Source: Cephaloticoccus sp.
Lineage (GTDB): Bacteria > Verrucomicrobiota > Verrucomicrobiia > Opitutales > Opitutaceae
Assembly (NCBI GenBank): GCA_030833445.1
Contig: JAURHD010000007.1
Span: 62,001 to 126,000 of the forward strand
DNA length: 64,000 nucleotides
Direction: 5' to 3'
Shown here: piece after piece, positions 1-64,000 of the stretch
Layout of the letters: each line of letters begins with the position of its first letter
Numbering within the stretch: the first letter of the stretch is position 1
Position numbers and translations under genes: made by a program
Notes under the pieces: generated by a model
Database searches by the model: none
What the model was told of the DNA's origin: nothing
Seen by the model: the letters and a program-made list of their open reading frames with translations, nothing else

Positions 1-121
1 AGGAGAAGTTGCCGATTGCATAAGCGAAACGCAATCCCACCTGCATCCCAGCTAACGAATGTCACAAATCCATTTTTGTGCTGTGTCCGCGCTCAAGTTA
101 TGACTAGGTTCTCCTCCCCCA

Positions 122-1303
122 ATGAACATCCACGAGTATCAGGCCAAAACCCTCTTTGCGCAGTTCGGGGTTCCCGTTCCGCAAGGTGCATCCGCTAAGT
201 CCGCCGCAGAGTTCGACTCTGCCCTCGCCCAACTTCCTGAAGGTCCGACCATGGTGAAGTCCCAAATTCATGCCGGCGGCCGCGGCAAGGGCACTTTCAC
301 CAACGGCTACAAAGGCGGCGTCAAATTCTGCAAGACCAAGACTGATGCCAAATCGATCGCCGGTGAGATGATCGGCAACACCTTGGTGACCGCCCAGACC
401 GGCGCCGCCGGCCGCAAAGTTCAGACCATTTACTTCACGGTCGCGAGCGACATCAAAAAGGAATACTACCTCGCCATCCTGCTGGACCGCGCATCGTCCA
501 AACCGGTCATTGTGGCCTCGACTGAAGGCGGCGTTGAAATCGAAAAGGTCGCCCACGAGACCCCGGAGAAAATTTTCAAAGTCCTGGTCGATCCCGCCTA
601 TGGTCTGGCCGACTTTCAAGTGCGTGAACTCATCTTCGGTCTGGGCCTCAATGCCGCTGAAGGTAAAAATGCCGCCAAGCTCATCCGCAATCTCTACAAA
701 ATGTTCTGGGAGACGGATGCGGCCATGATCGAGGTCAATCCCCTCATCACCACGCCGGACGACCAAGTGCTCGCGCTCGACGCCAAGGTCTCCTTCGACT
801 CCAACGCCCTCTTCCGCCATCCCGAGATCGTCGCCCTCCGCGACCTCAACGAGGAGGACCCTAAGGAAATCGAGGCCTCGAAATACGACCTCGCCTACAT
901 CGCGCTCGACGGAAACATCGCCTGCCTCGTCAACGGCGCCGGCCTCGCCATGTCTACCATGGACATCATCAAGCACTATGGCGGCAACCCCGCCAACTTC
1001 CTCGACGTGGGCGGTGGCGCATCGAAGGAAAAGGTCGTGGCAGCCTTTAAAATCATTCTCGGCGACGCCAACGTGCAGGGCATCTTCGTCAACATCTTCG
1101 GCGGCATCATGGACTGCAACGTCATCGCCGAGGGCATCGTTGAAGCCGTCAAGGAAGTCGGCCTCAAACTCCCCCTCGTCGTTCGCCTTGAAGGCAACAA
1201 CGTCGACAAGGGCAAGGCCACCTTGGACGCCTCCGGTCTCTCCCTCGTCTCCGGCGACACCATGGCCGACGCCGCCCAGAAAATCGTCAAACTCGTCGCT
1301 TAA
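122..1303 (+). CDS. sucC: Succinyl-CoA ligase (ADP-forming) subunit beta
   Basis: This is the beta subunit of succinyl-CoA synthetase, the TCA-cycle enzyme coupling succinyl-CoA cleavage to nucleoside triphosphate formation; it works as a cytosolic complex with SucD. The 393-aa product begins [20 protein letters not shown], the typical ATP-grasp N-terminus, and carries the family segment GGRGKGTF near residue 55 and the C-terminal CoA-ligase stretch [17 protein letters not shown]. Length matches the family (about 385-395 aa). The ATG at 122 follows a purine/pyrimidine-rich tract (ctcctccccca) without a clear Shine-Dalgarno. The stop lies 4 nt before the sucD start, so the two are certainly co-transcribed. 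Identification is firm. Confidence 0.97.
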
Positions 1304-1307
1304 CCCC

Positions 1308-2231
1308 ATGTCCATTCTCATCTCATCCGAAACCAAGATCATGGTCCAAGGCATCACCGGTGCCTTCGGCGGCAAACACGCCCAGCTTTCCATCGACTAC
1401 GGCACACAGGTGGTGGCCGGTGTCACCCCGGGAAAAGGCGGACAGACTTTTGAGCACGCCGGCGTCAAGGTGCCGATCTTCAATACCGTTGCCGAAGCCG
1501 CCAAGGCGACCGGTGCCACCGTCTCGACCATCTTTGTGCCGCCGCCATTTGCCGGCGACGCCATCCTTGAATGTGTGGATGCCGGCCTCGATCTCGCCGT
1601 CTGCATCACTGAGGGCATTCCGATCAAGGACATGATCCGCGTGAAGCGCGCCATGTCTGGCGCCAAAACCCGTCTCATCGGTCCCAACTGCCCCGGGGTC
1701 GTTACACCGGGCACAGGCGAAGGCTCCAAAGGTGGGTGCCGCATCGGCATCGCTCCCGGCTACATACACAAGAAGGGTCACGTCGGCGTCGTCTCGCGCT
1801 CCGGCACCCTCACTTACGAGGCTGTTTTCCAAATCACCTCCAAGGGCCTCGGTCAGTCCACGTCTGTCGGCATCGGCGGCGATCCCGTCAATGGCACCAG
1901 CCACCTTGATGTGATCAAACTCTTCAACGAAGACCCCGACACCAAGGGCATCATCCTCATCGGTGAAATCGGCGGCAATGCCGAGGTCGAGGCCGCCCGT
2001 TGGATCAAGGCCAACTGCAAGAAGCCCGTCGCTGGTTTCATCGCCGGGGCTACTGCTCCCGCCGGTCGCCGCATGGGTCATGCTGGTGCCGTCGTCGGTG
2101 GTCACGAAGACACCGCTGAAGCCAAGATCGCCGTCTTTAAAGAGTGCGGCATCGAGGTCGCCGAAACCCCTTCCGATATGGCCGACGCCCTCCTCCGCGC
2201 CGCCAAGGCCAAGGGCGTGTCGCTCGACTGA
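1308..2231 (+). CDS. sucD: Succinyl-CoA ligase (ADP-forming) subunit alpha
   Basis: The alpha subunit binds CoA and carries the phosphohistidine of succinyl-CoA synthetase. The 307-aa product starts [20 protein letters not shown]; the CoA-binding fold follows at once, then [12 protein letters not shown], and [11 protein letters not shown] near the C-terminus. The segment [12 protein letters not shown] lies just before that stretch. The open frame extends upstream into sucC, but the ATG at 1308, 4 nt after the sucC stop, gives the usual alpha-subunit length and N-terminus, so it is chosen. A strong hairpin terminator follows 24 nt after the stop. Confidence 0.97.
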
Positions 2232-2255
2232 ACCTCCAAGAAGAATTCACCCACC

Positions 2256-2295
2256 AATACCCACGCCCGACTAATGTCCTGCGTGGGTATTTTGT
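2256..2295 (+). terminator. Rho-independent terminator of sucCD
   Basis: An 11-bp perfect inverted repeat, aatacccacgc (2256-2266) and gcgtgggtatt (2281-2291), with a 14-nt loop is followed by a short T-rich tract (ttgtgt). It lies between the sucD stop and the convergent DUF3127-like gene, so it probably ends transcription of sucCD. Confidence 0.8.
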
Positions 2296-2302
2296 GTAAG
2301 GA

Positions 2303-2662
2303 TCAAAACGGCGGCTCTTCGTCGATCTCCATGCTGCCGGCGCCGGGTTCCGGCTCGCTCAGGGGCGGACCATCTTGGTCGGGCGCACCCGAACCGGCCT
2401 CATCTGACTCGATCTTCCACGCGTTCAGGTTGACGTAGTAGTTATCCTTCCATTCGCGACCGCGAATATCGAATGATACCTTGATCTTGTCGCCTTCCTT
2501 GAGATCGGCCACGAGTCCTACCTTGTCCTTCACCGTCTCGAACTTGATGTCCTGTGGAAAGCGCCCGTCGGGCACTGTGAGCACGAACTCTCGCTTGTTG
2601 AAGCCGCTGCCAAAAGTCTGCTCGGCAAAGATTTTCTTTATGGTTCCGGTAATTTCGAACAT
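2303..2662 (-). CDS. DUF3127-like OB-fold protein with SSB-type acidic C-terminal tip
   Basis: A 119-aa protein starting [20 protein letters not shown]. Residues 1 to about 85 look like the DUF3127 family (small OB-fold proteins, mostly unstudied), with alternating beta-strand character and the segment [20 protein letters not shown]. The rest is a low-complexity Gly/Pro/Glu/Asp tail ending in DEEPPF. That end closely resembles the acidic tip of bacterial single-strand DNA-binding protein (consensus D-D-D-I-P-F), which recruits repair and replication proteins. A role in ssDNA or RNA binding is inferred from fold and tail only. The gene converges on sucD and diverges from the lyase gene at 2778. 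Confidence 0.72.
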
Positions 2663-2777
2663 GAGTTAACAACCTAGGCCGGGCGACCGAATGCGGCCAG
2701 CTGCTTTTAAAAAAGTTTCCGCATTAGCCTTTGCCCTAATTCTCCTACCTGACCAACCACTCAACCAGTAAACGACC

Positions 2778-4667
2778 ATGGGACACGGCGACCAGAACCT
2801 GAACCTGCCTGGCGGACTCAACTTTGAACCCGATCCCAAGCGGGTGCGGGAATTGATGAAATTGATCGGGGGGCCCTTTCATCTTGGCCGGCCTGGCACG
2901 GATCGTGAGGCTTGGGAAAAGGTTAGGGCCACTGATGCGGGTCGGCGACTGCTTGAGGCCGCCCGGGTATTCGGCCAGGATGAGCCCCGGGCCTATTTCA
3001 CCAATGAGGACTGCATCTATGTCATGGAGTCGCGGGACCGCACTCAGTTCGATCAATATCACCCGCGGGTGAAGGCGCGCCTCGTCCTGCTGCCGATCGC
3101 CGAGTGTCTCGAACCCAATGATCACTATCTGGCCAAGATCGAAGAGGACATCCACCGGCTGTGTGCGGTCAATTCGTGGACCTATCCGCTGCATGAACAC
3201 GCCAAGTTGTTTCACGAGCGCAAGGGCTACTTCACGGACCTCATGACTGTGCATTATGCGAGCAGTCTGGTCACCGCGTTGCATCTGCTGGGCGATCGGT
3301 TGAAACCGGAAACCCGCGACCTTATCCGGCGCGAAGTGCAGCTCCGGGTCTTTGATCAATTTGAACAACGCATCCGCAGCGGCCGCGACGGTTTCTGGTG
3401 GTTTACGGTCAATCATAACTGGAACAGCGTCTGCCTCGCGGAAATCCTGAGCTGCGCCCTGCGGTTAAAGGAAGACCCAGCGGAACGGGCCTGGTATATT
3501 GCCGTGGTCGAAAAACTGATCGTCCACTCCGAGGACGGTTTTGAACCAGGCGGATTTTATACGGAAGGCGTGGCGTATTGGGGTTACGGTTTCAGTCACT
3601 ATATCCTCGCCGCAGAACTCGTCGCCAAGGCCACGAACCACCAAATCGACTGGTTAAAGAAACCCCGGGTGGAGTCGGTCTCCCACTTCGGTTTCCGCAT
3701 GGAGATCCAAGGCGGCGCCTATCCAACCTTTGCCGACTGCAAGAAAGATGCCGTCACTCCACAGTGGCTGATGCACTGGCTCAATAATCGGATCGACCCA
3801 AACCGGAGCGATCGCGCCACGGCCATCCCCACGAACGCCTTTGATCCGATTCATTTCCAATTCGGACCGATGACCCAGTTGCTGCTGTTTCATCAGGTCG
3901 ATCTGACCCAAGCTTACGCGACGGCCGAGACCCGGACGATCCGGGATTGGTTTGAAGATGTGCAATTTTTGATCAGCCGGCCCGGTCCCACCTCCTCCAC
4001 CAAACTCGCCGCAACTTTCAAGGGCGGCCATAATGGCGTGAATCACAATCACAACGATTTGGGCACCTTCACGGTGCTATGTGGGGCCGAGGAATTGCTT
4101 ACTGATCCGGGAGCGGAAATCTATACGCAGCGCACTTTCGACATTAACCGTTACGAAGGGAATCTGCTGAATTCTTTCGGCCATCCCGTCCCGGTCATCG
4201 CCGGTCAACTCCAGTTTCCGGACAAATCCTACCACCGCACGGGCTTTGGCAAGGACTCCTATACCACGATTGTGGATACCACTTTTTCCGAAACGCGTGA
4301 TCAAGTGATCATCGAAATGGATCGGGCTTATCGGGTCCGGCATCTGGAAAATCTCATCCGGGCGTTTATCTATGACCGAACCGGAACCGGTTCGGTCGAG
4401 GTCTACGATCAGATCAAGTTCTCCAAACCAGACACCTACGAAACCGCCTTGATCACCTACGCTAAGTGGGAAATGCGCCCAGACGGCCGGCTCCGTGTAT
4501 CAGCCAACGGCGAAGCGATCGATGTCGAGGTGAGTTCCGAACAAGGTGAACTAGAATTCAGCCATTGCGTGATCCAAGAGAGTTCGACGCCTACCCGACT
4601 CAGCTGGCGTTTCCGTCAGCCCGTGCTCGAAGCCGAGGTCAAAATCTCGGTTACTCCGGTGAGTTAA
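2778..4667 (+). CDS. Heparinase II/III-like polysaccharide lyase family protein
   Basis: A 629-aa protein with the two-domain plan of heparinase II/III-type lyases: an alpha/alpha-toroid-like helical region (roughly residues 90-350, Trp/Tyr/His rich) and a beta-sandwich region (roughly 390-600). The diagnostic segment GGHNGVNHNHNDLGTFTVL, followed by LLTDPG, lies at about residues 416-445 and supplies His residues that in relatives bind metal or act in catalysis. No signal peptide is visible, so the enzyme may act in the cytosol on imported uronate-containing oligosaccharides. The start ATG at 2778 follows aaccagtaaacgacc. The substrate cannot be read from sequence. It stands alone on the plus strand before an RNA-like spacer. 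Confidence 0.82.
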   Translation: MGHGDQNLNLPGGLNFEPDPKRVRELMKLIGGPFHLGRPGTDREAWEKVRATDAGRRLLEAARVFGQDEPRAYFTNEDCIYVMESRDRTQFDQYHPRVKARLVLLPIAECLEPNDHYLAKIEEDIHRLCAVNSWTYPLHEHAKLFHERKGYFTDLMTVHYASSLVTALHLLGDRLKPETRDLIRREVQLRVFDQFEQRIRSGRDGFWWFTVNHNWNSVCLAEILSCALRLKEDPAERAWYIAVVEKLIVHSEDGFEPGGFYTEGVAYWGYGFSHYILAAELVAKATNHQIDWLKKPRVESVSHFGFRMEIQGGAYPTFADCKKDAVTPQWLMHWLNNRIDPNRSDRATAIPTNAFDPIHFQFGPMTQLLLFHQVDLTQAYATAETRTIRDWFEDVQFLISRPGPTSSTKLAATFKGGHNGVNHNHNDLGTFTVLCGAEELLTDPGAEIYTQRTFDINRYEGNLLNSFGHPVPVIAGQLQFPDKSYHRTGFGKDSYTTIVDTTFSETRDQVIIEMDRAYRVRHLENLIRAFIYDRTGTGSVEVYDQIKFSKPDTYETALITYAKWEMRPDGRLRVSANGEAIDVEVSSEQGELEFSHCVIQESSTPTRLSWRFRQPVLEAEVKISVTPVS

Positions 4668-4830
4668 TGAGCTCACGGTGGCTAGCCTTGCAGGCAAAGT
4701 CTAAAGTATAGCCTCATATCTTATTTTTAATTAATTAGTTATAAAATAACCAATTCCCGACATAAATTTTTCCGGCAATCATGAATTAATACTGGACTAA
4801 TATGCGTCATATACTGCAGATTAAGCCTGC

Positions 4831-4990
4831 ATCAGGAACGAGCCAGCCCTCAAAAGCTGACTCCGCCAACCGGGCCGGGAGCGGCCACGGTGGATCGAGG
4901 GAAACCTCGGATGTGCGTCACCCGCAAGGGGGGCGAACCAAGAACGCTCCCGAAGACGAGACCGATCTGATGCCCTCAGGTCGGTTTTTT
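4831..4990 (+). ncRNA. Candidate structured RNA ending in an intrinsic terminator
   Basis: The 372-bp spacer after the lyase gene contains an AT-rich block (about 4700-4800) and then a GC-rich segment with clear folding potential. An 8-bp stem (4876-4883 with 4945-4952) encloses a GAAA-tetraloop hairpin (stem 4896-4900/4905-4909) and a GCAA-tetraloop hairpin (4921-4923/4928-4930). Directly after comes a 10-bp terminator stem with one G-U pair and a T tract (4961-4990). Paired GNRA loops inside a closing stem are typical of a real structured RNA. It matches no riboswitch, 6S, SRP, RNase P or tmRNA core known to me. It could be a free small RNA or a leader that attenuates the small ORFs at 5040-5572. 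The 5' end is a guess. Confidence 0.5.
4961..4990 (+). terminator. Intrinsic terminator of the candidate RNA
   Basis: Stem accgatctga (4961-4970), loop tgccc, stem tcaggtcggt (4976-4985), with ten pairs including one G-U, followed by five T, one G and four T. It lies 50 nt before the ATG at 5040, so it either ends a small RNA or controls read-through into the following ORF pair. Confidence 0.85.
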
Positions 4991-5039
4991 GTTTTCATCC
5001 CTGATGCGCGAACCTGCCAACCACAGATCATCACGCATC

Positions 5040-5288
5040 ATGTCAACCATCACAAAACTCCCCGGTATCCGTGTTCGCACGGACAATCCCAATCACCACC
5101 TGTGGAACAACCACGGGACTTGGTTTCTGCACTACACCGTGCACCCCACCCCTTTCACCAAGGAACGCATCCGTCGTTCCCTCGGCACAAAGGACCTGGA
5201 ACTAGCCCGCGAACGTCGCGACAACTTCTTCGCTCATCTTGAGAGCGAGGCCGCCAAGGCGGCCCTGCGTAAAGAAGTCGCTGCGTGA
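5040..5288 (+). CDS. Small protein resembling a tyrosine-recombinase arm-binding domain
   Basis: An 82-aa protein starting MSTITKLPGIRVRTDNPNHH. The segment GTWFLHYTVHPTPFTKERIR followed by RSLGTKDLELARERRDNFFA is very like the N-terminal arm-type DNA-binding domain of phage and ICE integrases, but no catalytic domain follows. The frame is open further upstream to 4989, but the ATG at 5040 gives a compact protein and sits outside the terminator. Its stop overlaps the GTG start of the next gene (GTGA), so the two are translationally coupled. It could be an integrase remnant, an excisionase-like DNA binder or an RNA-linked regulator. Function is not known. Confidence 0.55.
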   Translation: MSTITKLPGIRVRTDNPNHHLWNNHGTWFLHYTVHPTPFTKERIRRSLGTKDLELARERRDNFFAHLESEAAKAALRKEVAA

Positions 5289-5572
5289 GTGCGCATCGTC
5301 AAGTTCTGCGCTTCCGGGCAACCGGCAGCGATGGAGCGGTTTTGTCGACCAGCGGCACGGTCTTGGCCGTAACGCTGGATGACAGTCCGGTCCCCGTCGG
5401 ACACATCGTGCACCTGCCGTCAACACCGGAGGTTGCCGCCCGCTGGGCCTACGTGCTCAACGACGGTCGGGCCACCGGATTGCAGAGCACCCTGTCTCGC
5501 CATGACCTGGAGGGACAGATCATCGAGTATTATTTTCAGGCCCTGATTGCCGATCGTCGGCACAGTGCCTGA
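5285..5572 (+). CDS. Hypothetical small protein coupled to the arm-domain ORF
   Basis: A 95-aa protein read from a GTG that overlaps the preceding stop by 4 nt. It starts MSAHRQVLRFRATGSDGAVL, has mixed beta-strand and helix character, and contains no motif, signal peptide or membrane span that I recognise. The overlap and the terminator right after it (5594-5622) make it the second gene of a two-gene unit with the integrase-arm-like protein. I do not recognise the family. Confidence 0.5.
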   Translation: MSAHRQVLRFRATGSDGAVLSTSGTVLAVTLDDSPVPVGHIVHLPSTPEVAARWAYVLNDGRATGLQSTLSRHDLEGQIIEYYFQALIADRRHSA

Positions 5573-5593
5573 AAATAAATCACATCCTTCAAG

Positions 5594-5622
5594 AGCCGCG
5601 CTTTCCAGCGCGGCTTTTTTTT
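5594..5622 (+). terminator. Strong rho-independent terminator
   Basis: Perfect 9-bp stem agccgcgct (5594-5602) / agcgcggct (5607-5615) with loop ttcc and seven T residues (5616-5622). It closes the small two-gene unit at 5040-5572, only 17 nt before the ATG of the oxidoreductase gene. That gene must therefore be transcribed from a start inside or after the hairpin, or by read-through. Confidence 0.9.
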
Positions 5623-5638
5623 GCAGGCTAAAAGACCG

Positions 5639-6916
5639 ATGCCCAAAACACCCCTGACCTTGGCCGCCATAGGATGCGGTGGTCGCGTTCGCACTTACAC
5701 CGAGTTGGCCGCCACCATGCCGGATCGCTATAGGGTCGTCGCAGCAGCCGACCCAGATCCATCGCGTCTGCAATTGATGGAAAAATTACTGCCCGTGGGC
5801 AGCCTGCGGACTTTCGCCAGTGACCGTGAACTGTTCGCCGCCGGTAAGTTGGCCGATATCCTCATGATCGGCACCCAGGATGCCTATCACGTGCAGCCCT
5901 GCATCGAAGCCATGCGGCTCGGTTATGACGTGTTGCTCGAAAAACCCATCGCCACGAATTTCGCCGAAGTCCGGGCGCTTGAACTCGAGGCTGCCAGGCT
6001 GGGCCGCCGGGTGTTAATCTGCCACGTGCTTCGCTACACGCCCTTTTACACCCTGGTAAAGTCACTGCTGGATGAAGGAGTCGTGGGGAAAATTGCCACG
6101 ATCAATGCGGTGGAAGGCGTCGCCCCATTTCACCAGGCACACTCTTTCGTGCGGGGACATTGGGGAGTGGTGGAAAAGAGCTCACCGATGATCATCGCCA
6201 AATGCTGTCACGACTTGGACATCATTTCCTGGCTGGCCGATGCCCCCTGCGAGCAAGTTTCCAGTTTTGGTTCGTTGGACTATTTCAATGTGGCGCATGC
6301 GCCGGCTGGTGCTCCGGCCCGGTGCACGGATGGTTGTCCCGTCGCGGGCACGTGCAGTTATGATGCCCACCACTACTTGGGCAAAGAGCGACACTGGTTA
6401 CAGTGGGTATTCAAAGGCGGCATCGAAGCCGATGATGAAAGTGTCCGGGAATGGCTGCGCACTTCACCATGGGGCCGGTGCGTTTATCACTGCGACAATA
6501 CGGCCGTGGATCGACAAACCGTGAACTTGAGTTTCGCTAATGCCATCACGGCCAATCTCACCATGACTGCGTTTGACAACGGGCGAAGTTTGGAAATCCG
6601 CGGCACCAAGGGCGTGCTACTCGGAGGCAACGCCGTCAAACGTTTCACTGGTCATGACATTGCCGTCACCACGCATCACGATAGCCAAACCACTTATCAC
6701 GATGTCACGGTAAAGGAAGGGGCCTATCAGGGCCATGGGGGCGGTGATTTTGGTCTGATGGATGCACTTGATCAGGAATGGCAAAAGCCTAATTCGGCGG
6801 ACATGCGTTCCTCACTTCAGAGATCAGTCGAGAGTCATGCCATGGGCTTTGCCGCCGAGGTCGCCCGCGTGGAAAAGCGCGTGATCAATCTGCGCGCATA
6901 CCGAACGGAAGTTTAA
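5639..6916 (+). CDS. Gfo/Idh/MocA family NAD(P)-dependent oxidoreductase
   Basis: A 425-aa dehydrogenase-like protein. The N-terminal Rossmann fold shows LAAIGCGGRVRTYTELA at about residue 8 and the family signature LLEKPIATNFAEVRALE near residue 100, whose lysine-proline pair is typical of sugar oxidoreductases. The C-terminal alpha/beta domain contains a cysteine-rich stretch, CTDGCPVAGTCSYDAHHY, seen in a Gfo/Idh subgroup. A TTG at 5621 is possible, but it lies in the terminator T tract, so the ATG at 5639 is chosen. The substrate is unknown, probably a sugar or cyclitol. The neighbouring lyase suggests polysaccharide-derived sugars. Confidence 0.88.
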   Translation: MPKTPLTLAAIGCGGRVRTYTELAATMPDRYRVVAAADPDPSRLQLMEKLLPVGSLRTFASDRELFAAGKLADILMIGTQDAYHVQPCIEAMRLGYDVLLEKPIATNFAEVRALELEAARLGRRVLICHVLRYTPFYTLVKSLLDEGVVGKIATINAVEGVAPFHQAHSFVRGHWGVVEKSSPMIIAKCCHDLDIISWLADAPCEQVSSFGSLDYFNVAHAPAGAPARCTDGCPVAGTCSYDAHHYLGKERHWLQWVFKGGIEADDESVREWLRTSPWGRCVYHCDNTAVDRQTVNLSFANAITANLTMTAFDNGRSLEIRGTKGVLLGGNAVKRFTGHDIAVTTHHDSQTTYHDVTVKEGAYQGHGGGDFGLMDALDQEWQKPNSADMRSSLQRSVESHAMGFAAEVARVEKRVINLRAYRTEV

Positions 6917-6923
6917 TTCCGTC

Positions 6924-9900
6924 TCACGGAATCAACAATTGCTGGCTCGGACGCAGCACATTTTCAGTGCTGAGCATTTCGCGGTTGGCGTCGTAAATTT
7001 CCTGCCAGCGGTTGGCCGTGCCGAAATAACGCAGGCTGATCCGGGAGAGGGAATCACCCTGCACCACCGTATGGTAGCGCGGCGCTGAAGCGGCCTCAGT
7101 CGGCTGCCGGGGCGCAGCTGCAGACGTCACGGACGCCGGGACCGAACTCGTTCCACCAGAATTGATGTAACGGGCTGCCGAGGCAATTTGGTCCAAGGTG
7201 CCCTGTGCCTGCCGCAGGCGCGCGGACAGGGCGGCATTGTCCTGCTGCAACGCAGCGATCCGCGAGGTGCGATCTCGTTCCAGCGCCTGCAAGGTATCGT
7301 TCAAGCGCGCATTCTCGGCCCGCATGCCCGCCAAATCCTGCTGTGCACCGTTCAACTGGGCCGAGGTCGCAGTCAAAGTCGCAATTTTGTTTTCCGCTTG
7401 GTTCAATGCCTCACTGGCTCCAGCTAAACGGGAATTTTCCGATCGCAGGGCATCCAAGCGGGCATTCGTCATTTCCAGTTGCTGATTCAGATTGGCATTC
7501 GCGGCCTTCAATTGGGCTTCCATCGTGCTCAGCGACTGAGAGCGGTTTTCCTGCTCACTCAGTTTGGCCTGCACTTGCTTCAGGTCTGCCTGTAATTTGG
7601 CCACCTGCGCGCTGCTGGCATCCAACCGATTGTTCTCAGATTGAAGTGAGGCCAGTTCGCTCAGCGTATCGTCATGTGCCGTTTGCAGGTCCGCCAGCTT
7701 CCGGGCATTTTCATCCGCCGTGGCCACGGCCGTGGCGACGGCGCGGTTCTGTTGTTCAAGCTGGGACTGGGTGGCGGCCAATGTTGTTTTCGCCTGTTCG
7801 GCCTGGGCCATGACTTGGGCCAATCGTTGCTCCAACAGGTTCTTCTCCGATTGCAGGTTTTGGTTGATGCCGGTCAGTTCTGCCACGGCCGTGCCATGTT
7901 CATCCAGGGCCGCATCCACTTCGGTTTGTTTTTGCTTCATGCCCTGCAATTTCGCGGTCGCTTTGTCGGCGGTGCTTTTGGCTGCAATCAGGGCCTGATT
8001 CAAAGCGGCGATCTGTTGTTCCGAATCGGACAACTTTGTAAACATATCCGTCACCTGGCTCTTCTGCTCATCCCGTTCCTTGCTCAAGGTGTCATTCGCC
8101 TCTTGGAGTTCGGCCACCCGTTTCGTCAGTCGTTCCTGATCGGCATTCAATGATTCCAAATCCGAATTTTTCGAAAGGATCAGTGAGCGGTTGGCATCGG
8201 ACAGTGATTTGTTGGTCGTCGAGGCCAATTTCAGCTGATCTGCCAAGGCGGCCAGCTCACTGGCTGAACGCGCGCGTTCCTGGGCCATTTGCTTTTCCAG
8301 CTGGGCTACCTGTCCTTCCAAAGTCTGCATTTCCAACCTGGTGGCATTTGCGTCCGGCAAAGCTTGGGCCACGCTCGCCTGGGCTGCCAGGGCCGCCGCA
8401 GTCGCCTTGCGCGAACTGTCGAGGTCGGCCTGCAGTGATGCAATCTGGCCCTTGAATTTCGCAATGGTCTCATCGCGCTCAGCCAATACCCGGGCAGACT
8501 CGTCGATTTCCGCACTGAGTTTGGCCCAAGCCACTTCATCCATGGTTAACTTGGAATTGGTATCCCGACTGGCCACCGTCAATTGCCGGTTCTCCTCCTT
8601 GACCAGAGCCAGTTCACGTTTCGTATCGTCGGCAGCCTGCTCCAGCGATTGATTGGAACTCTCCAATGTCTTGATCCATTTCTGGGCCGCAGCCAGCAGA
8701 GCATTCGAGTCGTCAAGTTTCGCTTGGAGTGGATTTGGTTGGTTTTGCGAGCGGCTTTGCGCCGAGCGCAACGCGGCCTGCAATTGTTCGATTTGCGTCG
8801 TGGTTGCAGTCGCGTTCCGGGCCAGTTCATCGCGTTCCTGAGTCATCGCAGCCAAACGCTCGTTGACTTGACTCAAGTCATTGCGAACGGCCTTCAATTC
8901 ATCGCGCAAGTCTGGCACCGGCGCGGTCACTGTTTTGGTTTCAACTGGTCGTGCCTGAGCCCGCAGTTGATCGAGCTTGGTGGAAAGATTCCGGTTTGAT
9001 TCTTCCAAATTCCGCGCATAGGCCTCCGCATCCGCCGCCTTGCTCCGGGCCAGATCGAGCTCCTTGACCGAACGCGCCACAGCTACCTTGGCATCTACCT
9101 CGGTCGCTTGGATCTGAACCCGCAATCCTTCCAACTCTCTGCGGGTCGAAACCAAATCCGCCTTGGTCTGAGCCCATGCGGCGTTCAGACGTTGGATTTC
9201 CTCATCGTTCGGCTTTGCAGCCGGGACCGAAGCTAATTTTTTGGCTAATTCATCCTGGGTCGCCAAGGCGGCGTCTCGCGCCACCTGGGCCTTTTGCAAT
9301 TGGTCTGCCAAGTCGGCATTGCGTTGATTGGCTTGGACCAGATCCGCGACTGCTTTTTCCCCGATCGCCACTCTGCTGCGTAATGCATCCATTTCCGCAT
9401 TGGACGAAGCCGAGGCGACCAATCGTTGGTTCTCGGCCGCTAATCGTTGGTTATCGATTCTGACCGCGCTCAATTCGTCCCGCAATTTTGCCAACGCCTC
9501 CGCGCTTTCGCCGGGAGAGCCGACCGACGCGTTTTCGGACTGCACCCGCAATTTGTCATTGGCCACCCGCAGTTGGCGATAAAGTGAACTGAGTTCCTTG
9601 GTTGATCGCGTGACTTCGCTATTGAGCCGATCCTTGTCCTCCAACAATCGCTTCACTCGTTCATCGGTCGAAAGATCAGCCGGGAGCGTGGTCTGCACGC
9701 GACTGGCATTGGCGATCGCGGCAGACAATCGTTCGTTTTCTGCCTTCAATTCCTGCAGGCGCGCGGCCATTTCCAATCGTTCCCGATCCGCCTGATTTTG
9801 CGCGGCCCGTAGTTCCTCGTTCTCTGCTAGAAGGGGCGCAAGTTGCTCCGGTGTTGCAATCGTTGAGTTGGCCGGCGACATCGATGGGCCACTATTCGCA

Positions 9901-10784
9901 ACTTCCGAAGGTTGGGTGGGGGTGGATGCACCGGCACGGATGGACGCCAGTCGTTTGCCCACCTCGGTCAACTGGGCCGCGGATAATTGCTTGGTTACAA
10001 TATCGCGCCCTTCCGGACTGACCCCATTCTCGGTGGCGAGGCTGAGCCAGACGAGCGCGTCGACTGGATTGACGGCCAACCCACCCCGCCCTTCGGCCAG
10101 CATGATTCCGAGATTATTTTGTGCCGGACCAAATCCTTGCCGGGCGGCCGCCAGATACAACTTGGCCGCATTCACCTCATCTTTGGCCGAACCGCGGCCT
10201 TCTTCCAACATGACGGCAAGATTGTATTGAGCGCGTGGATAGCCCTGGTTCGCCGCCAAACGATACCATGTTATGGCCTGTGCGGCATCGGTCCGCACGC
10301 CTCGACCGATTTCATAGGCTAGGCCCAAGTTATACTGGGCCTCAGCGAGGCCTTGGTCTGCTGCCTGCCGAAACCACAAAACCGATTCCATGGAATCCTG
10401 CGCCACCCCAATTCCCCCGGCATACATATTGCCGACATTGAACTGCGCGGCGGCAAATCCCTGCGTCGCCGACTTCCGGTAATAATCAAATGCCTTGGTC
10501 AGGTCGCGCGTGACCCCGCGGCCCAATTCATACATCATGCCCAAATTGAAGTTGGCCGGGGCATAGGACAGGTCGGCCGCCTGTTGATAATATCGCAAGG
10601 CTTCACGGTCATCTTTGGCGACCCCCTGCCCGTTCGCGTAGATATTGCCGAGCGTATTCAATGCCGTGGGATCACCGGCTTTGGCTTGGGTCCGCACACT
10701 TTCCAAATCGCTCTGGGCCCGACCAATCCCGGTAAGGGACACCATAGCCAGAGCCGCGAGTCCTACGCGCACGAGTCTATGCAT
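6924..10784 (-). CDS. Large secreted Sel1-repeat / coiled-coil / LysM protein
   Basis: A 1286-aa protein with four parts. A signal peptide (residues 1-23, cut near GRAQS) comes first. About six or seven Sel1-like repeats follow (residues about 30-270; units such as ALNTLGNIYANGQGVAKDD and AQYNLGLAYEIGRGVRTD). Then comes an extremely long Ala/Glu/Gln/Leu-rich coiled coil (about 315-1200), and last a C-terminal LysM domain (final 50 residues, with VVQGDSLSRISLRYFG). LysM binds peptidoglycan and Sel1 repeats bind proteins, so the coiled coil may span the periplasm. A GTG at 10826 is in frame, but the ATG at 10784 puts the signal peptide at the N-terminus. It follows the ATP-grasp-like gene by 46 nt on the same strand. 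Function is inferred. Confidence 0.85.
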   Translation of the reverse strand: MHRLVRVGLAALAMVSLTGIGRAQSDLESVRTQAKAGDPTALNTLGNIYANGQGVAKDDREALRYYQQAADLSYAPANFNLGMMYELGRGVTRDLTKAFDYYRKSATQGFAAAQFNVGNMYAGGIGVAQDSMESVLWFRQAADQGLAEAQYNLGLAYEIGRGVRTDAAQAITWYRLAANQGYPRAQYNLAVMLEEGRGSAKDEVNAAKLYLAAARQGFGPAQNNLGIMLAEGRGGLAVNPVDALVWLSLATENGVSPEGRDIVTKQLSAAQLTEVGKRLASIRAGASTPTQPSEVANSGPSMSPANSTIATPEQLAPLLAENEELRAAQNQADRERLEMAARLQELKAENERLSAAIANASRVQTTLPADLSTDERVKRLLEDKDRLNSEVTRSTKELSSLYRQLRVANDKLRVQSENASVGSPGESAEALAKLRDELSAVRIDNQRLAAENQRLVASASSNAEMDALRSRVAIGEKAVADLVQANQRNADLADQLQKAQVARDAALATQDELAKKLASVPAAKPNDEEIQRLNAAWAQTKADLVSTRRELEGLRVQIQATEVDAKVAVARSVKELDLARSKAADAEAYARNLEESNRNLSTKLDQLRAQARPVETKTVTAPVPDLRDELKAVRNDLSQVNERLAAMTQERDELARNATATTTQIEQLQAALRSAQSRSQNQPNPLQAKLDDSNALLAAAQKWIKTLESSNQSLEQAADDTKRELALVKEENRQLTVASRDTNSKLTMDEVAWAKLSAEIDESARVLAERDETIAKFKGQIASLQADLDSSRKATAAALAAQASVAQALPDANATRLEMQTLEGQVAQLEKQMAQERARSASELAALADQLKLASTTNKSLSDANRSLILSKNSDLESLNADQERLTKRVAELQEANDTLSKERDEQKSQVTDMFTKLSDSEQQIAALNQALIAAKSTADKATAKLQGMKQKQTEVDAALDEHGTAVAELTGINQNLQSEKNLLEQRLAQVMAQAEQAKTTLAATQSQLEQQNRAVATAVATADENARKLADLQTAHDDTLSELASLQSENNRLDASSAQVAKLQADLKQVQAKLSEQENRSQSLSTMEAQLKAANANLNQQLEMTNARLDALRSENSRLAGASEALNQAENKIATLTATSAQLNGAQQDLAGMRAENARLNDTLQALERDRTSRIAALQQDNAALSARLRQAQGTLDQIASAARYINSGGTSSVPASVTSAAAPRQPTEAASAPRYHTVVQGDSLSRISLRYFGTANRWQEIYDANREMLSTENVLRPSQQLLIP

Positions 10785-10830
10785 AAGCAGGAGCTGGGAT
10801 CGTCGGGCTATTCTAGGTCTGCACACTGCT

Positions 10831-12246
10831 TTAGGTTAAGGAGAAAACCCTACTCGGGAGCAAGGCAGCATCTTGCATCCCATGGATAATTTTCTTGTCC
10901 GGCGGGCAGAAAGTGGCGAGTGCACCCCCCAATGCAGCCTGCCCATCCTTAACGAAGTAATAGGGGCAAAGTCGTAACCGGCCCGCCTGTGCCAAGGCTT
11001 CGGTGGGTAAGCCATCCTTGGGTTGAGGATAAAGGCGATGTTCTATCCGGCGGGGTTTGCGATAGGCTTGCAGGATATGCAAATTGTGTGGCGCCAGTTC
11101 GATCGCACGCTCCACGCCATGCTGCCATTCCTCACGGGAGCAGTCGCTGCCCAAAACCACGCTACGAGCACCCCAAGCTGTCTCATGGTAACCGCTGATT
11201 TTGATGATCAGGTCGCGCTCGCGCTGTGAAGCACCCACCAACTCATGCCAATCGTTGAGTGAACGGCCCCCAATCTGTGGTCCGTCCAACACCGCCCCGG
11301 GAGGCAGGGGGGCCGGATCAATGATCCACGACTGTGGGATCAGTTTACGGAGCAACTTGTGCGACGGCTTGCTCAGGTGTTCCGTCCAGAAATCCTGCAA
11401 TAGATGATGATGAAACAAGGCCAGGGTCAGCTTCTCCTCCTGAAACGGACGCATCGGCGGTGCAATCGCCACTTCATCCGCTTGCCAGGCCTCCATGATG
11501 AATTTTTGCGTCGTGATATTCGGCAGATCAAAGAGCTCAAAAAATCGGTAGATGATATCGATTTTTTCCGGGTTGCCGTCGGAGTCGAAAAACAACGAGT
11601 TCTCCAACGGGAATATATCTTCCGGGCGCAGACAAAAAACCCGTTTGCCTTGCACCTGCAATTGCTCCGCCACCCATTGCATCTCGGGCCGATAGGTGGC
11701 GGCTTCATCACTCACTACCAGGGCAATCGATGGATTGCGTTCACCCGGCCGCAGCGCGGCGAGTGATTTGTAGAATAGCTCGATCATCCCGTCCTTGGTT
11801 CCGAGCACTCCGCCCTGCGCGTCATACATGCGGTTAAGAAATGCCGTCAAGCCGATGCCACCTGGCACCGAATCGAGCTCCGTCATGACAAAACCCTCGT
11901 CGGTCAGCAGCAGATCAGGCCGCAACACCGTGGGAAATTTTCCGCGGTTCTTTGGATCACGCGCATGCTGCACCAGTTCGGCCGGTTTGCCGCGGTCCAG
12001 GTAATCCAGCACCCATGGCGCGTTCAGCGGTTTGTTGCGCAGCAGGTTTTTATTGCCCGCCGCCCGCAAATAGAGGGTCTCAAGGACTTGGTGAAATTCC
12101 AAACAGGCCGCCCCGATGGCTTCGAGTTCGGTCTTTTGCTCCGGCGTAATCGGCCAGGCCTCGGGTGAGAGTTGCCATGTCTTGTCCTCAAACAGGGGCT
12201 GCGCCGCAAGGGTGGCTTTAATCTGTTCGTAAGGAAGGTCGGACAT
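10831..12246 (-). CDS. Conserved protein resembling circularly permuted ATP-grasp enzymes
   Basis: A 471-aa cytosolic protein without membrane spans, starting MSDLPYEQIKATLAAQPLFE. Two parts look ATP-grasp-like: LRPDLLLTDEGFVMTELDSV with PGGIG (residues about 110-135), and LIIKISGYHETAWGARSVVL with GSDCSREEW (about 345-375). In permuted ATP-grasp ligases comparable segments hold the Mg/ATP carboxylates and the nucleotide-binding lysine. A peptide- or amine-ligating activity is possible but not shown. It is upstream of and co-directional with the Sel1/LysM protein and downstream of prfB (70 nt). I do not know a named family for it. Confidence 0.6.
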   Translation of the reverse strand: MSDLPYEQIKATLAAQPLFEDKTWQLSPEAWPITPEQKTELEAIGAACLEFHQVLETLYLRAAGNKNLLRNKPLNAPWVLDYLDRGKPAELVQHARDPKNRGKFPTVLRPDLLLTDEGFVMTELDSVPGGIGLTAFLNRMYDAQGGVLGTKDGMIELFYKSLAALRPGERNPSIALVVSDEAATYRPEMQWVAEQLQVQGKRVFCLRPEDIFPLENSLFFDSDGNPEKIDIIYRFFELFDLPNITTQKFIMEAWQADEVAIAPPMRPFQEEKLTLALFHHHLLQDFWTEHLSKPSHKLLRKLIPQSWIIDPAPLPPGAVLDGPQIGGRSLNDWHELVGASQRERDLIIKISGYHETAWGARSVVLGSDCSREEWQHGVERAIELAPHNLHILQAYRKPRRIEHRLYPQPKDGLPTEALAQAGRLRLCPYYFVKDGQAALGGALATFCPPDKKIIHGMQDAALLPSRVFSLT

Positions 12247-12316
12247 GACTGGGTGGCTTTACATAATCCAACCACGGGGCAACGCAAACTGCGGCGCCAA
12301 AAAGTGACCCCGGCGG

Positions 12317-13463
12317 TTACTCATCGTCCATCTGGATATCCTTGTTGCGATGCCGCGGACAGCCGGCGCGCAACCAGGCGTTGATGAATTTCTCCAGATC
12401 GCCATCGAGCACTTCCTGCACATCGGTATTGCTCACGCCGGTGCGAAGATCCTTCACCATCTGGTAAGGCTGCATCACATAGCTGCGGATTTGTGCGCCC
12501 CATCCGATTTCGCCTTTCTCACCATAGAACTTCTCCATCTCACTGCGCTGCTCATCGAGTTTCTTTTCGTAGAGCCGCGCTTTGAGCACCTTCATCGCGG
12601 CCGCCTTGTTCTTGATCTGCGAACGCTCATTTTGGCAGACCACCACGATATTACTCGGAATGTGGGTCAGGCGCACGGCCGAGTCGGTCGTATTGACGCC
12701 CTGCCCGCCCTTGCCGGACGAACGGTAGACATCAACCCGGATCTCAGCCTCGGGAATCTCGATATCAATATCGTCATCGACCTCAGCCACGACATCCACC
12801 GCACAGAATGAGGTGTGTCGGCGCTTGTTCGAATCAAACGGACTGATGCGCACCAAGCGGTGCACGCCCCGTTCGGCCTTGGCATATCCATAGGCATTCT
12901 GACCCTTGATCAACAGGGTGGCTTTGCTGATTCCCGCCTGATCCCCCGGTTGCACGTCCATCAATTCAACTTCAAAGCCACTGCGCTCGGCCCACCGGGT
13001 ATACATCCGAAACAGGATGTCGGCCCAATCGTTGGACTCGGTGCCGCCGGCTCCGGCCTGAATTGAGAAAATCGCATTATTGTTGTCGAAGCGCTCGGTC
13101 AGGAACGAGGCAATCTCCAAGGCATCCAACTCCTCGAGCATGGTCTTCGTCGTGGACTCCAGCTCTTGCTCGTAGCCTTCCTTTTCACCGGCATCGGCCG
13201 TCTCGGCAAATTCCAACAATACCGTGAGGTCATCGACCTTCCGGCGGAAGGCGACCACCGGATTAACGGTTTTTTTCAAGCCGTTGAGTTTGGCGATGTG
13301 CTTTTGCGCCCGGTCGTTGCCATCCCAGAAATCGGGCGCACCCATCTGGGCCTCCATGGCGGTTATTTCCCGCTGCTTTTGTTCGCAGTCAAAGAAACCT
13401 CCATAAGTGCCCGGCGCGCTTTTTGATGTGGTCGATGTGGTCGAAAGTCTCTGGTGCTATCAT
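12317..13463 (-). CDS. prfB: Peptide chain release factor 2, expressed by programmed +1 frameshift
   Basis: RF2 releases the peptide at UGA and UAA. The main frame (from 13390 downward) has the catalytic region [20 protein letters not shown] with the GGQ tripeptide, and [20 protein letters not shown]. The true start is in another frame: an ATG at 13463 opens 24 codons ([20 protein letters not shown] and four more) ending in CTT TGA at 13394-13389. The context GGAGG TTT CTT TGA C is the classic RF2 recoding site, with a Shine-Dalgarno-like GGAGG just upstream of the slippery CTT and the UGA stop that RF2 itself reads. A +1 shift gives GAC and joins the frames, for 381 aa in total. An ATG at 13357 would give only a truncated protein. 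Confidence 0.95.
13388..13402 (-). promoter_or_regulatory. RF2 autoregulatory +1 frameshift site
   Basis: On the minus strand the sequence reads GGAGG TTT CTT TGA C. The in-frame UGA (13391-13389) follows the slippery CUU codon and an internal Shine-Dalgarno-like GGAGG. When RF2 is scarce the ribosome stalls at UGA and slips +1, making more RF2. The arrangement is the same as in E. coli prfB. Confidence 0.93.
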
Positions 13464-13548
13464 GATGAAGTGACTACCGTTGGCACCCGTGGTTCGGTCG
13501 CAAGCGGATTCTCAATCCATCCGGCCAGGGACGGACCCACCGGCGGCG

Positions 13549-14484
13549 TTAGTTACGAATCCGGCCAGCGCCAAGTTCTGCCAGGAACGAAGCGTAGGTT
13601 TTCTCGACGCCTTCTCGCAGGGCGATCCGGGCCGACCAGCCAAGTGCGGTTAGTTTGGAAACATCCATCAACTTGCGCGGCGTCCCATCCGGCTTGCTCG
13701 TGTCCCAGACAATCTTACCGGCAAAACCGACCGTCTCGGCCACGACCTCCGTCAATTCCTTGATTGTTACATCCGTGCCCGTGCCGACATTGATCCAGTC
13801 GGGTGGATTGTCCTGTTGCAGCAAGAACGCACAGGCATCGGCCAGGTCGTCGACGTGCAAAAATTCCCGTTTGGGTGAACCCGTGCCCCATGCCGTCACC
13901 TCGGCGGCGCCCGCTTCCTTGGCCTCATGAAACTTGCGGATGAGCGCCGGCATCACGTGTGAATTCTGCAGGTGATAATTGTCCCCCGGACCGTAAAGGT
14001 TGGTTGGCATCGCGGAGTGGAACATCACACCGTGCTGTTTCCGGTAATACTGGCCCAGTTTCAGGCCCGTGATTTTGGCGATGGCGTAGGCCTCGTTGGT
14101 CGGCTCCAAAGTCCCGGTCAGCAGGCAATCTTCGGGCATCGGCTGCGGCGCCAGCTTCGGGTAGATGCAGGAGCTGCCGAGAAACAGCAGTCGCTTTACA
14201 CCGGACTTGAAGGCCCCGTGAATGCAGTTCGTCGCGATCGCGAGGTTGTCGAACAGGAAGTCGGCCGGATACGTGTTGTTGGCGTGGATGCCGCCGACCT
14301 TGGCCGCGGCAATGATCGCCATGTCGGGTTTCTCGGCGGCGTAAAAAGTTTCCACCGCGGACTGATCGGTCAGGTCGAGTTCCCGACGTGACCGCAGCAC
14401 CAGCTCGACGCCTGCCTCATCCTGGAAGCGCCGCACGAGCGCGCCGCCCACCATACCATTGTGTCCGGCGACAAAAAGTTTCAT
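13549..14484 (-). CDS. fcl: GDP-L-fucose synthase
   Basis: Epimerase-reductase that turns GDP-4-keto-6-deoxy-mannose into GDP-L-fucose with NADPH. The 311-aa protein starts [20 protein letters not shown] (Rossmann GxxGxxG) and has the short-chain-type catalytic pair in [20 protein letters not shown] (about residue 133) and [20 protein letters not shown], typical of the family. Length fits (about 310-320 aa). Its ATG overlaps the end of gmd by 4 nt (ATGA), so both are one operon making GDP-fucose for surface glycans. It lies downstream of gmd on the same strand. Confidence 0.95.
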
Positions 14485-15518
14485 TTCACAAAGGGTGACT
14501 TGGAAACGTCGGGCAAGTCGGCGATCTGCGCCTCGCGTTTGGCGAGATCAAGGTCGGACTCGGTCATGATCTTGACCAGTTCCTTGAACTTTACCTTCGG
14601 TTCCCAGCCCAGTTGCTTCTTGGCCTTGGCCGGATCGCCGATCAGCAGGTCCACTTCGGCAGGACGTTCATAGCGGTTGTCGTATTTGACGTATTTTTCC
14701 CAGTCGAGATCGAGCAAACCAAAGCACTCCTGGATGAACTCCTTCACCGAATGCGTCTCGTTGGTCGCGACCACGTAGTCGTCGGGGTTGTCCTGCTGCA
14801 GCATGACCCACATCATCTCGACGTATTCCTTGGCGTAACCCCAGTCGCGCTTGGCGTCGAGGTTGCCCATGTAGAGCGCGTCCTGCAGGCCCATCTTGAT
14901 GCGCGTGGCGGCACGGCTGATCTTGCGGGTGACAAAGGTCTCACCGCGGCGCGGGCTCTCGTGATTGAAAAGGATGCCGTTCGACGCGTGCAAATTGTAG
15001 GATTCGCGATAGTTCACCGTCAGCCAGTAGGCATACATCTTGGCGCAGCCGTAGGGCGAGCGCGGCCAGAATGGGGTCTTCTCCGTCTGCGGCACTTCCT
15101 GCACCTTGCCGAACATCTCGGACGACGAAGCTTGGTAAAACCGGCATTTCTTCACGAGGCCGGCCTCGCGGATCGATTCAAGGATGCGCACCGCGCCGGT
15201 GCCATCGACATCGCCCGTGTATTCCGGGATGTCGAACGACACCCGCACATGCGACTGCGCGCCAAGATTGTAGATTTCGTCGGGTTGCAGCGCATAAAGC
15301 AGCTTCACCATCTGCACCGAGTCGGCGAGGTCGCCGTAGTGCAAAAACAGTTTCACTCCGTTGACATGCGGGTCGCGGTAAAGGTGGTCGATCCGACTGG
15401 TATTAAAGGTCGAAGCACGGCGAATGATGCCGTGCACCTCGTAACCCTTGGCGAGCAAGAGCTCCGCCAAGTATGAACCGTCTTGTCCTGTGATACCGGT
15501 GATAAGGGCCTTCTTCAT
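14481..15518 (-). CDS. gmd: GDP-mannose 4,6-dehydratase
   Basis: Catalyses the first step from GDP-mannose to GDP-fucose or related deoxy-sugars. The 345-aa protein starts [20 protein letters not shown], with the NADP-binding GxxGxxG, then [17 protein letters not shown], and the active-site region [20 protein letters not shown] followed by [11 protein letters not shown] with the YxxxK pair. The tail [16 protein letters not shown] is typical. It is first in the gmd-fcl operon; the ATG at 15518 is preceded by gttcctttc, without a strong Shine-Dalgarno. Confidence 0.97.
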
Positions 15519-15687
15519 GAAAGGAACAGGTCAACAAGCCACCCCGGCGGGCACAAGCCCTGAAAATTCAGTCAGTTTGCAGGCCTGAGACCAAATCCAC
15601 AGGGCGGAACCCTGACTCGCTGATTCCAAGGCAACGCGTTGTATTTTGACTAATGGTGAAAGGGCGTTTCGATGCCGTCCAAGCCAC

Positions 15688-16281
15688 ATGCCGGAAGATT
15701 CGCCGTTACCAGAATTCCTGCAGGATCGAGCCATGCTCTATGTCACCGGTGCCATGCCGGTGGACGAGCGTGACAGCTTCGATGTGCTCATTGAGTTCCA
15801 CGGCGGACTTCGCCGCTTGGTCTCTTCGTTGCAGGCTGTGGTCAATGCCTGCACCTTGGCCTCGGCCGGCGCCCAACCCGAGGTGCCTGCCCATCTCAAG
15901 ACAAAGCTCATGGACCGGCTCGAGACCATGCTCCCACCCGCCAAGCCGGATTGCTTGGTGGTAACCAATCCCGACGGAGAAATCGAGTGGTTCAATCATG
16001 CTTTCACCGAGATGTGTGGCTACACTTTGCCGGAGCTGAAGGGCCGCAAGCCGGGCCATGTGTTGCAAGGTCCCGATACCGATCCAGCCACCGTGGCCCG
16101 GATCCGGACCGCCATCTCGTCACGTCAACGCTGTCGGGAAACCATCGTCAATTATCACAAGGATGGAAGTCGCTATGAAGCGGATGTCCGGATCGCTCCC
16201 ATCCTCGATGATGACCGCCAGCCGCTATGGTTCGTGGCACAGGAGAGAAAATTGCAGCCCGCCGCGCCGGTTTCCGTCTAG
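15688..16281 (+). CDS. Anti-sigma-like N-terminus fused to a LOV-like PAS domain
   Basis: A 197-aa cytosolic protein. Residues about 8-80 (MLYVTGAMPVDERDSFDVLI and following) resemble the N-terminal region of anti-sigma factors without zinc ligands. Residues about 85-185 form a PAS domain of LOV type: NPDGEIEWFNHAFTEMCGY, then GRKPGHVLQGPDTDP, NYHKDGSRYEADVRI and a final FVAQE strand. In true LOV photoreceptors the GRNCRFLQ motif holds the flavin-adduct cysteine; here the position is glycine (GRKPGHVLQ). Flavin photochemistry of the usual kind is therefore unlikely, though ligand or redox sensing remains possible. A TTG at 15646 is in frame, but the ATG at 15688 is preferred. No sigma gene is adjacent. 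Confidence 0.7.
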   Translation: MPEDSPLPEFLQDRAMLYVTGAMPVDERDSFDVLIEFHGGLRRLVSSLQAVVNACTLASAGAQPEVPAHLKTKLMDRLETMLPPAKPDCLVVTNPDGEIEWFNHAFTEMCGYTLPELKGRKPGHVLQGPDTDPATVARIRTAISSRQRCRETIVNYHKDGSRYEADVRIAPILDDDRQPLWFVAQERKLQPAAPVSV

Positions 16282-16303
16282 GGAAACGATCATCCAATTC
16301 TGC

Positions 16304-16867
16304 TCAGCCCAATCGCCTCACCAAGTCCACCAACTGGGCGGCCAAGGCCTCGACCGACTTTTGGGAACGCTCACTCTTCAGCGCACCCGCTTCATCAAAC
16401 GCCTCGTGTGCCTTCGGCAATATGCATTGCGCCGGGGCAACATGACAGCCGAGATGCAGCAACAAATGCCGCGCATGCTGGAGCGAGCGTGCCCCTCCGA
16501 GCATACCCGGTGACGCAGATACCACCGCCGCCACCTTGCCCTCGAACGGGTTGTCGTCCGCCCGCGACAGCCAGTCGATCGTGTTCTTCAACAAAGGCGT
16601 GACCTGGGAGTTATATTCCGGTGACGCGATCAACAGCCCGGCATGAACCTGCATAAGCTCCAACAGCTTGACCGCATTGGCGGGCATCCCTTCAGCGTCC
16701 TCCAAGTCGCCGTGAAAAAGCGGCAACACATAATCATTCAAATCCAGCAAGGTGACCGCCCCACCGGCGGCCTCCACGGCCTTGACCACGGAGGCGAGCA
16801 GCTTCCTGTTGAGTGAATCACGCCGGGCACTACCGGCAAAAGCAAGGATACGGGGAGCAGTGGACAT
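16304..16867 (-). CDS. NAD(P)H-dependent FMN reductase family protein
   Basis: A 187-aa flavodoxin-fold reductase. The N-terminal phosphate loop is AFAGSARRDSLNRKLLASVV and the FMN-contact motif is SPEYNSQVTPLLKNTIDWLS at about residues 83-102, as in ChrR/ArsH/azoreductase-type quinone reductases. The family reduces quinones, chromate or azo dyes using NAD(P)H. It lies 13 nt downstream of the valS start side on the same strand as valS but separately translated, with its own ATG at 16867. The precise substrate is not predictable. Confidence 0.9.
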   Translation of the reverse strand: MSTAPRILAFAGSARRDSLNRKLLASVVKAVEAAGGAVTLLDLNDYVLPLFHGDLEDAEGMPANAVKLLELMQVHAGLLIASPEYNSQVTPLLKNTIDWLSRADDNPFEGKVAAVVSASPGMLGGARSLQHARHLLLHLGCHVAPAQCILPKAHEAFDEAGALKSERSQKSVEALAAQLVDLVRRLG

Positions 16868-16880
16868 AACCCAAACAAAC

Positions 16881-19613
16881 TCAACTGAGCGCTTGAAGCA
16901 ACCGCGTGAGTTCGTCGCGTTTGGTGATCTGATCGGCCAACTGCTTGCGTGCGCCGTCGATCACCGCAGGCGGTGCCTTGTCAGTGAAAGCCTTGTTCGC
17001 CAACCGAGACTCGGTGCCAGCGATGTGTCTTGCCAGGGTTTCAAGTTCCTTGGCCAGACGGACCTTTTCCGCCCCGACATCCAGATTTGCCGCCAGGTCG
17101 AGCGCGAGCGTGCCGAGTGGCGTCACCACGGCGGGCGCCCCATCGACATTATCCTGACGCACAATTTCCGCCGCGCCGATCATTCGCGTGATTTTGCTCA
17201 GATTGGATTCCACGATCGCCCACTGGGCGTCGTCGGCCTTCATCAGGAATTTCGTATCACGGCGTGAGGCCAGGCCGCGCTCGGCCTTGAGCGTGCGCGC
17301 CAAGGAGACGAACTCCTTCAACTGACCAACACTTTGCGCCGCAGTGTGGTCGATCGACAAGCCGAGCCCGTGGCCCGCCGTGGCGACCGAGGACGCGTTT
17401 TCGATCCGCGTGGTTTCGATGAATCCACCTGTGCCGGCATAGCCGAGCTGCTGCCAGAGCTCCTCGGTGATGAACGGCATGAAGGGATGCAACAACAGCA
17501 GGGTCTGCCGCAACACGAGGTCCTGCAGCGCGAGGCAATTGTCCCGCACCGCTTCATCTTGGAGTTTTGCTTTGGAAACTTCGACATACCAGTCGCAGAA
17601 ATCATTCCAGAAAAATCCGTAGAGTGCCTGCACGGCCGCACTGAATTCGAACTCAGTGAAACAGCGGTCGATCTCCCGCGTGGTGCTGAGTAACCGTTCG
17701 AGGATGGCGTGGTCGTCGGCGTCAAACTGCGCCGGCACCAGCCGAGCCATGATGGCCGCCTGGGTGGAATTGTCGCCCATCGGCCCGCTCATCTGGCGGA
17801 AGCGGCAGGCATTCCACAGCTTGTTGCAGAAGTTCTTGCCGCCCTCGATGCGATCTTCCTGGAACCGGATGTCCTGCCCTTGCGGCGCAATCGAGATGAT
17901 CCCGAAGCGCAATCCATCCGCACCGTATTTGGCGATGAGGTCGAGCGGGTCGGGCGAGTTGCCGAGCGACTTCGACATCTTGCGGCCCTGCTGGTCGCGG
18001 ATGATGCCGGTGAAATACACATGCTTGAACGGGATGCGCTTCTCCAACGGTTCACCCGGCCGGGTGAACTCGAGGCCGGCCATGATCATGCGCGCCACCC
18101 AGAAGAAAATGATGTCCGGCCCGGTCACCAGGGTCGTGGTCGGATAGAAGGTATCGTAGCCGGCCGACTGCATGGCCTTTTCGTCGGGCCAGCCGAGCGT
18201 CGCGAACGGCCAGAGCCATGAGCTGAACCATGTGTCGAGCACGTCGTCCTCCTGCACCCAGTTTTCCGGATCAGCCGGACCGGCCAGGGAAACATGCAGC
18301 TTCTCCGGATCGCGCAGTTCCTCCTCGGTGAGTTTTTCCACGTCGAGGCCCTTGCGATACCAGACCGGAATGCGGTGGCCCCACCACAACTGCCGGCTGA
18401 TACACCAGTCCTGCAGATTGTTGAGCCAGTGCAGGTAAACCTTGGACCAACGCTCGGGATAAAACTTGATGTGTCCGTCGCGCACCGCGGCCTTTGCCTC
18501 CTCGGTGCGGGGATACTTGAGCCACCATTGCCAGGTCAGGCGCGGCTCGATCGGCACGTCGGCGCGTTCGGAAAAACCCACGTTGTTTTCATACGGCTCG
18601 GCCTCGACCAACGCGCCGGATTCCTTGAGCAGCTCCGCCGCCTTTTTGCGACCGGCGAACCGCTCCATGCCCGCCAGTTCGGGACCGGCGAATTCGTTCA
18701 ACTTGCCATCGGCGGTGAGCACGTCGATCGGCGGCAGGTTGTGGCGTTGGCCGATCTCGTAATCCACCTTGTCGTGCGCCGGCGTGATCTTGAGCGCGCC
18801 GGAGCCAAATTCCTTGTCCACCGCGGCATCGGCCACGATTGGAATCTCGGCCGTCGGCCCGAGCGGGCGTCGCACTGTCTTGCCGATCAGGTTCGTATAG
18901 CGCGGATCTTCGGGATGCACCGCAATCGCCACGTCGCCGGGAATGGTTTCGGGACGCGTGGTCTTGACCGTGATGTATTGGCCGGGTGTCTCCGTCAGTT
19001 CATAGCGCACCTGATACAGGAACCCCTTGGAGGGCTTCATGATCACTTCCTCATCCGACAACGCTGTTTGTGAAACCGGGCACCAGTTCACCATGCGCTT
19101 GCCGCGATAGATGTGGCCTTTGCGGAAAAGGTCGACGAACACGCCTAGCACCGCCTCGGAATAGGCGGGGTCCATCGTGAATTGCGTGCGATCCCAGTCG
19201 CACGAGGCGCCGAGCGCCTGCAACTGCTTGAGGATGATGCCGCCCTTCTCATGGCGCCAGTCCCAGACCTTCTCGATGAACTTTTCCCGGCCGAAATCGT
19301 GCCGGGTCTTCTTTTCTTTGCGGAGCTCCCGCTCGACCACGGTCTGGGTGGCGATACCGGCATGATCGGTCCCGGGCAGCCAAAGCGCCGACTTGCCCTC
19401 CAGCCGGGCGCGCCGGATGAGCACGTCCTGCAGGGTGTTGTTCAACACGTGGCCCATGGTCAGCACACCGGTCACATTCGGCGGCGGAATCACTATCGCA
19501 TAGGGCTCTTTCCCCGGTTCGACCTTGCCGGCAAAAGCCGACGCAGCCTGCCAGGCGGCATACCACTTTTTCTCAATATCGTGCGCTTCGTAACTCTTGG
19601 AAATTTCAGCCAT
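16881..19613 (-). CDS. valS: Valine-tRNA ligase
   Basis: Charges tRNA-Val. The 910-aa product starts MAEISKSYEAHDIEKKWYAA. It has the class I HIGH-type motif in PPPNVTGVLTMGHVLNNTLQ, the editing (CP1) domain with TTRPETIPGDVAIAVHPED, the KMSKS loop in GRKMSKSLGNSPDPLDLI, and a C-terminal coiled-coil tRNA-binding arm (LAKELETLARHIAGTESRLA). The open frame continues 42 codons upstream, but that extension has no conserved character, and the ATG at 19613 gives the normal start. It diverges from glnD with 108 nt between the two starts. Confidence 0.97.
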   Translation of the reverse strand: MAEISKSYEAHDIEKKWYAAWQAASAFAGKVEPGKEPYAIVIPPPNVTGVLTMGHVLNNTLQDVLIRRARLEGKSALWLPGTDHAGIATQTVVERELRKEKKTRHDFGREKFIEKVWDWRHEKGGIILKQLQALGASCDWDRTQFTMDPAYSEAVLGVFVDLFRKGHIYRGKRMVNWCPVSQTALSDEEVIMKPSKGFLYQVRYELTETPGQYITVKTTRPETIPGDVAIAVHPEDPRYTNLIGKTVRRPLGPTAEIPIVADAAVDKEFGSGALKITPAHDKVDYEIGQRHNLPPIDVLTADGKLNEFAGPELAGMERFAGRKKAAELLKESGALVEAEPYENNVGFSERADVPIEPRLTWQWWLKYPRTEEAKAAVRDGHIKFYPERWSKVYLHWLNNLQDWCISRQLWWGHRIPVWYRKGLDVEKLTEEELRDPEKLHVSLAGPADPENWVQEDDVLDTWFSSWLWPFATLGWPDEKAMQSAGYDTFYPTTTLVTGPDIIFFWVARMIMAGLEFTRPGEPLEKRIPFKHVYFTGIIRDQQGRKMSKSLGNSPDPLDLIAKYGADGLRFGIISIAPQGQDIRFQEDRIEGGKNFCNKLWNACRFRQMSGPMGDNSTQAAIMARLVPAQFDADDHAILERLLSTTREIDRCFTEFEFSAAVQALYGFFWNDFCDWYVEVSKAKLQDEAVRDNCLALQDLVLRQTLLLLHPFMPFITEELWQQLGYAGTGGFIETTRIENASSVATAGHGLGLSIDHTAAQSVGQLKEFVSLARTLKAERGLASRRDTKFLMKADDAQWAIVESNLSKITRMIGAAEIVRQDNVDGAPAVVTPLGTLALDLAANLDVGAEKVRLAKELETLARHIAGTESRLANKAFTDKAPPAVIDGARKQLADQITKRDELTRLLQALS

Positions 19614-19721
19614 GGACGTTCGTAAATTGGGAACCGCTGAGAAAATCCCCCGCGCCGGTTTGAGGCAAGTGGTTAAATCCCCTCGCCCGCAGCCAAAATT
19701 TCCTTCCAGTATGGCTGGTCC

Positions 19722-22520
19722 ATGTCCGCCACGACTCAACCTTCACCCAACGAGACTTTCACTCTCTCGCCCGACGCCCCGCCGGCCGATCGGTTGGCAG
19801 CGTGCAAGGCCTTCCTGAAGGCGCGGAGTGAAGAAATCCGTGCACAACACGCCGCAGGAGCGACTGGACTGGCCGTAACTCAAGCCCGGTCAGACGTGAT
19901 CGATCAACTCCTGCAACAGCTGTTCGCTGGGGCCATCAAGCGATTTCAAACCCAAAACGGCGTCAAGGCCGCACCTGTCGCCCTTGTCGCGTTGGGTGGT
20001 TATGGTCGCGGCGAACTTTGTCCGCTGAGCGATATCGATGTCATGTTTCTCTACCCCGCCAAAACCAAGGCGGCAGCGATCCAATCCCTGCAGGAGCACT
20101 TGACCAACGAGATCCTTTACCCGCTCTGGGACTGCGGCCTCAAGGTCGGCCACTCGACGCGCAATGTCGACGAGGTCTTTGTCGAGGCCCGCGGGGATAT
20201 CCAGACCAAGACCGCTCTCCTGGAATCGAGGGTCGTCGCCTGTTCAACCACGCTCTTCGACACCTTTGCCCAAGCCTACCGCAGTTTCTACACCAGCGAG
20301 AAACCCAAGGACTACATTGCCCAGCGTCTCGGCGACCAGGCGACCCGCCGCGCCAAATACGGCGACACGATTTACCTGCAGGAGCCGGACATCAAAAACG
20401 GGGTCGGCGGGCTGCGCGATTATCAAAATGCCCTCTGGATGGCCCGGGTCAAACTCGGCATCAAGGCCATGGGCGAGTTGGCGACCCAGAAATACCTGCG
20501 GCCAGAGGATGTGGCGGAATTCGAACAGGCCTACGATTTCCTCCTGCGGGTGCGGAATCAGCTGCATTTCATGGTCAGCCATCCGACCGATGTCCTCGAC
20601 CTCAGCGTGCAGCCGCGCCTCGCCCAACAACTCGGCTACAAGCAAGAAAACGAGTTGGAGCGGGTTGAGGACTTCATGCAGGATTACTACCGGGCGGCCC
20701 GGTCCATCTACCGGCTTTCGAAGTTGGTGGAAAACCGTCTCGCCCTGACCCTCGAGCAACCGGAAAACGACAAGATATCCTTCCGCGAAGTGCTACGGGC
20801 CCAACGCTATCAGCGCACCAAGCGCATCGACGGCTTTATCTTGCGCGGGCAGGAACTCGCCGCCGACCACTCCAACGTCTTTACCACCGATCCCGTCCGA
20901 CTCATCCGGGTGTTCCGTCACTGCCAGCAACTTAATTGCACGCCCAACTTCGCCCTGACCAACCTCATTCGCGAAAGTGCCGATCTGATCGACGACAAGG
21001 TGCGCCTGTCCAAGGATGCCTTTTTGAGCTTCAAGGCCATCCTCAGCGAGGTCGGTGACGTCTATCCCAGTCTCAAATTGATGCATGAACTGGGCGTCTT
21101 GGGCCGGTTCATCCCGGAATTCGACGAACTGAATTGTCTCGTGCAGCACGAATACTACCACCGCTACACGGCGGACGTGCATACGTTGAACACAATTCGC
21201 GAACTCGATCGCGTCTTCTCCGAGGCCGAACCGATCACGCTAAAATACCGGGAGGCACTCCATGAAACTTCCGATCCGCCACTGCTCTATCTGATTCTGC
21301 TGCTGCACGATATCGGCAAGGCAGTCGGCATCCAAGGCCATGCGGAGAGCGGCGTGAAGATCGCGGACCCGATCCTGCACCGCTTGGGCATCTCGGCGGA
21401 AAATCGAGCGTTGGTCGCGTATATAATAAAAAATCATCTCATCATGGCACGATTCTGGCAGAAGCGTGATGTAGACGATCCCCAAACCGCCGCTGCTTTC
21501 GCCGAGCTGGTTGAAGATCCCGAAAAGCTCCAACTCCTTTATGTCCACACCTTTTGCGATGCCCGCGGCACGGCCGCCTCACTCTGGAACAGTTACAAGG
21601 ATGCCCTGCACACCGGCCTCTATCGCCGAACCCTGGAACATTTGAATCTTGGTGATGCGGTGCACGCCCGATATCAGGAACGCTCAAAAATGACCCAGCA
21701 GGAACTCATCGCCCGTAATATCCCCGGCATCAGTCCGGACGAGATAATTGCCCATTTCGGATTGTTGCCCGAACGCTATTCCATCCACACCGATTCGGAT
21801 GAAATCGCCCTGCACATCCAGATGGTGCATCGCCTGCTCAAGACCATTGCGACCGCGGAATCTGTCGGGTCACTGAAACCGGTGATCGAATGGCATGACG
21901 ATCTGAACCGCTCTTACACCATCGTGAATGTGGTCACGTGGGATCGGGCGGGACTTTTCTACAAATTGGCCGGGGCATTCAATGTGGCCGGACTCTCGAT
22001 TCTCAGCGCCAAGGTCAACTCGCGTTCCGATCATATCGCAATCGATACATTCTATGTGGTCGAGCCCGGCCGTGGTGTCGTGCAAAGCGCCAACGCCCAG
22101 GCCGTCTTTGAGCAGACCGTCGAGGCCGCCCTGCTGGCCGACAAGGATCTTTATCCTCAAATCGTGGCCGAGGCCAAGAAACACGTCAGCCGCTATACCG
22201 TGGATCGCAACAGCGGTCCGCATACTTCCTTTCCGCCCACGGTGGAGGTATACCACGAGCTCACGATGGATCGCACCATCGTGGAAATCCAGGCCCGCGA
22301 CCAGATCGGGCTGTTGTTTCGGCTGGCCAAAGCCATTTCCAAACAGGGTTTCGATATCACTTTCGCCCGGATCGGCACAGAGCGCGGCATCGCATTGGAT
22401 ACTTTCTACATCGAAAGTTCCGATCCAGCCACCCCGGCCGACATCGAACGACTGCATGCCCTGCGTGATGTGCTGACAGAGATCATCACTCCACCAGCCG
22501 AGGCGGAACAAGCCGGCTAA
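19722..22520 (+). CDS. glnD: Bifunctional [protein-PII] uridylyltransferase / uridylyl-removing enzyme
   Basis: Senses glutamine and adds or removes UMP on PII proteins, controlling nitrogen assimilation. The 932-aa protein has the nucleotidyltransferase motif GGYGRGELCPLSDIDVMFLY at residues 92-111, the long helical GlnD-linker, an HD hydrolase domain (ILLLHDIGKAVG, about residue 525), and two C-terminal ACT domains (about 731-805 with TWDRAGLFYKLAGAF; about 848-920 with RDQIGLLFRLAKAI). All catalytic motifs are intact and the length is usual. It is followed after 44 nt by a histidine kinase gene on the same strand, possibly one operon. Confidence 0.96.
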   Translation: MSATTQPSPNETFTLSPDAPPADRLAACKAFLKARSEEIRAQHAAGATGLAVTQARSDVIDQLLQQLFAGAIKRFQTQNGVKAAPVALVALGGYGRGELCPLSDIDVMFLYPAKTKAAAIQSLQEHLTNEILYPLWDCGLKVGHSTRNVDEVFVEARGDIQTKTALLESRVVACSTTLFDTFAQAYRSFYTSEKPKDYIAQRLGDQATRRAKYGDTIYLQEPDIKNGVGGLRDYQNALWMARVKLGIKAMGELATQKYLRPEDVAEFEQAYDFLLRVRNQLHFMVSHPTDVLDLSVQPRLAQQLGYKQENELERVEDFMQDYYRAARSIYRLSKLVENRLALTLEQPENDKISFREVLRAQRYQRTKRIDGFILRGQELAADHSNVFTTDPVRLIRVFRHCQQLNCTPNFALTNLIRESADLIDDKVRLSKDAFLSFKAILSEVGDVYPSLKLMHELGVLGRFIPEFDELNCLVQHEYYHRYTADVHTLNTIRELDRVFSEAEPITLKYREALHETSDPPLLYLILLLHDIGKAVGIQGHAESGVKIADPILHRLGISAENRALVAYIIKNHLIMARFWQKRDVDDPQTAAAFAELVEDPEKLQLLYVHTFCDARGTAASLWNSYKDALHTGLYRRTLEHLNLGDAVHARYQERSKMTQQELIARNIPGISPDEIIAHFGLLPERYSIHTDSDEIALHIQMVHRLLKTIATAESVGSLKPVIEWHDDLNRSYTIVNVVTWDRAGLFYKLAGAFNVAGLSILSAKVNSRSDHIAIDTFYVVEPGRGVVQSANAQAVFEQTVEAALLADKDLYPQIVAEAKKHVSRYTVDRNSGPHTSFPPTVEVYHELTMDRTIVEIQARDQIGLLFRLAKAISKQGFDITFARIGTERGIALDTFYIESSDPATPADIERLHALRDVLTEIITPPAEAEQAG

Positions 22521-22564
22521 AACTGGGATTGCGGAATCAATCTTCCGGGGAATAACTGCCCGGA

Positions 22565-24307
22565 GTGGAAATCGAAGCGCCCATCAATCAGCCCACCCAT
22601 TCGCAAGTGGAATCGTTGCAGGCCCGGGCCCTGCCCGCCCTTTACCGCATTGCCGCGTTGACCGCGGGTGAAAGCGGTCCACAAGCGCCTGCTGAAGCCT
22701 TGGCGGCCATCGCCGAGGCCTTGGGGGCTTCAGCCGCTGCATTGTTGTTGATCAATCCCGATAACGGCCGGTTGGAAGGTGAGGCGCAGCAAGGGATGGC
22801 GTTACCCGCGCATCAGTTGTCCTTCGATATCGGTCAGGGTCTGCCCGGCTGGTGCGCCCTCCACGGACAACCGCTGCTGGTGCCGGTCGTGGCGGACGAA
22901 ACCCGCTATCGCGCCATGCGTGATCATACCAACTGCCAGATGGCGGCGCCGCTCCTCGTCGAGGACCGGGTGCTGGGCGCCATCGTCATAGATCACGATC
23001 AAGCCGCCGGCTTCGGCCCGGCCGACCAGCAACTGCTCGTCCGATTGACCCATGAAACCGCCCTGGTGCTGCGGCGGCTCTGGCTCTTCGAACAACTGCA
23101 GGGCAAGGCCGGCCAACTCGAGACTTTGATCACGATCGGCCAATCTCTGGTCGGCAAACTGGAATCACAGGAACTCTTCGATGCCCTCACCCGCGATGCC
23201 TGCCAGATGCTCGGCGGCCGCAGCAGTGCGCTATACCTGCACGACAACGCCCGTGATACTGTGCGCTGCGTTGCCCTACATTCACCGATTGATACGCCAT
23301 GTCCGCCCGGGGAACTGCCCGCCGATGCCTGTTTGGTAGGGGTGACCGTGCATACCTGCCGACAGACTGAGTTTGCCGACATCCAGTCACCGGAATTTCG
23401 CACCCTCGCGGATATCCCCGGCGACCCGGAGCTGCGCTCCGTCCTGATCACGCCTCTCATCTATGAAAACGACGTGCTCGGGGTGCTCGCTGTCTTCGGC
23501 GAACGCGTGCAGCGCTTCGACAACGATGCCAAACGCCTGAGCGCTGGTCTCGCCAACCTCGGCGCCGTCGCCTTGGAAAATGCCCGGCTGTATTCGCGGG
23601 TGTTTCAAAGCGAGGAGACGCTCCGCAAGAACGAGCAACTCACCACCCTTGGTTTGCTGGCTGCCGAGATCGCCCATGAAATACGCAATCCCCTGACCGT
23701 GCTCAAACTGCTGCACGGCGGGCTCGGGCTCGACTTCCAGCCGGATGATCCCCGCCGCACGGACATGCGGGTCATCAGCGAAAAACTCGACCAGCTCGAG
23801 GCCATCGTCATGCGTGTGCTGCAGTTCGGCAAATCCCCATCCTCCAATCTGCATTCGCGCTGGTCGTTGGTGGATATCATCAACGACACCCTCGTGCTCG
23901 TCAGGCTCAAGCTCGCCCAGGCCAAAATCCGGCTCCATTTCGAGACCCCCGGCGTTTCCCCGGTGGTGGAAGGTCACAAGGGCCAGCTCCAGCAAGTGCT
24001 GCTCAATCTGATCCTCAACTCCACTCAAGCCATGCCGGAGGGCGGCACCATCACGTTGAATCTACACACCCAAGGCCACGGTGGCGTGCCGTGTGCCGAA
24101 CTCGAGATCAGCGATACCGGCAGCGGCATTCCCGCTGAAATCGCCGACCGCGTATTTGATTCATTCCTCTCCGGCCGGCCGGATGGCACCGGGCTTGGAC
24201 TGGCCATCGCCAAACGCGTTTTGCTCAGTCACCACGGCGATATCGCCCTGGCAAAAACCGGACCGGAAGGCACCACCATGCGCATCATTCTGCCGCTTGC
24301 CCACTAA
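22565..24307 (+). CDS. Sensor histidine kinase with two GAF domains
   Basis: A 580-aa soluble kinase without membrane spans, read from a GTG. The first GAF domain covers about residues 25-175 and a second about 190-345. The dimerisation/phosphoacceptor helix holds H-box AAEIAHEIRNPLTVLKLLHG (about residue 370), and the ATPase domain has QQVLLNLILNSTQAMPEGG (N box), DTGSGIP (G1) and GTGLGLAIAKR (G2). Kinases of this NtrB/ZraS-like type act with sigma-54 activators. No response regulator is next to it. Its place behind glnD suggests nitrogen or metabolite sensing, which is only inference. The GAF ligands are unknown. Confidence 0.88.
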   Translation: MEIEAPINQPTHSQVESLQARALPALYRIAALTAGESGPQAPAEALAAIAEALGASAAALLLINPDNGRLEGEAQQGMALPAHQLSFDIGQGLPGWCALHGQPLLVPVVADETRYRAMRDHTNCQMAAPLLVEDRVLGAIVIDHDQAAGFGPADQQLLVRLTHETALVLRRLWLFEQLQGKAGQLETLITIGQSLVGKLESQELFDALTRDACQMLGGRSSALYLHDNARDTVRCVALHSPIDTPCPPGELPADACLVGVTVHTCRQTEFADIQSPEFRTLADIPGDPELRSVLITPLIYENDVLGVLAVFGERVQRFDNDAKRLSAGLANLGAVALENARLYSRVFQSEETLRKNEQLTTLGLLAAEIAHEIRNPLTVLKLLHGGLGLDFQPDDPRRTDMRVISEKLDQLEAIVMRVLQFGKSPSSNLHSRWSLVDIINDTLVLVRLKLAQAKIRLHFETPGVSPVVEGHKGQLQQVLLNLILNSTQAMPEGGTITLNLHTQGHGGVPCAELEISDTGSGIPAEIADRVFDSFLSGRPDGTGLGLAIAKRVLLSHHGDIALAKTGPEGTTMRIILPLAH

Positions 24308-24380
24308 TTCAGCTTACTCCACGACGCAGCGCTCCCCACGTTTTCATCTTTCATCTATCCCTTTATACCCTTCCCTCCCC

Positions 24381-24578
24381 ATGAACGATGCCGATCAGAA
24401 ACGTAAACGCATGAAACGCACCATCGCGATCACCTGCACCGCGCTGATCATCGGGGCGATCCTACTCTTGGCGTTACCGATCAATCTGCCGCTGCCTTTT
24501 CGACTCGCACTCGCTTTTCTGGATCTCGTGGCCGCCGCGGTGGTGTGGCTCTCTGCCCGGCAGAATCTGAAGAACTGA
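24381..24578 (+). CDS. Small two-helix membrane protein
   Basis: A 65-aa protein starting MNDADQKRKRMKRTIAITCT. A positively charged N-terminus (KRKRMKR) is followed by two hydrophobic stretches (about residues 15-34 and 38-57, for example LIIGAILLLALPINLPLPFR) and a short polar tail. It probably inserts in the inner membrane with the N-terminus in the cytosol. No known family is recognised. It lies 73 nt after the histidine kinase gene on the same strand. The codon pattern and clear membrane topology support it being real. Confidence 0.5.
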   Translation: MNDADQKRKRMKRTIAITCTALIIGAILLLALPINLPLPFRLALAFLDLVAAAVVWLSARQNLKN

Positions 24579-24664
24579 TTCCAAGCTGCATTTCGCACCC
24601 ACGAGACTACACGGTCCATATTTCGATGCTAAACGTGACTCGATAAAGTTGCCCGGAAAACCCC

Positions 24665-25150
24665 ATGCACCCTATCGAGAATATCACCCTCCGACCAATC
24701 GAGCCCACTGATCTCGATACGCTTTACTAGCAGCAACTCGATCCCGAGGCGAACTGGATGGCGGCATTCGTCAGTAAAGATCCGACCGATCGGGCGGCAT
24801 TCGACGCGCACTGGGCAAAAATTCTGCAGTCACCTCAGAATATCAATCGGACGATCGTCGCAGAGGGACAGGTCGTCGGCCACATCGCGTGCTTCCCTAT
24901 GGAGGGTGAACTGGAGATTACGTATTGGCTGGGCCGCGAATTCTGGGGCCGGGGGGTGGCGACTCAGGCACTCTTAAAACTGCTTCAACTGATTCCGACC
25001 CGACCGATCTTCGGTCGAGCCGCATCCGATAACCCCGGCTCGATCAGAGTGATGGAGAAATGCGGTTTCAAGGTCATCGGCACCGACAAAGGTTTCGCCC
25101 ACGGCCGACGCGGAGAAATCCAGGAAACCATTCTCCGTTTAGATGCCTAG
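24665..25150 (+). pseudogene. GNAT N-acetyltransferase interrupted by an in-frame amber codon
   Basis: From the ATG at 24665 the frame reads MHPIENITLRPIEPTDLDTL, then Tyr, then TAG (24728-24730), and continues without another stop for 139 codons as QQLDPEANWMAAFVSKDPTD and onward. The two parts fit a single RimJ/RimL-type acetyltransferase: a first beta strand and acidic helix before the stop, and the acetyl-CoA loop REFWGRGVATQALLKLL with SIRVMEKCGFKVIG after it. A GAG-to-TAG or similar point change would explain it. Restart at the ATG at 24758 would give a 130-aa protein lacking the first strand, probably inactive. A sequencing error is the alternative. Confidence 0.75.
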
Positions 25151-25179
25151 GACTGAAAAGTAAGGAACTCGGTTATACC

Positions 25180-25704
25180 TTATGCGCCAGAGTGCAGCTT
25201 CAAATCCACCATCAGGTCTGAGGCGATCTTTTCCAAATCCGCCCGCACCAAATCCAAGACCGCCGTATCGGTGACCGACACGCGGATCGTAGCCTGAAAC
25301 AGTGTGCCACCGCCCATGGGAGCACTCACCCGCTCCGAGGCCAGTTCCTCCACATTGACCCCGTGGTTGGCCAGCACCCCGGTCACGGCCCGCAGGATGC
25401 CGACCCGGTCCTGTCCCACCAATTCCAAAGTAGCGGACGTGTTCGGACCAGCTTCACCCGCTGCATCGTCCTGATGCACGATCACGCGCAGCCCTTTTTC
25501 ATCCAAGGCGCGGAGCGCTTGCACCAATTCGCCGGTCTTTTCCGTGGCGACTTCCGCCCGCACAATGCCGGCAAATTGTCCACCGAGATGACCCATGCGG
25601 CTCTCGAGCCAGTTGCCGCCGTGATCGGCCAAAGTAGTGGCCACCAATTGCACCAAACCGGGCCGGTCGGGCCCGATGATCGTCATCACGAGGGTTGAAA
25701 GCAT
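25180..25704 (-). CDS. Double-ACT-domain protein, GcvR-like
   Basis: A 174-aa protein of two ACT domains (about residues 1-80 and 88-170), each opening with the ligand-binding turn: VMTIIGPDRPGLVQLVATTL and LELVGQDRVGILRAVTGVL. This is the plan of the glycine cleavage regulator GcvR and related amino-acid-sensing proteins, which act by binding partner regulators. The frame extends to 25752 from a non-ATG start, but the ATG at 25704 begins directly at the first ACT strand and is chosen. No gcv genes are near, so the physiological link is open. Confidence 0.8.
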   Translation of the reverse strand: MLSTLVMTIIGPDRPGLVQLVATTLADHGGNWLESRMGHLGGQFAGIVRAEVATEKTGELVQALRALDEKGLRVIVHQDDAAGEAGPNTSATLELVGQDRVGILRAVTGVLANHGVNVEELASERVSAPMGGGTLFQATIRVSVTDTAVLDLVRADLEKIASDLMVDLKLHSGA

Positions 25705-25837
25705 GTCACTCAGTGAACCCCAATCCGTTCGTTCAGCAACACCAACCCTCACAGCCTACGAACGATTCAAGTGAGGTCAAAGGGCTCCACTGTAGGAACG
25801 CCTGTGCAATCTCGAACGACCCCAATCAGAGATGGCG

Positions 25838-25913
25838 TTAACCACGGATAAACACGGATGCACTCAGATTCATCCTGTGCTTATCCGTGTCCATCTGTGT
25901 TCACTGTGGCTAA
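25838..25913. repeat. Imperfect palindromic intergenic element
   Basis: The left arm (from 25838, ttaaccacggataaacacgg) and right arm (ending 25913, tgtgttcactgtggctaa) are near-complementary over about 23 bp and flank a central catcctgtgcttatccgtgt block. It lies in the 279-nt gap between the ACT and HNH genes. Similar ccacgga/ctctgtgg palindromes occur at 26686 and 30288, so this is a dispersed non-coding repeat family. Confidence 0.6.
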
Positions 25914-25983
25914 TACTTGGGCGGGCCGGCAGTTTATCCCTACCCGCACCTTCCGGCTATAGCCAATCAGCCATAACCAATTC

Positions 25984-26601
25984 CTACTCTTCCAGTTCGA
26001 CGTTCCAGTAGGCCACGTCGAGGAAGTCTTTCCACATCTCGCGATGCTGATGACCCAGCACGAGCGAGATGACCGGCCGCCACTTCGGGCGCACGGGAGT
26101 GCGGATCAGCCGCATCTTCGCCTGGTGCGGCAGGCGGTTGGCCTTGTGTGAATTACACTTGATACAGGAGCACACGATATTCTCCCACGTGGTCTTCCCA
26201 CCGAAATCGCGCGGGATCACGTGATCGAGATTGAGTTGGTCGCGCGGCATCACCTTCGCGCAATACTGACAGGTGTTCTTGTCGCGCTCGAAGACGTTGT
26301 TGCGGGTGAGCTTGAGTTCCTTGCACGGCAGCCGGTCAAAAAAAGTAAGCAGGATCACGCGCGGCAGCCGGATCGTGCGCGTCGGCGTATGCACCGCGGC
26401 GAGTTCCTCGATCGGCGGATTGCTGACAGAGAAATCAATCCAATCCATCAACGCGAAGGTGCGGAAATCATCCGCCTCATTATGGACGACCTGCGCATGT
26501 CCCCGCGCGAGGATCGCGAAGGCGCGACGCGCGCCGATAACGTTAACCGCCTGCCATAGGCGGTTTAAAACCAGCACCGGTTGATCGAGAGCTGCCTCCA
26601 T
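25984..26601 (-). CDS. HNH endonuclease family protein
   Basis: A 205-aa protein starting MEAALDQPVLVLNRLWQAVN. The HNH/treble-clef region is FERDKNTCQYCAKVMPRDQL, then NLDHVIPRDFGGKTTWENIV, and CIKCNSHKANR. The two CxxC pairs bind structural zinc, and the D-H pair plus the later Asn form the metal-dependent nuclease site. This widespread standalone family is found outside phages and restriction systems, and its cellular role is not known to me. The N-terminal region (residues 1-90) is conserved in that family too. No partner gene is adjacent. Confidence 0.9.
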   Translation of the reverse strand: MEAALDQPVLVLNRLWQAVNVIGARRAFAILARGHAQVVHNEADDFRTFALMDWIDFSVSNPPIEELAAVHTPTRTIRLPRVILLTFFDRLPCKELKLTRNNVFERDKNTCQYCAKVMPRDQLNLDHVIPRDFGGKTTWENIVCSCIKCNSHKANRLPHQAKMRLIRTPVRPKWRPVISLVLGHQHREMWKDFLDVAYWNVELEE

Positions 26602-26685
26602 ACGGGGCTATCGCAATAACGAGACCGCCGCCCCGCTGTCAAGGCGCGCGGTGTCACGTTTTCGCGGCGGAGTAACTGGGAATTG

Positions 26686-26710
26686 GCCACGGAGACGCGA
26701 AGCCACGGAG
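26686..26710. repeat. Tandem gccacggag pair of the ccacgga repeat type
   Basis: Two copies of gccacggag separated by 7 nt (acgcgaa). The core ccacgga also occurs in the left arm of the palindrome at 25838, which suggests a truncated member of the same element family. Confidence 0.45.
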
Positions 26711-26833
26711 AAATCACGGGAATCACGAAGGCTCCGGGTTGGGCGGCTTGTCTTCAAGACGCTGTGGGTTGCATGCGGGTGTTCAACTGCGTGTTTCGGT
26801 CAACCCGCACCACCTTTCTCAAGCTAACCATAA

Positions 26834-26855
26834 GGCGGGATACGGCAATCCCGCC
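26834..26855. repeat. Short perfect hairpin, ggcgggat type
   Basis: Stem ggcgggat (26834-26841) and atcccgcc (26848-26855), loop acggca. There is no T tract on either side, so it is not a standard terminator for the helicase gene (minus strand, ending at 26989). It is more like a REP-type palindrome. Confidence 0.5.
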
Positions 26856-26988
26856 CTATATTCCCCCACGCTTTCTCTTTCCTCTAAATCTTTCTCTGTT
26901 ACCCGACTCCTTCCTATTCGAGGTCTGACGAGAAGGAGAAAGAGGAAAGTGAACGATAAAGATTAAGAGAAAGAAAACCTATGGTTGA

Positions 26989-28755
26989 TTACTCCGTCGC
27001 CAGAGTCGGCGCCAATACTTCGCCCTTCACGCGAATACCCTCGAGCTTCTGCATAATCGTCCGCACATGCTCTTCTTTCACATCCACGAGCAGATGGCGT
27101 TGGTGAATATCAATCGCGCCCACCACATCGGCCGGCAACCGGGTCACCCCCGCGATCTTGCCCACCACATCCGCCGGGGTGATCAGTTGCTTGCGACCGA
27201 CGTTGAGAAACAGGGTCATCATGCCGGGTTCCTTGCCGGTGCGGGACGGCCGTTCGTATTTGGATTTGCGGGCGGAAATATCCACCCCGCTGTCTGCGTC
27301 GGGCGCCGCCACCTTTGGCCGAGCTTTCTTGCCGGCCCAATCCGGGGCGGGTTTATGCGGGGTGATGCGTTCCACCGTCGCCTTCACGACCGGCTTGCTG
27401 AAATCAGCCTGGCCAAACTCTTCCTTGGGCTTGGCCGCGGGTGCTGCTTTCTTCGGTGCACCACTGGTTGCATTCTGCAACAAGTGGATCAACACCGAGC
27501 AGATGTCCGTGCTGGCGTAGCCTTGATCGAGCAAGCGGTCGATCATGCGGTCATGCGGCTTGAATTGCTTGGCGTCGAGCGTCGAGCGGATCTTCTCAAA
27601 AAAGACACTCGTGCGCGCTTCCTCGACTTCATCGAGTGAAGGAATCTTGCCGCGCTTTACGTTGAGCTTCGCCCAACGCACCATGCTCTGCAGCTTGTAG
27701 ATTTCCTGCCCCGACACGAAGGTGAAGGCCCGCCCGGTCTTGCCCGCGCGACCTGTGCGACCAATGCGGTGCGTATAGTCCTCGGCATCATTGGGTAGAT
27801 CGAAATTAATCACCACTTCGAGGTCGTCCACGTCGAGACCACGCGCCGCCACGTCAGTGGCGACGAGAAACTCGAATGCGCGCCGGCGAAACTTGTCCAT
27901 CACGCGGTCGCGTTGGGCCTGCGAAATGTCGCCGTGCAGCCGGTCCGTCATGTAACCACGCGAGTGCAAATGCTCGTCAAGGTCATCCACCATCACCTTG
28001 GTGCTGCAAAAGATGATGCCGTAGCGAAAGTCATGCACGTCAATCAACCGCGTCAGCGCCTCGATCTTCGAACGCCGGTCCACCTCGAAGTAAACCTGCT
28101 CCACTTGCGGGGCGTTTTGCGCCACCGATTCAATTTTGATCCAGGCCGGATCCTTGGTGTAACGCTTGATCAGATCCTGAATTTGCCGGGGAATCGTCGC
28201 CGAGAAAAATAACAACTGCCGTGTTTCCGGCACACTTTTGAGCACCTTTTCGATGTCGTCACGGAAACCCATGTCGAGCATCCGGTCGGTCTCGTCGAGA
28301 ATCACCAGTTTGAGATGATCGAGTTTTAGCGTGCCCCGGTCCATGTGATCCATCACGCGACCCGGCGTGCCAATGACCACCTGCGCCCCGGCCGCCAAGG
28401 CGCGGAACTGCCGCTCATAACTTTGGCCGCCGTAGATCGGCACGCCCATGACGCCCTTCTTGAACGCCGCGATCTTGCCCGTCTCTTCCGCCACCTGCAC
28501 CGCCAACTCGCGCGTAGGACACAAAATCAGCACCTGCACGGCGCGCAATTTGGGATCGACCTTTTCAATCGCGGGAATCGCAAACGCCACGGTCTTGCCC
28601 GAGCCGGTCGAGGACTGGCCGACGACATCCCGGCCCTCCATGATCGTGGGAATGACCGCGGTCTGGATGGGTGAAGCCTCCTCAAAGCCCATCTTATCGA
28701 CAGCTCTGAGGATGTCGTCGGACAGGCCTAATTGGTTGAAAGGACGTTTTTCCAT
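26989..28755 (-). CDS. DEAD-box RNA helicase with DbpA-type RNA-binding domain
   Basis: A 588-aa ATP-dependent RNA helicase. N-terminal Q motif (FNQLGLSDDILRAVDKMGFE), Walker A GQSSTGSGKTVAFAIP, PTRELAVQ, TPGRVMDHMDRG, motif II read as DETD instead of DEAD (VILDETDRMLDMGF), SAT, and HRIGRTGRAGKTGRAF all appear in order. After a basic linker the last 75 residues (MMTLFLNVGRKQLITPADVV onward) match the DbpA/CsdA RNA-binding fold, used for ribosome assembly or cold response. The ATG at 28755 is chosen; the longer frame to 28884 overlaps the divergent gene. DEAD-to-DETD is conservative and probably active. Confidence 0.93.
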   Translation of the reverse strand: MEKRPFNQLGLSDDILRAVDKMGFEEASPIQTAVIPTIMEGRDVVGQSSTGSGKTVAFAIPAIEKVDPKLRAVQVLILCPTRELAVQVAEETGKIAAFKKGVMGVPIYGGQSYERQFRALAAGAQVVIGTPGRVMDHMDRGTLKLDHLKLVILDETDRMLDMGFRDDIEKVLKSVPETRQLLFFSATIPRQIQDLIKRYTKDPAWIKIESVAQNAPQVEQVYFEVDRRSKIEALTRLIDVHDFRYGIIFCSTKVMVDDLDEHLHSRGYMTDRLHGDISQAQRDRVMDKFRRRAFEFLVATDVAARGLDVDDLEVVINFDLPNDAEDYTHRIGRTGRAGKTGRAFTFVSGQEIYKLQSMVRWAKLNVKRGKIPSLDEVEEARTSVFFEKIRSTLDAKQFKPHDRMIDRLLDQGYASTDICSVLIHLLQNATSGAPKKAAPAAKPKEEFGQADFSKPVVKATVERITPHKPAPDWAGKKARPKVAAPDADSGVDISARKSKYERPSRTGKEPGMMTLFLNVGRKQLITPADVVGKIAGVTRLPADVVGAIDIHQRHLLVDVKEEHVRTIMQKLEGIRVKGEVLAPTLATE

Positions 28756-28861
28756 ATGCCGCAGCGTATTCACGCCATTGGCAAAAAGAGAGCCTTTTCG
28801 CAGATCCACCCAAGGTGCTTTGGGGTTGGCACCACTGGGTGACCGTGGATTCTGATCCGTA

Positions 28862-30265
28862 ATGTCCAACCCCACCCCTGTCACAGATCAGGCAGCGCTT
28901 GCCATTGGCCTGCGCCGCGAACCCTTCTTCGATGGCCATTTCATCGAAAAACTGACCCGGGTTTCCCACGAGCTCGTCGATTCCGTGCAGACCGAGGTCG
29001 AGTTCCCATTCGATGCACCATGGGAAGGGGCCTATAGCCTCTACGTGGTCGTCATCCAAGATGGCGATCTCTACCGGATGTATTACCGGGGTCAGGGTGC
29101 CATTAAATCGCGCTCCAACACCTGCTATGCGGAAAGCCGGGACGGTCAGAACTGGATTCGCCCCGCGCTTGGACTTTTCCCCGATGGTGAGCGCAACGAC
29201 ACGAACATCATCCACATCGACGAAGTTCCCGGCGAAAAGACCTCGCATAACTTCACCCCATTTCTCGACACCAACCCCGCCGCCGCGCCCGATGCACGCT
29301 TCAAGGCGGTCGGCGGTGACGATAAGGGCGGCCTGTTCGGCTTTGCTTCTGCCGACGGCATTCATTGGCGCAAAATTCAACCGGGGCCAATCTTCACTGA
29401 TGGCATCTTCGATTCGCAAAATGTCGCGTTCTGGTCGGAAACCGAAAATTGCTACGTGCTGTATTTCCGCATCTGGACCGAGGGCCTTTATAAAGGCCTG
29501 CGCACCATCGCCCGCACCACCTCCAGCGATTTCATCCACTGGTCAAAACCGGAGGCCATGACATTTGGCGGCGTGCCACAGGAGGAACTTTACACCAACG
29601 TGACCACACCCTGTCCGGGTGCACCGCACATCTACGTCGCCCTACCCTCGCGTTTTGTGATGAAGCGCCAGTGGATGACGTCCGATCAAGCCAAGGCGCT
29701 TACCGTGCAGGAAGGCCGCGAGGGCGACGTATCCGACACCGTTTTCATGACCAGTCGCGGCGGCACGGTTTACGACCGCCACTTTCCGCAGGCCTACCTC
29801 CGCCCCGGACTCGACCCGCAGGATTGGGTCGGGCGCAACAACATGGTTTCCACGGGACTCGTTAAACTGGATCACAACACCCTCGGGTTTTACCGCTGCC
29901 GGCACTATGCCTCCGACAGTTGCAAACTCACCCTGCACACTCTGCGCCGAGACGGATTCGCCCGCCTCCGGGCCGGCAGCCAAAAAGGCAGGGTGCTGAC
30001 GAAGGCGTTCGTCGCTGCCGGCGAGCAGCTTTGCCTGAACTTTGCCACCAGTGCCGCGGGCACGATTCGGATCGAGGTGCTCGACGCCTCCGGCAAACCC
30101 GTCGACGGTTTCTCCGGGCGGGCAGCGCCCAAGCTCTTCGGTGACAGCACACACCATCCCGTGAAGTGGGTGAAGCAACGCAACTGGTCCGAACTCAGCG
30201 GCCGGACCATCCGCCTGCGTTTCACGCTGAGCGAAGCCGACCTCTACGCGTTGCAACAACAATAG
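28862..30265 (+). CDS. Predicted five-bladed beta-propeller glycosidase-like protein (GH32/GH43 type)
   Basis: A 467-aa protein without signal peptide. Blade-like repeats of aromatic/Asp-rich strands are visible: DGDLYRMYYRGQ, CYAESRDGQNWIRPALGLFP, FGFASADGIHWRKIQPGPIF and CYVLYFRIWTEGLYKGLRTI, the pattern of GH32/43/68-like five-bladed propellers. The C-terminal 100 residues form a beta-sandwich-like module. Catalytic carboxylates cannot be assigned with confidence, so hydrolase activity is a prediction. It diverges from the helicase and starts the sugar-metabolism region. Confidence 0.65.
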   Translation: MSNPTPVTDQAALAIGLRREPFFDGHFIEKLTRVSHELVDSVQTEVEFPFDAPWEGAYSLYVVVIQDGDLYRMYYRGQGAIKSRSNTCYAESRDGQNWIRPALGLFPDGERNDTNIIHIDEVPGEKTSHNFTPFLDTNPAAAPDARFKAVGGDDKGGLFGFASADGIHWRKIQPGPIFTDGIFDSQNVAFWSETENCYVLYFRIWTEGLYKGLRTIARTTSSDFIHWSKPEAMTFGGVPQEELYTNVTTPCPGAPHIYVALPSRFVMKRQWMTSDQAKALTVQEGREGDVSDTVFMTSRGGTVYDRHFPQAYLRPGLDPQDWVGRNNMVSTGLVKLDHNTLGFYRCRHYASDSCKLTLHTLRRDGFARLRAGSQKGRVLTKAFVAAGEQLCLNFATSAAGTIRIEVLDASGKPVDGFSGRAAPKLFGDSTHHPVKWVKQRNWSELSGRTIRLRFTLSEADLYALQQQ

Positions 30266-30287
30266 AAGATTGTCCGGATGGATGCGT

Positions 30288-30360
30288 GGTTAACACAAAG
30301 ACCATAGAGGATTCGGAGAAACGCTTTCAATCTCAGTGCGCTCTGTGGCCTCTGCGTGGA
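30288..30360. repeat. Imperfect palindromic intergenic element
   Basis: The left arm ggttaacacaaagaccatag and right arm ctctgtggcctctgcgtgga (ending 30360) are partly complementary (about 14 of 19 positions). It occupies the short gap between the convergent propeller and isomerase genes. It resembles the elements at 25838 and 26686. Confidence 0.5.
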
Positions 30361-30397
30361 TCCAAATATCGTCTGGTCAAATCCAAACTATGGGACG

Positions 30398-31291
30398 CTA
30401 CGCATTGACCGGCCAATACTGCGCGATCTTCCTTTTGAGGAAAGTAACGCTCCGCGCGAGCTGGTCCATGCCGTCGACTCCGTCCTCGATGCTGATCCAG
30501 TTATCGAAACCCTCGCCCTTGAGCGTGCTGAAGATCGCATCATAGTCGTTGAGACCTTTGCCGATTTCACCATGGGCCAATCGCTTGGCGTAGCCGAGCG
30601 CACCACCTTCTTCGTTACGCAAATCTTCCAGGGTGCCTGACAAAAGATAGCGGTCACTCGCATGCATCGTCACCACGCGGTCCTTTACGCGATCCAATAG
30701 TTCCAACGGGTCATCACCGGCGAGGAACGCATTGCTCGGATCGTAGTTCACGCCGAAGAAGGGATGCTGGAGCCGCGACACGAGTTCGCAGAATACATCC
30801 ATCTTCTGCGCGAACTCGGGATATTTCCAAAAGTCGTCCTTGTAGTGATTTTCCAGTATCAGCGTTACCCCGCACTTCTCCGCCTCAGGCAGACAAGCCT
30901 CGATGTTTTCCACGATGATCTTGAGGCCCGCTTCTTGGCTGAGTTCGGGCCGCTGCTGCCCCGAAAGCACGCGGCAATACTTCGCACCAAGTTCCGCCGA
31001 CATGCGGATCCAGTTCTTCTCTTTCTCGATCTCCTGTTTCCGCATATCGGGATCAGGTTGCGAGAAATCCGGTGAACAACAGAGCATTGGAATCACCATC
31101 CCGGCCGTCTCCACTTGTTTGCGCGCCGCGGCCCATTTCTTCGGGTCGATGAGTTCCAGCATCCCGCTGTAATACTCGAGTCCGTCCAAGCCCAGTGGCT
31201 CGGCCAGGTCCACCCACTCTTGCAATTTCATCGTGCCGTCCTTGCAGAGTTGCTGCATGAAGGCTTTCGGGAAGGCGGCGAGTTGGGGCAT
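30398..31291 (-). CDS. Sugar phosphate isomerase/epimerase-like TIM-barrel protein
   Basis: A 297-aa xylose-isomerase-like TIM barrel. Metal-ligand segments typical of the family are visible: TLILENHYKDDFWKYPEFAQ (Glu), FGVNYDPSNAFLAGDDPLEL (Asp), VVTMHASDRYL (His-x-x-Asp) and NWISIEDGVDG (Glu). Such enzymes isomerise or epimerise keto-sugars, inositol intermediates or sugar acids. It is the last gene of a five-gene minus-strand operon; its ATG overlaps the SDR stop by one base (TGATG). The exact substrate is unknown. Confidence 0.85.
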   Translation of the reverse strand: MPQLAAFPKAFMQQLCKDGTMKLQEWVDLAEPLGLDGLEYYSGMLELIDPKKWAAARKQVETAGMVIPMLCCSPDFSQPDPDMRKQEIEKEKNWIRMSAELGAKYCRVLSGQQRPELSQEAGLKIIVENIEACLPEAEKCGVTLILENHYKDDFWKYPEFAQKMDVFCELVSRLQHPFFGVNYDPSNAFLAGDDPLELLDRVKDRVVTMHASDRYLLSGTLEDLRNEEGGALGYAKRLAHGEIGKGLNDYDAIFSTLKGEGFDNWISIEDGVDGMDQLARSVTFLKRKIAQYWPVNA

Positions 31292-32067
31292 CAGTCTTGG
31301 GTTTTGACGGGATTGCGGCCGTAAACGGAAAACTGCTCGAGCTCCATGACCGTGCCGGTGATGGGCTTTGAATCGTCGCTCAACCAGAAGACGGCCGCAC
31401 CCGCGATCGCCTCGGGCATGATCAACTTGCCGGAGGGCGCATAGAGCGGCGGCACATGCTCATGCCAGTCCGCCGGCAGGCCCTGCTCAATCTGCTTGCG
31501 GCTCTCGTTGTCGGTCAGCACCCAGCCGACGTTGAAATGCGTAAACCGCACCAGATCGGTGCCATGGGCATTGGCCAGGTTGCGCGAGAGCGTTTGCAGG
31601 GCGCCCTTCGAGGTCGAATAGTGCAGGAAGGTCGCCTCGCCGCTATGCCCGTTGATCGAGCCGATGTTGAGCACACTGCCATGATTCGCCTTCAATTGCT
31701 CGAAGGCGGCTTGGATGATAAACAGTGGCGCGCGCACGTTGACCGCAATGACATAATCAAAATCCTCCACCGTAGCGTCGTAAATGGTGCGGCGCGAAAC
31801 GATGGCCGCATTGTTGACTACACAGTCGATGCGGCCGAAGGCTTTCATCGCGGCGTCGACCAGCCGCTGCGGACAACTGGGGTCAGAAAGATCATCAATG
31901 TGCAGGACCGCCGCCGGTCCAAGCTGGGCCACCAGTTTTTCGCCGTTGGCGCGATCACGCCCGTGCACCAAAACCTTGGCACCCTCGGCCACACAACGTT
32001 CGGCAATGGATCGACCGATGCCGGTCGTGCTACCCGTCACAATGATTACTTTGTCCTTAAGTTTCAT
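31291..32067 (-). CDS. Short-chain dehydrogenase/reductase
   Basis: A 258-aa classical SDR. NAD(P) site TGSTTGIGRSIAERC (about residue 11), NNAAIVSRR (about 88), catalytic Ser in NIGSINGHSGEATFLHY with Tyr-x-x-x-Lys in HYSTSKGALQTLSRNLA (about 150-155). It probably oxidises or reduces a sugar or polyol in the pathway of its operon (HPS-like, Zn-dehydrogenase, OsmC, SDR, TIM-barrel isomerase). It starts 15 nt after the OsmC stop. Confidence 0.92.
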   Translation of the reverse strand: MKLKDKVIIVTGSTTGIGRSIAERCVAEGAKVLVHGRDRANGEKLVAQLGPAAVLHIDDLSDPSCPQRLVDAAMKAFGRIDCVVNNAAIVSRRTIYDATVEDFDYVIAVNVRAPLFIIQAAFEQLKANHGSVLNIGSINGHSGEATFLHYSTSKGALQTLSRNLANAHGTDLVRFTHFNVGWVLTDNESRKQIEQGLPADWHEHVPPLYAPSGKLIMPEAIAGAAVFWLSDDSKPITGTVMELEQFSVYGRNPVKTQD

Positions 32068-32082
32068 AAAAGGATTGGATTC

Positions 32083-32556
32083 TCAAACGGGGACAGAAGG
32101 AGATTCAACCTTCACTTCGGTTTTGATCGAATTGGCGATGAAGCACTGTTCGTGTGCGTGATGATGCAATTCCGCCTCCGCAGTGGCATCAGGTCGTTTG
32201 TTCGCACCGTAAGTAATTTCCGGATGCAACGTAATCAGGCTTACCCATGGCACGCCGCGTTCGTTCTTGGTCATCGTGCCTACCGCCGCGTCCCGATAGC
32301 GTTCGATCAGGTAACCCGCCTTGGCCGCCAGATAAAGGTAGGTCAGCATGTGACAGCTCGACACCGAGGCGACAAAGGCTTCCTCCGGATCGACATTGGC
32401 CGGGTTGGACCACGGCGTCGGCACGACCGACGGGGACGGCGAGGCCGCAACGACCAGGCCGCCGTCAAAGGTCCAGGTATGCTCGCGCGAGTAGCGTCCC
32501 TTGATGAAATCAGGATCGCGAAGCTCCCAGTCGATGGTGGCGTAATGCGCAGACAT
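32083..32556 (-). CDS. OsmC/Ohr family protein
   Basis: A 157-aa protein of the OsmC fold, which reduces organic or lipid hydroperoxides through two cysteines. The first is in VASVSSCHMLTYLYLAAKAG (about residue 68) and the second in HEQCFIANSIKTEV (about residue 138). The start ATG at 32556 lies 10 nt after the Zn-dehydrogenase stop in the same operon. Its presence in a sugar operon could reflect protection against reactive carbonyls or peroxides made by the dehydrogenases, which is inference. Confidence 0.88.
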   Translation of the reverse strand: MSAHYATIDWELRDPDFIKGRYSREHTWTFDGGLVVAASPSPSVVPTPWSNPANVDPEEAFVASVSSCHMLTYLYLAAKAGYLIERYRDAAVGTMTKNERGVPWVSLITLHPEITYGANKRPDATAEAELHHHAHEQCFIANSIKTEVKVESPSVPV

Positions 32557-32566
32557 AAAACGGATT

Positions 32567-33595
32567 TCAGACGACCGGCTTGAGCACCGCCTTCACAATC
32601 TGGCCGGAGTGCATCTTTTCAAAAGCCTCGTGCCACGATTGAAAATTCCAGATGCCACCCGTGATTGGGCGCACGTCCAACTGACCCGAAGTCAACAAGG
32701 CCAGCACACGTTCCCAGACCGGCCAGTTGTGACTGAAGCTGCCTTGCAGGCGGATGTTTTTTTGCACCAGCGGATCGAGGGAAAAATTGAGTGGTTGCGG
32801 ACCCCAGCCCACCTTGCTGATCCAACCGGCGGGGCGCACGAGTTCGAGCGCGGCCTTTAGGGCGGCCGAAGCCCCGGCAGCATCGATCACGCCATTGGCC
32901 CCGAGGCCGTCGCGGCGCTTCGCCCATTCCGTGGCGTCGCCAATGATGACTTCGCAACCGTAGGCCTTGGCGATTTCCAACCGCGCACGGTCGCGCTCCA
33001 ATCCGACCAAGGCTACTTCCGCCCCGGCGAGTTTGGCCATCGCGGCGCAAAGAATTCCAATCGGCCCCGGGCCGAGCACGATCACCCGGTCACCCGGAGT
33101 GATATGCGCGTTGTTGATCACCGCATTGTAGGCCACACAGCACGGTTCGGTCAGGGCGGCGTGTTCCATCGAGAGCGAATCGGGCACATGATGCAGGCAG
33201 CGCGCTGGCACCCGCACAAAACTCGTCATCGCCCCGTTGACACCATAGCCAAAGCCTTTGCGCGTCGGATCCAAGTTGTAGAGACCCGCCCGGCTCATCG
33301 GATTGTTCTCATCAATCACCGCCGCGGTTTCGCTCACCGCGCGGTCGCCTTCCTTCCAGCCCTTCACTTCCTTGCCGAGCTCGGCAATGCGCCCGCCGAA
33401 TTCATGTCCGAGCACGACCGGGTAATTCACCGGCCAGCTGTGCGAGCTGGTCCATTGATGCAGGTCGCTGCCGCACACGCCGACCGCCTCCACGGCCAGA
33501 ATCACGTCATTCGGGCCGGCTTCAGGTCGTTCCACTTCACGTAATTCAACGCTATGGGGTTCGGGGGCGTAGTTAACAACAGCGGGGCTTTTCAT
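32567..33595 (-). CDS. Zinc-dependent medium-chain alcohol/polyol dehydrogenase
   Basis: A 342-aa MDR enzyme. Catalytic zinc motif GVCGSDLHQWTSSHSWPVNY followed by GHEFGGRIAELG (GHE). The nucleotide site is VIVLGPGPIGILCAAMAKLA. The usual cluster of four structural-zinc cysteines is absent, as in some sorbitol/threonine dehydrogenase-like members. It probably oxidises a sugar alcohol or hydroxy acid to a keto compound. It overlaps the HPS-like gene by 4 nt (ATGA) and is followed by OsmC, SDR and isomerase genes in one transcription unit. Confidence 0.9.
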   Translation of the reverse strand: MKSPAVVNYAPEPHSVELREVERPEAGPNDVILAVEAVGVCGSDLHQWTSSHSWPVNYPVVLGHEFGGRIAELGKEVKGWKEGDRAVSETAAVIDENNPMSRAGLYNLDPTRKGFGYGVNGAMTSFVRVPARCLHHVPDSLSMEHAALTEPCCVAYNAVINNAHITPGDRVIVLGPGPIGILCAAMAKLAGAEVALVGLERDRARLEIAKAYGCEVIIGDATEWAKRRDGLGANGVIDAAGASAALKAALELVRPAGWISKVGWGPQPLNFSLDPLVQKNIRLQGSFSHNWPVWERVLALLTSGQLDVRPITGGIWNFQSWHEAFEKMHSGQIVKAVLKPVV

Positions 33596-34332
33596 GAGGT
33601 ATGAGATTTGACGGTCACATCACCATAACCGTGCACACGGTCACAGATAATTTTCAAGGTGCCTTCGAGATTGCCATCAGCGGTGCGAAACGAATCGGCA
33701 TCGACCGCGAGGGGGGCACCGATCACTACAAGGGGCGCGCCATATTCCGGCGTGCGCACGGCTTGTTCGAGGGTCAGCCCGCCCACGGCCTGCACCGGCA
33801 CACTCACGGCATTCACGATCTCGCGCAGCTGATCCAACGGGCTCGGCATGCGCTGGCCGGCGGCCGCAATCCCGCGGCGCTCGTCGTAGCCGATGTGGTG
33901 AATCACAAAATCGCAGCCGAAGTCCTCGAGCAGTTTCGCCCCTGCTACCATGTCGGGACAGCCCAAATTGTCCCCCATGACCTTGACCCCATGGTCGCGG
34001 CCAGCCTGAACGACGCATTTGAGCGTTTCCGCGTGCGCCCGCGCCATGACGACCACATGGGTCGCTCCCGCCTTGGCCATCATCTCGGCCTCAAGATAGC
34101 CACCGTCCATCGTCTTCAGGTCGGCGACAATCGGCACCTTCGGGAAACGTTCGCGCAAGGCCCGCACACCATGCAGTCCTTCGGCCAAAATCAGAGGCGT
34201 GCCGGCCTCCAGCCAGTCCACCCCTGCGCGCAAGGCCATTTCTGCCGTCGCCAGTGCTTCGTTGATGTCCGTCAGGTCGAGTGAGATTTGAACAACGGGG
34301 CGCATGGGGAAGTAACTATTTAGTTCATTCAT
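33592..34332 (-). CDS. 3-hexulose-6-phosphate synthase / KGPDC-like protein (OMP decarboxylase superfamily)
   Basis: A 246-aa TIM-barrel protein. The superfamily signature DxKxxD is VADLKTMDGGYLEAEMMAKA (about residue 70); later segments HHIGYDERRG and VPVQAVGGLTLEQAV are the phosphate-binding region. The family includes HPS, which condenses formaldehyde with ribulose 5-phosphate, and 3-keto-L-gulonate-6-phosphate decarboxylase. The LKTMDGG context is closer to HPS in my reading. It is the first gene of the five-gene operon. A TTG at 34347 and an ATG at 34305 are alternative starts. No hexulose-phosphate isomerase gene is seen nearby. Confidence 0.75.
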   Translation of the reverse strand: MNELNSYFPMRPVVQISLDLTDINEALATAEMALRAGVDWLEAGTPLILAEGLHGVRALRERFPKVPIVADLKTMDGGYLEAEMMAKAGATHVVVMARAHAETLKCVVQAGRDHGVKVMGDNLGCPDMVAGAKLLEDFGCDFVIHHIGYDERRGIAAAGQRMPSPLDQLREIVNAVSVPVQAVGGLTLEQAVRTPEYGAPLVVIGAPLAVDADSFRTADGNLEGTLKIICDRVHGYGDVTVKSHTS

Positions 34333-34448
34333 CCCGGCATGCGTCAATTATTCCCCCGGCATGATGACTGAAAAATCCCTCCGGTGACCGCTTTCCGGCC
34401 CCTTTCTGACTCGAAAATGGATTCAAGCCCTGCCTCCATCGCCTTCGC

Positions 34449-36008
34449 ATGTCCTCTACTCCCCTTCCCCTCGTGCCCCAGCCCAACCGCGCCGAACGCC
34501 TTGACCAGCCGGATTTCGTGCTGAGCGCCGAAACGGTGATCAACGCATCCGGGGCGTTCACCGCCACCGCCGAATTCCTGGCGGAGCGCCTCGCCACCTG
34601 CACGAATTGGAACCTTCCCTTTAACGCTCCCACGGCCAAGTCACGCATCGAGTTTAAGGAGTCCCCGGCACTTCCTCCCGAGGGCTATGGTCTGAACGTC
34701 ACGACCGACGTCATCACCCTCAGCGCCTCCACCGCCGCCGGCGCCTTCCATGGCATGCAGACCTTGCTACAACTCTTCCCGCCGGCTGTTTACGACTGCC
34801 AACCGCGGCCGGACCTGCCGTGGACCGCTCCCTGCGTCGTTATCGAGGATGCCCCGCGCTTTGGCTGGCGCGGCGTCATGGTGGACAGCTCGCGCTACTT
34901 CCAACCGGTGGCCGCGTTGAAGAAATTTATCGATGTGCTCTCCCAGCACAAAATCAACGTCTTCCACTGGCACATTGTCGATGACCAAGGCTGGCGCTTG
35001 GAAATCAAAAAATACCCCAAACTCACCGCCATCGGCAGCAAACGCACCGGGTCTCCCCGCGGCCATGGCGCGAACAATCTCGGTCACGACAACAAGCCTA
35101 TCGAGGGCTACTACACTCAGGACGAGGTGCGTGACCTCGTCGCGTATGCTGCCGCGCGTCACGTCAACATCCTGCCCGAGATAGAAATGCCCGGCCATGC
35201 GCAGGCCGCCATCGCGGCCTACCCGGAATACGGCCTCTTGGCCGAGGCCAAGCCCGTGAGCTGCAACTGGGGCATTCATGACACGCTGTTCAATGTGAAG
35301 CCGGAAACCTTTGCGTTCCTCGAGGACGTGCTGACCGAAGTCGTCACCCTCTTCCACTTTACATACCTCCACATCGGCGGCGACGAGGCGATCAAGCCGC
35401 AGTGGGAAAAGGATGAGGCCGTGCAGGCCCACATCAAGGAGCACGGGCTCAAGGACGAACACGAGTTGCAGAGCTGGTTCATCCGTCAGGCCGAAACCAT
35501 TCTCAAAAAACACGGACGCAAACTCGTCGGCTGGGACGAAATTCTTGAGGGCGGCCTCGCCCCCAGTGCGACCGTCATGTCATGGCGCGGACTAGAGGGC
35601 GCGATCGAATCCGCCAAGCACGGCAACGACGCCATCATGTGCCCCAACCCTTTCGTGTATTTCGATCACTACCAGAGCGAGACCTTGAGCACCGAGCCGC
35701 TTGGGATCGGCGGCAATTCCCCGCTGGCCAAGGTTCATGGCTATGAACCCATTCCTGCAGAGCTCTCCGCTGAGCAAGCCAAGCACATCATCGGTGTGCA
35801 GGGTCAGCTGTGGACGGAATACATCCCCACGCCTTCACGGCTTGAGTTCATGGCCTTCCCGCGCGTATGCGCCTTGGCCGAAATCGCGTGGTGTCCCGCA
35901 GAGCGCCCCGACTTCGCCCACTTCCTCACGCGCTTGAAAACCCATCTCCGCCGGCTCGACGTGCAAGACGTCCGCTACCGCGCCCCGCTGGAATACATCC
36001 AAGCATGA
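34449..36008 (+). CDS. Beta-N-acetylhexosaminidase (GH20)
   Basis: A 519-aa glycoside hydrolase that removes terminal GlcNAc/GalNAc by substrate-assisted catalysis. The N-terminal GH20b-like domain (residues 1-125) leads into the barrel with VDSSRYFQPVAALKKFIDVL, HWHIVDDQGWRLEIKKYPKL, EIEMPGHAQAAIAAYPEYG, and the catalytic Asp-Glu pair in LHIGGDEAIKPQW (about residue 315). Later active-site parts are LVGWDEILEGG and VQGQLWTEY. There is no signal peptide, so it should act on imported oligosaccharides in the cytosol. It diverges from the HPS-like operon with 116 nt between starts, so shared regulation is possible. Confidence 0.95.
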   Translation: MSSTPLPLVPQPNRAERLDQPDFVLSAETVINASGAFTATAEFLAERLATCTNWNLPFNAPTAKSRIEFKESPALPPEGYGLNVTTDVITLSASTAAGAFHGMQTLLQLFPPAVYDCQPRPDLPWTAPCVVIEDAPRFGWRGVMVDSSRYFQPVAALKKFIDVLSQHKINVFHWHIVDDQGWRLEIKKYPKLTAIGSKRTGSPRGHGANNLGHDNKPIEGYYTQDEVRDLVAYAAARHVNILPEIEMPGHAQAAIAAYPEYGLLAEAKPVSCNWGIHDTLFNVKPETFAFLEDVLTEVVTLFHFTYLHIGGDEAIKPQWEKDEAVQAHIKEHGLKDEHELQSWFIRQAETILKKHGRKLVGWDEILEGGLAPSATVMSWRGLEGAIESAKHGNDAIMCPNPFVYFDHYQSETLSTEPLGIGGNSPLAKVHGYEPIPAELSAEQAKHIIGVQGQLWTEYIPTPSRLEFMAFPRVCALAEIAWCPAERPDFAHFLTRLKTHLRRLDVQDVRYRAPLEYIQA

Positions 36009-36036
36009 TTAGGAAGGAGCGAACTTCCCAATCCAA

Positions 36037-36063
36037 TTAATGTGGAACTCAGGAAAGCTGGAA
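36037..36063 (+). repeat. 27-bp direct repeat, copy 1 (upstream of P450)
   Basis: ttaatgtggaactcaggaaa plus gctggaa. It is identical to the copy at 37312-37338 except for one base (c in place of a at position 12). It lies between the GH20 stop and the P450 start. Confidence 0.8.
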
Positions 36064-36091
36064 TCAGACAGTTCAATCCTTGCTAATCACA

Positions 36092-37315
36092 ATGAAACTG
36101 GACGACGTCATCCACACGCCGGATTTCGCGGCCGATCCGTTTCCAGTTTACCGGGAGTTGCAGGACTGTGATCCGGTGCAGTGGTCCGCCATATGGAACT
36201 GCTGGGTCGTCACTCGCTACGATGATGTGCGCACATGTCTGCAGGATGCCAAACGATTTTCCAATGTCGGCCGCATCACGGGTCTGTTTCACCGGCATTT
36301 TGATGCCGGGCAACTGGCGGAGCTGAAACCACTCATCGATCACTACTCGCATGGGCTGATCAATATCGACCCACCCGGTCACACGCGGATCCGCCGCCTG
36401 CTGCACGAGGTCTTCCGTCCTTCCACCATCGGTCGGTATCGCGATTTCGTGCAGGCCTTTGTCAACGAACAGATGGCGAAAATTCTCCCGACCGGAAAGC
36501 TCACCGTGGTGCGCGATCTGGCGCATCCGCTGCCCGTGCATGTCATCGCCCGGCTCTTCGGCGTGCCGGTGGCAGATGTGCCGCTCTTTACCGCTTGGTC
36601 TGCCGGGATCGTCGCGTTTATGCAAACTCCGGTCCCGAAGATGGAAACCTGCCTGCGCTCACAACAAGCCCTGCTCGACCTGCGGGCCTACCTGCGGCGA
36701 GGCATCATTGAACGCCAAACCACGCCGAGCGATGATGTGCTCTCGCTCATGGTCCACGCCCGCAGCGAAGGGGATGCCCTCACCGAGGACGAAATCCTCG
36801 GCACCGCGGTCACCATCCTGCTCGGTGGCCATGAAACGACCACCCGCCTTTTAACGACGACCCTGCTCGAACTAAGCCGACATCCCGAGCAGCAGCAAAA
36901 ACTGCGGCAAAACCCCGACCTGATGGAAACCGCCGTCGAAGAGTTCCTCCGCTTCGCCGGGCCTTTTCACCGCGATCAACGAGTGGCGTCCTGCGACACC
37001 GAGGTTGGAGGAAAGCACGTCAAAAAAGGTGACTTCATTTTGATGATGCTCGCCGCCGCCAATCGTGACCCACGCCAATTTTCCGAGCCGGATAAACTCG
37101 ATCTGACGCGCACGCCCAACCGCCACGTCGCCTTTGGTTTCGGCCCGCACATCTGTCTCGGTGCGCCCCTCGCCCGCTTAGAAATGGGCATCGCCGTCGG
37201 CTCAATCCTTGAAGTGACCAAATCGTTCAGGGTGGTCAGTCAAGCCGTCGAATGGAAATTCGGTTTCCTGAGAGGTCCGTGCGAACTCGAATTGGAACTA
37301 GAGATATCCACTTAA
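36092..37315 (+). CDS. Cytochrome P450
   Basis: A 407-aa soluble bacterial P450 (mono-oxygenase). It has the I-helix oxygen-activation motif LLGGHETTTRLLTTTLLEL, the ExxR of helix K in VEEFLRFAGPF, and the heme-thiolate loop FGFGPHICLGAPLARLEM with the axial Cys. A TTG at 36080 is in frame; the ATG at 36092 (MKLDDVIHTPDFAADPFP) is preferred. The gene lies exactly between two copies of a 27-bp direct repeat, the second of which contains its own stop codon. It converges on a second P450 gene 31 nt away. No ferredoxin or reductase partner is in the window. The substrate is unknown. Confidence 0.94.
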   Translation: MKLDDVIHTPDFAADPFPVYRELQDCDPVQWSAIWNCWVVTRYDDVRTCLQDAKRFSNVGRITGLFHRHFDAGQLAELKPLIDHYSHGLINIDPPGHTRIRRLLHEVFRPSTIGRYRDFVQAFVNEQMAKILPTGKLTVVRDLAHPLPVHVIARLFGVPVADVPLFTAWSAGIVAFMQTPVPKMETCLRSQQALLDLRAYLRRGIIERQTTPSDDVLSLMVHARSEGDALTEDEILGTAVTILLGGHETTTRLLTTTLLELSRHPEQQQKLRQNPDLMETAVEEFLRFAGPFHRDQRVASCDTEVGGKHVKKGDFILMMLAAANRDPRQFSEPDKLDLTRTPNRHVAFGFGPHICLGAPLARLEMGIAVGSILEVTKSFRVVSQAVEWKFGFLRGPCELELELEIST

Positions 37316-37338
37316 TGTGGAAATCAGGAAAGCTGGAA
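37312..37338 (+). repeat. 27-bp direct repeat, copy 2 (P450 stop region)
   Basis: ttaatgtggaaatcaggaaa plus gctggaa, one mismatch to copy 1 at 36037-36063. It overlaps the last bases (stop TAA, 37313-37315) of the plus-strand P450 gene and ends just before the convergent P450 gene. Confidence 0.8.
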
Positions 37339-37346
37339 CAAAATCG

Positions 37347-38588
37347 TTACAGCGATTCACCTAGAACCACAGGCAACTTTACCAATGCCCGGATCCCCAT
37401 CGTCGGTTTCCAGTCCAGCTGATCAGTGACAAGGCGAAGATTGGGCAGACGACGGACGATGGCGCGGAAGGCGATCTCCATTTCCATCCGCGCCAACACG
37501 GCACCAAGGCAGAAATGGGAGCCATAACCAAAGGCGAGGTGTTTGTTCGGTGTGCGGGTGATGTCGAAGGTATCGGGCACGGGAAACAGCGCGGGATCGC
37601 GATCCGCCGCTCCCAACAGAAACACCACGAGCTGACCGGACTCGATCACCTTACCCGCGAGTTCGATTCGCTCAGTCGCCTTGCGCACCGCACGCGTCAC
37701 CGGTGACTCGAACCGGAGTGCCTCTTCGACCGTGCCGCGCACGTGGGCATCCACGTTGGCTTTCAATTTTGAGAACTGATCGGGATGCTGGAGCAGTGCC
37801 ATCAAGCCGCTGGCAATGCCGTTGGTCGTGGTCTCGTGCCCGGCGAGGAAAACAAACACGCACATCGCGTAGAGTTCCTCGTTGGACAGCCGTTCGCCAT
37901 CTGCCTCCGCAGACACCAAGGCACTGAGCAAGTCGTCGCGTGGCTCCTGCCGCCGTTCGGCCACCAGCCGTTCGAACAAAGTAATGACTTCACGCAACGC
38001 AGCGTGGGCGTTCTCCGCATGGTGTTTCAGATTCGGTCCACCCGCAGTGCTGAAGTGCATGATACCCTCGATGAGCTCGCGGAACCGATCACGCTCCGCC
38101 AGCGGAATACCGAGCATCTCGCAAATAACCGTGGCCGGCAGGGGCTGGCAGAAGCGCTTGATGATGTCGCAAGGCTCGCCGGGTCGGAGATCCGTCAGCA
38201 GTTGATCAACCAATTGTTCGATGCGCGGACGCAACTGGTTTATCATGCGCGGAGTGAACGCGAGGTTGACGAGCTTGCGCAGTCGCAGGTGGTCGGGCTC
38301 ATCGGTGAGCTGGATCCACTTGGAAATGTGATCAAGCAGCGGCTGCACCTTCGCCTTCAGGTCCGGCGGCAAAGCCTGCACATACATGTCGCTGCGATTC
38401 GAAGAGAAGCGCTCGTCTTTCAAGCCGGTAAAACAGAGGTCGTGGCGCGTCACCAACCAGAGCTTCATTGGAGCACACCAATGCACCGGATCCTCCGATC
38501 GCATCCGGGCAAAGAGCGGATACGGATTTTGCAGGCGTTCCTCCCAGAACGCGCGGTAGTCGGGTTCCTCGGTCAGTAATGTCGCCAT
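37347..38588 (-). CDS. Cytochrome P450
   Basis: A 413-aa soluble P450, clearly related to but different from its convergent neighbour. I-helix FLAGHETTTNGIASGLMAL, helix-K ExxR in VEEALRFESPVTRAVRKATE, heme loop FGYGSHFCLGAVLARMEMEI with the axial Cys. It starts at 38588 and lies 9 nt downstream of the lyxose-isomerase-like gene, so it is the last gene of a minus-strand unit of sialidase-like, isomerase and P450 genes. This context suggests a sugar-linked substrate, for example oxidative O-demethylation, which is speculation. No redox partner gene is present. Confidence 0.94.
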   Translation of the reverse strand: MATLLTEEPDYRAFWEERLQNPYPLFARMRSEDPVHWCAPMKLWLVTRHDLCFTGLKDERFSSNRSDMYVQALPPDLKAKVQPLLDHISKWIQLTDEPDHLRLRKLVNLAFTPRMINQLRPRIEQLVDQLLTDLRPGEPCDIIKRFCQPLPATVICEMLGIPLAERDRFRELIEGIMHFSTAGGPNLKHHAENAHAALREVITLFERLVAERRQEPRDDLLSALVSAEADGERLSNEELYAMCVFVFLAGHETTTNGIASGLMALLQHPDQFSKLKANVDAHVRGTVEEALRFESPVTRAVRKATERIELAGKVIESGQLVVFLLGAADRDPALFPVPDTFDITRTPNKHLAFGYGSHFCLGAVLARMEMEIAFRAIVRRLPNLRLVTDQLDWKPTMGIRALVKLPVVLGESL

Positions 38589-38597
38589 GGAAACGCC

Positions 38598-39293
38598 TCA
38601 GGCCTTCGGATATTCGTGCACGAGGTAATGTTTACGGGGCTCGTCCTCGTCGAAGGTGATGAACCGCTCGCAGGGCTCGAGCCAGCAGTTGTCCTCAAAA
38701 TCATCACAGACCCGGCTGACTTCGCCGCTAACGGTGTAACGCTGATTGCCGATCTTTATCCCGGTGCCCTCTTCACCCCAGAACTGGTGGATCGTGCGTG
38801 GCGGGATACAGAGGCTCTCGCCGGGTGTAAGCCGCAGAATCTGGCCTGACTTGATGGCAGTGGTCACCCCGTTGACCTGCATCTTGAAGTCCTCGGGCGA
38901 TTCCTGACCGTCGGCCGTTGCCTTGCAGAGCCGCACCATGATGTTGCCGCCGCCGCGGTTGATGATGTCCTCCATTTTGTGCCGGTGATAGTGGCGCGGT
39001 GGCTTCTGGTTCTCCGGATCAAGGATCAGCTTCTCCGCGTAATCCTTGCCGGACGGATAGGACTTCGCGCCATTGCGCAGAGTAAAAAGCACGCGGCCGA
39101 TCACAGGAAAGTTGCCCTGGCCGAAATCGGTCACGTCCCACCCGAGCAGGCATTGGCGGATCTCGTCGCACTCGGCGCCTTTCGATTTCCAGTCGTCCAC
39201 CGTCCAATGGCCAAACGGGGGCAGTTGCATGCCAACGGTCGCAAAGACCTCCTTGGCGGTTTCAATGACGCGGTTAACGGTGGAGCGTTTCAT
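38598..39293 (-). CDS. D-lyxose ketol-isomerase family protein
   Basis: A 231-aa cupin-fold sugar isomerase. The metal site lies in RHYHRHKMEDIINRGGGNIM (His, His, Glu; about residues 100-120) and the later IPPRTIHQFWGEEG (His). These match the D-lyxose isomerase family, which interconverts D-lyxose/D-xylulose and D-mannose/D-fructose. It lies 4 nt after the sialidase-like gene and 9 nt before the P450 gene, so all three are probably one transcript. Cytosolic; the actual sugar is not known. Confidence 0.85.
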   Translation of the reverse strand: MKRSTVNRVIETAKEVFATVGMQLPPFGHWTVDDWKSKGAECDEIRQCLLGWDVTDFGQGNFPVIGRVLFTLRNGAKSYPSGKDYAEKLILDPENQKPPRHYHRHKMEDIINRGGGNIMVRLCKATADGQESPEDFKMQVNGVTTAIKSGQILRLTPGESLCIPPRTIHQFWGEEGTGIKIGNQRYTVSGEVSRVCDDFEDNCWLEPCERFITFDEDEPRKHYLVHEYPKA

Positions 39294-39297
39294 GAGG

Positions 39298-40689
39298 TCA
39301 GGGATTGGGTAAAGCCGGGGTCATGGCATCAATCACTGCGGCGGGAATTTCATCGAGAATGATATATTCTTTCTTGAGCCCGTATTGCACAAAATGCCGG
39401 TCGGCGGTGCTAAGGTATTGCGGCATGGATATGCCAGTGCAGGTCGAGGCGCGGAACCCGTCGGGTGATTCCTGATCGGATGCCTCACAGAGGATGCGCG
39501 GCTCACCGAACAAGAGGCCAGCATTCCGCTGTTCCCCGGGAATTTCACGACCAATCGCGAACCACTGTGGACTGCGCGTGCGAACGCCCCCATCCCAAAC
39601 GTGCTCCGCACCGTTGTGTGTGCCGTCGTTGTTCGTGAAGAGGAGGATGAACCGTCCATCGGGCATCTTGGCCAGCGGACACATCGTATGCGGATGATCT
39701 ATAAAGGCACCGTCGGGTTTGTAGCGCAGACGATCGACGGTTGTCCAAGTCTGACCACCATCATTCGACACGGAGAAACCGGGCGAGCCCAGATAGGTGC
39801 GCATCACACAGACCCAACGGCCATCCCCCAATGCGACAACAGTGGGCTCCTGCGCGTTGGCCGAGAGTTCGTTTGGTCGCCCGCCAAAAGCCGCGGCCAG
39901 CCGCACCACGGCGGGATTGTCCACGTGCTTTACCAAATCGGCGCGCATTCCATGCGTGCCTGGAGGTAGAATCGAGAAGCGCAACTTCGCCGGATCGCGT
40001 TCGGTTAGCAGGTTCTCGCACTCGATCAGCGAAGATTCAGTCCAGCAGAGCTGCCAGAAACGGCGGGTCGCGCCGTTGCGCATATGTTGCGAAAAAGGCA
40101 GGACCACCCGACCGCCGGGCATAAGCTGCGGCGGGTGATTGAGGTGAGCGTGAAAACGATCGGGGAAAATGAGTATATCGCGATCGAACATCGGCAGCCG
40201 GTAAATTTCCGACCATGTGAGGCCGTCGTCATCAGAAAACAGAAAGCCAAATCGACCGGCATCCACCGCCACATCGTTGCGCGACAGTTTGGCGCCGTGC
40301 TGCTGACCCTCATGCAAGAATAGATAAATACGCCCCGTATCCGGCACGACAAACGGACAACCATAGGAACGACGAAGTTCTGCGGTGGAAGCGACTATCT
40401 TGCGCGGTTCGCTCCAGGTGCGGCCCAAATCTCGGCTGGTGGTGAAAACAATCTTTTCATCGAGAGCACCTTCGGAGGAACCTTGACTCCAAGTCGTCAG
40501 CCAAGTGCCGTCGTGCAGGAACACAGTGCAGCTCGACTCGTTTTTTCGGATCGATGCTAGCTCAGGCGGCAGGTCGAGGCCCTGCATCGGTGGATGACGG
40601 TAGATATCGGCATAGGCGAAGGGCCGCGATTTCAAACCAATCATCTGATTGGCCGTTGCCGATTTGGGGTTGGATGCGGCAAGCGACAT
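39298..40689 (-). CDS. Sialidase-like six-bladed beta-propeller protein (BNR/Asp-box)
   Basis: A 463-aa protein with three good Asp-boxes (S-x-D-x-G-x-T-W): SRDLGRTWSEP (about residue 85), SDDDGLTWSEI (about 150) and SNDGGQTWTTV (about 310), plus RKNESSCTVFLHDGTWLTTW near the N-terminus. This is the plan of sialidases (GH33) and related exo-acting glycosidases, which use an Arg triad and a Tyr-Glu pair that I cannot place with certainty. No signal peptide is seen. First gene of the unit with lyxose-isomerase-like and P450 genes. A non-sialic-acid substrate is quite possible. Confidence 0.78.
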   Translation of the reverse strand: MSLAASNPKSATANQMIGLKSRPFAYADIYRHPPMQGLDLPPELASIRKNESSCTVFLHDGTWLTTWSQGSSEGALDEKIVFTTSRDLGRTWSEPRKIVASTAELRRSYGCPFVVPDTGRIYLFLHEGQQHGAKLSRNDVAVDAGRFGFLFSDDDGLTWSEIYRLPMFDRDILIFPDRFHAHLNHPPQLMPGGRVVLPFSQHMRNGATRRFWQLCWTESSLIECENLLTERDPAKLRFSILPPGTHGMRADLVKHVDNPAVVRLAAAFGGRPNELSANAQEPTVVALGDGRWVCVMRTYLGSPGFSVSNDGGQTWTTVDRLRYKPDGAFIDHPHTMCPLAKMPDGRFILLFTNNDGTHNGAEHVWDGGVRTRSPQWFAIGREIPGEQRNAGLLFGEPRILCEASDQESPDGFRASTCTGISMPQYLSTADRHFVQYGLKKEYIILDEIPAAVIDAMTPALPNP

Positions 40690-40720
40690 ATTTAAGGAGC
40701 CGGCAGGAGGCGGTGGTTGT

Positions 40721-41827
40721 TCAACGCACCTGCAGTGTGTCGCCTTCGAAGGTCAGATTGAGCGAGGGCACGTTGACGGCCTTGCGGTCGCCTTCCTTTT
40801 TTACCTTGCCAGCGACCCAGGCGTCGTAGCCCGACTCGGTCGCGGCGGCGAGCACAGCGGCCTCATCTTGCGGAGAAACATAGGCGGCAAAGCCGATGCC
40901 CATATTAAAGGTCGCATACATTTCGCGTTCGGTGATCGGACCGGCCTCTTGCAGGAACTTGAATACCGCGAGTGGTTCGCGCGGGTTGGTGATTTCGTAA
41001 ACGAAGTTCTCCTCGAGACGCATCAGTTTGCGCCAGCCATGACCGGTGACGTGCGAAACATAATTCAGTTTCAAGCCGCGCTTTTGGCACTCGGCGACGA
41101 ACTTCACGTAGATGACCGACGGCGCGAGCAATGCTTCGCCATAGGTGCGTGAATCGCCGTGACCCACCGGAGTCGCATAACCGTCGGGCAGCTTGTCGGC
41201 AATCAGGCGGCACAGTGAAAGTCCGTTGGTCTGCACGCCGGAACTGGCGAGAAAGATAATCGAATCACCGTCGGATACATCACCGGTAATGCGCAGTGAC
41301 TTCGGTGCGATGCGGCCGACCGCCGAACCTGCGAGCACGATGGCATCGGGATTAACAATGCCCTTGAGCGTTGGCGTCTCGCCCCCACCCCAAACGGCGC
41401 CGGCCTGTCGGCAGCCCTCGGCCCAGCCGTCGACCAAGGCCTGCATGCGCTTGGCATCACTGAACCAATTGGAATCACCCACCGCCGCGTGCATCGCGAC
41501 TGAGGTCGGCAAGGCGCCGCAGGTCACGAGGTCGTTGACGATGGTCGCCACGGTATCGATCGCGACTTCACGATAAAATGTTTTGCCCGATTGCGCGTAG
41601 ACCGCATCGGCCACGAGGTTCTTGGTGCCTAATCCCTCCTCGACATGCCCGAGGTAGTGATCGGCGGCCTCCATGAGGTAGCAGCTTTCGCCACGCGTAT
41701 TCGCCGGCTCGGCATAACCGTGGGCCGCGAGCAGCGGTGCGGTAGTCTTGGCCGCCTGCTGGCAGGCCCGTTTGAAAGCGTCGAGCTGGTCGTAACTGAC
41801 GCCGGAGGATTCGTAACTCAACGCCAT
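40721..41827 (-). CDS. purM: Phosphoribosylformylglycinamidine cyclo-ligase (PurM family)
   Basis: AIR synthase-family enzyme of purine biosynthesis that closes the imidazole ring using ATP. The 368-aa protein has the family segments EAADHYLGHVEEGLGTKNLV, AIDTVATIVNDLVTCGALP, VWGGGETPTLKGIVNPDAIV and HVTGHGWRKLMRLEENFVYE, then the C-terminal FNMGIGFAAYVSP. It lies immediately downstream (3 nt) of purF and probably shares its transcript. The substitution pattern is somewhat distant from E. coli PurM, but the context with purF and purL supports the call. Confidence 0.9.
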   Translation of the reverse strand: MALSYESSGVSYDQLDAFKRACQQAAKTTAPLLAAHGYAEPANTRGESCYLMEAADHYLGHVEEGLGTKNLVADAVYAQSGKTFYREVAIDTVATIVNDLVTCGALPTSVAMHAAVGDSNWFSDAKRMQALVDGWAEGCRQAGAVWGGGETPTLKGIVNPDAIVLAGSAVGRIAPKSLRITGDVSDGDSIIFLASSGVQTNGLSLCRLIADKLPDGYATPVGHGDSRTYGEALLAPSVIYVKFVAECQKRGLKLNYVSHVTGHGWRKLMRLEENFVYEITNPREPLAVFKFLQEAGPITEREMYATFNMGIGFAAYVSPQDEAAVLAAATESGYDAWVAGKVKKEGDRKAVNVPSLNLTFEGDTLQVR

Positions 41828-41830
41828 GGT

Positions 41831-43744
41831 CTAATAACTCCGTCCTTCGTTTTTCTCGTAGTAATTGATGTAGGCCTGATTCACCACGCGGTAGCCACCA
41901 GCGGTTGGATATTTGCCAGTGAAATACCAGTCGCCGGTATGGTTCGGGACTGCAGCGTGAAGGTTCTCGATCTTTTGGTAGATGATCTCGATCTCACCTT
42001 TCCAGCCATTCTTCGGGGGCGAAACGCGCTCGACTATTTTGGCGGAGATTACCTCGGGCGTGAACGGCTCGTAGATCTTGCGCACGTGGTTGACCGTGGC
42101 CTTCGCCTTGTCGGTGACTTCCGTGCGACACAGTTGGTAAACCTCCGTCAATAAATCCGCCTTGCCGCGCTCCTTGAGCAACTCGACCGCGGCTTCGAAG
42201 GCGATGAACTTGCCGAGCTCAGACATGTCGATGCCGTAGCAATCGGGATAACGGATCTGTGGCGCGGTCGAAACGATCACGATTTTGCGCGGATGCAGTC
42301 GGCTGAGGATGCGGAGAATGGATTTGCGCAACGTGGTGCCGCGCACGATCGAGTCGTCAACGCAGACGAGCGCATCACCAGGATGGATCGAACCATAGGT
42401 GATGTCGTAAACATGGCTCGCGAGTTGATTGCGCAGGTTTTCCTGGCCGATGAAGGTGCGCAGCTTGATGTCCTTGCTGACCACTTTTTCACTGCGCGGC
42501 CAGTTGTTGAGAATCAGGTCGTCGAGCATCGCCTCGGTCAGTTTGCCGGTGTTGCTGGCCTCGAGGATCGCGGATTTCACTTCACTGCGCCGATGTTCAC
42601 GCAAGGCGGACATCAGCCCGTAATACGCGACCTCGGCCGTGTTGGGGATAAAGCCAAACACACTCTTACCCCAATCGTGGTCGATGGATTTGATCACCTG
42701 ATCGGCCAGCTTGGCCCCGAGGGCTTTGCGCTCGCGATAGATATCGATGTCGTTGCCGCGGGAAAAATAGATACGTTCGAAGGTGCATTCGGTGCGCGGC
42801 AACGGCGGGGTGAACGGGGTCTTGGTGATGGCGCCGTGATTTTTGACCACGATCACATGTCCGGGCGGAACTTCGCTGACTTGCTCGGGTTCGAGATCGA
42901 ACACGGTCATCAACGGGGCACGCTCCGAGGCGAAGGCTATCACCTCATCGCTCTGGTAATAGAAGCAGGGCCGGATGCCGGACGGATCACGGGCCACAAA
43001 GGCGTCGCCGTTGCCCGTGAGGCCACAGAGCGAGTAACCGCCATCCCATTTGCGCGAGGCATTGGTGAACACCCGGGTAAGGTCGAGCTCCTGGCTGATG
43101 CGTTGGGAAATTACGTCACCGGGCAGACCATCGGCCCGCAGCGAGCGGTAGAGGTTCTCGTGTTCCTCATCGAGGTAGAACCCAATTTTTTCCAGCACAG
43201 CCTGCGTGTCGGTAGCAAAGATCGGATGCTGACCCATTTGGGTCAGGGACGCATTCAACTCCGTCGTGTTGGTGAGGTTGAAATTGCCGCAAAGCGCCAG
43301 ATTGCGGGTCGGCCAGGGACTGCGCCGGAAAAACGGATGACACGACGACATGCTGTAACCGCCGCTCGTCCCATAGCGCAGGTGTCCCATCAGGAGCTGC
43401 CCGCCAAAATCAAAGCCCTTGTGGACGGTTTCCGGAAACTCCGGATGGATGGTCCCGGCATCGACCTTCTCATTGTATTGGGCCAGCAGGGTCTTGAAAA
43501 TCTTGTCGAGCGGGTTGGTCTTTACGCTGCGCTCGCGAAACATAAACGCCTCACCAGCAGGCACATCAAGTTTCACGCAGGCCACGCCCGCGCCATCTTG
43601 GCCGCGGTTGTGCTGCTTCTCCATCAGGAGGAAGAGCTTGGTGAATCCCCACAGTGGTGTGCCGTATTTCTCCTGATAGTAGGAGAGCGGCTTCAAGAGC
43701 CGGACCAAGGCGACACCACATTCGTGAGTGATCTTGTCGCTCAT
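41831..43744 (-). CDS. purF: Amidophosphoribosyltransferase, long form
   Basis: First committed enzyme of purine synthesis, transferring the glutamine amide to PRPP. The 637-aa protein is about 130-160 aa longer than the E. coli or B. subtilis enzymes. The Ntn nucleophile is Cys9 in MSDKITHECGVALVRLL, so an eight-residue propeptide may have to be removed. The glutaminase region shows LLMGHLRYGTSGGYSMSSCH, and the PRPP loop is LVCVDDSIVRGTTLRKSILR. It is followed directly by purM and diverges from purL, a plausible common control region (43745-43964). Confidence 0.95.
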   Translation of the reverse strand: MSDKITHECGVALVRLLKPLSYYQEKYGTPLWGFTKLFLLMEKQHNRGQDGAGVACVKLDVPAGEAFMFRERSVKTNPLDKIFKTLLAQYNEKVDAGTIHPEFPETVHKGFDFGGQLLMGHLRYGTSGGYSMSSCHPFFRRSPWPTRNLALCGNFNLTNTTELNASLTQMGQHPIFATDTQAVLEKIGFYLDEEHENLYRSLRADGLPGDVISQRISQELDLTRVFTNASRKWDGGYSLCGLTGNGDAFVARDPSGIRPCFYYQSDEVIAFASERAPLMTVFDLEPEQVSEVPPGHVIVVKNHGAITKTPFTPPLPRTECTFERIYFSRGNDIDIYRERKALGAKLADQVIKSIDHDWGKSVFGFIPNTAEVAYYGLMSALREHRRSEVKSAILEASNTGKLTEAMLDDLILNNWPRSEKVVSKDIKLRTFIGQENLRNQLASHVYDITYGSIHPGDALVCVDDSIVRGTTLRKSILRILSRLHPRKIVIVSTAPQIRYPDCYGIDMSELGKFIAFEAAVELLKERGKADLLTEVYQLCRTEVTDKAKATVNHVRKIYEPFTPEVISAKIVERVSPPKNGWKGEIEIIYQKIENLHAAVPNHTGDWYFTGKYPTAGGYRVVNQAYINYYEKNEGRSY

Positions 43745-43774
43745 AGGGGCGCGCTCGCGTGCTCCGTGGCTTTC

Positions 43775-43966
43775 CTAGCGGATAAGCGTCGTTGATGAGA
43801 TCGGTTCGGATGGTTCCAGGTCCTCACGGGCGATAAAGCCGCTTATTGCGTTCAGGTCCCGCAAATCGTCAACGGCTTTCTCCATTTTGTCGTTAAAAGC
43901 TGGGTCTAAACACTCAGTCACCTTGACCGCCGCGATGATGTTTGGAAAACCTAGCCCCTCGACCAT
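43775..43966 (-). CDS. Possible small protein between purF and purL (weak)
   Basis: A 63-codon frame starting [20 protein letters not shown] and continuing with an acidic helical segment ([14 protein letters not shown]). It begins on the opposite strand of the very CATG that holds the purL start codon and ends 30 nt before the purF start. Its composition is protein-like, but there is no known family and no clear ribosome binding site, so it may be chance. Confidence 0.25.
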
Positions 43967-46900
43967 GCTGATCCTACGCGGCTCTCCGGCCCTTTCCACT
44001 TTTCGCCTCAACAAACTTGCCCAAGATCTGGTCGCGGCCGGCGTGCCAGTTCGGTCCCTCAGCGCGGAATTCGTCCATATCTGCGAGCTGACAAGCGAGT
44101 TAGCCGAGCCCCAACGCGAAGTGCTGGGTAAACTGCTCACCTACGGCCCAAGTCGGGCCGCCCAAGCGGTTTCCGGCCTGCTCCAAGTGGTGGCCCCGCG
44201 CCCCGGCACCATCTCCCCTTGGTCTTCCAAGGCCACGGACATCGCCCACATCTGTGGTTTGACCGGGGTAAAGCGAATTGAGCGGGTCACCGCGTTTACC
44301 ATTGAATTTGATAATGCCGGCTTGGAACCACCACTGCATGTGGTGCCGTCCGACAAACTCGCCAAGTTGCGCAGTCTCCTGCACGACCGGATGACCCAAG
44401 TCGTCTATACGGATCTCGATGCCTGCGCCGCCTTGTTTCGCCACGAACAACCACGCGCCCACACCACGGTGCCGGTGTTGGCGGAAGGTCGCGCCGCCTT
44501 GGTCACGGCAAATAGCGCGCTCGGACTCGCCTTGGCGGAGGACGAAATCGATTATCTGGTGGCCGCGTTCACCAAACTCAAACGCGACCCGAATGACATC
44601 GAATTGATGATGTTTGCGCAGGCCAACTCCGAGCACTGCCGTCACAAGATTTTCAACGCCACCTGGGATATCGACGGCCTGAAGCAGGACCACTCGCTGT
44701 TCCAGATGATCCGCAACACGCACGAACTGCACCGCGAGGGCATTCTGTCGGCCTATAAAGACAACTCCGCTGTCATCGTGGGTTCACGCGGTGGTCGCTT
44801 CTTTGTGGACCCGGCCACCAAGATTTACGCCGCACACAGCGAGGACATTCATCTGTTGTGCAAGGTCGAGACCCACAACCATCCCACCGCCATCTCACCG
44901 TTTCCCGGTGCTGCAACCGGTTCAGGCGGCGAGATTCGCGATGAAGGTGCCACCGGACGGGGGGCGCGCCCCAAGGCCGGGCTCGTCGGCTTCACCGTTT
45001 CCAATTTGCGCATTCCCGGTGCGGAACAGCCTTGGGAAAAGAACCACGGCAAACCCGGCCGCATCGTTTCCGCGCTTGATATCATGATTGAGGGTCCGCT
45101 CGGTGGCGCGGCGTTCAATAACGAGTTCGGTCGCCCTGCCATCAACGGTTACTTCCGCACGTTCGAGTTGGAAGTCCCCGCCACGGGCAAGGACACCCAC
45201 GCGAAGGAAATCCGCGGCTATCACAAGCCGATCATGCTCGCCGGCGGCCTCGGCAATATCCGGGCCGATCACGTGCAAAAAGGGGATATCAACCCTGGCG
45301 ACAAACTCGTCGTGCTCGGTGGACCCTGCATGCTTATCGGTCTCGGAGGTGGCGCCGCCAGCTCTATGGCCAGCGGCGCCGGCAGTGAGGATCTCGATTT
45401 CGCCTCGGTGCAGCGCGACAACGCTGAAATGGAACGCCGTTGCCAGGAAGTCATCGATCGGTGCTGGGCCATGGGCGACCACAACCCGATCTCCTTCATC
45501 CACGACGTCGGGGCTGGGGGCGTGTCGAACGCTCTGCCGGAACTCGTCAATGACGGTGGCCGGGGCGGCAAATTTGATCTGCGCAAATTGCCCAATGACG
45601 AACACGGCATGTCGCCGCTCGAGATCTGGTGCAACGAATCCCAGGAACGCTACGTCCTCGCGATTCCCGCCGACCGGGTCGATACATTCACTCAACTCTG
45701 CTCGCGCGAACGTGCCCCGTTTGCGATCGTCGGTGAAGCCACCGCAGCCAAGCAACTCATCGTCGAGGATCCGCATTTTAAGAACACCCCGATCGATCTC
45801 CCCTTGGATGTTTTGCTCGGCAAACCGCCGCGCATGCACCGCAGTGAGTTGTCGCGCAAGCGGCCGCAAAAGGAACTCGATCTGCGCGGACTCAATCTGC
45901 GCGAGGCCTGTAAACGCGTGCTCTCCCACCCGACTGTCGCCGATAAAACGTTTCTTGTTTCGATCGGTGACCGCTCGGTTGGCGGTCTGATCGTGCGCGA
46001 CCAAATGGTCGGACCTTGGCAAGTGCCTGTAGCCGATTGCGGCGTAACCGCGGCATCGTTCGACGTGTTTTCCGGCGAGGCGATGGCCATGGGTGAACGC
46101 ACTCCCGTTGCGGTAAACAACGCCGCCGCCTCGGCCCGGCTCGCTGTCGGCGAAGCGCTCACCAATCTCGCCGCCGCCCAGATTGGTGATCTCGGCAAGG
46201 TCAACCTCTCCGCCAATTGGATGGCCGCGCCAGCCGTGCCGGGCGATGCGGCGGATCTTTACGCCGCGGTCAAGGCTGTCGGGATGGAACTCTGCCCCGC
46301 TCTCGGCATTACGATTCCCGTGGGCAAGGACTCCATGAGTATGAGCACCGTGTGGTCCGAGCGCGGCAGCGAAAAGCGCGTCACCGCCCCGGTATCGCTC
46401 ATCGTGTCGGCATTCGCCGCCGTCACTGACGTGCGCAAGAGCCTGACCCCTCAGCTCGTGACGGAACCGGACACCGAATTGCTCCTGATCGATCTCGGTC
46501 GCGGAAAACACCGTATGGGCGGATCGATTCTCGCCCAAGTCGTATCCCAAATGGGCGAAGCCACACCGGACGTGGACAATCCGGTGGATCTTAAAAATTT
46601 CTGGAAAGCCATCCAGCAACTCGGACGTGAGAAAAAGCTACTCGCCTACCACGACCGGTCCGACGGCGGCCTGCTTGCCACGGTCGCCGAGATGGCTTTC
46701 GCCGGTCATACGGGTGTAGATTTGGAAATCCCCCACCTGCACGATCCGTTCGCCGCGTTGTTCAACGAGGAACTCGGTGCCGTGATTCAAGTGCGGGCGT
46801 CCGATTTTGATGACGTTTACATGGTGCTGCGACACCACGGCCTGAAGGCCTGCGTTTCCCGTCTCGGCACGCTGAATCAAACCCACACATTCCGGGTGAC

Positions 46901-47888
46901 CCGTAATCGTGAAACCCTGATTGAGGAAAACCTTTTTGATCTGCGCGGTTACTGGTCGGATGTCACCCGCCGCATCCAAGCGCTGCGCGACAACCCCGAG
47001 TGCGCGGAGCAGGAGTTCAAACTCAAACTCGATCCACGGAATCCGGGTATTACACCGAAACTGACGTTTGTGACCAAGCCATCCGCAGTGAGCAGTCAGC
47101 CATCTGCGGACCGACCCAAGCTCGCCATCCTGCGCGAGCAAGGCGTCAACGGACAGATCGAAATGGCCGCCGCCTTCGACCGGGCGGGTTTCACTGCAGT
47201 GGATGTGCATATGTCGGATATCTTGGATGGCCGGGTTTCATTGAATGACTTTCGCGGCTTGGCCGCCTGCGGTGGTTTCAGTTACGGCGATGTTTTGGGA
47301 GCAGGTGAAGGCTGGGCCAAGAGCATCCTCTTCCACGAAAAAGCCCGCGCTGAATTCGCCGCGTTCTTTGCCCGGGAGGATACGTTCACACTCGGCGTCT
47401 GTAACGGCTGCCAGATGTTGAGTAACCTGCATTCGATTATCCCGGGCTCGGATCATTGGCCGCGTTTTGTGCAGAATAAATCCGAGCGCTACGAATCACG
47501 CTTTGTATCTCTCAAGATTGAGGCCAGTCCAAGTATCCTCCTCAAGGGCATGGCCGGATCGGTCATTCCCTGTGTCGTGGCTCATGGCGAAGGCTATACG
47601 GAATTCGCCACGTCCGCAGCCGCTACAACCTGCAGCGAATCCGGACTCGTGAGCGCACGATTCGTGGACAACCACCACGCGCCCACGGAGCTCTATCCCC
47701 TGAACTCGAACGGTTCACCGCATGGCATTACGGGACTCACCACGTCTGACGGTCGGGTGACCATCATGATGCCGCATCCGGAACGCGTGCATCGCACGTC
47801 GAGCATGAGCTGGGCACCTGCAGATTGGACGACGGATGACTCTCCGTGGATGAAATTGTTCTACAACGCCCGCGAGTGGGTCGGCTAA
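43965..47888 (+). CDS. purL: Phosphoribosylformylglycinamidine synthase, large single-chain type
   Basis: Converts FGAR to FGAM with glutamine and ATP. The 1307-aa protein is the full E. coli-type enzyme: start [40 protein letters not shown], the FGAM synthase core [20 protein letters not shown], the metal/ATP segments [20 protein letters not shown], and a C-terminal class I glutaminase with [15 protein letters not shown] (Cys) and [10 protein letters not shown] (His). The frame reaches 43887, but the ATG at 43965 matches the family start. The linker before the glutaminase is Ser/Ala/Pro rich ([20 protein letters not shown]). It diverges from purF/purM. Confidence 0.97.
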
Positions 47889-47901
47889 CCATCTACTAAC
47901 C

Positions 47902-48884
47902 ATGGATGCAGATCCCGCGGCCCAGCTTCGATTTTTGGAAGTTCAGCACCGCGACTTTGGGGAAACGTAGAGATCGATACGGGGTTGTGGGCGCTGTTTG
48001 CGATTCCCAGCGTGGATCAATCAAACCTCGCCCTCGCCAAGGACCTACTGACCGATGCGCCGTTTGCTTACGATGAAGGGACCTCTGAAGACGACGGTCA
48101 TGTGCTTTATTACGTGAATGAGTCCAACCGACCCGCCGCCGTGCATTGGTTGGATGATCTGGTTAAAATGCATGCTGGAAAAATTCGTCCGGTCACGGCC
48201 GAACAGCAGGCTTTGATTGATGCGGTCCTGACTTCGGACAAACCGCATCGCGCGGCCCGTGAACTGGCTGATCTGCACGAACGCGGGGAGATCGCAGCCG
48301 GCATAGTTTACGATCCGCCAACCGTGCGCCACCTGATGGACCGATTACATGCCCGTGAACCGTTGTTTTATACCGCCCTGCAGACCCTGCTGAGTCACCA
48401 CCTCGTCGACATGCTGACACTGTTCCGGCAGTTAATCGGCGAGGATATCGCCCTGGCCAATGAGATCGTCAAGAGCGGCCTGTCGCGCGATCCCTTTTTG
48501 CAAAGCCGACAGGATTCCATGGGCGAAATTCGCAATTGCCTGATCGCATTCCGAATCATCAATCCGATGGACCAGTTGAAAAATAACGGCATCACCAACC
48601 CATACAGGGCTTATATGGAACTGGCGGTGACGGGAGACGAGATCATCGCCCCGATCGATGGGATCAAAGTCACCCTGCAACGGGCGGATTTCCTGAATGC
48701 GATTCATTCGATCCGGGGTAATCTTTATCAGGGCCATTCCTTTGCCAGCTTCGATACGCAGTCACCGTGGATCACCCCGGAGATTGCCCACCCGTTTCGA
48801 TTCATTCGACAACGCCTGGCCGCGCGCCCGGATTTGAAACCACTGGACGCACTTTATATGTTGGAGCGCGCTGTCGCAGTGTAG
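47902..48884 (+). CDS. Hypothetical protein, 5' end probably frameshifted
   Basis: The main frame, read from TTG at 47985, gives 299 aa (MWALFAIPSVDQSNLALAKD onward), helical and without known motifs. Coding-like sequence continues upstream of that TTG in the same frame (GNVEIDTG) but has no start codon. In another frame an ATG at 47902 reads MDADPAAQLRFLEVQHRDFG, then ET, and stops at TAG 47968. Joining the two at about 47966 by one base gives a smooth protein, so a 1-nt deletion, a sequencing error or recoding is likely. I do not recognise the family. It stands after purL on the same strand. Confidence 0.6.
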
Positions 48885-48952
48885 CTGGAGCGAAGCGTGG
48901 CTGCCGGCTGGATTCAATTTGCGCGAGGGCAGGGAAAGAATTCAACTCCGCC

Positions 48953-50365
48953 ATGAAAAACGATATCCCCTATGCTCCATTGCTGCGGCAAACCACGGAG
49001 CATGCATTGGCGTATCTGCAAGCCCTGCCAGATGCCCCAGTCGGAGCCACCGCCACTCTCGAACAACTGCGTGAGCGACTCGGTTACCCTCTGCCGAATA
49101 GTCCCCAGGACCCGGCCAAGGTTATCCGTCAACTCGTAGCCAATGTGGAAGGCGGCCTTACCGGTAGTGCCGGTGGTCGTTTCTTCGCGTGGGTGATCGG
49201 CGGCAGTGTGCCGGCGGCCCTTTCGGCGGATTGGTTGACGTCCACGTGGGACCAAAACGCCGGGATGTTCACCGTCGCCCCGGCCGCGGCCGTCGTCGAG
49301 GAAGTCTGCGGGCGTTGGTTGCTCGAACTGCTCGCTCTACCGGCGACGGCGAGTTTTGCGTTGGTCACGGGTTGTCAGATGGCACATGTCACCTGCCTTG
49401 CCGCCGCGCGCAATGCCGTATTGGCCAAACACGGATGGGACGTTGAACAAAAGGGACTCGGTGGAGCCCCCGCGATTCGGGTGGTGACCGGAGATCAGCG
49501 GCACGGCACGATCGAACGGGCGTTGCGCTTGTTGGGGATGGGCCGGGATTGCGTGATCGACATTCCGGTTGCACCCAACGGCCAGTTGACCGCGGCGGCG
49601 TTGGAGAGCGTGTTGGTGGCGGCACCGGATAACCCGACCATCGTGCTATTGCAGGCAGGTGATCTGAACACGGGGTCATTCGATCCCTATTTGGAGCTCA
49701 TACCGGTGGCACATCGTTTCGGTGCTTGGGTGCATGTCGACGGCGCATTTGGTCTGTGGGCGGCCGCCAGTCCCGCCTACCGTCACTTTACCGTTGGGAT
49801 GGATCAAGCCGACTCGTGGGCCACCGACGGGCACAAGTGGCTCAATGTGCCCTACGATTGCGGCTACGCCATCGTGGCTGATCGGGAGGCGCACTACCGT
49901 TCACACTCACATCACGCCAACTATCTCACCCACTCTGAAATCGCGCGCGACCAGGTGGACTGGAATCCGGAATACTCCCGGCGTGGTCGGGGTTTCCCCA
50001 CGTATGCGGCCATCGCCAGCCTCGGACGCGAAGGCATCACCCAAATCGTGGATAATTGCTGCCGCCACGCGCACGCCATCGTCACCGGCGCGGGAAAACT
50101 GGACGGCGTGGAGGTTTTACACGTGCCCCACATCAACCAAGGCCTGTTGCGTTTCCTGGCCCCCAAGCCGGGAGCCACCGACGAGGATCACGACCGGCTG
50201 ACCGAAATGATCACGGCGCGGATCGTGGCCTCGGGCGAAGCGATGTTTGCCTGCACCACTTGGCGCGGCATTCGTTGCATGCGCGTTTCCGTGAGTGGTT
50301 GGCAGACCGACGAAAATGACGTGGATCGAACCGTGAAGGCGATCGCGGCGGCGCTGAAATCCTAA
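48953..50365 (+). CDS. Pyridoxal-phosphate-dependent group II decarboxylase-like protein
   Basis: A 470-aa PLP enzyme of the aromatic-amino-acid/glutamate decarboxylase superfamily. The PLP lysine is in SWATDGHKWLNVPYDCGYAI (about residue 298); the preceding Asp-x-Ala motif is VHVDGAFGLWAAASPAYRHF and the cofactor-stacking region is GGRFFAWVIGGSVPAALSAD. The substrate amino acid cannot be deduced. The frame runs upstream to 48767, overlapping the previous gene; the ATG at 48953, behind agggaaagaattcaactccgcc, is chosen and fits the family N-terminus. The next gene starts 7 nt after its stop. Confidence 0.9.
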   Translation: MKNDIPYAPLLRQTTEHALAYLQALPDAPVGATATLEQLRERLGYPLPNSPQDPAKVIRQLVANVEGGLTGSAGGRFFAWVIGGSVPAALSADWLTSTWDQNAGMFTVAPAAAVVEEVCGRWLLELLALPATASFALVTGCQMAHVTCLAAARNAVLAKHGWDVEQKGLGGAPAIRVVTGDQRHGTIERALRLLGMGRDCVIDIPVAPNGQLTAAALESVLVAAPDNPTIVLLQAGDLNTGSFDPYLELIPVAHRFGAWVHVDGAFGLWAAASPAYRHFTVGMDQADSWATDGHKWLNVPYDCGYAIVADREAHYRSHSHHANYLTHSEIARDQVDWNPEYSRRGRGFPTYAAIASLGREGITQIVDNCCRHAHAIVTGAGKLDGVEVLHVPHINQGLLRFLAPKPGATDEDHDRLTEMITARIVASGEAMFACTTWRGIRCMRVSVSGWQTDENDVDRTVKAIAAALKS

Positions 50366-50372
50366 GACAGGC

Positions 50373-50945
50373 ATGCAATCGCTTTTGCGCAAAATCACCC
50401 GATGCACGGTATGCGCGGTCCATCTGCCCCATGGGGTGCGGCCGGTGGTGGCAGCGTCGGACCAATCGCGAATCGTAGTCATCGGACAGGCACCGGGCCG
50501 ACGCGTCCACGAATCAGGCATTCCGTGGAACGACCCCAGTGGGGACAACCTGCGTAACTGGCACGGGGTGGATAAGTCCGTATTTTACGATCCCAACAAC
50601 TTCGCCCTCATCCCGATGGGATTTTGCTATCCCGGCACAGGGAAATCCGGCGATCTGCCACCCCGTCCCGAGTGTGCACCACTGTGGCATCCACCACTGC
50701 TGGACCGCATGAAAAAGGTCCGGTTGACCTTGCTGATCGGGCAATATGCCCAGGCTCGCTACTTGGGTGAGCGCGCCAAAAAGAACCTCACCGAAACCGT
50801 GCGCAACTTCAGCGAATACCTGCCTGAATTTCTGCCCCTGCCCCATCCTTCGCCACGCAACCGACTCTGGTTAAGACGTAATCCGTGGTTTGAGGCCGAG
50901 CTGCTGCCCGTTTTACAAAATATCATCCGCAACACCCTGCAGTAA
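50373..50945 (+). CDS. Uracil-DNA glycosylase superfamily protein
   Basis: A 190-aa protein with the two UDG superfamily motifs: VIGQAPGRRVHESGIPWNDP followed by SGDNLRNWHG (motif 1, residues about 37-66) and LPLPHPSPRNRLWLRRNPWF (motif 2, about 155-175; His in H-P-S). Cysteines near the N-terminus (CTVCAVHLPHGVRPV) resemble those of Fe-S UDGs, but the full four-Cys set is not evident. It is predicted to act in base excision or to be a distant family member with another target. Its start is 7 nt after the decarboxylase stop, so it is co-transcribed. Confidence 0.85.
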   Translation: MQSLLRKITRCTVCAVHLPHGVRPVVAASDQSRIVVIGQAPGRRVHESGIPWNDPSGDNLRNWHGVDKSVFYDPNNFALIPMGFCYPGTGKSGDLPPRPECAPLWHPPLLDRMKKVRLTLLIGQYAQARYLGERAKKNLTETVRNFSEYLPEFLPLPHPSPRNRLWLRRNPWFEAELLPVLQNIIRNTLQ

Positions 50946-51036
50946 CTTCCGATCATTTAGTTGGTTCGGTCAGTGACCTCAAATGACTGCAAATCTCGTT
51001 TGTAAACCCTCCGTTGGACGCGTTGCATAGTGCGCT

Positions 51037-53886
51037 ATGTCTCTTGGTTTTGTTGGACAACGTTGCATGAGTGAGCGCGAGCCCGAATTGGGTCTCGGGC
51101 TGGTTACGGAGCTGGATCACAACCGGATCACGGTGGAATTTCCGGCGACCCGCGAAAAGCGGATCTACGCCCGGGGCACTCCGGTGTTGAAGCGCGTGCA
51201 ATTCAATGTGGGCGACAAAATCGCCACCCGCGAAGGAGCGAGCTTCACGATTGAGACCGTGACCGAGGAAAACGGCGTGCTCATCTACGCCGGCAGTGAC
51301 AAGCGCGTGCCAGAATCGGGCATTTCCGACATCACCAGTGTGAGCTCTCCAGCCGAACGATTGATGGCCGGACAAGCCGATCCCTCGGAGGTATTCGATC
51401 TGCGCTTGCGCACCTTGGAAAATCAATCGCGGCTGCGACAATCGGCCGTGCGCGGCTATCTCGGGGGGCGTATCGATCTGATTCCTCATCAGTTCTACAT
51501 TCTGCACGAAGTCGCCAGCCGCCACATCCCCCGGGTCTTGCTGGCGGACGAAGTTGGTCTCGGTAAAACCATCGAGGCCTGTCTCATCCTGCAACGCCTG
51601 CTGGTCATCGGCCGGGTCAAACGCGCCCTCATCCTCGTCCCTGAATCACTGGTGCACCAGTGGTTCGTCGAACTGCTGCGCCGCTTCAATCTCTGGTTCA
51701 CCATTTTCGATGAACCCCGCTGTCTCGCCTGCGAGGAAAGCGAGCCGGACAAAAATCCATTTCAATCCAGTCAACTCGGGCTAGCGAGCGTCAGTTATCT
51801 GGCTGGTAGTGAATCCCGTAAAGAACAGATCGTCGCCGCTGGTTGGGATCTGGTTATCGTGGACGAGGCCCATCATCTGGCGTGGAACCAACAGGAATCC
51901 AGCGCCGATTATCAACTCGTCGAGCAACTGGCCCAGAATTGCCCCGGCCTGCTGCTGTTGACAGCGACTCCCACTCAGCTCGGGCTCACCGGCCACTTTG
52001 CCCGGTTACGCCTGCTGGATCCGCATCGTTACGACGACTATCAGACATTTCTGGAGGAATCGGATCGCTTCGGCGCCGTGGCGGCCATTGCGGACAAGAT
52101 CATCGCGCACCAGCCACTCACGACCAAAGACCACACCACGCTGCGCAAAATCTTCGACCGGGATCCGGCGGGACTGGATGCCCATTTGGAAGCGCTATCC
52201 GCCGGCAAACCCGGCGCGAGTGAAGCCTTGCTTCGCACCTTGCTCGACCAGCATGGCACCGGCCGGGTCGTGTTTCGCAATACCCGCGCGGCGATGACCG
52301 GCTTCCCCAAGCGCAAGTATTGTCCGGCCGCCTTGGCCGACGGTTCACCCACCTTGCTCACCCGCATCGCCCGCGAACTGCAGGCCGAGGAAACCGGCGA
52401 CCACGAGAGCATCCGCTACTCTTTCAAGGACGACCCGCGCATTGATTGGTTGATAAAACTGCTGAAGTCGCACTCCTCGGCAAAAATCCTCCTGATCTGC
52501 AAAACCGAGCGCAAGGTGCTCGCCCTCGAAGCCGCCATCAAGGAACGGCTAAACCTGAATCTCGCGCTCTTCCATGAAGGGCTGCCCCTCGTGCAACGCG
52601 ACCGTCAGGCTGCCTGGTTTGCCGAACCCAACGGCGCCCAACTCCTGATCTGTTCGGAGATCGGCAGCGAAGGGCGCAATTTCCAATTCGCCCATCACCT
52701 CGTGCTCTTCGATCTCCCGCTCAACCCGGGCTTGGTGGAGCAGCGCATCGGCCGACTCGACCGCATCGGGCAAACCCAGACCATCCGCATCCATGTGCCT
52801 TATCTTACCGGCAGCGCCGATGAAGCGGTGGCGGAGTGGTTCCATCGCGGACTCGATGCCTTTGAAACCTCCCTGCATGGCGGCAACGAATACTATCAGA
52901 ATTATCACGAGCGCCTGCTGAAACTCGCCGTGGATTATGGCGAAGGTCGGCTCAAAGAAACCGCACAAACCAAGCTCGAGTTTTTCATCAAGGAGACCGC
53001 CAAATTCCATGGTGTGCTGGCAGAAAAGCTGAAATCAGGGCGGGATCATTTGCTCGAACTCAACTCTTTCAACGGCACCGTCGCCAACGAGGTGATCGAA
53101 CGGGTGCGTGGCGCAGACGGAGATCCACGGTTAAAAACCTTTCTCACGGAACTGCTCGATCATTTTGGCGTGCGGGTAACCGATCACGAAGAGGGCGATA
53201 TCACGCTAAATGCGGATCATGCCTACGTCGAAGGGTTCCCATCGATTCCCCGTGATGGCATGCTGGCCACCTACGACCGTTCGCGAGCGATCGTCCGTGA
53301 GGACATTCGCTTCTTGTCCGCCGATCACGCCCTCGTACAGGACACCATTGACCTGTTAATTGATTCTCCGGCCGGCACCACGGCCTTCTGCCTGCAGGAA
53401 GCCGACAAGCCCAATCTGTTGCTCGAAGCTGTCTTCGTGCTCGAGACCATGGCCGAAGCCCGTTGGCATGTGGACCAATTTCTCGCACCCACACCCGTGC
53501 GTGTGCTGGTCGATATCCACGGTCGCGATCTTACCGATGAACGCGACACCTTCTCGCTGGCGCGTGAAATCACGGATGCGCCTCTGCCGCGCTTTTTGGA
53601 AAAACCCGGATTCAACTCCACTCTGCTGAAGAATCTGCTCGAAGCCGCCACGGAACGCGCCACCACCCGCACTCTGTCCCTGAAGCAAACCGCCCGGGAG
53701 ACCGCCGCGGCCGTGCTGACCGCTGATCTGCAACGACTGGTCACGCTCGGGAAGCTCAACGAGAACGTGCTCCCAGAGGAAATTGATCTTGCCAAGAAAC
53801 AGGTCCGTCAGACCCGCACCGCGATCGAACAAGCTCGCCTGCGCCTCGATTCCATCCGGCTGATCGTCGAAGGCGTGGACCTGTGA
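51037..53886 (+). CDS. rapA: RNA polymerase-associated ATPase RapA
   Basis: Swi2/Snf2-type ATPase that recycles stalled RNA polymerase. The 949-aa length is near the E. coli 968. N-terminal Tudor/KOW-like part MSLGFVGQRCMSEREPELGL and IYARGTPVLKRVQFNVGDKI; Walker A LLADEVGLGKTIEACLILQR; DEAH box VIVDEAHHLAWN; motif III LLLTATPTQLG; helicase C domain ICSEIGSEGRNFQFAHHLVL and EQRIGRLDRIGQTQTIRIHV; then the RapA-specific C-terminal domain. All motifs are intact. Confidence 0.96.
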   Translation: MSLGFVGQRCMSEREPELGLGLVTELDHNRITVEFPATREKRIYARGTPVLKRVQFNVGDKIATREGASFTIETVTEENGVLIYAGSDKRVPESGISDITSVSSPAERLMAGQADPSEVFDLRLRTLENQSRLRQSAVRGYLGGRIDLIPHQFYILHEVASRHIPRVLLADEVGLGKTIEACLILQRLLVIGRVKRALILVPESLVHQWFVELLRRFNLWFTIFDEPRCLACEESEPDKNPFQSSQLGLASVSYLAGSESRKEQIVAAGWDLVIVDEAHHLAWNQQESSADYQLVEQLAQNCPGLLLLTATPTQLGLTGHFARLRLLDPHRYDDYQTFLEESDRFGAVAAIADKIIAHQPLTTKDHTTLRKIFDRDPAGLDAHLEALSAGKPGASEALLRTLLDQHGTGRVVFRNTRAAMTGFPKRKYCPAALADGSPTLLTRIARELQAEETGDHESIRYSFKDDPRIDWLIKLLKSHSSAKILLICKTERKVLALEAAIKERLNLNLALFHEGLPLVQRDRQAAWFAEPNGAQLLICSEIGSEGRNFQFAHHLVLFDLPLNPGLVEQRIGRLDRIGQTQTIRIHVPYLTGSADEAVAEWFHRGLDAFETSLHGGNEYYQNYHERLLKLAVDYGEGRLKETAQTKLEFFIKETAKFHGVLAEKLKSGRDHLLELNSFNGTVANEVIERVRGADGDPRLKTFLTELLDHFGVRVTDHEEGDITLNADHAYVEGFPSIPRDGMLATYDRSRAIVREDIRFLSADHALVQDTIDLLIDSPAGTTAFCLQEADKPNLLLEAVFVLETMAEARWHVDQFLAPTPVRVLVDIHGRDLTDERDTFSLAREITDAPLPRFLEKPGFNSTLLKNLLEAATERATTRTLSLKQTARETAAAVLTADLQRLVTLGKLNENVLPEEIDLAKKQVRQTRTAIEQARLRLDSIRLIVEGVDL

Positions 53887-53892
53887 GGCAAC

Positions 53893-54174
53893 TCAGCCCG
53901 TGGGTTTGGCCTGCGTGCCGTAAAACGGAATAATCTGCTTCAGGTGACCCTGCACAATCGCCCCCACGGTTTCGGGCGGCAACGAACCTTTGTGCAGCTC
54001 GAACACCGCGACCAGCAAGGCCAGTTCGATGTCGGTCTTCTTGGCTGCCACACTCTTCATCGATGCAACGATTTCGAGGGCCTTTTTCTCGGCCTGTTTG
54101 TATGCTTTAAAATTATCTTCGGTGGGCGTCGCCATGCCATAAAGGGGTTCACGGGTGGTGCCATCGTCAAGCAT
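53893..54174 (-). CDS. Small helical hypothetical protein
   Basis: A 93-aa protein if read from the ATG at 54174 (MLDDGTTREPLYGMATPTED), or 80 aa from the ATG at 54135 (MATPTEDNFKAYKQAEKKAL). The core KALEIVASMKSVAAKKTDIE and ELALLVAVFELHKGSLPPET is amphipathic helix with no catalytic motif. The frame is open to 54387, but that part overlaps the divergent lipoprotein gene and looks non-coding. It converges on rapA with 6 nt between stops. Family not recognised. Confidence 0.5.
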   Translation of the reverse strand: MLDDGTTREPLYGMATPTEDNFKAYKQAEKKALEIVASMKSVAAKKTDIELALLVAVFELHKGSLPPETVGAIVQGHLKQIIPFYGTQAKPTG

Positions 54175-54233
54175 GCAGTAACCAGTCGCCGATGTTGAAT
54201 TGACCCGGCCGCCCAAGTCGCTAGCTTTCGAGC

Positions 54234-54584
54234 ATGCCCCAATCCGCGACCCGTTTGGTCGGTGTGCTGCTCCTAAGCGGAGTGCTCTGCAGCTGTCAGG
54301 GCACAGCTCCCCAAGCGGTGCATACCCCCACCCAGCCTCGAGATGCCTTTGCCGCCCAACGTGAGCGCCAGTCTTACATCGACTCAAACTACCAACAGCA
54401 GCTCAAGACTGGGCGCGCAGGAAATGAGAAAGAAGCCCGTGCACTCGCGGCCTTGGAATGGGAAAACCACGAGCGGCATCGCACCGACAATCCATCCTGG
54501 TCGACAAGTTGGAGCACAGCGGATGCTGCGAAGCGTCGCCAAAAGGAATTTGAGGAAAAATTGGACGACCTCGACTTGAAGTAG
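54234..54584 (+). CDS. Small putative lipoprotein
   Basis: A 116-aa protein with a lipoprotein signal peptide: MPQSATRLVGVLLLSGVLCS then Cys (lipobox-like VLCSC, residues 18-22). The mature part is short, hydrophilic and rich in Arg, Glu and Gln (AAQRERQSYIDSNYQQQLKT), ending in an acidic/basic helix (RRQKEFEEKLDDLDLK). It is probably attached to the outer or inner membrane. No family known. Confidence 0.65.
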   Translation: MPQSATRLVGVLLLSGVLCSCQGTAPQAVHTPTQPRDAFAAQRERQSYIDSNYQQQLKTGRAGNEKEARALAALEWENHERHRTDNPSWSTSWSTADAAKRRQKEFEEKLDDLDLK

Positions 54585-54592
54585 AGCCGAGC

Positions 54593-55540
54593 CTACTCCC
54601 GGTTGCGCGGGTGAAACTTGGCGTGCTGATCGATCAATCGCTTCGACTCGACCGCCGTGTAAATCTGGGTCGTAGAAATATTGGCGTGACCGAGCATTTC
54701 CTGGATCGCGCGCAAATCCGCTCCGCCGCTCAATAAATGCGTCGCAAATGAATGCCGCAACAAATGCGGTTTCACGGTCTTGTTGATACCGGCGAGTTTC
54801 GCGTATTTTTTAACGATAAACCACAGTGTCACGCGTGACAGTCCGTCGCCGCGTTCACTGAGAAAGAGTTGGCTGCCGGTGCGTGCCTTGACGAAATGCG
54901 GCCGCCCGGCCTCCAGCCAAACCTTGATCGCATCCGTCGCTTTGCCGCCAATGGGCACCACGCGCTCCTTCGAACCTTTGCCGAAAACCCGCAGGAATCC
55001 ATGCTCCAGATCGACCTGCTGAATCGTGAGACCACCAAGTTCCGAAACGCGCAGCCCACTGGAATAAAATAATTCCAACAAGGCCTTGTCGCGCAGCGCA
55101 TGCGGAGTGCCGCCGATGGGAGCCGCGAGCAGGCGCTCGACCTCGTTGGCGGTCAACGTGCCCGGGATGGAGCGGGTTTGCTTTGGACTGACGAGTAACG
55201 CGGTGAAATCATCATCCCGGTATTTTTCCCGCACGAGGTAGCGGGCAAGTCCCCGCAACGCCGTCAATTTACGCGCGAGGCTACTGACTTTGAGCTCATC
55301 GCCCGTAAGCGAATGAATCCATTGCGCAACCACATCACCCGGGGCCGTCCGCCAATCCTTCACCCCACGCCGCGTCAAAAAAGCGGCACACTGATCCAAG
55401 TCGGAGGCGTAGCTTTCCTGCGTCTTCGCCGACAGACCCCGTTCGAGGTCGATAAAGTTCAGATAGCCATCGATGTCCTCGGCCAAGCCGCCGGTGGATC
55501 GGCTGCGCAAACTCTGACGGATTGGCCGGCGGCCTTTCAC
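54593..55540 (-). CDS. xerD: Tyrosine recombinase, XerD type
   Basis: A 315-aa site-specific recombinase with the usual SAM-like N-terminal core-binding domain (EDIDGYLNFIDLERGLSAKT) and catalytic domain. Catalytic residues are all present: Arg in SSGLRVSELGGLTIQQVDLE, Lys in GKGSKERVVPIGG, His-x-x-Arg in PHLLRHSFATHLLSGGADLR, His in LGHANISTTQIY and the Tyr nucleophile in QIYTAVESKRL. Length and lack of mobile-element neighbours suggest the housekeeping XerC/D function (chromosome dimer resolution at dif). XerC versus XerD cannot be settled here. Confidence 0.9.
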   Translation of the reverse strand: MKGRRPIRQSLRSRSTGGLAEDIDGYLNFIDLERGLSAKTQESYASDLDQCAAFLTRRGVKDWRTAPGDVVAQWIHSLTGDELKVSSLARKLTALRGLARYLVREKYRDDDFTALLVSPKQTRSIPGTLTANEVERLLAAPIGGTPHALRDKALLELFYSSGLRVSELGGLTIQQVDLEHGFLRVFGKGSKERVVPIGGKATDAIKVWLEAGRPHFVKARTGSQLFLSERGDGLSRVTLWFIVKKYAKLAGINKTVKPHLLRHSFATHLLSGGADLRAIQEMLGHANISTTQIYTAVESKRLIDQHAKFHPRNRE

Positions 55541-55552
55541 GGCCGGGCAAAC

Positions 55553-55816
55553 TCAGTAACGCCGGCGCTGAAAGCCGCCGGGGCGCGGAGCATTTTGTTC
55601 CCGCACGCGATAGGTGATGCGGGCCTTTTCCAAATCGTAGGGACTCATCTCCATCTTCACCGTATCGCCGGTCGCGATCTTGATGAAGTGCTTGCGCAGC
55701 TTGCCCGAAATATGGGCCAGAACCACATGTCCGTTGGACAATTCTACCTTGAACATAGTGCCGGGGAGGACGGCGGCAACTTTGCCCTCTACCTCAATCG
55801 AATTCTCATCAGCCAT
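55553..55816 (-). CDS. infA: Translation initiation factor IF-1
   Basis: An 87-aa S1-type OB fold, slightly longer than E. coli IF-1 (72 aa) owing to a C-terminal extension rich in Arg/Gly ([15 protein letters not shown]). It starts [20 protein letters not shown] and contains [20 protein letters not shown] and [20 protein letters not shown], as in the family. It lies 12 nt upstream of the xerD-like gene on the same strand. The basic tail may add RNA contacts. Confidence 0.95.
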
Positions 55817-55958
55817 AGATTGGGAGGGACGTAACAGGTGTAGCTTGGTTCATAGAAGATGGTGTGCGTGCGTAAAACCCACTTGTAAGCCTTATAAGCA
55901 CCCGGTAAGTCAAGGTTTTCCCCGTGGAGCGACTGCCGGAGGGGACTTACAACCCACC

Positions 55959-56498
55959 ATGGAACCCACCAAAAAGACCGCCCCTGAGTGTCCGTTTGAA
56001 AAACGGTTTCCCTCCCAACTTGTGCGGGATGACACGTTTTTCATGAGTCTGGCCTACAACCAGGCCATCGATGCCTGGCGGCAGGGAGAGGTGCCCATCG
56101 GCGCGGTAATCGAGCGCGACGGTGAAATTCTGGCCCTCGCCCACAATACAGTCGAGGCCGCTCACGACCCCACCGCCCACGCTGAAATTCTGGCCATCAC
56201 CCAGGCTGCGAATGCCATCGGCAACTGGCGGCTGGAAGGTTGCACCCTCTACGTCACCAAGGAGCCCTGTCCGATGTGCTCCGGGGCCACTCTGATGTCA
56301 CGGCTCAAACGCGTCTGCTATGCAGTCGGCGATCCCAAGATGGGCTGTCTCGGCGGGGCCACGGACCTCAATGCCCTGCCCCGCGTGAATCATCATCTCG
56401 AATTATCCAGTGGTGAAATCATGGCCGACGAATGCCGTCACCTCCTGCAGACTTTTTTCAAACTGAAACGCAGTGATGAAGACACACCGGGCGGTTGA
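55959..56498 (+). CDS. tadA: tRNA-specific adenosine deaminase
   Basis: Makes inosine at the wobble position of tRNA-Arg. The 179-aa protein has the deaminase zinc motifs HAEILAITQAANAI (His-Ala-Glu, about residue 68) and KEPCPMCSGATLMSRLKRVC (PCxxC, about residue 105), and the TadA C-terminal end LQTFFKLKR. An N-terminal extension of about 25 residues precedes the usual start; the ATG at 55959 is the first in the frame after the upstream intergenic region, and an internal ATG (MSLAYNQAIDAW) at about 56043 is a possible shorter start. Confidence 0.93.
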   Translation: MEPTKKTAPECPFEKRFPSQLVRDDTFFMSLAYNQAIDAWRQGEVPIGAVIERDGEILALAHNTVEAAHDPTAHAEILAITQAANAIGNWRLEGCTLYVTKEPCPMCSGATLMSRLKRVCYAVGDPKMGCLGGATDLNALPRVNHHLELSSGEIMADECRHLLQTFFKLKRSDEDTPGG

Positions 56499-56522
56499 CG
56501 TATCCGCGAGTCGGTGTAGGTT
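56495..56522 (+). promoter_or_regulatory. Possible sigma-70-type promoter of the superoxide dismutase gene (weak)
   Basis: TTGACG (56495-56500, five of six consensus bases) is followed after 16 nt by TAGGTT (56517-56522), a poor -10. It lies 40 nt before the sod ATG, overlapping the end of tadA. Confidence 0.3.
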
Positions 56523-56562
56523 GTCCTTTCCCGTAAATATCAAAACATAATCAATCAAGATC

Positions 56563-57195
56563 ATGGCATACGAACTCCCCCAATTAGCCTACGCGCCTAA
56601 CGCTCTCGAACCGCACATTGATGCCCGCACGATGGAAATTCATCACGGCAAGCACCATCAGGCTTACATCACCAACGCCAATAATTTCCTCAAGGATCAC
56701 GCCGATCTCGCTGCACTCTCGGTCAACGACCTGATCGCGGATCTGTCGAAGGTTCCTGAGGCGATCCGCGGCGGCCTCCGCAACAATGCGGGTGGCCACG
56801 CCAACCACTCCTTCTTCTGGACCATCCTCGGTCCGGGCAAGGGCGGCACGCCTTCCGGTGCGCTTGGTGATGCAATCACCGCAACCTTCGGTTCCTTCGA
56901 CGCCTTCAAGGAAGCCTTCGCCAAGGCCGGGGCCACGCGCTTCGGTTCAGGTTGGGCCTGGCTCTATGTGACCGCCGACAAGAAGCTCGCCGTCGGTTCC
57001 ACCGCCAATCAGGACAGCCCGTTGATGGGCACCGCCGTTGCTGGCATCGCTGGCAAACCCGTCATCGCCCTCGATGTCTGGGAACACGCCTACTACCTTA
57101 ACTACCAGAACAAGCGCCCCGACTATATCGCCGCCTTCTGGAACGTGGTAAATTGGGACGCCGGTGCGAAGAACTACGCCGCTGCGATCGCCTGA
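56563..57195 (+). CDS. Superoxide dismutase, Fe/Mn family
   Basis: Destroys superoxide. The 210-aa protein has all four metal ligands: His in [20 protein letters not shown] (about residue 26), His in [10 protein letters not shown] (about 80), and Asp/His in [19 protein letters not shown] (the family signature, about 170-175). Fe versus Mn preference cannot be settled from these residues alone. It is a single-gene unit followed by a strong bidirectional terminator. Confidence 0.96.
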
Positions 57196-57213
57196 TCGAA
57201 ATTCAGTTTCAAC

Positions 57214-57246
57214 AAAAAGCCGCACCTTTCGGGGTGCGGCTTTTTT
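57214..57246. terminator. Bidirectional terminator between sod and tolB
   Basis: Stem aaaaagccgcacc / ggggtgcggctttttt around loop tttc gives a GC-rich hairpin with A and T tracts on opposite sides. It can end both the plus-strand sod transcript and the minus-strand tolB transcript (tolB stop at 57266). Confidence 0.88.
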
Positions 57247-57265
57247 GTGAGTGGACGCTTCGTTT

Positions 57266-58459
57266 TCAGCGCCACCAGGCACTGGCTTGGATCACCGGAC
57301 CAAAGTTTACCGGACTCACGCCGACGCTGCGGCCGGTCTCGGTGTCCAAAATACAGATGCGCGTCGTTTTGCGGTCGCGTGCCGTATAGACGAGATGACG
57401 ACCATCACCGAGCCAGCAGGGTTCGATGCCGTCGAACGGGGCTCGGGATACCTGAGTCGCCGCACTGCGCTTAGAAAAATCGTAGACGGCAATCTGATAA
57501 CCGCTGCCGATACCGACCGTAAAAGCGATTTTGTTGGCGTCGACCTTGCACCAATCGGGTTCGGCGCAGTAACGGCTCAGGTTGGTCGGCACCCGGCTCA
57601 TCCCACCTCCCGCCACTGACATCGTGTAAAGTTGCGGACCGCCGGCGGCGTCGGAGGTAAATACGATGCGGGATCCATCTGGCGAGAAACAGGGCGAAGC
57701 CTCGACTGCGTCGGTGCGGGTCATCCGACGAATACCCCGGCCCTGCGCATTGCCGACATAAATTTCAGCATTACCTTCGCCGCTCAACACCATCGCTACT
57801 TGCTGACCATTGGGACTGAAGCGTGCCCCGCTGTTGGTGCCCTTGAAGCTTACAAACGAGGAGCGTTGGTAATTGCTCAGGTTGATCTCGAAAATGTCAG
57901 GAAAGCCCGAGCGAAAGAAACTCGTGTAGATGATTTTACTACCGTCCGCCGACCAGCGTGGCGTCATCGCCTGCGCATTATCGCGCGTAATCTGCTTCAC
58001 ATCCCCAAAGAAAAGGTCGGAAGTGTAGATCTCTTTCTTGCCCGTGCGTTCGCCGATAAAGGTGAGCTTGGCGGAGAAATAGCCCTTGAGCCCAATCCCA
58101 TTGGTGCGCTCCACGGCGATGTCGGCGGCCCGCAACAGCGCTTCCCGTGCGGTGGATCCGCTCGCCACCTCCGAATGCACCGAATCACCGGAACTGCGGG
58201 TAATGTCCACCCGGACTTGGTTGCCCGCGACTTGGGTAAACTTGATATCGTAGCTATAACCACTACCGGTCAGGCGATAACGACCGTGGGTGTTGAAGGC
58301 CTGCTGGGCCAGCCCATTGAGTTCGGGCACGTTGGCCGTGACCTTGACGGGGACGGTCTTGAGATTTGCGTCAATGATCAGGTCACCAAGATCTCGAGCC
58401 GCAAACGCCGCGGTGAGACCAAGAACACAGAAGAGGAAAATACGGGTAAGATTTTGCAT
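57266..58459 (-). CDS. tolB: Tol-Pal system periplasmic protein TolB
   Basis: A 397-aa periplasmic beta-propeller of the Tol-Pal envelope-stability system. A signal peptide (MQNLTRIFLFCVLGLTAAFA) precedes the N-terminal TolB domain, and the C-terminal part has several propeller blades with repeated SPDG/SADGSKI-type turns (RWSADGSKIIYTSFF, FSPNGQQVAMVLSG, FSPDGSRIVFTSDA). The pal and tolQRA genes are not adjacent, but the length and domain order fit TolB. Confidence 0.88.
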   Translation of the reverse strand: MQNLTRIFLFCVLGLTAAFAARDLGDLIIDANLKTVPVKVTANVPELNGLAQQAFNTHGRYRLTGSGYSYDIKFTQVAGNQVRVDITRSSGDSVHSEVASGSTAREALLRAADIAVERTNGIGLKGYFSAKLTFIGERTGKKEIYTSDLFFGDVKQITRDNAQAMTPRWSADGSKIIYTSFFRSGFPDIFEINLSNYQRSSFVSFKGTNSGARFSPNGQQVAMVLSGEGNAEIYVGNAQGRGIRRMTRTDAVEASPCFSPDGSRIVFTSDAAGGPQLYTMSVAGGGMSRVPTNLSRYCAEPDWCKVDANKIAFTVGIGSGYQIAVYDFSKRSAATQVSRAPFDGIEPCWLGDGRHLVYTARDRKTTRICILDTETGRSVGVSPVNFGPVIQASAWWR

Positions 58460-58562
58460 GAATGAAAGTCGGGCTTAAGGTTATTACTTCGGGGCATTTC
58501 TATTTACACGCCCAGAAGGCATAACAACTTAATTTCCTCCCAGTTCCCATCATTTTACACCC

Positions 58563-59660
58563 GTGACTACCGAAGACATCAAGAACCAGCTCAAACAAGT
58601 GAAGTATCCCGGCTTCAGCCGCGACATTGTCTCCTTCGGTCTGGTCCGTTCGGCAGGCTTTGTGGACGGGACCGTCAAGGTATCGCTGGCCCTGACCACC
58701 AACGATCCCAAGGTCCCCCTCCAACTGAAGGCCGAGGTGGACCAATGCCTGCGTGCGATGCCCGGGGTGACTGAGACCATCATCGATATCGCCGTCAGTG
58801 CGGTTAAAACGCCGGCCTCCAGCGGGACCGGCGGAAATCTGGCCGGCGGAGCCCAGTTGCCCAAAGGGATCAAACACGCCGTGGCAATCGCCTCCGGCAA
58901 AGGCGGGGTCGGCAAAAGCACATTTTCCGTCAACCTCGCCTGCGCCATGGCCCAGCTGCTGACCAAGGAAGGCCGCCCTGGGCGCGTCGGCTTGATGGAT
59001 TGCGATATCTACGGTCCGAGTGTGCCTCTGATGATGGGACTGAGCGGCCGGCCTAATTTTGAAGGTGAAGGCGCTGATGCGGTGCTAATCCCGATGGAGC
59101 ACCATGGCGTCAAGGTGATGAGCATGGGCTTTCTCGTGGATGACAATACGCCCGTGGTCTGGCGCGGCCCCATGATCATGAAGACGGTCCAGCAATTCGT
59201 CCAAAACGTGAAATGGGGCGAATTGGACATTCTCCTGATCGATCTGCCGCCCGGCACCGGTGATGCACAACTCTCGCTCGTGCAAACCCTGCCCCTGGAT
59301 GGAGCCGTGCTTGTGACCACCCCTCAGGCTGCCGCCACCAACGTGGCCCGCAAGGGCGGTTTGATGTTTCAGAAGGTCAATGTGCCGCTGATCGGAGTAG
59401 CCGAAAACATGAGCTACTTCGTCGATCCGGCAGGGGGGCGTCATGAACTCTTCGGCAGCGGCGGCGGTGCGGCCACGGCGGAAAAACTTGGGACCGTGCT
59501 CCTGGGCCAGGTGCCTTTGGTGCCGGAAATCCGCGAAGGCGGGGACTTGGGACAACCAATCGTGGTGCGACAACCCGCAAACATGGCCTCGGAAATCTTC
59601 CGCGATATTGCCGGCGGCATGTTGGCGCATTTGGATCGCAAATCCGTGTCACATACATGA
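58563..59660 (+). CDS. Mrp/NBP35-type P-loop ATPase, iron-sulfur carrier-like
   Basis: A 365-aa protein with an N-terminal MIP18/DUF59 domain (residues about 1-80) and a P-loop domain: IASGKGGVGKSTFSVNLACA (Walker A, residues 109-128), MDCDIYGPSVPLMMG, LIDLPPGTGDAQLSL. ApbC/Mrp relatives usually hold a CxxC after NMSYF that binds the transferred cluster; here the site reads NMSYFVDPAGG (residues 282-292), with both cysteines lost. The GTG at 58563 is the start. The gene may still assist Fe-S assembly or act as an ATPase, but by a different mode. Confidence 0.87.
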   Translation: MTTEDIKNQLKQVKYPGFSRDIVSFGLVRSAGFVDGTVKVSLALTTNDPKVPLQLKAEVDQCLRAMPGVTETIIDIAVSAVKTPASSGTGGNLAGGAQLPKGIKHAVAIASGKGGVGKSTFSVNLACAMAQLLTKEGRPGRVGLMDCDIYGPSVPLMMGLSGRPNFEGEGADAVLIPMEHHGVKVMSMGFLVDDNTPVVWRGPMIMKTVQQFVQNVKWGELDILLIDLPPGTGDAQLSLVQTLPLDGAVLVTTPQAAATNVARKGGLMFQKVNVPLIGVAENMSYFVDPAGGRHELFGSGGGAATAEKLGTVLLGQVPLVPEIREGGDLGQPIVVRQPANMASEIFRDIAGGMLAHLDRKSVSHT

Positions 59661-59728
59661 CATCCTTGCAAAATCACTGGCATTGACAGCACCGGTCTCG
59701 TTGCTCTCATTTACCAACTGAACGAGGA

Positions 59729-59986
59729 ATGACTTTACCTGCCAAAGAGCCCGAGACGTCTCGCGAATTCGTCAAACAATCCAGCTTGTATCAGGAATTT
59801 TTGGCCGAGCGGGATGAGATTTTGAAGCACAAGTGGCTCGAGTCCGAGCGGCTGGGCTACGATATTGGCTTTGAGCGCGCCCTCCTCGACTGGATCCGCA
59901 AACACCGCGAAGGTTGGCGTTCCGCGCGCCGTCTGCACCAACCGGAAAGTCAAGGTTCAGTGGTCCGGATGCCCAAGCAGCGCTGA
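59729..59986 (+). CDS. Small conserved hypothetical protein
   Basis: An 85-aa basic protein starting MTLPAKEPETSREFVKQSSL. It continues YQEFLAERDEILKHKWLESE and ERALLDWIRKHREGWRSARR, a helix-rich, Arg/Lys- and Trp-containing pattern that seems conserved in character, though I cannot name its family. It lies 68 nt after the Mrp gene, same strand, before the rpmG terminator. Possibly a nucleic-acid or ribosome-associated protein; that is a guess from its basic charge. Confidence 0.6.
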   Translation: MTLPAKEPETSREFVKQSSLYQEFLAERDEILKHKWLESERLGYDIGFERALLDWIRKHREGWRSARRLHQPESQGSVVRMPKQR

Positions 59987-60007
59987 GCATTCCTGATCAG
60001 TGGGCAC

Positions 60008-60034
60008 AAAAAAGCCGGGATAAACCCGGCTCTT
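60008..60034 (-). terminator. Terminator of rpmG
   Basis: Stem agccggg (60013-60019) / cccggct (60025-60031) with a 5-nt loop. Read on the minus strand it is followed by a run of six T, so it ends the rpmG transcript. On the plus strand it lies 26 nt after the small conserved ORF and has only a weak T tract. Confidence 0.82.
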
Positions 60035-60056
60035 GGTCGAAACCATAACCGTCAGG

Positions 60057-60221
60057 TTATTTGATCTCTTTATGCAGCGTGTGCCGCTTGAGGAAGGGAT
60101 TATACTTCTTCTTCTCGATACGCTCAGTGACGGTTTTCTTGTTCCGCTTGGTGAGGTAACGGGAGACGGGCTTGCCCTCTTTACGGGCTTCGGTGCATTC
60201 GAGGATGACGTTTTCTTGCAT
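60057..60221 (-). CDS. rpmG: 50S ribosomal protein L33
   Basis: A 54-aa protein, [20 protein letters not shown], then [20 protein letters not shown] and [14 protein letters not shown]. This is the L33 pattern (ECT.., [19 protein letters not shown]). Only one Cys remains (ECT), so it is the zinc-free form. The frame reaches 60278, but the ATG at 60221 gives the normal length. A terminator follows. Confidence 0.95.
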
Positions 60222-60298
60222 GATTGAAAGGTGTGAAGGGTCAGAGCAAAGCCCGCGACCTCTACAGAGCAATCCCAAAGTTTGCCCCGGGATCGGCC

Positions 60299-61639
60299 TC
60301 AGTAGCGCTTATCGGTCAAGGGCAGCATGACCCCCCGGCGGAACAAGGTTACCTGCCCCGCGCTGGATGAAACCACGATCGCGATGCATTGGGCGATCAG
60401 GCTGATGGCCGCCGCCGCGGCATGGCGACTGCCCAAACCACTCGGCAAAGTGTGTTCGGTATCAACCGCTTGGATCAAACTGCCGGCCGATTCCACCACC
60501 CCATCTCCGCCGATCAAAAAAGCGCCATCGATGGATGAAAACTCCTTGATGGTCTCATCCATGAACGGATTGAGAATATTACGATCCTCTTCCTTGTAGC
60601 CGTAGAAGGGATTAAGGACGAGTGGCTTGGCGTATTTGGCCACTTTTTCGATGTCACCAACGACAAAGAGACAGCCCACTGGTTTACCCTCACGCCCTTC
60701 CACCGCCAGTTCGGTGGCCACGGCAATCAAACGTTCAAGCACCTCGGGCTTCACGTCATCGGGCAGCAGGTCCTGCTGTCCGGTCAACAAGGTCTGAAAC
60801 TCGCGCTCGATATCCACCACCGTCAGGGTATCGAACTGATTGCTGCCCGCCACGCCGCCTACACAGCAAATGCGGTCCTTGAAGGTAATTACCCCACGAG
60901 TCAGAGCCACGAGAATGGCACTGCGCAATTGGGCCATGCGTTGCGTCGAAAACGACCGCACCTGCAAAGTGACGTTGAATTCCTTCTGATCTTCACTGGA
61001 TTCAATCGGATTGCGGGTGACTAAAATGGTTTTGCTGCGGGAACGCAGTGCCCCCGATTGGATGCCGCCGACAAAAGTATCACCGAACACCATGATAGAG
61101 TCGCACCCCGAGCCCTTGGCGACGCGCTGGGCTTCCTGAAACATCAGCCGGTTGATTCGGTTCTGTTGGGCCTGCACCGGGCGGATGCTGCCAAATCCGC
61201 CGATCAGCCGTTCATACAGCGTATCGAGATCGGGTGCGCTCGTCAGGTTCTCCACCAGTTCGCGCTCCCTGACCTGCCGTGCAATCGAGGCCAGCACCTG
61301 CAGATAATCGCGCGCCTTCTCCCCGGCGATCAGCATGACGATCAAGTGCACGCGTTCGTCATCCTTGGCTCCCTCATGGCGCACCCCCGCCCGGCTGCGG
61401 CCAATCGCGAGCACATAGCGGCGGTTCATTTTCACGCGCACATGCGGCAAGGAAACGCCCAGGCCCAAATACGTGGTCATGGTGCTTTCCCGGGCCAGCA
61501 GGCCGCGCAAAAGCGACTCCGGTTTCAGGTCGCTGAATTTTGAAACACTAACCGCGAGCAATTCCTCCAACGCGCCACGCAAGGTGACACTGTGCAGATC
61601 AATGATCCGGCTGCGGGCGATGATCTTTTCTAGCCGCAT
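60299..61639 (-). CDS. PTS EIIA domain fused to a DacZ-like diadenylate cyclase
   Basis: A 446-aa three-part protein. Residues 1-145 are a PtsN-type EIIA domain with the phospho-acceptor His66 in [20 protein letters not shown]. Residues about 160-255 look like the pyruvate-kinase C-terminal-like domain found in archaeal DacZ. Residues about 300-446 form a DisA_N diadenylate cyclase: [23 protein letters not shown] (371-373) in [15 protein letters not shown], and [20 protein letters not shown] (401-420), the catalytic DGA and RHA motifs. So it should make c-di-AMP from two ATP, with EIIA as a likely phosphorylation-responsive input. The frame starts at an ATG at 61639. It lies between rpmG and nuoA. 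Confidence 0.85.
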
Positions 61640-61685
61640 GGATTTGCCCGATGATTAATTGGCGGCCGCCGGGTGAATCCGTGGA

Positions 61686-62057
61686 TTATTTTTCCCACTC
61701 CAATGCACCCTTCTTGATTTCATAGAAGAGGCCGAGGACTAGCACCCCGACAAAGAAGAGCACCGGCCCGAGGATGGCGATGTGATTGGCGAGAAATTCG
61801 CGGTAGACGAAACTAAGCGGAATCAGGAAAACCACCTCGATGTCGAAAATGATGAAGAGCATCGCGGTGACATAAAACTTCACCGAAAAACGGGAGTGCA
61901 CGATCCCTTCCGCCGGGACGCCGCATTCATAGGCCGTATCCTTGATGCTGTTTTTCCGGGAGCGCTGCCCGAACAGGTGCGTGGCACCGATGACCAATCC
62001 GGCAATACCGGCGGCCAGCACAGCTTGGATCAAAAACGGAAGATACGTCGATGTCAT
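61686..62057 (-). CDS. nuoA: NADH-quinone oxidoreductase subunit A
   Basis: Membrane subunit of complex I. The 123-aa protein has three hydrophobic helices (about residues 6-28, 62-85, 93-115) and the family segments YECGVPAEGIVHSRFSVKFY and AMLFIIFDIEVVFLIPLSF. The start ATG at 62057 (MTSTYLPFLIQAVLAAGIAG) is preferred over a TTG at 62093. The rest of the nuo operon is not in the window. The EIIA-cyclase gene follows 47 nt downstream on the same strand. Confidence 0.94.
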   Translation of the reverse strand: MTSTYLPFLIQAVLAAGIAGLVIGATHLFGQRSRKNSIKDTAYECGVPAEGIVHSRFSVKFYVTAMLFIIFDIEVVFLIPLSFVYREFLANHIAILGPVLFFVGVLVLGLFYEIKKGALEWEK

Positions 62058-62098
62058 CACTTCTAAATTCACGGCGCACAGGGCGGCTGACAAGCGGT

Positions 62099-63133
62099 TT
62101 ATTCGTCCAGCTTGATGAACCTGGCCGACTTGGTGTCATCCGAGCCGACACCCAGCATCTGGGCGAACTCGAGCGTCCGGATATCCTCGGAGACTGGAAC
62201 GAACCCCGAGAGCTTGCGCCAACGGTTGATGCGATCGAGCATGAGTGAATCCAGCATGACCGGATCGCGACTAAGCCAGAGCAAGGGCTCGGAGACCGAA
62301 TAGAGCGAATTGAAGAACGGCCCGCCGATGTATTGGTAATGTTGCAGGCTCACAATGGTGCAGGCCCACGTCTGGCGCAGCTCCGGAATCGCACTCATTT
62401 CGGCCACCGCCGCCGGGGCGTTGGCGGGACTGCGGAAAAAGCGCGCCGTGTTGGACGCATTCCACAATGTCGCATTCACGAGCGAACCGTTGACGCCCAG
62501 CGTGGGGTGATCGGTGTAGACCGGCAGATTAATCCAGAAATCCGCATCGAGGAACAACGGCGTGGCGAGGAAACTTTTACGATCTTCGTCCTTGGTTGAA
62601 TTATTCGGCACTCCCTTGGTCTGCGATTCGGCAAAAATAGGATCAAAACGTTGCGGCAACGGGCTGTCGTAAAACCAAACCGGATCAAAGAAACGACCCG
62701 ATTCCAAAACATAGATCTGATGCCCGGGGAAGGCCGACACGCCGTTGGCCAGTGATGGCAGGTAACCGGTCATGCGCAGGCGCAACTGGTTCAGACCCAC
62801 CAAAAAAATATCCTCTTTTTCGAAACCACGGCGCTCCAAGGCGCTGATAACGGATTTCACCAAGGGTATCGGTGTCGCCATGCCCGGACCGGAGTCAGCA
62901 TAGATTTTCAACCCCACCTTTTTCTTGGCGCCCGGGACGAGTTTTCGGCCTGAACTCTGTTCAAAATTACTGAGCAGCAATTCCACTTCACGGTCGTAGG
63001 ACGCTTGGCTGAAATCAGGTAGCCGGGCTTCCCAGATGGGTAGATTTTCAACCGGTGCCGGGGCGTCCGCCGCGCGCAAAGTGGGCACCAAGGCCATTAA
63101 AATCGCCGCAAAAATGTAAAAACGCATATGCAT
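62099..63133 (-). CDS. DUF362-like secreted protein
   Basis: A 344-aa protein with a signal peptide (MHMRFYIFAAILMALVPTLR, cleavage near AADA). The mature part contains the segments KVGLKIYADSGPGMATPIPL and SVISALERRGFEKEDIFLVG, which resemble the DUF362 fold; no Cys-rich Fe-S site is present. It continues with aromatic-rich repeats (FFDPVWFYDSPLPQRFDPIF). The ATGs at 63133 and 63127 are equally good; the long frame to 63643 overlaps dnaG and is rejected. Function unknown, predicted periplasmic. It diverges from dnaG. Confidence 0.65.
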   Translation of the reverse strand: MHMRFYIFAAILMALVPTLRAADAPAPVENLPIWEARLPDFSQASYDREVELLLSNFEQSSGRKLVPGAKKKVGLKIYADSGPGMATPIPLVKSVISALERRGFEKEDIFLVGLNQLRLRMTGYLPSLANGVSAFPGHQIYVLESGRFFDPVWFYDSPLPQRFDPIFAESQTKGVPNNSTKDEDRKSFLATPLFLDADFWINLPVYTDHPTLGVNGSLVNATLWNASNTARFFRSPANAPAAVAEMSAIPELRQTWACTIVSLQHYQYIGGPFFNSLYSVSEPLLWLSRDPVMLDSLMLDRINRWRKLSGFVPVSEDIRTLEFAQMLGVGSDDTKSARFIKLDE

Positions 63134-63241
63134 GTGTCGCCTAAAAACTGTCGATGTTTCCTCCACAAGTCGGGAAACTTGACAGCACGCCCCCCCGGTT
63201 GAAAGTGCATTCTTTGCGTCTACCCGGCGCATCGCTGATAA

Positions 63242-64000
63242 ATGCCCGTCATCAAGCCTACCTGCGTGCGCGATCTGAAGTTGCGTGTAAACCTCGCGGA
63301 TGTGATCTCCCGCGTAGTGACTTTGCGCAAAGCGGGTGGCACCCGGCTGAAGGGACTTTGCCCCTTTCACAACGAGAAGTCCCCCTCCTTCCACGTCGAT
63401 CCCGACAAGGGCTTCTACAAGTGCTTCGGTTGCGGCAAGGCCGGGGATGTCATTACGTTTGTGCGGGAAACCGAACAATTGGGCTTCACCGAGGCGGTCG
63501 AGGCCATTGGACAGCGATTCGGCATCGAGATCGAATACGAAAAAGGTTCCGGGCCCAGTCGGGAGGAACGTTCTCTGCGGCAAGAAATCTTCGAGATCCA
63601 CGAACTGGCGGCAGAACACTATCATCAAGCCTTCAAAGCCCACACCCCCACCGGCGACTATTTGCGCAAATACTGGGTGGAGCAGCGGAAATTTACCCCG
63701 GAGCTCGCTGAGGAATTCAAGATCGGCGCCGCCACGCCCAACGACGACGGGCTCGGCGCGCTGTTACTCAAACGTCAGTTTTCCGAAGACGCGCTCCGGC
63801 AATGCGGGCTGTTTTTCATTCGCGAGCATGCGGCGTTGACCCTCAGTTCGCTAAGGACCCGCTTTCGCGGTCGCCTAATGATTCCGATCCGGGATCACCA
63901 AGGCCGAGTGGTCGCGTTTACCGCCCGCCAAACCGAATTGACCCCGGAGGATGATCCGGCGCGGGAGGCGAAATACGTGAATTCGCCGGAGACTCCAATC
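63242..64000 (+). CDS. dnaG: DNA primase, 5' part (runs off window end)
   Basis: The first 253 codons of DnaG. It starts MPVIKPTCVRDLKLRVNLAD and shows the CHC2 zinc-binding domain: Cys-Pro-Phe-His in LKGLCPFHNEKSPSFHVDPD and CFGCGKAGDVITFVRE. A helical linker follows, then the start of the RNA-polymerase (TOPRIM-preceding) domain with RFRGRLMIPIRDHQGRVVAF. It synthesises primers for lagging-strand replication. A good -35 (ttgaca, 63179-63184) lies upstream, but no convincing -10 at the right distance. The C-terminus is beyond the window. Confidence 0.97.
   Translation, partial: MPVIKPTCVRDLKLRVNLADVISRVVTLRKAGGTRLKGLCPFHNEKSPSFHVDPDKGFYKCFGCGKAGDVITFVRETEQLGFTEAVEAIGQRFGIEIEYEKGSGPSREERSLRQEIFEIHELAAEHYHQAFKAHTPTGDYLRKYWVEQRKFTPELAEEFKIGAATPNDDGLGALLLKRQFSEDALRQCGLFFIREHAALTLSSLRTRFRGRLMIPIRDHQGRVVAFTARQTELTPEDDPAREAKYVNSPETPI

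Follow-up and report, generated by a model that had tools for sequence, protein, structure and literature searches.

To our knowledge, the signals that control c-di-AMP synthases are poorly known outside the Firmicutes. Work on Haloferax DacZ describes this enzyme as essential and active in c-di-AMP synthesis in vitro, gives a PK_C fold for the N-terminal region of DacZ/CdaZ proteins and counts some bacterial members in the family (PMC6741144). The same work, citing Corrigan and Grundling (2013), names Lacunisphaera, Coraliomargarita, Puniceicoccaceae, Verrucomicrobia and Opitutae as representatives of the DacD class (PMC6741144). According to two other sources, PTSNtr controls K+, and in several Proteobacteria KdpD is bound by EIIANtr in its unphosphorylated form (PMC9239096, PMC13104625); TrkA, KdpD and YcgO appear in EIIANtr-related titles in the reference list of the second (PMC13104625). 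A literature search at the level of titles and abstracts found no functional study of an EIIA-DAC fusion and no paper joining the regulatory PTS and c-di-AMP through such a protein. Papers mentioning both c-di-AMP and EIIANtr were, by their titles, mostly about Rel/RelA or the stringent response.

We analysed a 64,000-nucleotide stretch of Cephaloticoccus sp. DNA (the window), in which one open reading frame encodes a three-domain protein with the following features.

60299-61639 (-): EIIA - DacZ_P (PK_C fold) - DAC fusion, 446 aa in one ORF (Pfam, NCBIfam)
61193..61639 (-): PTS EIIA domain of the EIIANtr/fructose/mannitol type, residues 1-149 (PF00359; model match to EIIANtr)
61442-61444 (-): codon of His66, the predicted phospho-acceptor, in an LPH motif
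60791..61162 (-): DacZ_P middle domain, residues 160-283, PK_C fold, putative ligand sensor (PF21755)
60329..60706 (-): DAC (DisA_N) catalytic domain, residues 312-437 (PF02457)
60521-60529 (-): DGA catalytic motif, residues 371-373
60419-60427 (-): RHA motif, residues 405-407, at the position of the usual RHR

An earlier note, made from the letters of the window, had read this frame as EIIA, a PK-C-like domain and DisA_N in that order, with His66, DGA at 371-373 and RHA at 405-407. The residues were found where it placed them, and three Pfam domains scored above their cut-offs: PTS_EIIA_2 (PF00359) at residues 37-145 with 62.4 bits against 27, DacZ_P (PF21755) at residues 160-283 with 98.9 bits against 27.4, and DAC (PF02457) at residues 312-437 with 68.2 bits against 27. 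The N-terminal domain belongs to the type 2 PTS EIIA group by its PF00359 match and by the His in its LPH motif, and the C-terminal domain is a DAC domain by its PF02457 match and the DGA motif. RHR is the usual DisA/CdaA motif; in the fusion its third residue is Ala407, which gives RHA. The EIIA - PK_C-like - diadenylate cyclase fusion is real. Chance or artefact was ruled out by the three domains above cut-off and by the presence of DacZ_P in 41 of the 43 sampled genomes of the same order.

The earlier note had also called the cyclase DacZ type, and this held for the family and failed for the equivalog. Haloarchaeal DacZ (NF041371) was the best NCBIfam family for the fusion, with 115.6 bits versus 23.3 bits for CdaA, but the equivalog cut-off of 430 bits was not reached. 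The scores also stayed below the equivalog cut-offs of PtsN (EIIANtr; TIGR01419, 45.3 bits versus 138.7) and CdaA (TIGR00159, 23.3 bits versus 188.8). A bacterial CdaA or DisA identity of the fusion was ruled out by the profile scores. A whole-protein model was built from a 64-row alignment, comprising the window protein and those from 63 named-record loci out of the 80 described below. It matched EIIANtr chains (2a0j, 3urr, 1a6j) as well as DisA/CdaA chains, in support of the two terminal domains; its mean pLDDT was 77.8 and its pTM 0.47, so the arrangement of the domains in it is unreliable. The middle domain, modelled alone from 38 rows (pLDDT 78.6, pTM 0.74), matched the C-terminal domain of pyruvate kinase with a Foldseek E of 4.5e-6 and aligned with pyruvate kinase 5wrp with a Z of 13.1 over 118 residues at 2.8 Å (VIA). 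The PK-C-like assignment of the earlier note was thus upheld, and by fold the protein has the N-terminal PK_C-like domain joined to DAC that defines the DacZ/CdaZ family. By sequence the PK_C match was weak: 9 of the 38 members had a hit with E no higher than 1 (best 0.0013), and the window protein scored 12.5 of 28 bits. The Pfam DacZ_A match was also weak, seen in 2 of these 38 with a best E of 0.026. DacZ_P had no match in 14 control genomes, at least three of them archaeal. Pfam has a DacZ_P family, so the middle domain is already known to curators. In a small tree of EIIA domains, support was too poor to place the origin of the fused EIIA.

To describe the distribution of the fusion, DacZ_P was surveyed in 288 genomes of the phylum, 43 of them of the same order. 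It was present in 46 genomes, 41 of which belonged to the order. Across the 41 order carriers the open frame of the fusion was 449-594 aa long, and no split was therefore seen among them. Among the matches listed, PTS_EIIA_2 lay at the fusion in 39 of the 41; the remaining two, G149 and G175, each had one further PTS_EIIA_2 match, and their EIIA lacked the acceptor His. A DAC panel of 57 genomes was then defined, with the 46 carriers, the two order genomes without the fusion and nine genomes chosen from other orders of the class. The fusion was the only DAC match in the source genome assembly, which is 97.75 % complete, and in 39 of the 41 order carriers, with a second DAC in G172 and G223. 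Neither of the two order genomes without the fusion had any DAC match. Each of the nine other-order genomes had a DAC, presumably CdaA, in an ORF of 249-330 aa with a higher PF02457 score, and one of them (G078) had a second DAC. Two DAC matches were found in each of the five carriers outside the class (G035, G114, G159, G245 and G247). The sole-DAC counts therefore indicate that the fusion mostly replaces CdaA in this order. Far from being peculiar to the source genome, it is the usual, and mostly the only, DAC of the order. A scan of genome contigs confirmed at least 505 relatives, the best 80 of which formed the named-record set. The titles of these best 80 named Opitutae, Opitutaceae, their genera and Verrucomicrobia/Verrucomicrobiota, with one 'bacterium'. 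The closest of them was a Cephaloticoccus MAG (L117, 90 %); Cephaloticoccus capnophilus CV41 (L101) was 82 % identical to the window protein.

Three genes near the fusion were noted, of which nuoA and rpmG lie on its strand.

61686..62093 (-): nuoA, NADH dehydrogenase subunit A, directly upstream with a gap of 46 bp (PF00507, 98.5 bits)
60057..60221 (-): rpmG, ribosomal protein L33, next gene downstream (PF00471, 59.3 bits)
L195:5266-7569 (-): Na_H_Exchanger protein with two TrkA_C domains, beyond the window end, ~5.6 kb from the fusion

The position of nuoA was testable in 74 of the 80 named-record loci, those covering the gene start plus 500 bp or more of preceding sequence; all of these were at least 58 % identical to the window protein. 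In all 74, taken from the best 80 of at least 505 relatives, nuoA was directly upstream on the same strand, with a gap of 9-141 bp. Among 20 wide loci, nuoA was upstream in 16/16 from the order and in 0/4 of the more distant ones. The two genes are likely in the same operon and would be co-transcribed. Some transporters bind c-di-AMP through TrkA_C (RCK_C), which makes the Na_H_Exchanger/TrkA_C protein a candidate c-di-AMP target. An equivalent protein lies ~6 kb from the fusion in G283, and G010, G018 and G099 have TrkA_C matches about as far away. By eye, the neighbours flanking the Na_H_Exchanger/TrkA_C gene resemble rpoD and mreB. An 85-aa ORF at 59729-59986 (+) had a sub-threshold match to the tail of DUF4032 (21.2 of 23.8 bits), and in L071 an ORF resembling it by eye follows the same gene. 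The window contained no tRNA by ARAGORN and no Rfam family at gathering score.

The surroundings of the distant fusion in G159 consist of pntB, a zinc-ribbon-EIIA gene, a radical SAM gene, an EI gene placed tail to tail and an amino-acid-permease-EIIA gene. This cluster (L066:7277-14719), with three EIIA-fused proteins (zinc ribbon, cyclase and amino acid permease) and EI, looks like a regulatory PTS island. Genes matching it (BLAST cluster) occur in G247, without EI.

The earlier note had suggested that a PTS phosphorelay acts on EIIA and links carbon or nitrogen state to c-di-AMP. Such an input is feasible, as EI, HPr and HPr kinase are all encoded in the source genome, which has one EI, HPrK, one stand-alone EIIA separate from the fusion, and two HPr. 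GIHARPA and GKSIMGL, which we take to be functional sites, are found in one of the two HPr proteins. All three relay genes were found in 41/41 order carriers; across the panel, EI was present in 57/57 genomes, HPr in 56/57 (all except G146) and HPrK in 56/57 (all except G114). The nine other-order genomes, which have no fusion, encode them too, so the relay genes are necessary but not specific. PTS_EIIC (PF02378, the sole EIIC family searched) was found in 6/41 order carriers; it had no match in the source genome or in the other 35. The nitrogen part of the suggestion fared less well: the only EI match of the source genome has no GAF domain in Pfam, which leaves nitrogen sensing through a GAF-type EI unsupported and makes PEP/pyruvate a likelier input than nitrogen. 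As a separate observation, the order genome G146, with no DAC match and no HPr match, encodes a Na_H_Exchanger - TrkA_N - EIIA fusion of 746 aa at L095:7224-9464 (-); other genomes of its family f2 have EIIA-bearing frames of similar size.

A candidate for removal of the signal, PF07697 (7TMR-HDED, putative PgpH type), was found in the source genome, in 34 of the 41 order carriers and in none of the nine other-order genomes; it was absent from the other seven carriers. The c-di-AMP riboswitch RF00379 scored above the gathering score in 6/57 panel genomes, namely G078 and five order genomes, all five of which have the fusion as their sole DAC. It precedes Kup in G099, an APC permease followed by kdpA in G283, related APC permeases in G274 (Pfam) and G143 (BLAST), and a Band_7 protein in G085; that is, potassium or APC-type transporters in four of the five order genomes. 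Two of these genomes, G274 and G283, had no PF07697 match. Neither the source genome nor its two genus-mates had the c-di-AMP riboswitch, laxer filters included.

With moderate confidence, we read the fusion as the sole c-di-AMP synthase, gated by the PTS through its EIIA with no detected EIIC, such that PEP/energy state would act on c-di-AMP and thereby on K+ control. As the cell's only c-di-AMP synthase, it would use its C-terminal DAC domain, judged by fold and motifs, to make c-di-AMP from two ATP. EI and HPr from the same genome would pass phosphate from PEP to His66 of the N-terminal EIIA, and HPr kinase, acting at the Ser site of HPr, could throttle this relay. Cyclase activity would depend both on whether EIIA is phosphorylated and on a ligand bound to the PK_C-like domain, so that the c-di-AMP level would track PEP/energy state. 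The output would be control of potassium uptake, a PgpH-type phosphodiesterase would remove the signal, and co-transcription with nuoA would couple the enzyme level to respiratory capacity. Catalysis, phosphorylation of His66, its effect on the cyclase rate and the ligand of the PK_C domain are steps that we infer. That unphosphorylated EIIA restrains the cyclase is a guess, little better than even.

Residue conservation was assessed in an alignment of 103 proteins, the window protein and one from each of 102 loci, with some genomes represented twice. Only frames with the DG, GxGxRH and EGREG motifs were kept, by which G114 was dropped. His66 was present in 99 of the 101 aligned proteins with a residue at that position (and in 64/64 in alignment A2), Arg50 in 99/100 and Arg68 in 99/101. 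Mean column identity in the 64-row alignment was 0.77 for EIIA and 0.75 for DacZ_P, so that these two domains are similarly conserved; for DAC it was 0.89. The exceptions at His66 were G149 and G175 of family f3 (L084 and L097), in which the fusion is retained and Ser replaces His66. Of all the results, this loss speaks most strongly against a universal phospho-switch. G102, a family-mate of these two in f3, had no DAC match at all.

If EIIA served as a docking domain, it would bind a transporter, HPr or a part of NADH dehydrogenase and position the cyclase, and its phosphorylation would be dispensable for control of catalysis. Such a role would explain why the domain stays in G149 and G175 despite the lost His66, and it agrees with the adjacency of nuoA in all testable loci. 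EIIANtr also acts through protein contacts in Proteobacteria, as described for KdpD (PMC9239096) and as suggested by the cited titles on TrkA, KdpD and YcgO (PMC13104625). However, His66, Arg50 and Arg68 are nearly invariant and the relay genes accompany the fusion in every order carrier, both of which argue against a docking domain, and we consider this explanation unlikely.

A further explanation joins EIIA and the cyclase in one chain without communication between them: EIIA would act elsewhere as an extra EIIANtr, and c-di-AMP would be set only by the PK_C-like domain or by co-expression with nuoA. The two parts do occur separately. The source genome has its stand-alone EIIA, EIIA in relatives is also fused to a CPA2 antiporter, an APC permease and a zinc-ribbon protein, and DacZ_P-DAC proteins without an EIIA match were found in G114 and as the second copy in G172, which indicates that the cyclase core can dispense with EIIA. 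Nevertheless, the order EIIA-PK_C-DAC is retained down to ~30 % identity and the long frame is intact in all 41 order carriers; we regard independence of the two parts as distinctly improbable. The second DacZ_P-DAC protein of G172 (L086:6750-9027, 296 aa) is EIIA-less, reads RHL and is encoded directly before a gene for a DUF2254 membrane protein, a pair resembling the dacZ-mscS2 pair of Haloferax.

Conservation in the DAC domain was high within an alignment preselected for DG and GxGxRH: D371 and G372 were found in 103/103 proteins and A373 in 98/103, R405 and H406 in 103/103 and A407 in 99/103, with RHT in three distant relatives and RHL in one. An inactive cyclase or one with a different product, suggested by Ala407 in place of the last residue of the usual RHR, is very improbable given the invariance of D, G, R and H in these proteins and given that five riboswitch genomes, three of which also encode a PgpH-type protein, have no DAC other than the fusion.

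The reading as a PTS-gated synthase may extend beyond the source genome. Tentatively, and at somewhat less than even odds in our judgement, most of the order would have its only c-di-AMP synthase under a mostly EIIC-less PTS, with PEP-driven EIIA, a glycolytic-type ligand and nuoA co-expression setting c-di-AMP and hence potassium and turgor. With the candidate regulator covalently attached, the relay proteins supplied by the source genome itself and no match to another DAC, the fusion lends itself to tests of a metabolic input to c-di-AMP. If true, the reading would connect c-di-AMP with the regulatory PTS, both of which are known to act in potassium control.

Among known systems, CdaA shares the DAC fold and the DGA motif with the fusion; unlike CdaA, the fusion falls far short of the CdaA equivalog, and CdaA-sized DACs were those of the nine other-order genomes. 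EIIANtr (PtsN) is similar in fold (2a0j, 3urr, 1a6j), in the LPH acceptor motif and in its link to potassium in the literature. In contrast to EIIANtr, the EIIA described here is fused to a cyclase, scores below the PtsN equivalog and has Tyr112 where the aligned 1a6j has His; and unlike in the nitrogen PTS, the EI of the source genome has no GAF domain in Pfam. The DacD class, which may have been defined by an EIIA domain, is represented in the very group in which the fusion is mostly the only DAC, and a Lacunisphaera MAG (L166) carries the fusion. Since the DacD representatives are Opitutae and other Verrucomicrobia, the DacD label very probably covers the fusion class, which, matched by taxa, has probably been tabulated already under that name. 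DacZ of Haloferax volcanii and CdaZ of Methanocaldococcus jannaschii have the same N-terminal PK_C-like domain and a DAC with DGA. The fusion differs from them by its extra N-terminal EIIA, by its score below the DacZ equivalog cut-off and by its linkage to nuoA, whereas H. volcanii dacZ lies in an operon with mscS2 (PMC6741144). By analogy with these enzymes, the fusion would work as a DAC of the DacZ/CdaZ fold family that is under regulation and has gained a PTS receiver.
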